The notes under the pieces: model-generated | The model's input: only the letters and a program-made list of their open reading frames with translations | Databases searched by the model: none | Told to the model about the DNA's origin: nothing | IMG/VR virus record: IMGVR_UViG_3300022745_000118 | Span: 1 to 31,713 of that record | DNA from: a virus | Direction: 5' to 3' (one strand) | DNA length: 31,713 nt | Program-made: the position numbers and the translations under genes | Shown: positions 1 through 31,713 of the stretch, one piece after another | Layout: every line of letters starts with the position of its first letter | Numbering within the stretch: the first letter of the stretch is position 1

Positions 1-1987
1 CTTCCTCGCTTGCGCCCCTGGTCCCATCGGGAAGCAGCAAGGGCGGCGTGTCGCTGCGCGCAGCCTCGGCTTTATGCAACCGGATACCAACCGAGCCGTC
101 GGGATGAAGCGCCGGCTCGAACTGGCCGGCTAGCTTGTTCTTGACAAGGTAGGACGCAGCTTCCCGCACCGATCCGAAACGCATCGAATTGCCCGAATCG
201 TCGACCGCGAACCCAGCCTCGTCGGCTGCATGGTAGATCGGGTCGTTGTGTCCCCATGTCTCGCCGGCGTAATCCTGCGCCGCTCCGGTCCCCGGCATCG
301 GCCCGGTGTACGGACCATTGGCGCCCCCGCTCTCGCCCGCCGCTTCACCGCCCCCTCCGCGGGCGCGGATCGCTTCGACACCAGCGCGAGCACCGCGCAC
401 GAAAGCCCCTGGCGTACGAGTAGCGCCATGCACCAGCTCTCCCGCCAGTGCACCCTCGAGCATGTTTTCCCCGACACCCTTGTAGAACGGCGTGTTCGGT
501 ACGCCGTTGGAGCTCTCCACCACGTTCGAGCCTACGCCCATCGCGCCTACGACACCGGCATTTCCAGTCATGCGGCCAGCGGCCCGGCCCACAGCCGTGG
601 CAATCCTGCTGGTGACGTTGATGCCGTACTTTTTAGCGACGCTGCCCCATATGCCGGCAAAAGTCTTCTCGCCGGGAATGAAACTCGCCCCGGCACTGAT
701 CGCCGCATTTTCAAGACCGGCATTCTGCGCCACGGCGCTGGCGGCGGCATCGGACATGCCGCGCTTCTTGGACGCCGCATACACAGCCTCGTAAGCCTCG
801 TCGTACCCCTGCTGGCCGAAGATGGCAGCACCCGCAATCGGGTTTATCGCTGCGGCTCCAAACGCCGGAACCATGCTCACTGCACCATGAACCACGCGCT
901 CTCCAAGCGTCGGGTTCTCCGGCATCGCGGCCTGCTCGGCAGCCGCCGCCACCGCTCCCCTCCTGTAGAACTTGTCGCGGACCTGATTTGCGCCCTGCTG
1001 GATCTGCTGCGGCGTGAGGTTCGGCGCCTTGTAACCCGCCGCCTCCGCCTGCGAGATAGTGCTCTGTACCGCGCCCGGCCCAAGGATCGAAATCGCCGAA
1101 CCGGCCGTACGTGCGATCGCGGCCTTGGCGCCATAATAACCGGCAACCGCGGACGAGCCGTAGTCCTTCAACGTCTGCCAAGTAGATTTCGGGACTTCCG
1201 GCGCAACCGGATCATTGCCCCAGTTGCTGCCATCATCAAACACGACAACCGGATCATTGCCCCAGTTGCCGTCGTTATTCGCCGCTCGAGCGGGGCGCTG
1301 GGCCTGCCTCCCGGGCGCAGCCGGCCCACCGGACCCGATGACCTTGTGCACGTAATTCTGTGTTTCGGCCGGAAGGAAATTGAACCACAGGGCCGGTGTT
1401 CCTGCCGCGGACGCACGCGCCATCGCGCCATAGACACCACGGCCGTAGCCTAGGTCGCCGGGACGAAGATGCGGGTTGCCGGGTCCGGCATTGTAGGCCG
1501 CCGCCGCCATCGCGTCGTTGTTGAACTTGCGACGCAGCGAATCGTAGTAGGCTTTTCCAGCCGCGATGTTCGCGTCCTTGTCGCTCGCAGCCTGCTGCGG
1601 CGTGACACCGGCCAACTTAGCGGCATACGCCAGTGTGTCCGGCATGAGTTGGGCCGGTCCCCACGCTCCCTTGGGGCTTCTCCTGAAACTGCCATCCTTG
1701 TTGATGCCGCCCTCGGCACCCAGGATCCGGTCATACGGGAGCGATCCTGTCGCGTAGTTCGCCCCGTCTATGCCGGCCGTTCCGACCGGGCCGACATTGC
1801 CACCATTGACCGGTGCGATCACCGGAGCGGCGTAGGGGTTGATCTTCGCGAATTCCGCCTCTTGCGCGGCCTTCTGTTCGTCTGTCAGTGGGGGCAGCGC
1901 ACCAGGATCAACGACGTTCGCATCCAGCACCGGGGCGTCCTGGCCCCAGTCCATTTGTGGCTGCAAGGAGTCGGCTTCGAGGTCCAC
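1..1987 (-). CDS. Virion protein with lytic transglycosylase (SLT) domain, partial
   Basis: Open frame that runs off the left edge, so only the first 662 residues are visible. Residues about 84-170 form a soluble-lytic-transglycosylase domain: the likely catalytic Glu92 in AEGG, then GPAQLMP (110-116) and AAYNAGPG (163-170). Such domains cut peptidoglycan so that phage DNA can cross the cell wall. The rest is Ala/Gly-rich with long helical stretches, as in large internal (ejection) virion proteins of podoviruses. The GTG start at 1987 follows a GGGA-type ribosome site and lies 15 bases after the previous stop in the same frame; an ATG at 1954 is the alternative. Residues about 245-268 hold a short tandem peptide repeat containing NWGNDPV twice. 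The SLT call is firm; the role in ejection rests on position and family knowledge. Confidence 0.85.
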   Translation of the reverse strand, partial: MDLEADSLQPQMDWGQDAPVLDANVVDPGALPPLTDEQKAAQEAEFAKINPYAAPVIAPVNGGNVGPVGTAGIDGANYATGSLPYDRILGAEGGINKDGSFRRSPKGAWGPAQLMPDTLAYAAKLAGVTPQQAASDKDANIAAGKAYYDSLRRKFNNDAMAAAAYNAGPGNPHLRPGDLGYGRGVYGAMARASAAGTPALWFNFLPAETQNYVHKVIGSGGPAAPGRQAQRPARAANNDGNWGNDPVVVFDDGSNWGNDPVAPEVPKSTWQTLKDYGSSAVAGYYGAKAAIARTAGSAISILGPGAVQSTISQAEAAGYKAPNLTPQQIQQGANQVRDKFYRRGAVAAAAEQAAMPENPTLGERVVHGAVSMVPAFGAAAINPIAGAAIFGQQGYDEAYEAVYAASKKRGMSDAAASAVAQNAGLENAAISAGASFIPGEKTFAGIWGSVAKKYGINVTSRIATAVGRAAGRMTGNAGVVGAMGVGSNVVESSNGVPNTPFYKGVGENMLEGALAGELVHGATRTPGAFVRGARAGVEAIRARGGGGEAAGESGGANGPYTGPMPGTGAAQDYAGETWGHNDPIYHAADEAGFAVDDSGNSMRFGSVREAASYLVKNKLAGQFEPALHPDGSVGIRLHKAEAARSDTPPLLLPDGTRGASEE
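1204..1269. repeat. Perfect 24-nt tandem direct repeat, 42-nt period
   Basis: Two identical 24-nt copies at 1204-1227 and 1246-1269, each reading CAACCGGATCATTGCC and on, spaced so that the coding frame is kept (14 residues). They encode two NWGNDPV units just after the transglycosylase domain, probably in a linker. Confidence 0.9.
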
Positions 1988-2002
1988 GACGATTCCCGTC
2001 CG

Positions 2003-3802
2003 TCACTTCCTGGTCTTTGGAATTCCACCCTTGATACGCGGTTGGCCGTCCCGATCAATGTAGATGGAGCCATTCGGGTAACCGTAGACCTCGGCTTTCG
2101 ACCTCGGGACATAGGGGTTCTGCGGCGTTCCAATCTTCGCCGATCTGTCGAACGTCGCACCATTGAGCGGCTTGCCATTGACAAACGCTGCTGTCACCTG
2201 CCGTTGTACGGGAGAGTATTGGCCCTTATTCGGCGGTGCGCCGCCGCCGGGAACCCCGCCACCGCCACCCACTCCCGCGCCTGCGGCTGGGGCGAAGCCG
2301 GACAGTTCCTGTTCGATTTCAGCGGTGCGCTGGTTGACGTCGATCGGCGATTTCCCGGTGACCGGATCGCGGGTGTTGAATTGCTCGCGCAGCGCGGCGT
2401 TGTGCGCCGCGATAGCGACGCGCTGCGGATCCATCGGGCGCTGGCCAGCCGCCATCAATGCCGCCTCGCGCGGATCGACACCGGCGTCGATCAGCATCGC
2501 CTGCTTGGCCTGGGCGGTCATCGCCCCAGCGCTTGGCCGCGCGCCAGCCTGCACTCCGGTAACCGTCACCACCGGCTGCCCGGGTGCCGCATGCGCGTTG
2601 GTGATGATCAGATTGCCGTTCGCATCGACCTGGTTGGTCGAATACTGCGGCTCAGGGTTAGCCACCTTGGCGGCCTGCTCGTTCGCCGCCTCCTGGCCAC
2701 TGATCTTGTACCACGTCTGCACCGTGTTGGCCTTGATCAGCCCTACCGTCGCCCAGTCGATGTCAGGGGGTTTGGCCAGCATCTTGCGAGCTTCATCAAC
2801 CGGAACCACGCCATCATTCGCGAGCTGGGAGATACCGGTTTTCCATGCGCCGCGCGCTTCCGGGCTGTTGACCCCGTACTTGTTGGCCATCCACAGGAAC
2901 GCATTGGCAACCGATCCCACTTCGGACGCCTTGGCCTCGATCGCGGTCTTTTGCGCTGTGTTCATTGACTCGGTGGCGCGCGCAAGTTCCGCATATTCTT
3001 TTGGCGCATAGCGCTTAAGGTAGGCGATATTACCGGTCTGCTGGAACCTGAGTTGACCTTGGGATTCGACGTATGCCTTGGCCTTCTCGGGGAACAGGGC
3101 CGCATATTCGGCGAGGACCGGGTTGGCAGCGAGGTCATCAGCGGAAATTCCGCTTGCTCCTGCACCAGCGGGGGCAGCGGCAGGGGTGGCGAGCGGGCTC
3201 GATGCCGCCTGGCTTGATACAGCCTGGCTTGCAGCCCCCGCTGCCGCACTGGCACCAATCTTCTCGCGCCACGCCTTGAGGTTGTCGGCGCTGTAATGCC
3301 CGATGAACTGCTTTGCCGAAGGGTCGATATTGGACAGGCCATCCATCCGCTGGTCCCATGTCTCGGCTGCTTTCGGGTCGTTCGGATCGATCGACTGCAT
3401 CACCGTATCGACCATGGGGCTGATCAGCGGCGAAGTCTGCGGCGCGGCAGACGACTGCCACTGCGGGCCGTCGGCATCACCAATGGCCAGTTGCGACTGC
3501 GGCGCGGTCGGCGACGCCGACGCAAGCGACGATCCAGGCATTGCGGCACGCTGGCGCTGGAAGGCGGCCATTCGCTGACGCAGACCCCACTCGGCCATAT
3601 TCTGCATGTTGGCCAGGTTCGCGGCTGAGGCCTGCTCCTGGGTGTAATCCGCCTGCGCCTTGCGGTAACGAATCTCGTCCGGCATTGACGCGCGCGCCAG
3701 TTGCGACTGCGCCTGCGTCAGGTCAGCCGTGGCCTGCTGCTGCTCGAGCTCGGTCGGCGTCAGTGCGTCAAGCGCAATTTCCTGGCCGCTATAGCCCGCC
3801 AT
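2003..3802 (-). CDS. Probable internal virion (ejection) protein, unknown family
   Basis: A 599-residue Ala/Gln-rich protein that I cannot place in a named family. The N-terminal 100 residues are predicted helical, with many Gln and Ala (for example TPTELEQQQATADLTQAQ). The middle alternates helical stretches with Ala/Ser linkers. Around residues 520-540 there is a Gly/Pro-rich hinge (GGGGGVPGGG), followed by a basic C-terminus ending KTRK. It sits between the gp14-like protein and the transglycosylase protein, where podoviruses encode the proteins that form the ejection conduit. ATG at 3802 lies 13 nt after the upstream stop. Function is inferred from position only. Confidence 0.75.
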   Translation of the reverse strand: MAGYSGQEIALDALTPTELEQQQATADLTQAQSQLARASMPDEIRYRKAQADYTQEQASAANLANMQNMAEWGLRQRMAAFQRQRAAMPGSSLASASPTAPQSQLAIGDADGPQWQSSAAPQTSPLISPMVDTVMQSIDPNDPKAAETWDQRMDGLSNIDPSAKQFIGHYSADNLKAWREKIGASAAAGAASQAVSSQAASSPLATPAAAPAGAGASGISADDLAANPVLAEYAALFPEKAKAYVESQGQLRFQQTGNIAYLKRYAPKEYAELARATESMNTAQKTAIEAKASEVGSVANAFLWMANKYGVNSPEARGAWKTGISQLANDGVVPVDEARKMLAKPPDIDWATVGLIKANTVQTWYKISGQEAANEQAAKVANPEPQYSTNQVDANGNLIITNAHAAPGQPVVTVTGVQAGARPSAGAMTAQAKQAMLIDAGVDPREAALMAAGQRPMDPQRVAIAAHNAALREQFNTRDPVTGKSPIDVNQRTAEIEQELSGFAPAAGAGVGGGGGVPGGGAPPNKGQYSPVQRQVTAAFVNGKPLNGATFDRSAKIGTPQNPYVPRSKAEVYGYPNGSIYIDRDGQPRIKGGIPKTRK

Positions 3803-3814
3803 CGCATCGCTTCC

Positions 3815-4075
3815 TTACTGGCCGAGATCGCCCGGAGCCGGAGACGTGGCAGCGCCACCCGGAGGCGCGCTCATCATCTGCGAAGGATCGGGCGCGGCTG
3901 GCATGGGAGGGCCGCCAGCACCCATCGGACCTGCACCCGGGTCAGGCTGCGGCGGGAATGCCATCGCCCCCGAAGGAAAGGCCGTCGTCGCAACCGGCTT
4001 GAGCTTGCGCAGCCGGGCATGCGGCTTGGTCGAACGGCCGCTGCCCTTGGGCATGCCTGGCATTTTCATCTTCAT
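3815..4075 (-). CDS. Small Pro/Met/Gly-rich protein, unknown
   Basis: An 86-residue protein with a basic N-terminal third (MKMKMPGMPKGSGRSTKPHA) and a Pro/Gly/Met-rich acidic remainder, probably unstructured. A strong AAGGAG site lies 7 nt before the ATG, which supports real translation. It sits between two internal virion proteins, so it may be a small virion component or a chaperone for them. No domain is recognised. Confidence 0.7.
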   Translation of the reverse strand: MKMKMPGMPKGSGRSTKPHARLRKLKPVATTAFPSGAMAFPPQPDPGAGPMGAGGPPMPAAPDPSQMMSAPPGGAATSPAPGDLGQ

Positions 4076-4105
4076 GGCAAGGCTCCTTAGAAAAATGGGT
4101 ACGCC

Positions 4106-4114
4106 AAGTATAAC
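4106..4114 (-). promoter_or_regulatory. Candidate extended -10 promoter
   Basis: On the minus strand the 50-nt gap between genes reads TGTTATACT, an extended -10 element (TGn plus TATACT, 5 of 6 matches). There is no good -35. It would start a transcript about 25 nt before the ATG at 4075. Weak evidence by itself. Confidence 0.35.
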
Positions 4115-4126
4115 AGCACCGCCGAT

Positions 4127-5011
4127 TTACCCGCCGGTTCCCGACAGCACATCACCGAAACTTCCGATCGGATTGCCCAATTGCGAGGTAAACCGGTTGA
4201 GGGCAGAACTGAAAATGTTGCCTTGGGCGATAGTGCCCGCAGCCGATGCCTGGCCTGCCGCAAGTTGCGATTGCGCAATTCCGTTCGCGGCCGTCGCACC
4301 ATTGTTGCCCGTCGTCGCAGCCGCGTTCTCGCCAAGCGAGGCGGCCGTGTTGAGTTCGCTCACGAACGGCTGCCAGACGCCGTTTAGCGCAAGCCCCTGC
4401 CCGTACGCCTGCGAATCCTTCAACTGCGCACCAGACAGCACCTGACCGCGCGCGGCAGCGCTGCGATCAAGCGCCTGCTGCCCCTGCGACAGCGCGAACT
4501 GGTAGCCCGGGAACTGCTCGAGCGCCGACGTGAGAGCGCCGAAATTCGGAACGCCTTGCGTCCCGCCACCTTGCAACGGCGTCGTGTTGACCGGATTGCC
4601 AAACCGCTGTCCCCCCACAAGGTTGGACGGCAGGTTGAACCCCGATAGCGACAGGCCCCCGGTCGATCCCGGACTGAGATTGCTGTAATCGCCGAAGCCG
4701 CCAATCCCGCCGAAGCCACCGTAGCTTGCCGATCCGCCATAGCCGGCTGGCGCGCCAATGGTCTGCGAATAGGATGGCTGCGAAGGACCGCCGAACCCGA
4801 AATAGTTGGCCAGCTGCGAAAAGGCATTGCTGCCCAGGGTGTTGTAGGGAAGCAGGTCAGACCGGGTCTGGTTGTACATCTGCAACTGCGTCTGCGCCGC
4901 GGTGTTCGCGGCGTCACGCTGCGCCTGCGAAGCACTCCCGGCCGCATTGGAGCCAACGACCGCGCTGCCGATCGTCGCGGCGGCGCCAACAGCGATTCCT
5001 GCCAGGCCCAT
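4127..5011 (-). CDS. Probable ejection protein with glycine-rich N-terminal membrane segment
   Basis: A 294-residue protein. Residues about 3-24 form a Gly/Ala-rich hydrophobic segment (LAGIAVGAAATIGSAVVGSN), followed by a polar helical region rich in Gln, Ala and Asn, and then Gly/Ser-rich repeats around 80-125 (GGSASYGGFGGIGGFG). A short glycine-zipper membrane segment followed by a long Gln/Ala coil is typical of podovirus DNA-transfer proteins of the P22 gp7/gp14/gp20 kind. The position next to the other internal virion genes agrees. The next gene upstream ends only 2 nt away. The family is inferred from composition and context. Confidence 0.7.
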   Translation of the reverse strand: MGLAGIAVGAAATIGSAVVGSNAAGSASQAQRDAANTAAQTQLQMYNQTRSDLLPYNTLGSNAFSQLANYFGFGGPSQPSYSQTIGAPAGYGGSASYGGFGGIGGFGDYSNLSPGSTGGLSLSGFNLPSNLVGGQRFGNPVNTTPLQGGGTQGVPNFGALTSALEQFPGYQFALSQGQQALDRSAAARGQVLSGAQLKDSQAYGQGLALNGVWQPFVSELNTAASLGENAAATTGNNGATAANGIAQSQLAAGQASAAGTIAQGNIFSSALNRFTSQLGNPIGSFGDVLSGTGG

Positions 5012-5013
5012 GG

Positions 5014-6084
5014 TTACGCCGCCTCCAGCGTGAGGCGGTGCACGGTGCCGAAGTCATCCGCGCCGAGCCGCCGATAGATTGTTCCAAGGCGCGGGCCAGA
5101 ACCACGCGGGCCAGCCTGCATGTTGAGATCGATCGGACCAACGCCGCGCTCCCGCAGCGCCCGAAGCGCCGCGCGCTGCAACTTCATCCCCAGCCCGGGC
5201 GCATCCGGCGAAGCGAAGAACGTCCCATGCGCGGCAAACGTGCGATCGCTCGATTCCAGCGATGGACCGATCACGGTCTGCAGGTAACCGAACATGCGCC
5301 CGTTCGCGCGCGCCGTGACGATCTGCATGGCGCCGGCCCGATCAAGACGGCGCAGGAGATCGAGGTTCTTGTTGACGTGGTTGCCAGGAGCCTCGCCTAC
5401 CTCCGTGAGATGGTCCTCAAACAGCTTCCTGCCGTCGCGATACCAATCGTCGAAACTCTCGACCTGGAACGTCATTCCATCGCAACCGACCGGCTCGTGA
5501 AGCGCAAGCCCGGTCAGTATGCGATGCTTTGCGATAGCCGCCAGCTTCTCGAGCGCAGGCATGTTCGCAATTACGTAGCGCATCATCGCGCGAAGATTGC
5601 ACTGCACGTTGACCCAGGCCAGTCGGCCCCAGTGCCCGCGGTCCCAGTCATAGGGAAGGCAATGCTCCCACACCGACCGGCACGTCGCCTCGTTCGCCAA
5701 ATCGTCGAAATTCACCGAAAGCACCGGTCGCCGAGCGGCAACCTGATCGAGCTTGCGGTCGACCGAGACCAATGCGCGCAAGGTGGCATCGGGATCGAGA
5801 TTGCACCCCGGGACACGCATGAGGCTGTTCCACGCATCCTTGACCGGGCGCCGCACGATCACGATGCGGGTGGTCGGCGCGAACGTGTCGATCAGGCGCC
5901 AGAATGGCGCTACGGCTGTCTCGGCCGAGCCGACATGCGGCTGGCTGCAAAAGGCGCGAACGTCATCGAGGCTGCGCCAGTGCCTGGCCTCCTCGTGGCC
6001 GCAGATATGGTCCCCATAGGTCAGGAACCGGGAAAGCCAAGCGGTGCGCGAGCGCGGCAGGGCAAGGATCAGGAAGTCGAGCAT
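5014..6084 (-). CDS. Sulfotransferase-like domain fused to GNAT acetyltransferase
   Basis: A 356-residue protein of two apparent enzyme domains. Residues 1-160 look like a P-loop sulfotransferase: FLILALPRSRTAWLS (4-18) fits the 5'-phosphosulfate loop, and RIVIVRRPVKDAWNSLM (73-89) fits the 3'-phosphate motif. Residues about 205-356 look like a GNAT acyltransferase: VTARANGRMFGYLQT (256-270) is a core strand pair, PGLGMKLQRAALRALRERG (296-314) the acetyl-CoA motif A region, and YRRLGADDFGTVHRLTL (337-353) the closing strands. Phages often carry either domain near tail genes; here they share one chain. ATG at 6084 overlaps the upstream stop (TGATG); a longer frame reaching 6288 is only out-of-frame reading of that gene. 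Substrates are unknown; virion or cell-surface modification is a guess. Confidence 0.8.
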   Translation of the reverse strand: MLDFLILALPRSRTAWLSRFLTYGDHICGHEEARHWRSLDDVRAFCSQPHVGSAETAVAPFWRLIDTFAPTTRIVIVRRPVKDAWNSLMRVPGCNLDPDATLRALVSVDRKLDQVAARRPVLSVNFDDLANEATCRSVWEHCLPYDWDRGHWGRLAWVNVQCNLRAMMRYVIANMPALEKLAAIAKHRILTGLALHEPVGCDGMTFQVESFDDWYRDGRKLFEDHLTEVGEAPGNHVNKNLDLLRRLDRAGAMQIVTARANGRMFGYLQTVIGPSLESSDRTFAAHGTFFASPDAPGLGMKLQRAALRALRERGVGPIDLNMQAGPRGSGPRLGTIYRRLGADDFGTVHRLTLEAA

Positions 6085-6416
6085 CAGCTGTTCACCGTGC
6101 CACTGGCGAACAGGTTGACCAGCGCCCCGGTCGCGGCAATCGCATAGATCTTGTCGCCAGGGTTCAGAATATGGCCGATGAGCGCAAACACCGGATAGAC
6201 CTCTCCCGGAAGCACCGTATGCTCGCAGATGACGTTGGAAGCCGCCACCGCGCCAGCATTCGGAACCCAGTTGATCGTGACCTTGCAAGCCGCATTCGCC
6301 AGCGCGTTGTAGAGCGTCACCGCGTCAAATGACGTGGCCGCAGTCGCCGTGAAGAACAGCGTCGACACGGCCGGAACGGCTTGAGGCTCGATCAGGGTTT
6401 GAAGCGAAGCAGTCAT
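6084..6416 (-). CDS. Small beta-rich virion-associated protein, unknown
   Basis: A 110-residue protein with alternating short beta-like segments (STLFFTATAATSFDAVTLYNA, KVTINWVP, VYPVFALIGHIL, DKIYAIAATGALVNLFASG). It has no signal peptide or membrane helix. An AGGAA ribosome site lies about 6 nt before the ATG, and the stop overlaps the start of the sulfotransferase-like gene by one base. It resembles small phage surface or fibre-associated proteins, but no family is recognised. Confidence 0.7.
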   Translation of the reverse strand: MTASLQTLIEPQAVPAVSTLFFTATAATSFDAVTLYNALANAACKVTINWVPNAGAVAASNVICEHTVLPGEVYPVFALIGHILNPGDKIYAIAATGALVNLFASGTVNS

Positions 6417-6427
6417 TTTGTTCCTAT

Positions 6428-6441
6428 CGGGGTCGTCCCCG
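6428..6441. other. Short perfect hairpin in the 5' leader of the gene at 6416
   Basis: CGGGG, a four-base loop, then CCCCG, directly upstream of the ribosome site of the minus-strand gene starting at 6416. It could affect translation of that gene. There is no T-run, so it is not an intrinsic terminator. Confidence 0.4.
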
Positions 6442-6451
6442 TCGGAAAGCG

Positions 6452-6480
6452 TTGTGACTGCGCCCTCGACATTCTGCTAT
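6452..6480 (+). promoter_or_regulatory. Weak candidate plus-strand promoter for tRNA-fMet
   Basis: TTGTGA, a 17-nt spacer and TGCTAT lie about 50 nt before the tRNA on the plus strand. The -35 matches 4 of 6 positions and the -10 only 3. It overlaps an inverted repeat at 6463-6496 (CCCTCGAC ... GTCGAGGG). It is listed because the tRNA must be read from the plus strand and no better promoter is visible nearby. Confidence 0.2.
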
Positions 6481-6530
6481 CACAGGACGTCGAGGGTTGC
6501 AAAGCCGACCGCACGATGTAAACCCGCGCG

Positions 6531-6607
6531 CGCTGGGTAGAGCAGCCAGGTAGCTCGTCAGGCTCATAACCCGAAGGTCGTGGGTTCAAATCCCACCCCA
6601 GCAACCA
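6531..6607 (+). tRNA. Initiator tRNA-fMet (anticodon CAT)
   Basis: A full 77-nt cloverleaf. The acceptor stem CGCTGGG / CCCAGCA has an unpaired C1:A72, the hallmark of bacterial initiators. The anticodon stem-loop contains GGGCTCATAACCCG-like sequence (here CAGGCTCATAACCCG) with anticodon CAT. The T arm is GTGGG-TTCAAAT-CCCAC, and discriminator A plus CCA are encoded. The D arm with GAGCAGCCAGGTAGCTCG matches the conserved tRNA-fMet form. It lies on the plus strand, opposite to every protein gene, 2 nt before the 3' end of the gene at 6610. Confidence 0.95.
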
Positions 6608-6609
6608 CC

Positions 6610-7278
6610 TTAGATCGGTACTTCTTCCCAGAGCAGCCGGCCATGCACGCTGATCGTGGTGGTCGACACGGTATTGAGCAGCGCGAGAATGCCGCCCGGC
6701 GGCACCACGATGCTGCCATCGAGGTTGTCGGTGTAGCTGACCGTCGGCGTCTGGATCGCCGTCGACACCGCCGCCGTGGTGATGACCGTCGGGGTTGGGA
6801 AATCCGCCGAATGCGCTACGACAAGGTTGTTGGTAAGACCGGTCAGCGCCACGCCGGCGAGGCCCTTGCATTTGGCCGCCGCGCCACCGAGAAAGCGCGG
6901 GAGCGGCACCGAGCCGGTGCTGAGCCCGACGTTCTGCGTCGAGGTCGCCCACACGAAGATGCCGGGGCCGGTGGATGCGGCGTTATTGATGCCACTCGCC
7001 AGCATCGCCTGAAGAATGACCGCGTTCACGCCCGACCCAAGAGGATTGTACACCCCGAGAATCGGTGTCGTCGTCGCCGTCAGCGTGATCGTGTTGGCCG
7101 AAAGCGCCGTGAGACCGGTCAAGCCGTTGGAGAACAGGTTGCCGCGGAACGCCTGCTCGTAGAACCGTCCGTGCAGTTCGCTGACCATGGCCTCACCCTG
7201 TCGTCCGAAACGCTGGGTGATTTGGGCCGCGCCATCGGGCTGGTTCTGGACCCCGACATCTCCCTGAACTGATGGCAT
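6610..7278 (-). CDS. Virion protein of unknown role, beta-rich
   Basis: A 222-residue protein. The N-terminus is polar and helical (residues 1-50, including GRFYEQAFRGNLFSN), followed by a long beta-rich region full of Thr, Val and Leu (ALSANTITLTATTTPILGVYN). The C-terminus ends with strands and WEEVPI. An AAAGGAAA ribosome site precedes the ATG. The protein type recurs in podoviruses with gp10-like hubs, in the tail or decoration gene set, but I know no assigned function. The antisense tRNA-fMet ends 2 nt from its stop. Confidence 0.75.
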   Translation of the reverse strand: MPSVQGDVGVQNQPDGAAQITQRFGRQGEAMVSELHGRFYEQAFRGNLFSNGLTGLTALSANTITLTATTTPILGVYNPLGSGVNAVILQAMLASGINNAASTGPGIFVWATSTQNVGLSTGSVPLPRFLGGAAAKCKGLAGVALTGLTNNLVVAHSADFPTPTVITTAAVSTAIQTPTVSYTDNLDGSIVVPPGGILALLNTVSTTTISVHGRLLWEEVPI

Positions 7279-7291
7279 CTCGATTTCCTTT

Positions 7292-8137
7292 CTAGACGTT
7301 GTTCAACAGGTCATTGCGAATGTCGCTGGGGTCATCCCTCACCGATAGACCGATTTGCAGAAGCGTCGAGATGGTGCGCAACTCGACCAGTATCTTCACG
7401 AATATGTCGATCAGGCTTGTATCCGAAACCTTGTTGATCGTCACCCCACCGATCTGGTTGGAGCCAGAGGGAAGGGGTGCGGCAAGGAGGCTGTAAACTC
7501 CCTTGCTGATCGCGATCATTGAGGCCGAGCCGCTGCCAGCATAGGCGCCGTCTGCTTTGGCTCCGGTCGCCGCATCGCTGCCATCGGACACGCTTACCGG
7601 TTGCGTCACGGCCGACCCGTCGACCTTGGCCGCGCCAGCCGCCGAAATGCTCAGTTTCTGTGTCTGTGTGGTGGAATCCTGGAGCGAAATTCCGTTGGCA
7701 ACGTAGACCGAGTTTGGCGCACTGGTGGCGACAACCAGGACATTCGCCGTGCCGCTGGTCCATGCCGTTGCACGCGCCCGGCAATGCGTGGCCCCGCTTG
7801 CGTTCTGACCACCGATGAAATTGCCGGTGAAATTGTTGGTGGTGTAGGCTGATCCGGTCTGGTGCAATCCGACCGCAACCCACGTCGTGCCACCATCGAA
7901 TGACTGCTCGACGACGATCGTGCCAACCCACGCGCCAGTGACTTGGTATTTGACACCAGATGCACTCACCGCGAACTGTGCGACGGATCCAGCGGTCGGA
8001 GAACCGGTCACGATCGACTGGTTGTTGGCGCCAGCCGCCGTGCTCGATCCAGCGTCGGCCGCAGTGATCGTCAGTCCCGTCGACGAGGACGACGACTCGG
8101 AAACCGGAAGCGGACTCGGGATCGGGGTAAACGTCAT
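7292..8137 (-). CDS. Probable tail fibre or spike-associated beta-sandwich protein
   Basis: A 281-residue protein with a Ser/Thr-rich N-terminal linker (residues 8-35). Next comes a beta-sandwich-like domain at about 40-150, with GTIVVEQSFDGGTTWVAVGL typical of carbohydrate-binding or Ig-like phage domains. The C-terminal part ends in a helical segment (LIDIFVKILVELRTISTLL). The ATG at 8137 overlaps the upstream stop (ATGA); a GTG at 8146 is less likely. Neighbouring a fibre-like protein and the gp10-like hub, it probably belongs to the host-contact part of the tail. Carbohydrate binding is inferred. Confidence 0.7.
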   Translation of the reverse strand: MTFTPIPSPLPVSESSSSSTGLTITAADAGSSTAAGANNQSIVTGSPTAGSVAQFAVSASGVKYQVTGAWVGTIVVEQSFDGGTTWVAVGLHQTGSAYTTNNFTGNFIGGQNASGATHCRARATAWTSGTANVLVVATSAPNSVYVANGISLQDSTTQTQKLSISAAGAAKVDGSAVTQPVSVSDGSDAATGAKADGAYAGSGSASMIAISKGVYSLLAAPLPSGSNQIGGVTINKVSDTSLIDIFVKILVELRTISTLLQIGLSVRDDPSDIRNDLLNNV

Positions 8138-8856
8138 ACAACCCACCAGTTTGCGTTGTCAGAGATCAGGGTGATCGCAGTGTACCGAACCGATGTCACG
8201 GCGGTAGTGCCACCATCGATCGTCTGGCCGCCACTCGCCGCGAGCGTCATCGTACCTGCGACAGTCAGCTTGAAGGTCATCTTCGCGGTGTTGCCAACCG
8301 CCGTCGGCAATGTGACCGTCACCGCCGCACCGGTAACCAGCACGACGATTTCGCCGGTGGTGGTGGTCTCCGAATATGATGCGTTGTGGCTCGATACGCT
8401 ATATCCGCTGCCTCCGCCGCCACCGCCCGGCGTGCCCCACGCAGGATCAGCGCCAGCACCAAATGTCTCGAGAAATTGCCCCGACGTACCTGGTGCCAGA
8501 ACCTTCCATCCTGCCGAACTGGCATAGATCAGCGATCCTTGAGCCGCCCCCAGACCCGCCAGCAACGCCAGCACCGACGTCTGCGGCGTGCGTCGCGCCA
8601 GCCGCGACGCCCCGCTGAATTGCTCGACCACGCCCTTGACGATGCCGACAACCTGGCTCGTCGACAGCCGGGTGGTGGTCATGGTCTCGACCACGCCACC
8701 GGTTCCGTTCACCGAAGCCCACAGCTTCTCGAGGAACTCGAGCGCGGTAATGCTCAGGTAGACATCGCCTCCCGACGAGACCCTGCCCCACGGCAGGTTC
8801 AGGACTGGAGGCGGTGATTGCCCAGATGAGCCGGCCGGGGTTTCCGGGTTAGTCAT
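8134..8856 (-). CDS. Tail fibre-like protein
   Basis: A 240-residue protein. The N-terminal 70 residues are probably for attachment. Residues about 105-145 carry the phage fibre motif GSLIYASSAGWKVLAPGTSGQ..., followed by a poly-Gly linker (PGGGGGGSG). The C-terminal about 90 residues form a beta-rich domain ending LISDNANWWVV, as in many phage fibre and receptor-binding tips. It lies just downstream of the gp10-like hub gene (TAG then ATG within 5 nt). Receptor binding is inferred from this motif layout. Confidence 0.75.
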   Translation of the reverse strand: MTNPETPAGSSGQSPPPVLNLPWGRVSSGGDVYLSITALEFLEKLWASVNGTGGVVETMTTTRLSTSQVVGIVKGVVEQFSGASRLARRTPQTSVLALLAGLGAAQGSLIYASSAGWKVLAPGTSGQFLETFGAGADPAWGTPGGGGGGSGYSVSSHNASYSETTTTGEIVVLVTGAAVTVTLPTAVGNTAKMTFKLTVAGTMTLAASGGQTIDGGTTAVTSVRYTAITLISDNANWWVV

Positions 8857-8857
8857 G

Positions 8858-10255
8858 CTACATGCCCAGGCTCAGGTCGCCATAGGCCCCTATGATCGTC
8901 CGCGGCACCGGGTCGGTGATGATGAGTTGCCACGACATCTGGCGGCCCTGTCCCTGTCCCATCCATCGCAGGCGCTTTGTCGTCTCCCCGATCTTCCCCA
9001 TCGACCGCCACATCTGCGCATGCGACCAATTGACGCCCCCGTCGGTCGATCGACGCAACATGACTTGCGGATCGCTGCCGGAGCCGTCGCCAACGCCAGC
9101 CTGAATGTCGATCTCGAAGCGCGAGCAGTAGACGCGCTTGCGGTCCTTGTGCTGGTCCAGCGTCTGGATCAGACCCCGGATCGGATTGCCGAACTCGGTG
9201 TAGGTGTACCAGTCCTGCCTGCCGATGTCGCCGCTTAGCGAATCGCCGAAGTAGACGTCGTCGTAAACCATGAGCACGGTCGAAACGCGCCACATGCCGA
9301 GCCGATTGAACGATTCGTCGACCGAGTCGCGTTCGTGCCATTTGCCTGTGGAGATGTCGAAGATGATCGATCGATCCGCGCCGGGCATGCTCAGGCTGAC
9401 AAACTTGTGCCCTTCCCACGACCACGCCATCGAAAAGGCGTCGGTAATCTGGGTCGCATCCTCGATCACATGCTCGACCGGGTGCGTCGATACGCGCAAC
9501 GGGGTGTTGGCCTGCAACCGGTAATACGTGTGGTCCGAGCCCAGGAAGAAGATCGCGCCGTCGAGCTTGACGATCGTGAAGGGCGAGATGCACCCATAAT
9601 TGACGATTCCGCCGGTGTAGCGCTGGAACGGGAAATTCGCGGTCCCCGCATCGTACCAAATCTCGATGTGATCGGTGCAGAAGATGAACAGCAACTGGAG
9701 GTTCTGCACCGTCGCGACGACATAGCCCGGCTCGCCTTCGGCGCTCGCAAAGTCGAGGCCATTGAAGGTCAGCCCATCATACAGCGCAGACAGGAACCAT
9801 TCGTTGGTTCCGGCCCGGTCGAAGATGAAATAGCCGTCCATGAATGTGACGGTGTTTGCCGGATAGAACGCTGGCGCCGTGATCTGCACCAGGCCGCCGC
9901 TGATCGAGTATATCCAGCCGGCGGCGCCATTGACGATGCACAACTGCGAACCGTTGTCGGCCATGCTCACGCGACCGGATCCGGTAATGCCGGTGCCAAC
10001 CTCGGTCACCACGCCGGTCGAACTGACCGAGTAGAGCGAGGTTCCCGACACGACGTACTGCACGCCCAGGAACTTCCATGCCCCGCGGTGCGCAGTGCCC
10101 GCCGTTGCTGACACGCTGGCACCAGGAACACCGAACAGCGGAGCCTGTCCCTTCGCCTCGGGTGGCTGGCGCTCGACGAAGAAATTGACCAGCGTGCCGT
10201 TCGACAACTGCGGCGAACGGCTGACTGCAAATTCTGTGGAGAGAATGACGTCCAT
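8858..10255 (-). CDS. P22 gp10-like tail hub (packaged DNA stabilisation protein)
   Basis: A 465-residue protein, close to the roughly 470 residues of P22 gp10. The N-terminus (NFFVERQPPEAKGQAPLFGVPG) and the AWKFLGVQYVVSGTSLYSV segment at about 59-77 match the family of phage stabilisation proteins. Repeated beta-propeller-like strands follow (WEGHKFVSLSMPGADRSIIFD). In P22, gp10 binds the gp4 adaptor and plugs the portal channel so DNA stays in the head. The gp4-like gene lies directly upstream, giving the P22 order. It stands with the strongest functional calls in the window. Confidence 0.88.
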   Translation of the reverse strand: MDVILSTEFAVSRSPQLSNGTLVNFFVERQPPEAKGQAPLFGVPGASVSATAGTAHRGAWKFLGVQYVVSGTSLYSVSSTGVVTEVGTGITGSGRVSMADNGSQLCIVNGAAGWIYSISGGLVQITAPAFYPANTVTFMDGYFIFDRAGTNEWFLSALYDGLTFNGLDFASAEGEPGYVVATVQNLQLLFIFCTDHIEIWYDAGTANFPFQRYTGGIVNYGCISPFTIVKLDGAIFFLGSDHTYYRLQANTPLRVSTHPVEHVIEDATQITDAFSMAWSWEGHKFVSLSMPGADRSIIFDISTGKWHERDSVDESFNRLGMWRVSTVLMVYDDVYFGDSLSGDIGRQDWYTYTEFGNPIRGLIQTLDQHKDRKRVYCSRFEIDIQAGVGDGSGSDPQVMLRRSTDGGVNWSHAQMWRSMGKIGETTKRLRWMGQGQGRQMSWQLIITDPVPRTIIGAYGDLSLGM

Positions 10256-10258
10256 GGC

Positions 10259-11209
10259 TCAGTCGTAGTCCACCCCGAACTGGATCGGCTCGCTCTCGCG
10301 GTCATAACTGATCGCGAGGTCGCCGTATTTTTCCATGTTCTTCATGATCAGCATCTGCCGTGCCGGAGGCGTCTCGTAGAGCGGCATGAGATCATTGCAC
10401 AGGTTCCACAACAGCGGGCTCACCCACTCCCGGGGAAAGTCCATGGTGTCGGTCGAATTGATGAAATCCTGCAAGGGCCGATACCACGTGAAGCGCACGG
10501 CGAACGGCGCGGTGTTGGGTGTCGGCCACACGTAGAGCAGCCCGCGATCGAGCCGCGGAGAATAGAAGAAATTGGTCGGGGTGCCCTGCGATGCCTTGTT
10601 GGGCAGGTCCATGTATTCCTGCCGGGACAGCACGTTAAGCGGGTTCTCGAACTGGCCAGCGAGGCGCAAGAGCCGCGCCGCCGGCACCTTGAGCGGACGG
10701 CTGATCGCAGTCGTGTAGTCGAGAACATAGTTGCCCGCCGACGAGATCGACGGAAGCGGGTTTGTCAAGGTCACCGTGAGACCGGACGGCGCGCCGTTCA
10801 CCGTGGTCCAGAAGGTTGCCTGGTTGTCGAGGATGATGCCGATATGATCACCCGAAGCAATGCCGGCAATGCTCGAGACGTTGATCGTCGTGGTCGCTGT
10901 TGCGGCAGCCTGCGTCAACTGGGTCTGGGTCCAGTCGCTGGCATCGGTGCATTGATCGTTCGTTCCCGGTCCACCGATCACATACTCATTCTGCCCGGAT
11001 TGAAGGAAAAGAACCGCCTCCTCCTCGGTCCACACATGCAGCCCGGTCGCCTGCGCCGCCGTGACGATCGCGTTCAATTGGAACAAGGCGACGGCGTACA
11101 TTTCGCCGGTCGGATCCTCGTCCTCGGCAATCACACCCAACAGGCGGTATGCCTGGGTGATCATCTCGACCACGGACGGGTTGTACGTGATGTCGCCGCT
11201 GGTGGTCAT
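10259..11209 (-). CDS. P22 gp4-like head-tail adaptor
   Basis: A 316-residue protein. The N-terminal helical region (VEMITQAYRLLGVIAEDED..., residues 11-60) and HVWTEEEAVLFLQSGQ-type motif resemble tail accessory adaptors of P22-like podoviruses. A beta-rich insert at about 95-175 (TTTINVSSIAGIASGDHIGII) is followed by a helical C-terminal part with RLLRLAGQF and FTWYRPLQDF. P22 gp4 has about 166 residues, so this version is nearly twice as long. It precedes the gp10-like hub gene by 3 nt. The adaptor role is inferred from similarity and order. Confidence 0.7.
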   Translation of the reverse strand: MTTSGDITYNPSVVEMITQAYRLLGVIAEDEDPTGEMYAVALFQLNAIVTAAQATGLHVWTEEEAVLFLQSGQNEYVIGGPGTNDQCTDASDWTQTQLTQAAATATTTINVSSIAGIASGDHIGIILDNQATFWTTVNGAPSGLTVTLTNPLPSISSAGNYVLDYTTAISRPLKVPAARLLRLAGQFENPLNVLSRQEYMDLPNKASQGTPTNFFYSPRLDRGLLYVWPTPNTAPFAVRFTWYRPLQDFINSTDTMDFPREWVSPLLWNLCNDLMPLYETPPARQMLIMKNMEKYGDLAISYDRESEPIQFGVDYD

Positions 11210-11659
11210 CTAGCCGTTCCCCCCGAAATCCCAGACTTGTGCGCCGACATCGACTTTGCGGGTCACTGCCGGCGTGAAGCTGATCGTCGATCCGGCAATA
11301 CCGGTGATGGTCGCACGGAACATCGTTCCGTCGGACAGCATGATGCGAATCTTGTCGCCGATGGTAAAGCCGCTCGTCGAGTCCACCTGAACGGCCAGGG
11401 CGCCGATCGCCACAGCACTCGTCGCCGTGGTCCAGACCGGACCAACGAAGGTATCCGGCGCGACCGGCCGTGCATCAGGCACAGTCTGATCGTCCTTGGT
11501 GCCGCGCACGAAGTCCTGCGGGTGCCTGACCTCATAGACCCGCTTGTCGACGATCTGGCTATCCCACTGCTTAAGCGTTTGCTCCATGCGCGTGGGGAAG
11601 CCGGTCTTGTCGTCCTGCCGGTAGAAGCTGCCGGGCCGAAAATGGTAATGGCGTCCCAT
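11210..11659 (-). CDS. Probable neck or tail-accessory protein
   Basis: A 149-residue protein. The N-terminal half is Arg/Asp/Gln-rich (MGRHYHFRPGSFYRQDDKTG, then YEVRHPQDFVRGTKDDQTVPDA). The C-terminal half is a small beta domain with FTIGDKIRIMLSDGTMFRATI at about 107-127. The stop TAG directly abuts the next ATG, and a GAGG ribosome site lies 7 nt before its own ATG. This small protein type is common beside gp4-like adaptors in podoviruses; its exact role is not known to me. Confidence 0.7.
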   Translation of the reverse strand: MGRHYHFRPGSFYRQDDKTGFPTRMEQTLKQWDSQIVDKRVYEVRHPQDFVRGTKDDQTVPDARPVAPDTFVGPVWTTATSAVAIGALAVQVDSTSGFTIGDKIRIMLSDGTMFRATITGIAGSTISFTPAVTRKVDVGAQVWDFGGNG

Positions 11660-11668
11660 TGCAGCGCC

Positions 11669-12928
11669 TCATGGTGTGGTCGTCAGACTGGAGCCGTCTC
11701 GCATGTTGATGTTGTTGGCCCAGGTGCCGTTGAACACGAACGCCCCCGAGGTCGGGTAGAACGGCCCGTTCTGGAAGCCTTGCAGGGTGCCGGTGTTGTA
11801 GCTGCCGCCGCCCGACGTGAACACGTAGTTGTTCGCCACGTAGGGCCTCTGGATCGATCCCGCCGGCGGATTGTTGCCGGTGAGCTGCGCGAACTGGAGA
11901 CACGCCGGGCTGTCGGTCAGCCCGCCCGAGCCGGGATCGTTGTGCCCGGTGTTGCCGATGCACACGGCGACGTTGTGATCGATCTCCGGCCCCCAGGCGA
12001 CGCGCGTGCCAAGATCGCCGATCCGCACGAAGCTGTTGGCCGCGGTTGGCACCCCCGCCACCGCGACCGGCTGGTAGAACAGGTTGCCATAGACGTGGAA
12101 GTGGTTGATGTCGGCCAGCCCCGGCGTCGCCGGATTGTTAGCCGATCCTGGTCCGGCCCATGACTGCACCGCGTCGCCATGCACGTTCGCGCCGCCGGTG
12201 CCGATCGAGACGAAGCTGTTGTAGCGGATCGTCGCGCCGCGCGGATAGTCGTAATAGCCGCCGCAGTCGATCGCGTCGCCGCCGCTGTTGATGAACCGGT
12301 TATACTCGATCAGGATAGACCCGCTCGAAGGGCACATTATCTCGTAATCGGCATTGCCGCCGATGAAGTTGGCGCCGTCGAAGGTGTTGTGGTGAAACCA
12401 GACGTCGCCGAGATACTGGTTCGCCGCCTGGCTCTGGACGAGCGGCGCATTGGTGTTGTTGATCAGCGCGAACTTGCTGTTCCTGACTTCGAGATTGTTC
12501 GTGAAATTGCCGTCCATGTAGAGCGTGTAGCCGGTGGTGAAGTCCCACCCGTCGATCACGATGTTGCCGCAGCCGCCCTGCGTGCGCACGAGATTGCCCG
12601 AGAGATAGACGCACGTCGGCAGCGTATCGACGCCGAAGGTCTTGTAGGTCTGCCCGCTGCTGGTCCCCACCGGGTAATCGACGTCGGGCACCGCCCAGGC
12701 CGGCCGCAACGTGAGCGTGACGCCGGCCTCGTTGGTCCCGCTCGAAAGGTCCAGCAGGTGCGGGTGCGCGATCGTGCCCACCGTGGCCCCCACTGAACCG
12801 TCGCGCCAGGCGCCGGAAAGCACACGAGGCGGCGCGGCGAAGGCCAGCCCGGCCACGCATCCGACGATAGCCATGGCCAGCAGCAGGCCGGCAATCTCGC
12901 GCAGCGCTCTGCGAAGCCGCGGCGGCAT
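11669..12928 (-). CDS. Secreted parallel beta-helix protein (tailspike-like or lyase-like)
   Basis: A 419-residue protein. Residues 1-32 look like a Sec signal peptide: an Arg-rich start (MPPRLRRALR), a hydrophobic core (LLLAMAIVGCVAGLAF) and a likely cut near AFA|APP. IVGC at 21-24 also fits a lipoprotein box. The body has repeated turns of the right-handed parallel beta-helix kind: NNLEVRNSKF, WFHHNTFDG, IEYNRFINSGGDAIDCGG, IRYNSFVSIG, VYGNLFYQP and VANNYVF. Such folds occur in tailspikes and polysaccharide lyases. The start at 12928 overlaps the previous stop (TGATG); an upstream extension to 13201 only rereads the neighbour out of frame. A signal peptide on a tail-module protein is unusual. 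Catalytic residues cannot be named. Confidence 0.75.
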   Translation of the reverse strand: MPPRLRRALREIAGLLLAMAIVGCVAGLAFAAPPRVLSGAWRDGSVGATVGTIAHPHLLDLSSGTNEAGVTLTLRPAWAVPDVDYPVGTSSGQTYKTFGVDTLPTCVYLSGNLVRTQGGCGNIVIDGWDFTTGYTLYMDGNFTNNLEVRNSKFALINNTNAPLVQSQAANQYLGDVWFHHNTFDGANFIGGNADYEIMCPSSGSILIEYNRFINSGGDAIDCGGYYDYPRGATIRYNSFVSIGTGGANVHGDAVQSWAGPGSANNPATPGLADINHFHVYGNLFYQPVAVAGVPTAANSFVRIGDLGTRVAWGPEIDHNVAVCIGNTGHNDPGSGGLTDSPACLQFAQLTGNNPPAGSIQRPYVANNYVFTSGGGSYNTGTLQGFQNGPFYPTSGAFVFNGTWANNINMRDGSSLTTTP

Positions 12929-13773
12929 CAGTTGTAACTGTAGTTGACCGTCACCCCGGTGGCGGCAGCGGTGTTGTCGGTCGAGGCGTTGCCGCCGGTC
13001 AGGCACCACGCGATGCCATTGGCGAACTTGAGACCAAACTGGCCAAGGCTGGGAGCCGCGAGCGGAGCGGTCGCGCCGGCCGTGGCCGCGAACGCGCCGA
13101 CTTCGCCGGTCCCGCTCGAGCAGGTCGGCGCCGATGCGCTGTCGTAGAGCCGCAGGTAGTAGACGGTGCTCGCGGCGATGTTGCTGATCGTCAGGCTGCA
13201 CAGCGTCCCTGCGCTCGCCTTGATGTTGGTCGAGTTGGTGGTCGCCGCCGAGCGGAACACGCCAGGCGTGCAGCCGCCGATCGTCGTGGCGGCCAGATTG
13301 ACGGTCAGCGCCGACTGGTTGCTTGCGATCACCACGGGAGCGCTGTTGGCCATGGTGGCCTGCCCGTTGGCGTTCAGGCCGTTGGGCGAGAGCGCCACGA
13401 CAAGCGCGGGATCGGTCGCCCCCGCCGCCGTGCTGGCAGCCTTGACTGCTGTGATGTTCGTGCCGTCCGTTACCTTGGAGATCGTGCGAAGATCACCGGA
13501 CAGGTTGAGGCTGAGCGCCTGGTTGGTCGCATTGTTGACGTAGCTTGGCGCCGCAGTGGTCGACGTGCCTCCGACCGCGCCACCGCCGCCGCTACCCGCC
13601 GTGCACAGCGTTCCGGTCGTGTCCTGCGTGATCGAGCGGTTCTGGCCGCTCGAATAGGTGCTGGGCGGCGTGCCGCACGTGGTAACGACGGTTGCGCTCG
13701 ACTGCGCATGAGCGATGATCGGCAGCGCCAGCACGGCGACAAGAAACGCTGCGATGCGCTTGATGAAGGTCAC
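12928..13773 (-). CDS. Secreted beta-rich protein of unknown function
   Basis: A 281-residue protein with a clear Sec signal peptide: basic MTFIKRIAAF, hydrophobic LVAVLALPII, cut at AHA|QS (residues 23-24). The mature part starts with a Cys-containing stretch (SSATVVTTCGTPPSTY), then a Gly/Ser/Thr-rich linker, then beta-rich Ala/Asn/Thr segments with several Cys (GGCTPGVF, GTLCSLTIS, SAPTCSSG, AWCLTGG) that could form disulfides outside the cytoplasm. The GTG start overlaps the upstream stop (GTGA), with AAGGAG 11 nt before it. It is translationally linked to the beta-helix gene. Similar signal-bearing proteins occur in other phage tail modules, but the function is unknown to me. Confidence 0.7.
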   Translation of the reverse strand: MTFIKRIAAFLVAVLALPIIAHAQSSATVVTTCGTPPSTYSSGQNRSITQDTTGTLCTAGSGGGGAVGGTSTTAAPSYVNNATNQALSLNLSGDLRTISKVTDGTNITAVKAASTAAGATDPALVVALSPNGLNANGQATMANSAPVVIASNQSALTVNLAATTIGGCTPGVFRSAATTNSTNIKASAGTLCSLTISNIAASTVYYLRLYDSASAPTCSSGTGEVGAFAATAGATAPLAAPSLGQFGLKFANGIAWCLTGGNASTDNTAAATGVTVNYSYN

Positions 13774-14201
13774 GACTGGGGAACTCCTTTTCGCAGACGC
13801 AGAATCACCGAATACGTCGCACCGACGATCGGGGATTTGGTCACCAGTTTGATCGAGCCGGTTGCGCCAGCGAGGCCCGACGGAACTCGGATCCCGCCGA
13901 AAGAGCGCCAGTCGAAATCCTCCGGCGCATTGCCGAGCGCCAGAATGTCCTGATCAGCGGTCGCCTCCCAGCGCATCATCAGCTTCATGTCCTGCACGTC
14001 ATAGTGCAGCCCGATTATCTTCGTGAAGATGCCGGGATAGATGATCTGCCCGCCGGGGGCGGTCACACCGAACGACCCCCCCGACGTTGCGTTGTAGATC
14101 GTGACCGATTCCCCGTCCGTGCCGTCACTTACCTGCGTCGCGCGAATGACCACGTTGCGGTAGTTGTTCGTGATCACTTGGAGCGTGTTCGTGCTCGCCA
14201 T
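13770..14201 (-). CDS. Small virion protein, unknown
   Basis: A 143-residue beta-rich protein (VVIRATQVSDGTDGESVTIYN, KIIGLHYDVQDMKLMMRWEA, FDWRSFGGIRVPSGLAG, TYSVILRLRKG). This layout, with a mid-protein WEATADQDILALGNAPEDFDWRSFGG-type stretch, recurs in podovirus structural modules and I take it as a head or tail surface protein. It shares a GTGA overlap with the next gene. No specific function can be assigned. Confidence 0.7.
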   Translation of the reverse strand: MASTNTLQVITNNYRNVVIRATQVSDGTDGESVTIYNATSGGSFGVTAPGGQIIYPGIFTKIIGLHYDVQDMKLMMRWEATADQDILALGNAPEDFDWRSFGGIRVPSGLAGATGSIKLVTKSPIVGATYSVILRLRKGVPQS

Positions 14202-14225
14202 GGCTCAAGCCCTTTCCAGCACGCC

Positions 14226-15161
14226 TTACGCCTGGCTCACCCCGAACAGGCCGGTGGTCGGGTTGCTCACGAGCGCCGAGAGAGATGGCGCGATCGTGAC
14301 GATCAGCCGCTTGGTGCCGTCGGACGCGGACTGGGTGGCATAGGTTCCGCGAACGTCCCCGGTCGTGGTCGTCGCAGCCGACGTGACCGCAGCGACAAAG
14401 CCGGTGTTCGCCGTGATCCACGCATTGTTCCAGTTGATCGACACATCGCCGAAGAAACTGGCCAGCATGCCGAACCCGAAGATGTCGGCGGTCCCTACCG
14501 AGTAGTTGTGCGCGTCGGTAAACTGGGGCGTGACCGACGTGACCACCTTGAACGTCTTGGTCGTGTTCGCAGTCACCGCGCCGGCGCCGACCGTGAGAAG
14601 CTGGCTCATCGGGTAGCCGTAGACGTCGAACCCGCGAATCAGGAAGTTACCGCCGGTAGCGCTGGCCGACCCGGTGATCGAGACGCCGCGCCCGACATAG
14701 GTTGCACGATCATAGAACCCGGTCTGGAACGATCCGCCCTGACCGAACACCTGCAGCGAGGGCAGTCCGTCGATCGCCACGCCGGACGATTGCGACAGGC
14801 CGCTCGGCATGAAGAACGCCGGGGCATTGGCCGAAAGCACGGTGATTCCCGCGCCACTGGCCGCAACCAGCGTCATCGCGGTCCCGTTGACCACGTTCGC
14901 CGCCGCCGCGATGTTGTTGGTCGCGATCGTGCTCGGCGCGACATTGGCGATGACGATGTCACCGCACCCGTACCAGCCAACCACGCCGGGCTGCTTGGTG
15001 GACGAGCCACGCGAGTTCGCCGCCATGCGGTGATCCTGGATTCCGTTACCGAGGAAATCCATGCTCGGCGCGGCGTTCAGCGGGAAGCCGGCATTGCCGG
15101 TGTTGGCAAAGCGGCCAAGGACGCGGTGAACCGGGGCGAAAAAGGTAGTGGCAGCACCCAT
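14226..15161 (-). CDS. Structural protein, unknown role
   Basis: A 311-residue Gly/Ala/Thr/Ser-rich protein with predicted mostly beta secondary structure and no signal peptide. Notable stretches are GFPLNAAPSMDFLGNGIQDHRMAANSR near the N-terminus, GFYDRATYVGRGVSITGSASATGGNFLIRGFDVYGYP in the middle, and FGMLASFFGDVSINWNNAWITAN. It recurs in podovirus virion modules but I know no assigned role. The ATG is preceded by GGAG, and a candidate promoter plus a leader hairpin lie in the 93 nt before it. Confidence 0.7.
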   Translation of the reverse strand: MGAATTFFAPVHRVLGRFANTGNAGFPLNAAPSMDFLGNGIQDHRMAANSRGSSTKQPGVVGWYGCGDIVIANVAPSTIATNNIAAAANVVNGTAMTLVAASGAGITVLSANAPAFFMPSGLSQSSGVAIDGLPSLQVFGQGGSFQTGFYDRATYVGRGVSITGSASATGGNFLIRGFDVYGYPMSQLLTVGAGAVTANTTKTFKVVTSVTPQFTDAHNYSVGTADIFGFGMLASFFGDVSINWNNAWITANTGFVAAVTSAATTTTGDVRGTYATQSASDGTKRLIVTIAPSLSALVSNPTTGLFGVSQA

Positions 15162-15181
15162 TGCTATGATCTCCGTTGCCG

Positions 15182-15199
15182 GACCCCACTACAGGGGTC
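15182..15199. other. Leader hairpin upstream of the gene at 15161
   Basis: GACCCC, a six-base loop, then GGGGTC, in the presumed 5' leader of the minus-strand gene starting at 15161, about 20 nt before its ATG. On the plus strand it is followed by TCTTTC, a weak U-tract. It is probably an mRNA structure rather than a terminator. Confidence 0.4.
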
Positions 15200-15240
15200 T
15201 TTCAGAAACGGGCTTAGCAGTGGCTTCTCTGCCCGGGCAC

Positions 15241-15269
15241 CTTATCGCCGCATTCTAACCGCCAGTCAA
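15241..15269 (-). promoter_or_regulatory. Candidate promoter for the virion gene cluster
   Basis: On the minus strand: TTGACT (5 of 6 to the -35 consensus), 17 nt, GATAAG (4 of 6 to the -10 consensus). The -35 lies at the 3' end of the gene ending at 15255. Transcription would start near 15234 and give a leader of about 70 nt that includes the hairpin at 15182-15199. The TTGA...17 nt layout recurs at 29623-29651 and 30553-30581. Confidence 0.5.
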
Positions 15270-15542
15270 TTGCGGGCGCTGTCGCGAGTTGTGGCGCCGC
15301 TCGGACGCGTAGGCCATGAGATCGTGCCGGCCGAGACGCTCGAATTCCATCAGTTGCCAGATGCCGGTGCGGAGAATGCCTCGAGCCACCGCCTCGTCAT
15401 CACCTGGGCGCATGCCCAGCTCATAGAGAAGGCCACCGAGCCGGACCTTGGCAACAAGGCAGCCTCGATCATCGACCGAAATCGGGGTCGTGAAATCATC
15501 GGGAACGGGCTGGACGAACAGTGTTGAGGGGAAGTCTCTCAC
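15255..15542 (-). CDS. Small phage protein, unknown
   Basis: A 95-residue protein starting with GTG at 15542, which overlaps the previous stop (GTGA). It contains VDDRGCLVAKVRLGGLLYELGM (23-44) and a polar helical C-terminal part (DLMAYASERRHN). A longer reading of the frame to 15752 only passes through the gene at 15539-15718 out of frame. No domain is recognised. Confidence 0.65.
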   Translation of the reverse strand: MRDFPSTLFVQPVPDDFTTPISVDDRGCLVAKVRLGGLLYELGMRPGDDEAVARGILRTGIWQLMEFERLGRHDLMAYASERRHNSRQRPQLTGG

Positions 15543-15718
15543 TTCCGCAGTCCCTTGAGGGTCTTGGCAAGCCGGGCTTCCCGGCCAAGCTTCCCCTTGG
15601 CCTTGGTCGCCTTGGCCAGTTTCTTGGCGGGAATCTTCTCGCCTTCGGGGACGCCGAGCGCACGATGCAGCGCGCCCTTGTTCCTGGTTGCACCAGCGAT
15701 CCAGTTCTTGCCTGCCAT
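15539..15718 (-). CDS. Small basic Lys/Ala-rich phage protein
   Basis: A 59-residue protein (MAGKNWIAGATRNKGALHRA, then Lys/Ala-rich KKLAKATKAKGKLG and a basic end). A CGGAGG ribosome site precedes the ATG. The NKGALHRALGVPEGEKIPAKKL-type layout is common as a small phage protein of unknown function. The high positive charge suggests nucleic-acid contact, but this is a guess. Its stop overlaps the start of the next gene. Confidence 0.7.
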   Translation of the reverse strand: MAGKNWIAGATRNKGALHRALGVPEGEKIPAKKLAKATKAKGKLGREARLAKTLKGLRK

Positions 15719-15787
15719 GGAAACCTCCGCAGGTTTCCGGGGACGGCTTCAACCTTGGTCGGATTAAGCCGCCGCCCCCGGAAGCGT

Positions 15788-16015
15788 TCAGGCCATCGGA
15801 TCGCGCGTGAAATGGTCGCGCGCGCCCTTGCCAATGCCGTGGTCCGGCGCACCCTGATTGCCGCCAACAGCAGCGGAGCGGGCCGAATCGTCCATGGGAT
15901 CGTGGCTCATGCCGACGTCGGGGTGCTTGTCGGTGCGCCCGGGGTGCGGGCCAACGCCGAAATTGCCGCTGTTGCCAGCGCCCGCCATCCGCTTGTGTGC
16001 GTTCATGCCGTCCAT
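15788..16015 (-). CDS. Small Gly/His/Asp-rich protein, unknown
   Basis: A 75-residue protein rich in Gly, His, Asp and Met (MDGMNAHKRMAGAGNSGNFG, MSHDPMDDSARS), probably disordered. GAAGGTGA lies 5 nt before the ATG at 16015 and decides the start; an ATG 48 nt upstream in the same frame has no such site. Unknown function. Confidence 0.6.
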   Translation of the reverse strand: MDGMNAHKRMAGAGNSGNFGVGPHPGRTDKHPDVGMSHDPMDDSARSAAVGGNQGAPDHGIGKGARDHFTRDPMA

Positions 16016-16202
16016 GGGATCACCTTCCGATGAGATTTGGTGTCGAAGCCGGTGGAATATCACGCAAGGGGGATGGCAACAATAGCGCCTTCCGGTTATA
16101 CGTAGCTTGCTTCGGGTAGTCCCCTGCCCGTGGCGATGCGGCCAAACTCAGCCCCCGGCGGTCCATTGATCACCGGGGGCTTTTTGCGTTCCGTCAGGAA
16201 CT
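16016..16202. other. Non-coding gap with a hairpin, no gene seen
   Basis: A 187-nt stretch without a convincing gene. It holds the hairpin described at 16151-16185 and, on the minus strand near 16098-16103, TATAAC (5 of 6 to a -10 element) without a good -35. Any promoter for the gene at 16015 would lie here. Confidence 0.5.
16151..16185 (+). terminator. Hairpin with T-run, terminator in plus orientation
   Basis: GCCCCCGG, a 14-base loop, CCGGGGGC, then TTTTT on the plus strand. On the minus strand it directly follows the gene ending at 16203, but its T-run there is broken (CTGAGTTT). It is therefore a clear rho-independent terminator for plus-strand transcripts and possibly a weak one for the minus-strand gene. 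Confidence 0.6.
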
Positions 16203-16406
16203 CTAGGCGGACGGCGTGGGCGGCGCGTACTTGGCGATGAGCTGCTGCAACTGCTGGTCGTTCTGGGCGATCTGGGCCTCGAGATCGCCAATCCTGCTGT
16301 TGGCAGCCGCGACCGCATCCACATTGGACTGGTTGGCCTGGTCCTTGGCCGCAAGCGCGTCGGTGATCGCTTTGTCGAGGGCCGCAATATCGTCTGCAAA
16401 TGCCAT
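16203..16406 (-). CDS. Small coiled-coil protein
   Basis: A 67-residue protein starting MAFADDIAALDKAITDALAA, almost all one amphipathic helix with heptad spacing (residues 5-60), ending in a Pro-rich tail (APPTPSA). GGAG lies 7 nt before the ATG at 16406. The frame stays open upstream to 16493 (MTVMVEPYENPLRRGLDRLI), which is a reasonable alternative start with a weaker ribosome site. A small coiled-coil of this kind can be a scaffold or assembly helper; no family is recognised. Confidence 0.6.
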   Translation of the reverse strand: MAFADDIAALDKAITDALAAKDQANQSNVDAVAAANSRIGDLEAQIAQNDQQLQQLIAKYAPPTPSA

Positions 16407-16599
16407 GGGTAGCTCCATCATTCGCGCTGCGTAGATCAGGCGATCAAGCCCACGCCGCAGCGGGTTCTCGTAGGGCTCGACCATTACGGTCATCTTGACA
16501 TGGCCAGTCGCCGTCCTGCCAAGGATCGCCGCCCACAGGCAGCGGAAATAGAGAAAACGGGGGCGATCTACGGTCAATGTGTGGTCCTCCCGTGTCGCG

Positions 16600-16673
16600 T
16601 GGAGCCAGTAGTAGGAATCGAACCCACGTCGTCGTCTTACGAAAGCGCTGCTCTGCCATTGAGCTATACCGGC
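16600..16673 (-). tRNA. tRNA-Thr (anticodon CGT)
   Basis: A 74-nt cloverleaf. Acceptor GCCGGTA / TACTGGC (one G:T), D arm TAGCTC...GAGC, anticodon loop TTCGTAA with anticodon CGT, T arm GTGGG-TTCGATT-CCTAC, discriminator T, and CCA encoded. The anticodon stem is weak (a C:A and a G:A mismatch beside three pairs including a wobble). It reads ACG codons, and lies 4 nt after tRNA-Gly. Confidence 0.88.
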
Positions 16674-16677
16674 ACGG

Positions 16678-16752
16678 TGGAGCGGCGTGCGGGAATCGAA
16701 CCCGCCTCGTTGGCTTGGAAGGCCTCGGCCCTCCCAGAGAGACCAACGCCGC
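16678..16752 (-). tRNA. tRNA-Gly (anticodon TCC)
   Basis: A 75-nt cloverleaf. Acceptor GCGGCGT / ACGCCGC fully paired, anticodon loop CTTCCAA with anticodon TCC, T arm GCGGG-TTCGATT-CCCGC, discriminator T, and CCA encoded. The anticodon stem shows only three G:C pairs next to two mismatches. It reads GGA codons, which are rare in this GC-rich sequence. Confidence 0.88.
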
Positions 16753-16783
16753 GCACCTGCGATCTTCTACTGCCAGGCAATCC

Positions 16784-16816
16784 AAAAGGAAAGGGCTGAG
16801 GGTTTCCCCCCAGCCC
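16784..16816 (-). terminator. Strong intrinsic terminator after the capsid gene
   Basis: On the minus strand, 26 nt after the capsid stop: a 10-bp stem GGGCTGGGGG-type with a GAAA tetraloop closing to CAGCCC, followed by TTTCCTTTT. This is a textbook rho-independent terminator. It would set capsid mRNA apart from the downstream genes and limit read-through into the tRNAs. Confidence 0.85.
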
Positions 16817-16842
16817 AGTCCCCGCGACCACAACGGGAAGCG

Positions 16843-17763
16843 TCAGACGCCCGGCGTGCCGAACCAGCTGCGCCAGTCGGTGACGCCGCAGCTAAAGCGC
16901 ATGTACTGCGCCGCCTTGGCGTTGCGGGTGTCAAACTCGTTGTCGGTGTCGAACATCGGCTTGTCGCGCCACAGGAAGCGCGAGCCGTACGGCGCGTTGG
17001 TCCGAATGTACCACGCCGTGCTCGAGGTCAGGTAGTGGTTCACCTTGATCCCGTCCGGGAACATGCCCGATGCCTTGATCACGTTCACCGCGTTGTTGGC
17101 GGTGTCGTTCTGGAGCACTGAGTTGATGATCCGGTTGGCATCGAACCAGTTGGGCGGCGAGATGCCCAGCGCCTTGGGGATCAGGCTGATCTTGTTGCCG
17201 CGGTAGTCCGTGGCCTGCATGATCTGGATGCCAAGATCCTCGATCGCCGTTTCCGAAAGGTCGGCCGACGTGTTCAGGAGATTCGACTGGTTGCCCGAAA
17301 TGGTCGGGTGCGAAGCCGAGATGAACGCCTGACCGTCGCCGATCGGATAGGACGAGTTGAACGCCTGGTTGAACACGTTGGCGCCCACGATTTCCTCGGT
17401 CTGCCGCCCGGCAAACGCCAGCATCGCCGCGCGGCGCTTCGAGACGACCTCGTAGAGGTTATCGCGCAGTTCCTCGTAGGTGACGATGTAGCCGCCCGCA
17501 TAGGCAACGTGGGTGTAGCGCGTGACCGCGCCCTGGACCTCGGTATCGTAGTTGAGCGCGGCCCCTTGATCCTTCTCGCGAAGCACGCCGAACCCGGAGA
17601 TTTCGACGTCCTCCTCGTAAGCCTTGTCCGACGTCTCGACGTCGAACCAGTCGGGGTATTCCTGCTCGTGCTCGGTGTACTGGCGCCCCCACCAGTTCTT
17701 GATTCCGGGCCAGAGTGCCCGCGGGTGTGCGCCAGTCGTGATGACGCCGCCGACAGTGGACAT
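16843..17763 (-). CDS. Major capsid protein
   Basis: A 306-residue protein of the Mu gpT-like HK97-fold head protein type. Typical stretches: ALWPGIKNWWGRQYTEHEQE (16-35), KAYEEDVEISGFGVLREKD (47-65), ALNYDTEVQGAVTRYTHVAY (69-88), EELRDNLYEVVSKRRAAMLA (97-116) and GDGQAFISASHPTISGNQSN near 143-162. It has no long pro-region of its own; a separate scaffold gene lies upstream. GAGGAG lies 8 nt before the ATG. The terminator after it fits very high expression. At 306 residues it is much shorter than the P22 coat (430), so head and tail modules have different ancestry. Confidence 0.88.
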   Translation of the reverse strand: MSTVGGVITTGAHPRALWPGIKNWWGRQYTEHEQEYPDWFDVETSDKAYEEDVEISGFGVLREKDQGAALNYDTEVQGAVTRYTHVAYAGGYIVTYEELRDNLYEVVSKRRAAMLAFAGRQTEEIVGANVFNQAFNSSYPIGDGQAFISASHPTISGNQSNLLNTSADLSETAIEDLGIQIMQATDYRGNKISLIPKALGISPPNWFDANRIINSVLQNDTANNAVNVIKASGMFPDGIKVNHYLTSSTAWYIRTNAPYGSRFLWRDKPMFDTDNEFDTRNAKAAQYMRFSCGVTDWRSWFGTPGV

Positions 17764-17790
17764 GGTTGTAACTCCTCGTTTGGCGGGCGA

Positions 17791-18402
17791 TCAGACGCCG
17801 GTGGTGGACCAGAGCTGCGGCAGGTTGAGGCGAACCGCCCACTTGCAGTTCGTGCCGATGGCATTGTCCGGACCCCGGATCGTGCCAAGCAGGCGCAACT
17901 GGAAGGTGGTGTTCGCGCTCGACGAGACGCCCGACGACTGCAGCTGGAAACCGGAGAACCCGGTGACCGTGCTGCCGGTGCCAGACACCAGGTTGCCGTT
18001 GGCAAAACCGCCGGTCGCCGCCGCGATGGCGCCGCTCACGCTGTCCTCCTGGATCGCGTAGACCTGGTTGGGATCATCGCAGATGATGCCGTAGTTCAGC
18101 AGCGACGCCTGCCGGTAGACCGGAAGGTCTCGGGTGATCGTCGCGGCCGTGACGCCTCCCTGCGCGGGTCCGTTGCTGATGCCGATCAGCGAGCCGAGAA
18201 CGACGTTGCCGGCGCCGGCGGTCGCAATGCCGCAGAGCGGAACGCCGAATGCATCGGTGCCGCCCAGCGCCACGATCGGGTCGCCGAGAAAGATGTTGGA
18301 ACTCTGCGAGGCGGGAAACGCGACAAGCCGGCCCTGGCCGGACCACGGCGTGCCGTTATCGTTGATCGGGCGCAGCCCGAAAGGGGTGTTTGCGTTTGCC
18401 AT
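17791..18402 (-). CDS. Capsid-associated protein, probable decoration protein
   Basis: A 203-residue protein beginning MANANTPFGLRPINDNGTPW, a start shared by many phage proteins encoded next to gpT-like capsid genes. The rest is beta-rich and Gly/Ala/Ser-rich (GDPIVALGGTDAFGVPLCGI, NTTFQLRLLGTIRGPDNAIG). It is probably a surface or trimer-axis decoration protein; this rests on gene order. An AGGA site lies about 9 nt before the ATG. The stop is followed within 30 nt by the capsid start. Confidence 0.75.
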   Translation of the reverse strand: MANANTPFGLRPINDNGTPWSGQGRLVAFPASQSSNIFLGDPIVALGGTDAFGVPLCGIATAGAGNVVLGSLIGISNGPAQGGVTAATITRDLPVYRQASLLNYGIICDDPNQVYAIQEDSVSGAIAAATGGFANGNLVSGTGSTVTGFSGFQLQSSGVSSSANTTFQLRLLGTIRGPDNAIGTNCKWAVRLNLPQLWSTTGV

Positions 18403-18493
18403 GGGGGTGAATCCTGAGACAAGTTGCAGTGGTGTTGGCGCGGATCGCCTGACTGTAACGTGCCTTGGTAGTCACCCCCATGCGGGGTTATGG

Positions 18494-19273
18494 TCAGCCC
18501 TTGATCACCTGGAGCGGGGGCGGTGCCTGTCCGCCGTCAACCTCGGTCGGGCTGTAGAACTTGCCTTGGTCGGAACGTTGAGCCTGCCCCGGCTGCGACC
18601 GGAAGGGCGATGCCTTGAGCGCTTCAACCTTCTCCGACGCGGCTGCGTTCCTGGCGGCCATGTCCTCAAGCCAGAAAACCTCGGGGAGCTCCATCGCGTA
18701 TGCGTACATGGCCCCCTTGTCTCGGCCAGTACCAACGCAACGGCAGATGTTCTTGCCATCCTTGTCTTGGATGAAAGACCAACCGTTGGCTTCGGCTTCC
18801 TGAACACGGCCTGCCGTGTCGTTGAACCAGTGCCGATGATAACCAGAACGCTTGGGCAACGCAAGTTTCTGCGAATAGGCGCCGATCGGCTTGCGAAACT
18901 GGCGGATTCGCGCGATTTCCGCAGCGAGGTCGGTCGGGTCGGTGATCGCCTCGGACGCGAGCGATTCCGCCACGTCGCGATCGACCGTGCCGCCGTGCTC
19001 GAGCGGCATGGAGCCGTGGCGCGTCGCTTCCACGAACGACTGCTTGAAGCCCACCCTGAGCGTCTGCTGTTGCGGTCCCAGCTCGGCCTCGGTCTGTGTC
19101 ACCGGTGCGGGATCATAGAACGACGTCGACTGCAACTGGGAGGAAGCGTCCATGGGTGCGGTCGCTGCTGCGGACGCGGGCGCCGGCGCGCCAGCCGCCT
19201 TCGATTGGTTGATCGGCCCGCGCGCCTGCGGCTTGTTGCGCACCGGGGCGCGCTTGGTGGGTGCCTTTGCCAT
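18494..19273 (-). CDS. Scaffold-side structural protein
   Basis: A 259-residue protein. The N-terminal 45 residues are basic then Ala/Pro-rich (KAPTKRAPVRNKPQARGPIN). Around residues 135-200 there is a distinct block: LALPKRSGYHRHWFNDTAGRVQEAEANGW, then DKDGKNICRCVGTGRDKGAMYAYAMELPEVFWLEDMAA. The same block is seen in proteins encoded beside phage scaffold genes, with no assigned function known to me. The C-terminal part is disordered. It follows the scaffold gene by 2 nt. Confidence 0.75.
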   Translation of the reverse strand: MAKAPTKRAPVRNKPQARGPINQSKAAGAPAPASAAATAPMDASSQLQSTSFYDPAPVTQTEAELGPQQQTLRVGFKQSFVEATRHGSMPLEHGGTVDRDVAESLASEAITDPTDLAAEIARIRQFRKPIGAYSQKLALPKRSGYHRHWFNDTAGRVQEAEANGWSFIQDKDGKNICRCVGTGRDKGAMYAYAMELPEVFWLEDMAARNAAASEKVEALKASPFRSQPGQAQRSDQGKFYSPTEVDGGQAPPPLQVIKG

Positions 19274-19275
19274 GT

Positions 19276-20226
19276 TCAGCCTTTCCTGCGGTTCTGGATC
19301 ATCTCGACCACGTCGACCTGCTCGCCGAGATAGAGTGCGACGTATTCCTCGGCAGTGGTCTGGGGGTCGTATTTCGCGATGCCGCGGAACGCTGCCTCAG
19401 CCTCGGCCCTGTCCTGGGGATTGGTGATGCGCGCGAACGGCGAGGGCGAGCCTGATCGGACAGGGCCATTCTGCGGCGAAAGGGCAGGGCGCGGACGCAA
19501 ACGGCCGGCCTGCGATGGCGGAGGCGCAGCCGGGTCGCGCTGAGCCTCGAAATACTGCGGATATGCTTCCATGACCTCGGCCTTTGCTCGATCGTATTGG
19601 TCGACGAGTTCGGGACCGGACTTGCGGCCCTCCATCTCGACGATGGCCGAATGCGCCTGGATCATCGCCGTGCGAAGCAGCGGCTTGGCGGCAAACCACG
19701 GATTGGCGGCCTTGAACGCCGCGGTGACGGGATCGTCCTGCTGCGGCACAGGCTCCGGTGTCGGCTCGGCAGGCATCGGAACAACCACGTTGCCATCGCT
19801 GTTGATGCGCGCGCGCTCGGTCTCGGCCGCACGAATCTGCTCGTCGAGGTTGTCGTACGTGGCGACGTCGCCGGTCTCGACGGCCTCGCGCTGCCTGGCG
19901 CGCAGTTCAGCTAGTCCTCGCTGGTAACCGGCTTCGTCGGCGCGCCGCGCGAGGCTCATGGCCGAATTCACGCTGGCCTTGAGTTCGGCAATCTCGGTCT
20001 CATTGCGCGCCAGCTTCTCGGCCATGCGCCGGCTCTGGTCGCGCAGAATCGGAAGTTCGCTCTCGCCGCGCCGGATGAATGTCTCGGCGTCGGTCCAGCG
20101 GCTGGGGACGCCGTTGTACTCGTCACGCGGCTTCCAGCCCATCGCGCGGGCGCGGTCCTCGAGCGATACCTCGGGAAGTTCGCCCTCGATCTGCTCGATC
20201 TCGTATTCCTGGCCGTCCATGGTCAT
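19276..20226 (-). CDS. Capsid assembly scaffolding protein
   Basis: A 316-residue acidic, strongly helical protein. The N-terminal segment RARAMGWKPRDEYNGVPSRWTDAETFIRRG (26-55) is typical of phage scaffolds. It is followed by long coiled-coil stretches (residues 60-140, for example KLARNETEIAELKASVNSAM) and a Pro-rich central part. The C-terminal region ends QVDVVEMIQNRRKG, a basic coat-binding-like tail. Its place between the portal region and the capsid gene is the usual one. The start at 20226 overlaps the upstream stop (ATGA). Confidence 0.85.
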   Translation of the reverse strand: MTMDGQEYEIEQIEGELPEVSLEDRARAMGWKPRDEYNGVPSRWTDAETFIRRGESELPILRDQSRRMAEKLARNETEIAELKASVNSAMSLARRADEAGYQRGLAELRARQREAVETGDVATYDNLDEQIRAAETERARINSDGNVVVPMPAEPTPEPVPQQDDPVTAAFKAANPWFAAKPLLRTAMIQAHSAIVEMEGRKSGPELVDQYDRAKAEVMEAYPQYFEAQRDPAAPPPSQAGRLRPRPALSPQNGPVRSGSPSPFARITNPQDRAEAEAAFRGIAKYDPQTTAEEYVALYLGEQVDVVEMIQNRRKG

Positions 20227-20666
20227 TGCACTCCCTCGATCAGCGCTTTGAACTCATCGGTCACCTTGCCGGCGATCTGCTTTTCGTCGACGAGGCGATA
20301 GACTTCGCCGTCCATGCCGACGGCCTTGATGCCTGCGTACTTGTCGATATAGACGCGGTCGCCTGGTGCTGGGGCGCTCGGATCGCCATGAAACGCAAGC
20401 GTGCCGACCTCGAACACGACGCCGGTCACCGCCGCTTCGTTCATGCGGTCCTTGCGATCGTCGATCATCAGGATTCCGCCACGGGTCTGGTCGGCGACGT
20501 GGTCCATCTTGATCAGCACGTTCGGACCGAACGGGATCAGGCCGGACTCGTTGGAGCCGGGCCACTGGGCGGCAACGTATTCGGCTTCAAAGCCCTTGAG
20601 GATCCATGGCTGCAACCTGGCAGCCGCCGCCATCTGTGCGGCTTGTGCTTCGTCAATCCGTGTCAT
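20223..20666 (-). CDS. GroES-like co-chaperonin
   Basis: A 147-residue protein whose residues about 44-135 follow the Cpn10/GroES pattern: FGPNVLIKMDHV (46-57), TRGGILMIDDRKDR (61-74) at the mobile-loop place, then VTGVVFEVGT (80-89), GDRVYIDKYAGIKAVGMDGE (102-121) and VDEKQIAGKV (126-135). GroES caps the GroEL chamber; phage versions such as T4 gp31 help fold capsid proteins in host GroEL. An N-terminal helical extension of about 40 residues is not in bacterial GroES. ATG at 20666 has AGGAG about 10 nt upstream and overlaps the previous gene by 14 nt. Lying beside the scaffold gene, it probably serves capsid folding; this last point is inference. Confidence 0.82.
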   Translation of the reverse strand: MTRIDEAQAAQMAAAARLQPWILKGFEAEYVAAQWPGSNESGLIPFGPNVLIKMDHVADQTRGGILMIDDRKDRMNEAAVTGVVFEVGTLAFHGDPSAPAPGDRVYIDKYAGIKAVGMDGEVYRLVDEKQIAGKVTDEFKALIEGVQ

Positions 20667-20985
20667 TGTGGTCGTCTCCTGACTGGTCCTGCCTGTAGAA
20701 TTCCTGCATCTGCTCGAGCGTGAGGCCATGAATCTGGCGAAGCATCACGATCTGGCCGCGCAGCACGTCGGGGTTGCGGTCCTGGTGCCGGTCGCCCGGC
20801 GTCAGCAGGCCGTTCTCGAGAAGGTCCGCGGCTGCGGTGCGCATGTACTCGATCTGGTCGTCGAGAAACTGGAGGTATGCCGCGGTGATCGGGTGATGCC
20901 GCCATTGCTGGTAATCGGTATCGCCGATCGCCATGGTGTGCGCGCGCTTGGACTGCGCCATCCCGGCCGGCGTCAGGTCGATCAT
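20653..20985 (-). CDS. Small helical phage protein, unknown
   Basis: A 110-residue, helical, Gln/Arg-rich protein (DYQQWRHHPITAAYLQFLDD, then DRNPDVLRGQIVMLRQIHGL and EQMQEFY). It recurs between portal and scaffold genes in related phages; no function known. The ATG at 20985 overlaps the previous stop (ATGA), which decides the start over an in-frame upstream start at 21006. Confidence 0.7.
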   Translation of the reverse strand: MIDLTPAGMAQSKRAHTMAIGDTDYQQWRHHPITAAYLQFLDDQIEYMRTAAADLLENGLLTPGDRHQDRNPDVLRGQIVMLRQIHGLTLEQMQEFYRQDQSGDDHNDTD

Positions 20986-21212
20986 ATGGGCACACCAGCG
21001 CGCCAAAGGCGCAGTTCGAGGACGAGCTGGTAGGTTTCCATGGCGCGCGCCTGCGCGCGCAGAAGCCGTCGGTCGAGCGATTCCATGCGATCATAGATGT
21101 CGCCTTCGCCCATGAAGGCGCGCAGCTTGGCGATGCGGTCTGCGAGTTCGATATGTTCTTCGACCATCCGCTCAACATGCGGCGGCCGGGTGGTGAGGGG
21201 TACGGTGATCAT
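20982..21212 (-). CDS. crAss001_48-related small helical protein
   Basis: A 76-residue protein with the pattern HVERMVEEHIELADRIAKLRAF (12-33), then LLRAQARAMETYQLVLELRL, two amphipathic helices. It resembles the widespread small phage family named crAss001_48-related, whose members are of unknown function. ATG overlaps the portal stop (ATGA), so it is co-translated with the portal. Confidence 0.6.
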   Translation of the reverse strand: MITVPLTTRPPHVERMVEEHIELADRIAKLRAFMGEGDIYDRMESLDRRLLRAQARAMETYQLVLELRLWRAGVPI

Positions 21213-23785
21213 TGTCCTGCTCCGGGTTCAGGGTTGCCCGGTCCCGGCGGCCCCATGCCGGGAACGGCGGTTGTGCCGGTATCGAACGATCCGGGACCAA
21301 CCACGTCCGGGCCAGCTGGCGCTTCGGGGGGAACCGGAAAATCCCCGGTCGGGCCTGGTGTCGGCATGACCGGAGGCGGTGGCGGTGGCGATGGCGAGGG
21401 CGCTGACGGCGACGAGGACGCTGGCGCAGACGGCGACGAGGACGGAGATTTGAGGCGGGCAAGGTCGTGGGCGTGGGCGCGGTCCAGTGCGGACTCGCGG
21501 CGCTGGTGATCGCGGTTGCGGGCAGCCTCCTCGGCAGCGGCCTCGCGGTCGGCGGACTGACCGTGCGCCCGGGCGGACGCCTCATGCGCGCGCACGGTTG
21601 CGACAGTCGAATTGGTTTCGGCGTTGATCGACTCGATCTTGAGCCGCATAAATTCCAGTTGGCGCTCGATGAACGCCTCCTCGCTGGCGCTCGCGTTCTT
21701 GCGAGCCAGCGCCATGTTGAGGAACGCCTGGGTCTGCTCCTTGAGTTCCTTGGCGCGAAGCTCGCCGATCTGAGCCTGCGCCATGCTCATCTGCAACTGC
21801 TGGGCGGCCTGTGCACCCGCGGCGGCCTGCGGATCCAGCCCGGAGATCAGGTCATCGACACGATCGATGTTCGCCGCCTCGAGGAAGCGCCGCACGACCG
21901 CAAGCCGGTTGATCCCCGGCTCATCACGCACCGACATCAGCACTTGGCCGCGACCGAGTTTCTGCATGTCCGTGGTTTGCGTGGGATCGGTGATGGGGAC
22001 GACGCCGGCGGAGCGGCGATAGTCGTCTGGCTGCACGAACTTGACTTCGTCGCCGTAGGTATATTCCGTCTTGCTGGTGATGTAGCGCCGGTTGAGCGCA
22101 TGCAGCTTTTCGAGTTCCTGCTTTTCCGACAGGAAGATGCGCTTGACGATGCCGTTGTAGAAATTCAGCCCCTGCTCGATCAGCGCCAGCACCGTGGTCG
22201 GCGGCGCATTGGCGATCGAAGCGTCGCCGGTCAGGATACTCGCTGTGCCAGCGATCTTCTCGGCCGCGCCGATGAGGGTGCCGAGCAACTGGAACAGGAC
22301 CGGGTTCGGCCCCTTGAAGTCGATCGGGTAGACCGCGTCACGGATCGCCACGCCCTTCGCCACGACGCGATGGAACTTGCCGGTCCCGAACAGGGTCTGC
22401 CCCGACGGCAGGCTTATGCTTTCCGAAATGAAGCCGCCGCCGGTGTTTGCCAGCGTGCCGGCGTCGAACATCTGGTTGATCGATGTGTTGATCCCCACAT
22501 TCATCGCACGCAGAAGGTGGCCGAACCCCATCGGGTAACTGCCGCCGTCGATCGAGGGAACGAAGCGGTAGAGCGTGTAGAGATCGGTCGGTTCAATCCG
22601 GTGGATCGTGTTGCCGTCGTCCGATGCGACGATTCCCGCCTCGAGGTAGCGCGCGACGATGCGAACCACGCGCTGGCTGCGCAAGTGCACCGTCACGATG
22701 TACGGCTCGGGGTAGCCGTCTCCGTCGAGGTCGATCCGGCAATGCTGCTCGATGAAGATTTGCGGTGCCGAACCGTCGGTGTGGTTCTCGACCATGTCCT
22801 GGCCGTTGAACGTCTCGCCCTCGCCTCCGCCAGGACCGTAGTTCAGCGGAAGGAACATGCCGCCGCCCGCATCTTCGGTCGAATCATCGGCAGAATCCTC
22901 GCCCGTATCCTCGCCCGTATCCTCGAAGCGCTCGAGGTCAACGATCTCGCTGGGGTAGAGCAAGACCTTCTCGGTGATCCGCGGTGCCGTCTCGAAGCAG
23001 GGCGCGTTGTAGTTCCAGACCAGGTTGAACAGCGACACCGCGAGCGATGAGTTGCACCCCTCGACCGGATTGCGCATCGTCTTGCGCGCGAAACCGCCGA
23101 CCACTGGCATCTGGTGGAGCATCGCGTCGGTCTGCGGCTCCCACTCAGGCATTTCCTCGAGCAACTGGTAACTCATGTGGTCGGCAATGCGATCGGCGAT
23201 CAAGCGCTTTCCACCCGGCGGTATCAGCCACAGCGGCTCGCCATCCGGTCCTGTGCGCGGCTGCCCGTCAGGCTCGCCGTCGACCGTGACCGGGGTTCCG
23301 GTGTCGCTACCCCAGATGTTGCCCTTCACGATCGACTTGCCCGGCACGATCGCGGGATAGGTGCGTGACGCGAATTCGAGCGTGGCCTGGGTGATCAATG
23401 GCCAGATGAAGTTCGAGGCGTTGGGCCAGGGATAGTTCTTCGCTACCTCGCGCTGCATGGCCATCGCCATCGCTTCCTTTGCGTCCATCTCCCATGGACT
23501 GCGGCTGATCTCGTCGATGCGGTAACCCTCGACGACCTCGGAGCCGAGCGTGCGCAAGTCCTCGTCGGTCATGTAGCGGGCGAGGTTGATGTCATCGATC
23601 TGGGCGATGAGCATTTCCTTGCGCGTGCCGGCGCTCGGCCGCTCGACCGGGGTGCGCTCGACGACGGCCTCGTCGTGTTCGTCCGACGCGAGCACGTCGA
23701 ATGCATCCATGTCGACGGCCGGCATCTTTCCAGGCGGGGCGTCGGCGCCAAGCTGGCTCTGCGTCGTGCTCTCGATCAGCGACAT
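21209..23785 (-). CDS. Portal protein
   Basis: An 858-residue portal of the P22 gp1-like kind. The N-terminal wing/clip region contains KNYPWPNASNFIWPLITQA (about 115-133), a family hallmark, and EPYIVTVHLRSQRVVRIVARY mid-protein. A helical stem follows (LFGTGKFHRVVAKGV, FQLLGTLIGAAEKIAGTASI), then a long coiled-coil barrel-like part (about 650-760, ELKEQTQAFLNMALARKNAS). The last 100 residues are a Ser/Pro/Gly-rich tail, longer than in most portals (P22 gp1 has 725). It is the DNA entry and exit ring at one capsid vertex. A short acidic repeat (DTGEDTGED) sits near residue 289. The start overlaps the KTSC stop (TAATG). Confidence 0.88.
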   Translation of the reverse strand: MSLIESTTQSQLGADAPPGKMPAVDMDAFDVLASDEHDEAVVERTPVERPSAGTRKEMLIAQIDDINLARYMTDEDLRTLGSEVVEGYRIDEISRSPWEMDAKEAMAMAMQREVAKNYPWPNASNFIWPLITQATLEFASRTYPAIVPGKSIVKGNIWGSDTGTPVTVDGEPDGQPRTGPDGEPLWLIPPGGKRLIADRIADHMSYQLLEEMPEWEPQTDAMLHQMPVVGGFARKTMRNPVEGCNSSLAVSLFNLVWNYNAPCFETAPRITEKVLLYPSEIVDLERFEDTGEDTGEDSADDSTEDAGGGMFLPLNYGPGGGEGETFNGQDMVENHTDGSAPQIFIEQHCRIDLDGDGYPEPYIVTVHLRSQRVVRIVARYLEAGIVASDDGNTIHRIEPTDLYTLYRFVPSIDGGSYPMGFGHLLRAMNVGINTSINQMFDAGTLANTGGGFISESISLPSGQTLFGTGKFHRVVAKGVAIRDAVYPIDFKGPNPVLFQLLGTLIGAAEKIAGTASILTGDASIANAPPTTVLALIEQGLNFYNGIVKRIFLSEKQELEKLHALNRRYITSKTEYTYGDEVKFVQPDDYRRSAGVVPITDPTQTTDMQKLGRGQVLMSVRDEPGINRLAVVRRFLEAANIDRVDDLISGLDPQAAAGAQAAQQLQMSMAQAQIGELRAKELKEQTQAFLNMALARKNASASEEAFIERQLEFMRLKIESINAETNSTVATVRAHEASARAHGQSADREAAAEEAARNRDHQRRESALDRAHAHDLARLKSPSSSPSAPASSSPSAPSPSPPPPPPVMPTPGPTGDFPVPPEAPAGPDVVGPGSFDTGTTAVPGMGPPGPGNPEPGAGQ

Positions 23786-24006
23786 TACAGCTTCGTGCCC
23801 CCGCCTTTGATGTGCCGGTTGAACGCGCGCCCGAACGAGGCCGCGTTCATCACCGTGTGACCGATATTCACCGGGACGTCGTCATAGCGGAAAGTCGAGC
23901 CGTTGTGAAACCGCACCGTGAGCGCCTGCTTGCGCTCGTCGTAAGCGGCGTGGCTGGCCATCGACGACGTGATCGCCGGCAGTTCTGGCGCACCGCGCTT
24001 AGTCAC
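23785..24006 (-). CDS. KTSC-domain protein
   Basis: A 73-residue protein matching the KTSC pattern: SSMASHAAYDERKQALTVRF (14-33), NGSTFRYDDVPVNIG, then ASFGRAFNRHIKGG near the C-terminus. The domain occurs alone in phages and at the end of some lysyl-tRNA synthetases; its function is unproven and it has been suggested to bind RNA. GTG start at 24006 overlaps the upstream gene by 8 nt. Confidence 0.8.
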   Translation of the reverse strand: MTKRGAPELPAITSSMASHAAYDERKQALTVRFHNGSTFRYDDVPVNIGHTVMNAASFGRAFNRHIKGGGTKL

Positions 24007-24286
24007 CGGCTGTGTTCCTAATCACGCTGGCGGCATGGTCGAACATTCCCATGATCCCCCATGTGTCCAGGCTTCCGGCCGTGAAATATCGCACGCCGCT
24101 CTTGTCCCTCACGCTGTCCCTGGTCGCCACAACCACCAGAACCTGCACCGGCTGGTCCTCGAATTCGTTGTGATCAAGCGCGTGCAGCGTGCGAAGCAGC
24201 GGATCCCGAAGATCAAGCCCGCTCGCCTTGTCGGTCGAATCGAACCGCCTGACGGCCCGCGCGATGCTCAGTTCGTCGTCAACCAT
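23999..24286 (-). CDS. Small unknown protein downstream of the large terminase
   Basis: A 95-residue protein, acidic and mixed helical/beta (ARAVRRFDSTDKASGLDLRD, VQVLVVVATRDSVRDKSGVR). ATG lies 3 nt after the terminase stop and the end overlaps the KTSC gene by 8 nt, so it sits in the late operon. Nothing recognisable. Confidence 0.65.
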   Translation of the reverse strand: MVDDELSIARAVRRFDSTDKASGLDLRDPLLRTLHALDHNEFEDQPVQVLVVVATRDSVRDKSGVRYFTAGSLDTWGIMGMFDHAASVIRNTAGD

Positions 24287-24289
24287 CGT

Positions 24290-25723
24290 TCAGTACCCCG
24301 TGAAGCCGGACCGTCCGGCATGCGTGCCGTAGTCGTCGTAGCCGCTGCCGATGTGCGACCAATCTTCCTCCTCCGGCATCTGCCCGACAAGGGCCGGCGC
24401 GAAATACTGCACCGTGCCGTACTCGAGCGCCTCCATGATGTGGCTCAGCATGTTCTTCTCGACCTTGTCGGAGTAGCGCTCGCCCGACACCTGGAGGCGG
24501 CGATAATGGTATCCGCCCATGAAGCCCTTGCGCAGCTGGGTGCAGCGCGGGTGCAGGATGAATTGCGGATGCCCCCCGATCATCGTGCGTAGCGGCTTGC
24601 CGATCGATTCATGCCGCATCTGCGGGTTCTGGATCGAACCCTCGACCATGATGCCCTTGCCCTGCATGATCTCGAAGCAGGTTCGCGCGTCGGTCTGCGC
24701 GCGCTGGGCGCCGGCGGGATCACCCCAGTCCTCGAACGTGGCCTGCCCGCGGAACGAGCGCGTGCAATGCTCGACGACGTCCTCGCTGAACTTGTCGATC
24801 GACATGCTCTCGCTGGTCATCTCGTCGAATGCGAGCCAGCGTCCGTCCGGCAGAAGCTGTGAGAAAGCGCACGCCGGGGTAAGGCCGAAATCCCAGGACC
24901 GTATGATAGTCACGCCGGGGACGGGGTCTATTTCCTTGCAGTGGGCGGTGTCGCTGTAGTCCGGGAACACAGGCTTGCCGTCGATGACAAAGCCGTATTC
25001 CCCCTTGATGTAGACCTTGATCCACTCCGCCGACTTGCCGACCGCGAGGTTCGAGTAGTACCGCCGGCCGCCCGGCAGGTTGGGCAGGTTCTCGGCATCC
25101 TCGGCCAGACCCGACGGCTGCTTGAAGATGCGCGCGTTGTCCGGCTTGATCTCCTCGAAGAAGCGATACCATCGGCTGTCGTTGTCGGGCGGGTTGGTAT
25201 CCATCCAGATACCGAACCAGGTCGCGCCGCCATCACGGATCGCCGGGTAGCGGCCAACGCGGCCCTGCAGCGCCTCGATGATCGACCACGGGATTTCTCG
25301 CGCCTCGTTGACCCATGCTCCGGTCAGTTCGAGGCTGAGCAGTTTCTTGATGTCGTCGGGCCGGTCAAGGGCCAGGAAGATGAGTTCGATGACGGCGCCG
25401 GGGAAGGCGGTGATCGTGTAGGTGCGCTCGTGCTTGACGTACCGGCCGAAATAGAGCTCGGGCAGCCACTGCATGATCGTCTTGATCGTCGTGTCGCGCA
25501 GTTCCGCGTAGGTGTTGCGGATGACGGCGAAGCGCGTCCGGCGCATACCGTCGGGGCCTTTCGCCTGGGCGAGTCCACGATTGACCAGCTCGACCACGCA
25601 TGCGGATGATTTGCCGGAGCCGAACGGCCCCATGAGCCCGCGGATGAACGAATTGTCCTGCGCGAATGCCTGGCAGGTCGGAACGTCGACGTAGCTATAC
25701 CGAATGTCGAGGCCGGCGCTCAT
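24290..25723 (-). CDS. terL: Terminase large subunit
   Basis: A 477-residue DNA-packaging motor. The ATPase part shows Walker A GPFGSGKSS (32-40) and the Walker B/catalytic Glu region LELTGAWVNEARE (131-143, Glu140). The nuclease part shows SWDFGLTPACAF (276-287, Asp278) and DWGDPAG (332-338). GYHYRRLQVSGERYSDKVEK near the end is typical of the P22-like group. It pumps DNA through the portal and cuts the concatemer. ATG at 25723 overlaps the previous stop (ATGA); a longer frame to 25768 is not supported. The small subunit is 4 kb away. Confidence 0.92.
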   Translation of the reverse strand: MSAGLDIRYSYVDVPTCQAFAQDNSFIRGLMGPFGSGKSSACVVELVNRGLAQAKGPDGMRRTRFAVIRNTYAELRDTTIKTIMQWLPELYFGRYVKHERTYTITAFPGAVIELIFLALDRPDDIKKLLSLELTGAWVNEAREIPWSIIEALQGRVGRYPAIRDGGATWFGIWMDTNPPDNDSRWYRFFEEIKPDNARIFKQPSGLAEDAENLPNLPGGRRYYSNLAVGKSAEWIKVYIKGEYGFVIDGKPVFPDYSDTAHCKEIDPVPGVTIIRSWDFGLTPACAFSQLLPDGRWLAFDEMTSESMSIDKFSEDVVEHCTRSFRGQATFEDWGDPAGAQRAQTDARTCFEIMQGKGIMVEGSIQNPQMRHESIGKPLRTMIGGHPQFILHPRCTQLRKGFMGGYHYRRLQVSGERYSDKVEKNMLSHIMEALEYGTVQYFAPALVGQMPEEEDWSHIGSGYDDYGTHAGRSGFTGY

Positions 25724-25902
25724 TGTACAGTGGGCTGTTCCATGTTGCGCAGGTCGAGGGCGAACCACGTATTGCCGCCGCCAGCCACCGCAGAGACAGC
25801 GTCCTCGGGGTCGCAGTAATCGCCGACGTCGTCAAACCACTCGGTGATCGGCCAGGCCCGGCCCTTGTCATCGACGAAAAAGGTGGGTGGCCGGTTGAGC
25901 AT
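25720..25902 (-). CDS. Small acidic protein, unknown
   Basis: A 60-residue protein with Trp/Asp/Tyr-rich stretches (AWPITEWFDDVGDYCDPEDA). It ends in an ATGA overlap with the large terminase, which suggests coupled translation. The ribosome site is weak. Nothing recognisable. Confidence 0.55.
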   Translation of the reverse strand: MLNRPPTFFVDDKGRAWPITEWFDDVGDYCDPEDAVSAVAGGGNTWFALDLRNMEQPTVQ

Positions 25903-25914
25903 CGTCGCGGTCGG

Positions 25915-26310
25915 TCAGGTGTAGTCTCGCAGCAGGGCCGCGATGACCGCCGCGCGCAGACCGTCGACGGGGTCGGTAGGGCTGGCGATGTCACCGGCGC
26001 GGGCATGCGCGACCACGTCGATGAGCGCGATCCGGTCCGAGAGTTCGGTGAACCCCCAGATATTGATCGAACTGTCCCCTTGGGTGAGCGCGTGGACGCG
26101 CATCGACTCGTGGGCGACCTGGGTGATGTCCTCGTCGCTCATGGGTGCGACGAGCGGCCGGATCGGCTCGGCCGCTGCGACGAGGGCATCGACATCGGGC
26201 GAGGACGAGGGCGTAGGCGCTGGCGGAGGCGTGGGCGTTGGCGGGGGCGTTGTTAAATCGTCCGGCAGCGTGGTATCGACGGGCGTATCGACGGGGTCAG
26301 TGTCCGGCAT
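25915..26310 (-). CDS. Pro/Thr-rich linker protein with helical C-terminal domain
   Basis: A 131-residue protein. The N-terminal 40 residues are Asp/Thr/Pro-rich, with a PTPTPPPAPTPSSSP run. The C-terminal 90 residues form a mixed domain (DVDALVAAAEPIRPLVAPMS, SESMRVHALTQGDSS-like stretch, ALIDVVAHARAG) of unknown type. AAGGA lies 9 nt before the ATG at 26310. The DNA for the Pro run belongs to a repeat family found in two other genes here. Confidence 0.65.
   Translation of the reverse strand: MPDTDPVDTPVDTTLPDDLTTPPPTPTPPPAPTPSSSPDVDALVAAAEPIRPLVAPMSDEDITQVAHESMRVHALTQGDSSINIWGFTELSDRIALIDVVAHARAGDIASPTDPVDGLRAAVIAALLRDYT
26210..26237. repeat. GGCGTA-type low-complexity repeat, copy B
   Basis: A 28-nt stretch beginning GGCGTAGGCGCTGGCGGAGG, identical to 27967-27994. 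On the minus strand it is read in the Pro/Thr frame of the gene at 25915-26310. Related but not identical GGCGnn sequence lies in the portal 3' end (about 21375-21445). Confidence 0.85.
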
Positions 26311-26749
26311 GCTGAGCATCCTTGTGGTAGTTCAGAATTCGATCGACAGCCCGGCGCTCGATCCGCCGGGCCTGGTCAACGCTGATCCGTAACATCGATC
26401 CGACCTCGCGAAAAGAGCACCCGCGCGCGCGAGCGGAGATAACGTCCATCTCGAGCATCGAGCAGCCAGCCGGGAACGAATGCATGATTAGCGCACGTCG
26501 AGACAGCCCGGCGCGGTCGAGGCGTGCCAACTGGCTCGATGTGCCGGCGTTGGGCGGGCGCGAACCCGGCGCGAACCTGCCGGGATGGGGCAACGTCGCA
26601 TTGAACGGATCGGATCGACCCGCGAGCGCATCGGTCAGGTTGACCGGCTCCTCGTCGGGCTTCCTGGGCTTGCGATCGACACGCATGACGTAGACCATGC
26701 CGGCGATGCCGACGACAGCCGCGGCAATGTCCATCATCAACGGGTCCAT
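26297..26749 (-). CDS. Membrane-anchored protein with C-terminal sigma-like HTH
   Basis: A 150-residue protein. Residues about 6-22 form a hydrophobic segment (MDIAAAVVGIAGMVYVM) followed by VDRKPRKP, positive-inside. The linker to residue 85 is Pro/Asp-rich. Residues about 99-140 (MDVISARARGCSFREVGSML, RISVDQARRIERRAVDRIL) fit a sigma-70 region 4-like helix-turn-helix. GGGAGG lies 5 nt before the ATG at 26749, and the upstream stop is 1 nt away. It may be a transcription regulator tied to the membrane, or a packaging-associated DNA-binding protein. The layout is unusual; function unknown. Confidence 0.65.
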   Translation of the reverse strand: MDPLMMDIAAAVVGIAGMVYVMRVDRKPRKPDEEPVNLTDALAGRSDPFNATLPHPGRFAPGSRPPNAGTSSQLARLDRAGLSRRALIMHSFPAGCSMLEMDVISARARGCSFREVGSMLRISVDQARRIERRAVDRILNYHKDAQHAGH

Positions 26750-26750
26750 T

Positions 26751-27122
26751 CTATCCTCCCCTGCTGGCTTGTGGGTGTTCCGATCCGTATTGCTTGAGCG
26801 CGAGGGTTCGCATTGCGTGTGGTGCCACATCGAGCAACGCCAGGATCAACGCGCGCTCATCCTGGATCCGGTCGAGAAGGTCGCGGTAGATGGTCGCGCA
26901 GACCACGTTCGGCAGACTGGCGATCGCGCGCCTCGACGCGGGCGGCAATTGATCGAACGCGGCCATGTCGTCAGCTGGCCAAACCCGGCCCGCCTCCATG
27001 AACACCGGCAGAACGTCCTTGAACGGCACGGATCGGCGCATGCGCTCGGCCTGCACGTAGTGATCGGCGCTCCTGCCTCTCAGCGCGGCAATGCGGGCGA
27101 TGTCGGCCGCAAGGTCAGCCAT
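26751..27122 (-). CDS. Small helical protein, unknown
   Basis: A 123-residue, Ala/Arg-rich, helical protein (DIARIAALRGRSADHYVQAE, FKDVLPVFMEAGRVWPADDM, AIASLPNVVCATIYRDLLDR). No membrane segment. It overlaps the upstream gene by 8 nt and ends 1 nt before the HTH gene. Unknown family. Confidence 0.65.
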   Translation of the reverse strand: MADLAADIARIAALRGRSADHYVQAERMRRSVPFKDVLPVFMEAGRVWPADDMAAFDQLPPASRRAIASLPNVVCATIYRDLLDRIQDERALILALLDVAPHAMRTLALKQYGSEHPQASRGG

Positions 27123-27357
27123 CGTGCGCCTCGACCTCGAGCGGGTCGTAGACGGGGCCTGGCGCCGGCGCGCGGTCGATCCGCTGCACCATGTCGGTCA
27201 TGTCTGCGAGGGCGACGCGCATTGCCTTGCGCAGCCGCGCATCGATTGCGAGCCGCTGGGGCCACATGCGGGTAAAACCCCGCGCATCGTCGGCCCGCTC
27301 GACCGTGAGCGCGTAACAAGCGTTCATGCGATGAAGATACCAGCGGATCGGGACCAT
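27115..27357 (-). CDS. Small unknown protein
   Basis: An 80-residue protein with an Arg/Asp/Met-rich helical middle (RLAIDARLRKAMRVALADM). Start is either ATG at 27357, with GGGAGG about 11 nt upstream, or ATG at 27327 (MNACYALTVERADD). Unknown family. Confidence 0.55.
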   Translation of the reverse strand: MVPIRWYLHRMNACYALTVERADDARGFTRMWPQRLAIDARLRKAMRVALADMTDMVQRIDRAPAPGPVYDPLEVEAHDG

Positions 27358-27374
27358 CGCTCTACGAGCCTCCC

Positions 27375-27797
27375 TCAGAACACGAAGCGGAGATTAGCAG
27401 CAACCACGCCGCCCTGCACCACCGCGCTGATCTGCGCGATCTTGAGCGCCCGGCTCGGCACCCGGTCGAATGTGCGCTTCCACACAAAATACTGCACCAG
27501 CCCGAGCGCTACCTTCGTTCCGATTAGCCGGCCGGTCGAGGGGTGTTTGCCGAACAGGGGGTTCGCCTCCTGGCAGACGTGGCGGTGCAGACAGTCGAGC
27601 GTCTCTGCCGCGTCGATCAGGTTGAGCGCCTGATAGGCGATCTCCCACTTGACCGCGCGGTCCTCGATATGTGCCCGCTGGACCCAGTAGGCGTGATCCG
27701 GGCCGGGAATGAACGGTTCTGGTTCGGCGTGGGCGGGGCTGGCCGTGGTGAGGAATAGCAAGGCCGCGAAAGGGCGGGAGATGTTCGTGATGCGCAT
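27375..27797 (-). CDS. Secreted or periplasmic protein of unknown function
   Basis: A 140-residue protein with a Sec signal peptide (residues 1-24, MRITNISRPFAALLFLTTAS, cut at AHA|EP). The mature part has HAYWVQRAHIEDRAVKWEIA, then LNLIDAAETLDCLHRHVCQE with two Cys, then NPLFGKHPSTGRLIG and a hydrophobic segment near 95-107 (KVALGLVQYFVW) that could be a membrane helix. Similar proteins occur in other phages and bacteria without assigned function. It starts 1 nt after the small membrane protein, so they are likely co-made. Confidence 0.7.
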   Translation of the reverse strand: MRITNISRPFAALLFLTTASPAHAEPEPFIPGPDHAYWVQRAHIEDRAVKWEIAYQALNLIDAAETLDCLHRHVCQEANPLFGKHPSTGRLIGTKVALGLVQYFVWKRTFDRVPSRALKIAQISAVVQGGVVAANLRFVF

Positions 27798-27798
27798 G

Positions 27799-27933
27799 TC
27801 AACGTCCCTCCATGCTGGCGAGGATGATCAACTCGCCGAAGGTGCCGACAGCGAACAGAACGGCCAGGCCAAGCACGACAAGGGAGGCGATGATGCTGGC
27901 GCAGGCGTGGAAGGTGCAGAGGATGGAACGCAT
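27799..27933 (-). CDS. Small membrane protein, unknown
   Basis: A 44-residue protein with one long hydrophobic helix (CASIIASLVVLGLAVLFAVG, about residues 11-30). CAGGAG lies 8 nt before the ATG at 27933. It could be a holin-like or accessory membrane peptide; nothing proves that. A longer in-frame reading to a GTG at 28089 gives Ala/Tyr repeats from the GGCGTA repeat and is probably not translated. Confidence 0.6.
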   Translation of the reverse strand: MRSILCTFHACASIIASLVVLGLAVLFAVGTFGELIILASMEGR

Positions 27934-28100
27934 CGGTCTGACTCCTGTATGCCTTGTGATGACGTAGGCGTAGGCGCTGGCGGAGGCGTGGGCGCTGGCG
28001 GCGACGTAGGCGGAGGCGGTGACGAGGGCGTAGGAGAAGGCGAGGACGAGGGCGTAGGCGTAGGCGTAGGCGCTGGCGAGGTTGAGCACAGGCCAATCAT
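27828..28100 (-). CDS. Possible Pro/Thr/Ser-rich protein in the repeat region
   Basis: A 90-residue reading frame whose ATG overlaps the stop of the XRE gene (ATGA). Residues 7-50 are a Pro/Thr/Ser run (SPAPTPTPTPSSSPSPTPSS). The frame is the same Pro frame used by the repeat in the gene at 25915. The 3' third overlaps the small membrane protein out of frame, which lowers confidence. It may be a real linker-like protein or only repeat DNA. Confidence 0.35.
   Translation of the reverse strand: MIGLCSTSPAPTPTPTPSSSPSPTPSSPPPPTSPPAPTPPPAPTPTSSQGIQESDRCVPSSAPSTPAPASSPPLSCLAWPFCSLSAPSAS
27967..28079. repeat. GGCGTA-type low-complexity repeat, copy C
   Basis: About 110 nt of GGCGTA, GGCGCT and GGCGAG units. 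27967-27994 is identical to 26210-26237, and about 22 nt around 28039-28060 also recur near 26198-26219. Perfect shared stretches between sites 1.8 kb apart suggest duplication or recombination rather than chance codon bias. Confidence 0.85.
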
Positions 28101-28291
28101 CGATCCCGCGCGGGCGCGCAGTTGAGAAGGTGCTCCATGGCGATGATCACCGGGCCGGGAACGGGCCGCTTTCCGCGCTCCCACGCGCTCACAGTCTGCC
28201 ATCCGTGAGCGCCCATCAGAAGCGCCTCGGCAAGCCCGTGTTGGGTCAGGCCGAGGCGCATTCTGGCACTACGAATGTCAAAAGTCGTCAT
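28097..28291 (-). CDS. XRE-family (Cro/CI-type) regulator
   Basis: A 64-residue single-domain HTH protein. Residues 5-55 fit the XRE pattern: FDIRSARMRLGLTQHGLAEA (4-23), then WQTVSAWERGKRPVPG at the recognition helix and turn, and a closing helix (PVIIAMEHLL). Small Cro-like proteins act as repressors on inverted-repeat operators. The candidate operator at 29625-29641 is 1.3 kb upstream. Its stop overlaps the next possible start. Confidence 0.85.
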   Translation of the reverse strand: MTTFDIRSARMRLGLTQHGLAEALLMGAHGWQTVSAWERGKRPVPGPVIIAMEHLLNCAPARDR

Positions 28292-28297
28292 GTGTTG

Positions 28298-28504
28298 TCA
28301 GGCCGCTTCAAAGCGCTTGGCGAGGCGTTGACCGGCCTTGTCGACGACCTGAAAGCGATAGCCCAAGCGTTGGAGGATCGCGAGATGACGTGTCGTGAAG
28401 GTCTTGGTGTTGAACAGTTCGCACAGCATGCGGGCGGTCTCGCAGGCGGGATAGATTGCCTCGGAACCGTAGTTGCTGCGCAGTTCGAGTTGGATGGTGG
28501 TCAT
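28298..28504 (-). CDS. Small phage/plasmid-type protein, unknown
   Basis: A 68-residue protein with YPACETARMLCELFNTKTFT (18-37) and RHLAILQRLGYRFQVVD. The YPA-x-ETA start and LGY motif recur in short proteins of phages and plasmids; function unknown. It overlaps the upstream gene by 4 nt (ATGA). Confidence 0.65.
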   Translation of the reverse strand: MTTIQLELRSNYGSEAIYPACETARMLCELFNTKTFTTRHLAILQRLGYRFQVVDKAGQRLAKRFEAA

Positions 28505-28836
28505 GCGTCGTTCTCCGCTGATTGAGCCACGATGTCCGCATACTGTTCGTCGGTGATCGCTTCGCTGTGGCCCGGGAAGCGCTGGCTGGCGACGATGGTG
28601 CTAAAAATCTCGTGTTCGGCTTCCGTGCGGTCCGTCTTGTGCGAGAGAAACCGAGTGGCTTGCCAACCCCGGTTGGCGACCTGCTGGCGGCTCCAGAGCG
28701 CGAAGCCGAGGCCCTTGTGTTCGCGCACTTCGTACGAGCGTCCGTCCGAGGTCAGGATTTCATGGGCGGCTTCGCGCAGCGACAAGCCGGTGGCGATCAT
28801 TTCGCCTTCGCCCGAGATGATAGTGTAGGTCGTCAT
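28501..28836 (-). CDS. Accessory protein of alphaproteobacterial mobile-element type, unknown
   Basis: A 111-residue protein containing GLSLREAAHEILTSDGRSYE (17-36), FALWSRQQVANRGWQATRFL, EAEHEIFSTIVASQ and AITDEQYADIVAQS. This set of stretches is familiar from short proteins on plasmids and phages of Caulobacterales, Rhizobiales and sphingomonads, with no known role. It has the duplicated 32-nt leader immediately upstream, with AGGAG inside it. Confidence 0.7.
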   Translation of the reverse strand: MTTYTIISGEGEMIATGLSLREAAHEILTSDGRSYEVREHKGLGFALWSRQQVANRGWQATRFLSHKTDRTEAEHEIFSTIVASQRFPGHSEAITDEQYADIVAQSAENDA

Positions 28837-28837
28837 C

Positions 28838-28869
28838 GTACATTCTCCTGTCGGCGGGGTTGATCCCCA
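28838..28869. repeat. Duplicated 32-nt leader, copy 1
   Basis: Identical over 32 nt to 29585-29616. In transcript orientation it begins TGGGGATCAACCCC (a GGGG/CCCC hairpin) and continues through CAGGAGAATGTAC, the ribosome site; one base later comes the ATG at 28836. No promoter like that of copy 2 is visible upstream. Confidence 0.95.
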
Positions 28870-28882
28870 TGGTGTGAGGCGA

Positions 28883-28905
28883 GGGGGCGGCGTGGTTCCG
28901 CCCCC
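28883..28905. other. Strong GC hairpin between genes
   Basis: GGGGGCGG, a seven-base loop, CCGCCCCC, just after the gene ending at 28915 and before leader copy 1. There is no T-run in either direction, so it is more likely an mRNA stabiliser or attenuator-like structure than a terminator. Confidence 0.5.
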
Positions 28906-28914
28906 CTTCCGGTT

Positions 28915-29583
28915 TCAGCCCATCGCGTCGAAAAAGACGCGCTTGGCCTCCTCGACCGGCATGTCGGCGAGAAAGGCGAACCCGCTGTAGCGTTGGCGGG
29001 CCGACTCCAGCGCGCGCTCGCGGGTCAATCCGCTTGAGCGCGGAATCTTGAGGTAGAACATCTGGCCGGGGCGGGTCCTGTCGACGTAGAGAACCTTGCT
29101 TTTCATCTCGCGGTTGAAGGCGCGCTCGCGCTCGGTTTCGTCGATGATGTCGGAGCAGGCCGTTTCGAGGTCGGCAAGCAGGGTCATACCTTCGATGTGG
29201 GTGGCGGGGTAGGTGGCGGCGATCACCAAGTCGAGCGCGCGAAGGTTGTAGTCGCGGCAACTCGGGATCAGGTGGATGATGTCGGCCCCGCCTTGGCCGT
29301 GGTTCTCGACGGTGCCGATGATGACGCCATCGACCACGAGGATGGCGCTGTAGCAATGGGTCTCATCGCTGAGCGACTGCATCACCTTGAGGTTGCGCAG
29401 GGCGATGACCGGCTTCTCGACGTTCTGGTCGATCAACTGGCCGATGGTGATGATGTCGCCGACTTCCCTTGCGAAGTAGGGCGGCAGGTTCATGTTGGCG
29501 AGTTCGGCAGCCGGGGTTTCGGGGAGGTCGTTGCGCTCGCAAATCTGCTTGATCCGCAACGCGAGGTCGTTGTGCGTGGCCAT
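28915..29583 (-). CDS. Unknown protein under the hairpin leader
   Basis: A 222-residue protein starting with MATHNDLALRIKQICERNDL. Mid-protein there is a beta-rich core (CYSAILVVDGVIIGTVENHG, then IHLIPSCRDYNLRALDLVIA) and a helical C-terminal end (RALESARQRYSGFAFLADMP). There is no signal peptide, Walker or metal motif I can name. AGGAG lies 8 nt before the ATG at 29583, inside the duplicated leader, and a good promoter lies directly before it. Unknown function; expression control seems special. Confidence 0.7.
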   Translation of the reverse strand: MATHNDLALRIKQICERNDLPETPAAELANMNLPPYFAREVGDIITIGQLIDQNVEKPVIALRNLKVMQSLSDETHCYSAILVVDGVIIGTVENHGQGGADIIHLIPSCRDYNLRALDLVIAATYPATHIEGMTLLADLETACSDIIDETERERAFNREMKSKVLYVDRTRPGQMFYLKIPRSSGLTRERALESARQRYSGFAFLADMPVEEAKRVFFDAMG

Positions 29584-29584
29584 G

Positions 29585-29616
29585 GTACATTCTCCTGTCG
29601 GCGGGGTTGATCCCCA
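29585..29616. repeat. Duplicated 32-nt leader, copy 2
   Basis: Second copy of the 32-nt element at 28838-28869. Its 5' end on the minus strand coincides with the predicted transcription start of the promoter at 29623-29651, so the mRNA would begin with the GGGGATCAACCCC hairpin. Confidence 0.95.
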
Positions 29617-29622
29617 AGGCGA

Positions 29623-29651
29623 TGTATAGCGCAATGCTATATAGCGATCAA
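29623..29651 (-). promoter_or_regulatory. Promoter with inverted-repeat operator candidate
   Basis: Minus strand: TTGATC, 17 nt, TATACA. Each box matches 4 of 6 positions, with optimal spacing. A perfect inverted repeat TATAGC-GCAAT-GCTATA (29625-29641) covers the spacer and -10, well placed for a repressor such as the nearby XRE protein. The -35 overlaps the end of the small terminase gene. Confidence 0.6.
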
Positions 29652-30142
29652 GGGCGTTTGGCCCATTCGATGTGGAAGGTGACGTGGGCGGTGTTGGCGG
29701 GCTGCTCTTTCATCAGGCCGGCGATCTTGGCCAGGGCCTCGAGGGCGGATTGCTTGTTGCCGAGCTTGATCCTGGTGCGGGTGGTGACGCTGCCGATCCT
29801 GTCGCGGACGAGTTCGGTGATCGCGGCGGATTCCTCGCTGGTGACGTGCTCGAGGTCGCCGCTGTCGAGGATGGCGGCGTAGTCCTTCATGCGCGCGAAG
29901 GCGGAGAGGGCGAGTTCGCGCATTATGCGGTCGTTGGTGATCTCGTACTTGTCGAACGAGGCGGCGCGCAGTTCCTTGATGCGCGCCTTGACCGCGGGGG
30001 TCTTGGCGAGGCGTGAGGCGTTCATCCTCGCGTCTGCCCGCTTGCTCTTGTAACCGGCGTGCTCGTACGCCTCGCGCTGGTTCATTCCGTTGACGACGGC
30101 CTGCGCGAAGCGCTCCTGCTGGGTGGACTTGAGCTCGGGCAT
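29648..30142 (-). CDS. terS: Terminase small subunit
   Basis: A 164-residue protein of the Terminase_2 type. ELKSTQQERFAQAVVNGMNQ (3-22), REAYEHAGYKSKRADARMNA and SRLAKTPAVKARIKELR form the N-terminal HTH-like DNA-binding region. A central helical oligomerisation part follows (ITNDRIMRELALSAFARMKD) and KLGNKQSALEALAKIAGLM near the end. It recognises the packaging site and feeds DNA to the large subunit. ATG at 30142 overlaps the upstream stop (TGATG); an upstream extension to 30478 rereads the neighbour. It is separated from the large subunit by about 4 kb. Confidence 0.88.
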   Translation of the reverse strand: MPELKSTQQERFAQAVVNGMNQREAYEHAGYKSKRADARMNASRLAKTPAVKARIKELRAASFDKYEITNDRIMRELALSAFARMKDYAAILDSGDLEHVTSEESAAITELVRDRIGSVTTRTRIKLGNKQSALEALAKIAGLMKEQPANTAHVTFHIEWAKRP

Positions 30143-30522
30143 CAGACGAACAGCCCGATGAGGCGGGCGATCCACCAGCCGATCGTGCGGCGGGGCTCCC
30201 ACAACGCTTTCTCGGGTCCGCACAACTTCACGTCGGTATGGTGCTTGTCGAAGTCCCAGGAAGGCTTGTCCTTGCGGTCGAACCCCTGGATCAGCGGCTG
30301 GCGGCAACGCACGCCGTGGGAGTGCCGGCATGTGGCGCAGGGCCAGACCCTTTCGGGGCGCTCGGCGTCGGCCTCCATCTGGGCGAGGCGCGCGGCGAGC
30401 TGGGCCTGTATCTCCGCTTCCGTCCGCTGGCGGCGCGGGGCGTCGCTGCGAGCCCGGTATGGTTCGCCGACGGCACACTGGTGGCGGCTGTCGTACACCA
30501 GATAGGCCGGCTTCATCGACAT
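30142..30522 (-). CDS. Zinc-motif phage protein, unknown
   Basis: A 126-residue protein. Residues 61-73 contain CATCRHSHGVRC, a CxxC-x7-C set with His that could bind zinc, and LCGPEKALWEPRR follows near residue 100 with another Cys. The C-terminus is hydrophobic (TIGWWIARLIGLFV) and may touch membrane. This short Cys pattern with a later CGPE-type motif recurs in phage proteins of unknown role. It is led by the promoter at 30553-30581. Confidence 0.65.
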   Translation of the reverse strand: MSMKPAYLVYDSRHQCAVGEPYRARSDAPRRQRTEAEIQAQLAARLAQMEADAERPERVWPCATCRHSHGVRCRQPLIQGFDRKDKPSWDFDKHHTDVKLCGPEKALWEPRRTIGWWIARLIGLFV

Positions 30523-30552
30523 TGGCGGGGTGGCTCCTGTTGACTGCCTGGC

Positions 30553-30581
30553 ATTATGTCATCACAGCGCCGCGCGCTCAA
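30553..30581 (-). promoter_or_regulatory. Promoter for the zinc-motif/terS pair
   Basis: Minus strand: TTGAGC (4 of 6), 17 nt, CATAAT (5 of 6). The predicted start is near 30546, 24 nt before the ATG at 30522, with AGGAG between. The -35 lies inside the 3' end of the YkgJ-like gene. Confidence 0.6.
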
Positions 30582-30945
30582 GCATGCCGACCAGGTCCAT
30601 CGCCTGTTCGTGGGTCAGCAGGGTCTCGGCGCGGGCGCCATGCGGGCACGTCATCATCGGGTGGTCAACCGCGCCGAACAGCCGGCACACGAGCGGGCGG
30701 TTCTCGTAGACGCTGCACCCCGACGTCGAGGCGAACATGCAGGTTCCGCACCCGAGGCGCGTCGGCGTCAGTGTGCCAACCGGCGAAGGGTTCAGGATCG
30801 GCGCGTACTGCACGTCGTCGACCTCGACCGGCAACACCGGGACCGGCCCGCAGCAATCGCTGCAGCCCTTGCGGCAGCCGATCACCGGCGGAATCCGCGC
30901 ATAGACCGCGGCGAGGGCCTGGGCGGGCTTCGGGGCCGGATTCAT
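30562..30945 (-). CDS. YkgJ-family cysteine cluster protein
   Basis: A 127-residue protein with the YkgJ-type cluster: GCRKGCSDCCG (24-34, CxxxCxxCC), then LGCGTCMFASTSGCSVYENRP and LVCRLFG. The family is thought to chelate zinc or iron through these Cys; its biochemical role is not settled. ATG at 30945 overlaps the previous stop (ATGA), so an in-frame extension to 31008 is not needed. Confidence 0.82.
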   Translation of the reverse strand: MNPAPKPAQALAAVYARIPPVIGCRKGCSDCCGPVPVLPVEVDDVQYAPILNPSPVGTLTPTRLGCGTCMFASTSGCSVYENRPLVCRLFGAVDHPMMTCPHGARAETLLTHEQAMDLVGMLERAAL

Positions 30946-31409
30946 GGCCGCGCCTCGCTTTCGCTCGCAAACGCTGCCGCTAGTTCGGCCTTGATCTCGG
31001 CAATGCACCGTGCGGCCTCGATCGGCGGCAGCAGCGCGCGCGGTGGCTCGTACTCGCGATCGTGCAGCGCCACCAACGCGCGGGCGCGGCTGACCGCGTA
31101 GCGCCGCCGCGACGTGAACCGCAGTGCCTCGGCGCGGACCTCGGCCGGTGTCGGCATGAACGTCACCTTCCTGACCAGTTCGCGCAGCGCGCGCCGCAAG
31201 TCGGCCCCCGGAACGTCATCGAGCGCCATCCCGTAGAGCTCGAGCCGCGTCCGCGCCTCATCGACCGAAAGCGGGCGCTGCTTGGAAATCTGCGACAGCA
31301 GCGCGATGGACTGCTCGATCTCGTCGATCGTTGCCCTGGGCGGCTCGGCTGCATCGGCGACGTCGATGAACCGCGCCAGTTCGGCCCGGGTCTCAGGGCC
31401 AACCACCAC
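30942..31409 (-). CDS. Helical protein of the replication neighbourhood, unknown
   Basis: A protein of about 155 residues, strongly helical. RPLSVDEARTRLELYGMALD, DLRRALRELVRKVTFMPTPA and EVRAEALRF form a layout (helix, DVPGADLRRAL, then FxPTPAEVR) seen in short proteins next to phage replication genes; they may load or organise the helicase, but this is unproven. The start is uncertain: GTG at 31409 (or 31406) keeps the overlap with the upstream gene to about 17 nt, while ATG at 31514 would overlap it by 122 nt. The end overlaps the YkgJ-like gene (ATGA). Confidence 0.6.
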   Translation of the reverse strand: MVVGPETRAELARFIDVADAAEPPRATIDEIEQSIALLSQISKQRPLSVDEARTRLELYGMALDDVPGADLRRALRELVRKVTFMPTPAEVRAEALRFTSRRRYAVSRARALVALHDREYEPPRALLPPIEAARCIAEIKAELAAAFASESEARP

Positions 31410-31713
31410 CCTTTCCCCGCTCAGCAGCAGCCCTCTCAGCCTTTCGCTCAACTGCGGCGAGGGCGTACGGGTCGTGAGGGCCTTCGAAGCGGTTGGTGGT
31501 GTAGGGTCGGCCATTGCGGGCATCCTTGAGAACTCGGTCGTGAATGTCGCGGATTCGGTTGTGGAAAGTCCGGTCCCAGCCGGGTCGTCGTTCGGTGCGG
31601 TCGAGCCAGTGGTCCCGGAACCCCTCGATCTCCCGCTCCAGTCGGCCCGGTGGCCATTGCGCGACCAGCGCGGCAACCGTGTCGGGGAGTCGGCCGGGCT
31701 GCCAGTCCGCCGG
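31393..31713 (-). CDS. Replication-type protein, C-terminal end only
   Basis: The last 106 residues of a gene that begins beyond the right edge. LEREIEGFRDHWLDRTERRP (25-44) then GWDRTFHNRIRDIHDRVL fits the C-terminal pattern of phage replication-initiation or replisome-organiser proteins (FxxHW...W...F..RI). The last 25 residues are Ala/Arg/Gly-rich. It marks the replication-to-packaging boundary. Only the C-terminus is visible, so the family is tentative. Confidence 0.6.
   Translation of the reverse strand, partial: PADWQPGRLPDTVAALVAQWPPGRLEREIEGFRDHWLDRTERRPGWDRTFHNRIRDIHDRVLKDARNGRPYTTNRFEGPHDPYALAAVERKAERAAAERGKGGGWP

Follow-up and report, generated by a model that had tools for sequence, protein, structure and literature searches.

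Background

The first-injected proteins of short-tailed phages are essential and poorly understood, and we know of no established biochemical role for the gene that lies just before the ejection genes, be it that for P22 gp14, T7 gp13 or an acetyltransferase of the GNAT type. In both model phages this slot directly precedes the first ejection protein, i.e. the order is 14-7 in P22 and 13-14 in T7, and the products of P22 gene 14 (DUF2824) and T7 gene 13 are annotated as head morphogenesis/virion stability factor and internal virion protein, respectively. In cobaviruses, a GNAT gene adjoins the genes of internal virion proteins; it has been likened to T7 gp13, for which a role in virion morphogenesis has been suggested (PMC6775973).

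Both domain families treated here, as well as the location of GNAT genes beside ejection genes, are already known. As far as the literature and databases were searched, there is no description of the fused form presented below, of how widely it occurs in uncultivated phages or of what the slot that it occupies contains, and a phrase search of the paper collection covered found no phage sulfotransferases.

The fusion gene and its surroundings

The window, i.e. the whole stretch of DNA analysed, represents an uncultivated virus in a record of 31.7 kb. It can be assigned to a short-tailed phage by its genes for portal, terminase, capsid, head closure (P22 gp10 family) and gp7-type ejection protein. 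A frame of 356 aa runs from an ATG at 6084 to the stop at 5014–5016 on the minus strand, which the sequence-only reading had left unspecified, and contains no internal stop. That reading had proposed a sulfotransferase-like and a GNAT domain in a single frame, had pointed out the motifs LPRSRTAW and VRRPVKDAWNSLM, and had placed the gene in a virion operon. Both domains and both motifs are indeed found in the uninterrupted frame, and the setting is as proposed, with a DNA-ejection gene directly downstream, beginning 2 nt past the fusion stop, and the head-closure gene Hc3 upstream (Table 1). Family searches gave no informative match for the product of 2003..3802.

Table 1. Features of the fusion gene and its neighbours in the window, with residue numbers referring to the 356-aa protein
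Feature	Coordinates	Strand	Evidence
Fusion gene, sulfotransferase-fold domain plus GNAT domain, 356 aa	5014..6084	-	Open frame, relatives, dN/dS
PAPS-sulfotransferase-fold domain, residues 1-194	5503..6084	-	PHROG 10855, Sulfotransfer_3, AlphaFold2 fold match
5'-phosphosulfate-loop-like motif LPRSRTAW, residues 9-16	6037..6060	-	P10, R11, R13, W16 in 29/29 clusters
H30, candidate catalytic residue	5995..5997	-	Invariant in 29/29 clusters and all N-domain alignment rows
3'-phosphate-site-like motif R79-x7-S87, residues 78-88	5821..5853	-	R79, S87 in 29/29 clusters
Linker, residues 195-203	5476..5502	-	Low-confidence; pLDDT under 50 at 195-197
GNAT domain, residues 204-356	5017..5475	-	PHROG 1249, GNAT structure matches
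GNAT motif-A loop SPDAPGLGMKLQR, residues 292-304	5173..5211	-	G299 and R304 in 29/29, G297 in 27/29 clusters
Upstream neighbour, small 110-aa gene	6084..6416	-	No family match; 1-nt overlap with fusion start (TGATG)
Head closure Hc3 (P22 gp10 family)	8858..10255	-	PHROG 578, E 1.5e-100; P22 gp10 matches same family
Downstream neighbour, P22 gp7-type DNA-ejection protein	4127..5011	-	PHROG 598, E 1.3e-29; P22 gp7 matches same family
Probable second ejection protein (P22 gp20 position)	2003..3802	-	Position only
Probable third ejection protein, SLT lytic transglycosylase domain, cut by window end	2..1987	-	Pfam SLT, E 1.8e-7

Several tRNA genes lie among the virion genes. A tRNA-Met (CAT) at 6531-6607 on the plus strand, i.e. 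antisense inside the minus-strand virion operon and just upstream of the fusion gene, fills the gap between the genes 6610-7278 and 6084-6416; an antisense tRNA in a late operon is odd. Tandem tRNA-Gly (TCC) and tRNA-Thr (CGT) genes (16600-16752, minus strand) are located just downstream of the capsid gene (16843-17763), and the pairing of this capsid gene with an adjoining gene for an unknown 203-aa protein (PHROG 37556; 16843-18402 for both, minus strand) recurs in L020, L075 and L089.

Relatives and distribution

Protein searches found at least 87 full-length or nearly full-length single-frame relatives, 48–59 % identical to the window protein, a set that includes near-duplicates, one contig taken twice and a few sequences truncated at contig ends. 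Clustering at 90 % identity gave at least 28 clusters besides the window, i.e. 29 with the window included. A second scan confirmed 271 matches, of which the best 80 were taken, and the fusion family is therefore larger than 87. A relative of the small 110-aa gene is present at the same position in 11 of the 28 cluster representatives, and its product is a candidate partner or substrate of the fusion protein.

The relatives of the fusion come from uncultivated viral contigs and from two metagenome-assembled genomes (MAGs), i.e. a Sphingomonas bin and a Beijerinckiaceae bin. The family is thus common in uncultivated phages and is absent as a fusion from the INPHARED phage records searched, none of the 50,697 covering 80 % of the protein. 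A plasmid search likewise gave no match to the fusion protein. A survey of the family of one MAG and the order of the other, with approximately 400 genomes for each, found no fused copy beyond the two known MAGs, which suggests that the fusion is carried mainly by viruses and is not a common prophage gene. In genome G349, which belongs to the same family as the Sphingomonas MAG, a relative of the GNAT half occurs as a stand-alone protein (L223, E 1.8e-10).

Within two groups of relatives, dN/dS was 0.09–0.11 for the N half and 0.06–0.07 for the C half, and both halves are therefore under purifying selection.

Two folds in one chain

AlphaFold2 modelled the full chain with a pLDDT of 84 and a pTM of 0.54, values that, for a predicted structure, fit two domains on a flexible linker. 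The fold search with the full chain tested the GNAT half alone; the N half (residues 1-198) was therefore predicted and searched separately, with a pLDDT of 93.4 and a pTM of 0.88. Structure comparison of these models took the N half to sulfotransferases and the C half to GNATs, in agreement with the two domains claimed beforehand, and, judged on folds and motifs, the protein is not a single fold and does not appear to lack ligand pockets. Neither NCBIfam nor phmmer against the PDB with the single window sequence as query gave a useful match.

The best 24 of the 50 rows returned for the N half were all sulfotransferases (Z 11.9–10.1, 153–165 residues aligned), solved sulfotransferases are weak sequence matches to this domain (best E 0.005), and residues 1-164 match PHROG 10855 (E 1.6e-12). 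Classical sulfotransferases carry a 5' loop of the form P[KR]SGT, a 3'-phosphate site of the form R-x7-S, and H or E as catalytic base. P10, R11, R13, W16, H30, E55, T56, R79 and S87 are invariant in all 29 clusters of the fusion family; S12 is present in 28 of them and T/S14 is kept, while R13 replaces the G of the loop throughout (29/29). R79 and S87, eight residues apart, fit the 3'-phosphate site of PAPS enzymes, and R11-S12-T/S14 may correspond to the 5' loop, from which R13 in place of glycine departs. The position of H30, directly followed by E/D31, can be likened to that of the catalytic residues of TPST/SULT enzymes, and going by this position it may play the same role.

For the C half, the PHROG 1249 acetyltransferase profile matches window residues 233-351 (E 0.008) and 28 of the 31 family members (best 2e-6). 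Nearly all fold rows over residues 200-356, among the matches listed, are named acetyltransferases; they include AAC(3), HPA2 and DpA (8a9o; Z 15.4, rmsd 2.8, 143 residues). Of GNAT motif A, [RQ]-x-x-G-x-[GA], the R/Q position varies among the 29 clusters, and in the sister clade with L095 and L103 the glycines of the loop are replaced. Therefore, some members may be weak catalysts or have lost activity.

The slot before the ejection gene

Among 80 fusion loci with enough flanking sequence, many of them near-duplicates, the gp7-type ejection gene starts at most 2 nt from the fusion stop in 71 and at most 9 nt in 72. A census started from ejection genes instead (80 loci, reduced to 57 non-redundant ones) showed a GNAT only in 31 loci, the fused form in nine, an overlapping split pair in one and neither domain in 16, proportions that are not those of all podophages, the query being the ejection gene from fusion-bearing phages. 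A sulfotransferase-like domain alone occupied the slot in none of the 57 loci. Our data therefore suggest that the slot normally holds a GNAT and that the N-terminal domain is best read as an addition. The factor is not required with every gp7-type ejection gene, since in over a quarter of the census loci the DNA examined contains neither of the two domains.

The GNAT half was considered as a homologue of P22 gp14 and T7 gp13, but this was rejected, with an hhalign probability of 0.2 % for each and a shallow profile for P22 gp14; the likeness to these proteins is thus an analogy of position. In one related locus, the frame that occupies the place before the gp7-type gene (L233:1965-2900) weakly matches the T7 gp13 family (PHROG 308, E 0.0025).

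Possible function

Judging from the slot, the putative targets are more likely to be virion or ejection proteins, and the reading that we tentatively prefer, at somewhat short of an even chance, is that of a late-expressed putative modifying or assembly factor for these proteins. Such a factor would be expressed along with the virion proteins, its translation being coupled to that of its neighbours, and would act during particle assembly on the ejection apparatus or tail, with PAPS and acyl-CoA as its probable ligands. The GNAT domain would carry out the ancestral job of the slot, perhaps the one that P22 gp14 or T7 gp13 performs there, and the added N-terminal domain might bind PAPS and sulfate a virion protein or a small group attached to one. 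We count in favour of this reading both folds, the invariant R11, R79 and S87, purifying selection on both halves, the slot position together with the census, and the stand-alone GNAT of phage PfAn1 (see below). Against it stand R13 in the 5' loop, where the classical loop has G, the variable R/Q position of motif A together with the replaced glycines of L095 and L103, the census loci with neither domain, and the location of other phage sulfotransferase-like genes in early/metabolic modules.

The latter genes, i.e. the N-domain alone in Pseudomonas and Stenotrophomonas phages, would also suit a modifier directed at the host, which would have glycans on the host surface, or a host factor, as substrates for both sulfation and acetylation in superinfection exclusion or counter-defence and would owe merely its late expression to the virion operon. 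The invariant PAPS-like motifs are in line with this idea, and regulation of host metabolism has been suggested for a phage GNAT (PMC6918029). However, adjacency to the ejection gene is fixed across many lineages and the slot also occurs with a GNAT only, while a cargo gene would be expected to move, and we therefore consider a host target unlikely. It is similarly doubtful that the protein is catalytically inert, with the GNAT fold serving a structural purpose in assembly and the sulfotransferase fold acting as a ligand sensor or docking module. While the slot shared with P22 gp14 and T7 gp13 and the degenerate R/Q position of motif A, more so in L095 and L103, could be explained in this way, R11, R79 and S87 have stayed invariant in 29 clusters despite approximately 50 % identity elsewhere, which fits a retained ligand site, and homology to gp14 or gp13 was not detected.

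To return to a factor acting on the phage's own particle, it appears rather improbable that it is a putative bifunctional modifier, both sulfating and acetylating ejection or tail proteins during assembly; if true, this would be, to our knowledge, the first viral protein sulfotransferase acting on the virion.

A nucleotide kinase or NTP hydrolase is the less likely identity of the N-terminal domain compared with a sulfotransferase, and we give it little credence. Relatives are annotated as 'putative nucleotide triphosphate hydrolase' in some phage records, and small kinases come next after the sulfotransferases in the fold list, from Z 10.1. On the other hand, the leading fold rows are exclusively sulfotransferases, the R...S motif is invariant, and the sequence has no lysine loop of the Walker A type (GxxxxGK[ST]). 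Moreover, although the window protein on its own matches none of the Pfam sulfotransferase families, Sulfotransfer_3 matches 16 of the 31 family members at E values up to 1 (best 1.1e-6) and Sulfotransfer_4 matches 11 of them. Finally, an artefact, i.e. a two-gene read-through, an assembly error or a chance ORF, can practically be dismissed, since in spite of the split pairs in four records (L095, L103, L104 and L230) the frame is single and stop-free in 29 diverged clusters with low dN/dS.

Comparison with known systems

The two domains had been described beforehand as better known apart, and a search for split and fused homologues bore this out with both layouts, i.e. N-only and C-only phage genes as well as adjacent overlapping genes, the latter in the same domain order in each of the four records. 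With the C-domain as query the split-form search gave three records, and with the single N-domain of L095 as query it gave none. L105 belongs to the clade of the split pairs and is fused, and therefore at least one fusion or fission took place within this clade. Programmed frameshifting was considered for the split pairs, but in L230 an AAGGAG site precedes the start of the GNAT gene, a sequence feature that favours separate initiation of the split gene.

Compared with PAPS-dependent sulfotransferases (Sulfotransfer_3 and Sulfotransfer_4, e.g. tyrosylprotein sulfotransferases, the olefin synthase ST domain 4gox and SgdX2), the fusion protein has in common the predicted fold of residues 1-166 and the R11/R79/S87 pattern. 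It differs in its loop, PRSR[TS] rather than P[KR]SGT, and in having a compact domain of approximately 190 aa fused to a GNAT. Sequence relatives of this domain are the phage proteins of PHROG 10855 and PHROG 38824 ('hydrolase'), which are about 23–37 % identical to it where they align. They stand alone outside the virion operon in the annotated phages examined, in contrast to the fusion within it: the N-only genes of Pseudomonas and Stenotrophomonas phages lie in their early/metabolic modules away from virion genes, and another N-only gene was found in a marine virus without annotation.

With P22 gp14 and T7 gp13, the fusion shares the slot, and both are similar in size to its GNAT half. A natural fusion adding a PAPS-type domain to the GNAT of this slot ties the slot to sulfur-donor chemistry, and it makes a testable prediction, i.e. 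sulfated or acetylated virion proteins.

The closest counterparts of the C half are the GNATs of phage structural modules (PHROG 1249; PfAn1 XRX11817.1, Vibrio NVP1209O_22, cobavirus pc40 and the Roseobacter CRP-4 GNAT), which match in fold and profile. In PfAn1 and Vibrio phages, C-only genes are located among the structural genes, and their profile aligned with the C half of the fusion at an hhalign probability of 99.2. The PfAn1 GNAT even occupies the same place, directly before a gp7-type ejection gene, as do those of cobaviruses by their authors' account. Whereas these phage GNATs stand alone, the GNAT of the fusion follows a sulfotransferase-fold domain of 200 residues within one polypeptide.

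Follow-up and report, generated by a model that had tools for sequence, protein, structure and literature searches.

A GroES-like co-chaperonin gene at a fixed place in a phage capsid module and its probable role as a lid for host GroEL

Phage genes for GroES-like co-chaperonins are well known and have been widely reported; Cpn10 genes of virioplankton were reportedly described by Marine et al. in 2017 (cited in PMC8390657 and PMC7185714). Many phages use the host GroES. The 13 core genes reported for 82 HTVC023P-type pelagiphage genomes include that for GroES (PMC9599517). The best known phage precedent is T4, whose gp31 takes the place of GroES on GroEL to fold gp23 (PMC3012670); through its longer loops and missing roof, gp31 provides a somewhat larger cage (PMC3012670; PMC6318259). 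Both gp31 and CocO of RB49 are phage Cpn10 proteins that work with the host GroEL on behalf of the capsid protein (PMC6318259; PMC3012670).

We analyzed a GroES-like gene in the window, i.e., the whole 31,713-nucleotide (31.7 kb) virus record IMGVR_UViG_3300022745_000118. A first-pass annotation, made from the DNA alone, had located this gene correctly in both coordinates and strand (Table 1). It starts with an ATG at position 20666 that is preceded by AGGAG, and ends with its stop at 20223. The Cpn10 pattern recognized earlier over about 90 residues corresponds to the Pfam domain Cpn10 (PF00166), which spans residues 44-135 (E = 4.3e-10; 39.9 bits vs. a curated cut-off of 21.1). The 147-aa protein matches phrog_3188 'co-chaperonin GroES' (E = 6.5e-11), and a search of solved structures returned Cpn10, Cpn20, GroES, and Hsp10 chains, with the family profile reaching 6e-25. 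An AlphaFold monomer, computed from an input alignment of the window Cpn10 and IMG/VR rows only, has a mean pLDDT of 85.8. All 24 PDB matches of this model found by Foldseek at E <= 0.001 are GroES/Cpn10/Hsp10 chains, and in BFVD its fold best matches entries named 'Co-chaperonin GroES [uncultured virus]'. Since the Pfam, PHROG, PDB, and AlphaFold/Foldseek matches are all to Cpn10/GroES proteins, the open reading frame is real and correctly placed; a chance open reading frame was rejected, as the domain matches lie far beyond chance. The assignment of the product to the Cpn10/GroES family of co-chaperonins is well supported by its domain and its predicted monomer fold.

Table 1. Features of the window; residue numbers refer to the Cpn10 protein.
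Feature	Position	Strand	Basis or remark
Large terminase	24290..25768	-	Terminase_3 2.4e-7; phrog_2 2.4e-24
KTSC-domain small gene	23785-24006	-	between large terminase and portal
Portal protein	21209..23785	-	phrog_1216 9.4e-13; annotated portal/head-to-tail connector in relatives
crAss001_48-like gene	20982-21212	-	between portal and p93; Pfam 3.2e-17
p93, small 93-aa gene	20653..20934	-	overlaps Cpn10 start; same place in most sister contigs
Cpn10/GroES-like co-chaperonin, 147 aa	20223..20666	-	Pfam, PHROG, and PDB matches; AlphaFold and Foldseek
Conserved N-terminal motif, residues 21-42 (WILKGFEAEYVAAQWPGSNESG)	20541..20606	-	kept in sister phages; dN/dS 0.27
Mobile loop, residues 59-72 (ADQTRGGILMIDDR region)	20451..20492	-	alignment to bacterial GroES
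Shortened roof-loop segment, residues 89-101 (TLAFHGDPSAPAP)	20364..20402	-	alignment
Probable scaffold gene, 316 aa	19276..20226	-	position; charged, helix-prone composition only
g259, conserved capsid-module protein	18494..19273	-	conserved in sister contigs
g203, conserved capsid-module protein	17791..18402	-	phrog_37556 5.8e-9; conserved in sister contigs
MCP, 306 aa	16843..17763	-	Phage_capsid_4 2.8e-9; phrog_4523 4.4e-9; annotated MCPs in relatives
tRNA-Thr and tRNA-Gly	16600-16752	-	side by side
tRNA-Met	6531-6607	+	
CxxCxxCC family protein	30562-31008	-	zinc- or iron-chelating family

The genes of the head module follow each other in the order large terminase, portal, crAss001_48-like gene, p93, Cpn10, probable scaffold, g259, g203, and MCP. 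The gene had been described as lying between the portal and scaffold genes; this holds, with the qualification that two small genes intervene on the portal side. On the scaffold side, the Cpn10 stop and the start of the next gene overlap in an ATGA. Judged from its position and composition, the gene downstream of Cpn10 is probably the scaffold gene, and it is conserved directly after Cpn10 in sister contigs. The crAss001_48-like gene was found at the place between portal and p93 in no sister contig. Elsewhere in the record, two tRNA genes directly follow the MCP gene within the structural module, a third lies on the opposite strand, and a CxxCxxCC protein is encoded close to the small terminase gene.

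Relatives of the window were collected from IMG/VR with the MCP as bait; a single-protein scan of IMG/VR with the window Cpn10 returned no relatives, and a nucleotide search of phage records gave no match. The nearest annotated phages by MCP are uncultivated spring phages, an Alcaligenes phage, DSL-LC04, and Planktothrix phages, as well as Roseobacter CRP-901/902, Pelagibacter HTVC023P/027P, and Caulobacter phage RW. In 12 of 12 annotated relatives, the Cpn10 gene immediately precedes the scaffold-position gene and lies upstream of the MCP gene. Among 51 MCP loci from IMG/VR, it occupies this place in all those that extend far enough upstream of the MCP gene, the others ending before it. One record (L015) begins too near the MCP gene, and a Cpn10 gene is present at its other end. 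Four Cpn10 members fall below Pfam detection, and the family profile finds all four. The only cellular match is a 62.8 kb contig (L065) from a Sphingomonas palustris MAG; it belongs to the same phage group, and its MCP is 84% identical. It is probably a binned phage; since the contig is of phage-genome size, it provides no proven link to a Sphingomonas host.

A search of 27 related phage records, 12 of them deposited as complete genomes, detected no Cpn60/GroEL; the one cellular assembly included in this search scored positive. The window represents perhaps half of a genome (related records measure 40-69 kb), which would leave room for a phage-encoded GroEL beyond the 31.7 kb fragment as the partner of this Cpn10, but the result for the related records renders such a partner extremely unlikely.

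The divergence of the Cpn10 proteins parallels that of the MCPs. Pairwise distances of the two proteins are correlated across 37 phages (r = 0.82; permutation p = 0.0005), and the correlation amounts to 0.81 (permutation p <= 0.0005) over 13 distant phages and to 0.72 in the close family. In a tree of the Cpn10 domain, 36 phage sequences are separated from 55 Pseudomonadota sequences by one clean split (UFBoot 100); since the bacterial side was drawn from Pseudomonadota only, the tree does not prove a single origin of all such phage genes. Because of this split, we rejected a recent capture of a host GroES gene. The distance correlation and the clean split together indicate long vertical inheritance within the capsid module, and these sequence comparisons argue for Cpn10 as an old capsid-module gene that was inherited together with the MCP gene.

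In three places the phage protein departs from bacterial GroES. An N-terminal extension of about 40 residues, already noted in the first-pass annotation as absent from bacterial GroES, was confirmed: 49 aa precede V50 of the window protein vs. 9 aa in 29 of 29 aligned Sphingomonadales GroES proteins. The conserved motif of this extension follows a variable tip and precedes the Cpn10 barrel, and its residues 31-40 are confidently modeled by AlphaFold where the motif meets the barrel (mean pLDDT of 94). The TRGGILM segment does stand where the mobile loop had been proposed, as it aligns with KTAGGIII of bacterial GroES; its hydrophobic tripeptide, ILM, is the predicted GroEL-binding element. Between fixed anchors, the mobile-loop span comprises 27 residues in 54 of 55 bacterial GroES proteins (26 in the remaining one), 31 in the window protein and most other phage members, and 30-32 in nearly all of them (it is longer in L004 and L044); the approximately four extra residues come after GGI. 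The roof segment measures 13 aa in the window protein and in L046, 17 in all aligned bacteria, and 20 in most sister phages. A published account of these three departures, in loop, roof, and N terminus, was not found in our literature coverage, which is incomplete.

Simple pairwise dN/dS estimates, which were derived from fairly diverged pairs and are usable as comparisons only, are highest for the mobile loop (0.69), compared with 0.36 for the Cpn10 domain, 0.33 for the later core, and 0.27 for the N-terminal motif. The domain is thus under purifying selection by this estimate, and the mobile loop is its fastest-changing part, whereas in Sphingomonadales GroES the loop is as conserved as the rest of the protein (82% vs. 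76-90% identity). Such a fast-changing loop is expected for host tracking or conflict, and the main job of the protein might accordingly be to take the host GroEL away from the host GroES, as a takeover factor or decoy with no capsid-specific client. We consider this improbable: the fixed site beside the scaffold and MCP genes and the co-divergence with the MCP speak for a capsid role, and a takeover gene would more often be expected among the early genes.

The mobile loop is rebuilt, enlarged, or degenerate in several relatives (L004:3531-3872, L044:7061-7549, L052:2315-2695, and L053:2007-2450; also L011). Judged from their loops, the Cpn10 proteins of L004, L044, L052, and L053 may have lost the usual mode of GroEL binding. 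The altered loops of these four, together with the four relatives missed by Pfam, would fit a protein that has lost its co-chaperonin role and now serves in the structure or the assembly of the prohead. This is highly unlikely, since the GG-hydrophobic loop is kept in the window protein and in most relatives and the barrel is under purifying selection.

The earlier suggestion of an association with capsid assembly is borne out by the fixed synteny, the co-divergence with the MCP, the Cpn10 fold, and the lack of a GroEL in the related phage records searched. Our best explanation, to which we assign as a whole a probability of about 0.75, is that the protein serves as a lid that works with the host GroEL to fold a capsid-module protein, most likely the MCP. 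Cpn10 would be made late in infection together with the capsid-module proteins and would assemble into a heptameric lid. Its TRGGILM loops would then bind the host GroEL in place of the host GroES, and the cage capped in this way would allow a capsid-module protein, most likely the MCP with its 306 aa, to fold before assembly. The four additional mobile-loop residues and the shorter roof may alter the height and the lining of the dome, the N-terminal motif may pack onto the barrel, and variation in the mobile loop could tune the affinity to different host GroELs. Three observations count against this explanation. Since the mobile loop is degenerate or rebuilt in L004, L011, L044, L052, and L053, a uniform GroEL-binding role is weakened; Cpn10 is less conserved than the MCP (mean identity of 55% vs. 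83% in the close family); and the MCP (about 33 kDa, as estimated from its length) is small enough for the normal GroEL-GroES cage, which leaves the need for a lid beyond host GroES unexplained.

The scaffold or the small module proteins are alternative clients after the MCP. A reading in which the lid chiefly serves a head-module protein other than the MCP (scaffold, g203, g259, or a tail/adaptor protein) is a variant of our best explanation and overlaps with it; it draws on the ATGA overlap, which joins Cpn10 to the scaffold gene and not to the MCP gene, and on an MCP that is not oversized for the normal cage. We nevertheless regard it as rather unlikely, since the gp31-gp23 precedent favors the MCP, as does the co-divergence, in a comparison of Cpn10 with the MCP.

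Our analysis extends the fixed Cpn10 position to a wider set of phages that includes metagenomic relatives of the window, and it adds the co-divergence of Cpn10 and MCP as well as the ways in which loop, roof, and N terminus differ from those of bacterial GroES. We tentatively propose, with less than even confidence, that these Cpn10 proteins form a distinct and old phage lineage that has evolved together with a single MCP lineage. Despite the small capsid protein, this lineage would have acquired gp31-like features that change the cage (a longer mobile loop and, in places, a reduced roof) independently of gp31, and its mobile loop would be tuned to different hosts. If this is true, phage lids would be specialized for capsid folding chemistry and the host GroEL, and not for cage size. 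In the phages sampled, this capsid lineage is never without a lid of its own, and its many natural pairs of Cpn10 and MCP can be used to ask what makes a dedicated lid necessary for capsid proteins. With so small an MCP, the usual answer of cage size becomes testable, and the variable mobile loop may reveal how phages fit different host GroELs.

Compared with gp31 and CocO, in which the mobile loop is longer and the roof reduced relative to GroES, the window Cpn10 is alike in its loop span (31 vs. 27 residues in bacterial GroES) and its roof (13 vs. 17 residues), the latter likeness holding for the window and L046 but not for most sister phages. The T4 gp31-like role put forward earlier stands only as an analogy and not as a relationship: hhalign detected no sequence homology between the window family and gp31 (probability 0.3%), and in a PHROG search gp31 matched phrog_931 only, whereas the window family matched phrog_3188, so that homology at the sequence level was rejected. 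The fold search lists gp31 (1g31) weakly (E = 0.043). Moreover, the gp31 gene lies outside the T4 head cluster whereas the window gene lies inside the head module, and inspection of the sequence by eye apparently places the extra loop residues of gp31 on the other arm. The T4 client gp23 is a 56 kDa protein; since the window MCP, with its 306 aa, has only about 33 kDa by length and is not too large for a normal cage, the enlarged-cage explanation of gp31 is not directly transferable. With bacterial GroES, the window protein has the Cpn10 barrel and a KT.GGI mobile loop in common (28% domain identity to Sphingomonadales GroES); it differs by its 40-residue N-terminal extension, four additional loop residues, a shortened roof, and a gene without a linked groEL. 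The HTVC023P-type pelagiphages, CRP-901/902, and Caulobacter phage RW have an MCP, portal, and Cpn10 homologous to those of the window. As in the HTVC023P-type head module, the window Cpn10 gene lies between those for the homologous portal and MCP, and in all these phages and their relatives the Cpn10 gene takes the same relative place before the scaffold-position gene and the MCP gene. The window Cpn10 is only about 17-35% identical to its counterparts there, and is set apart from them by a shorter roof loop, another N-terminal sequence, and the extra crAss001_48-like gene upstream.
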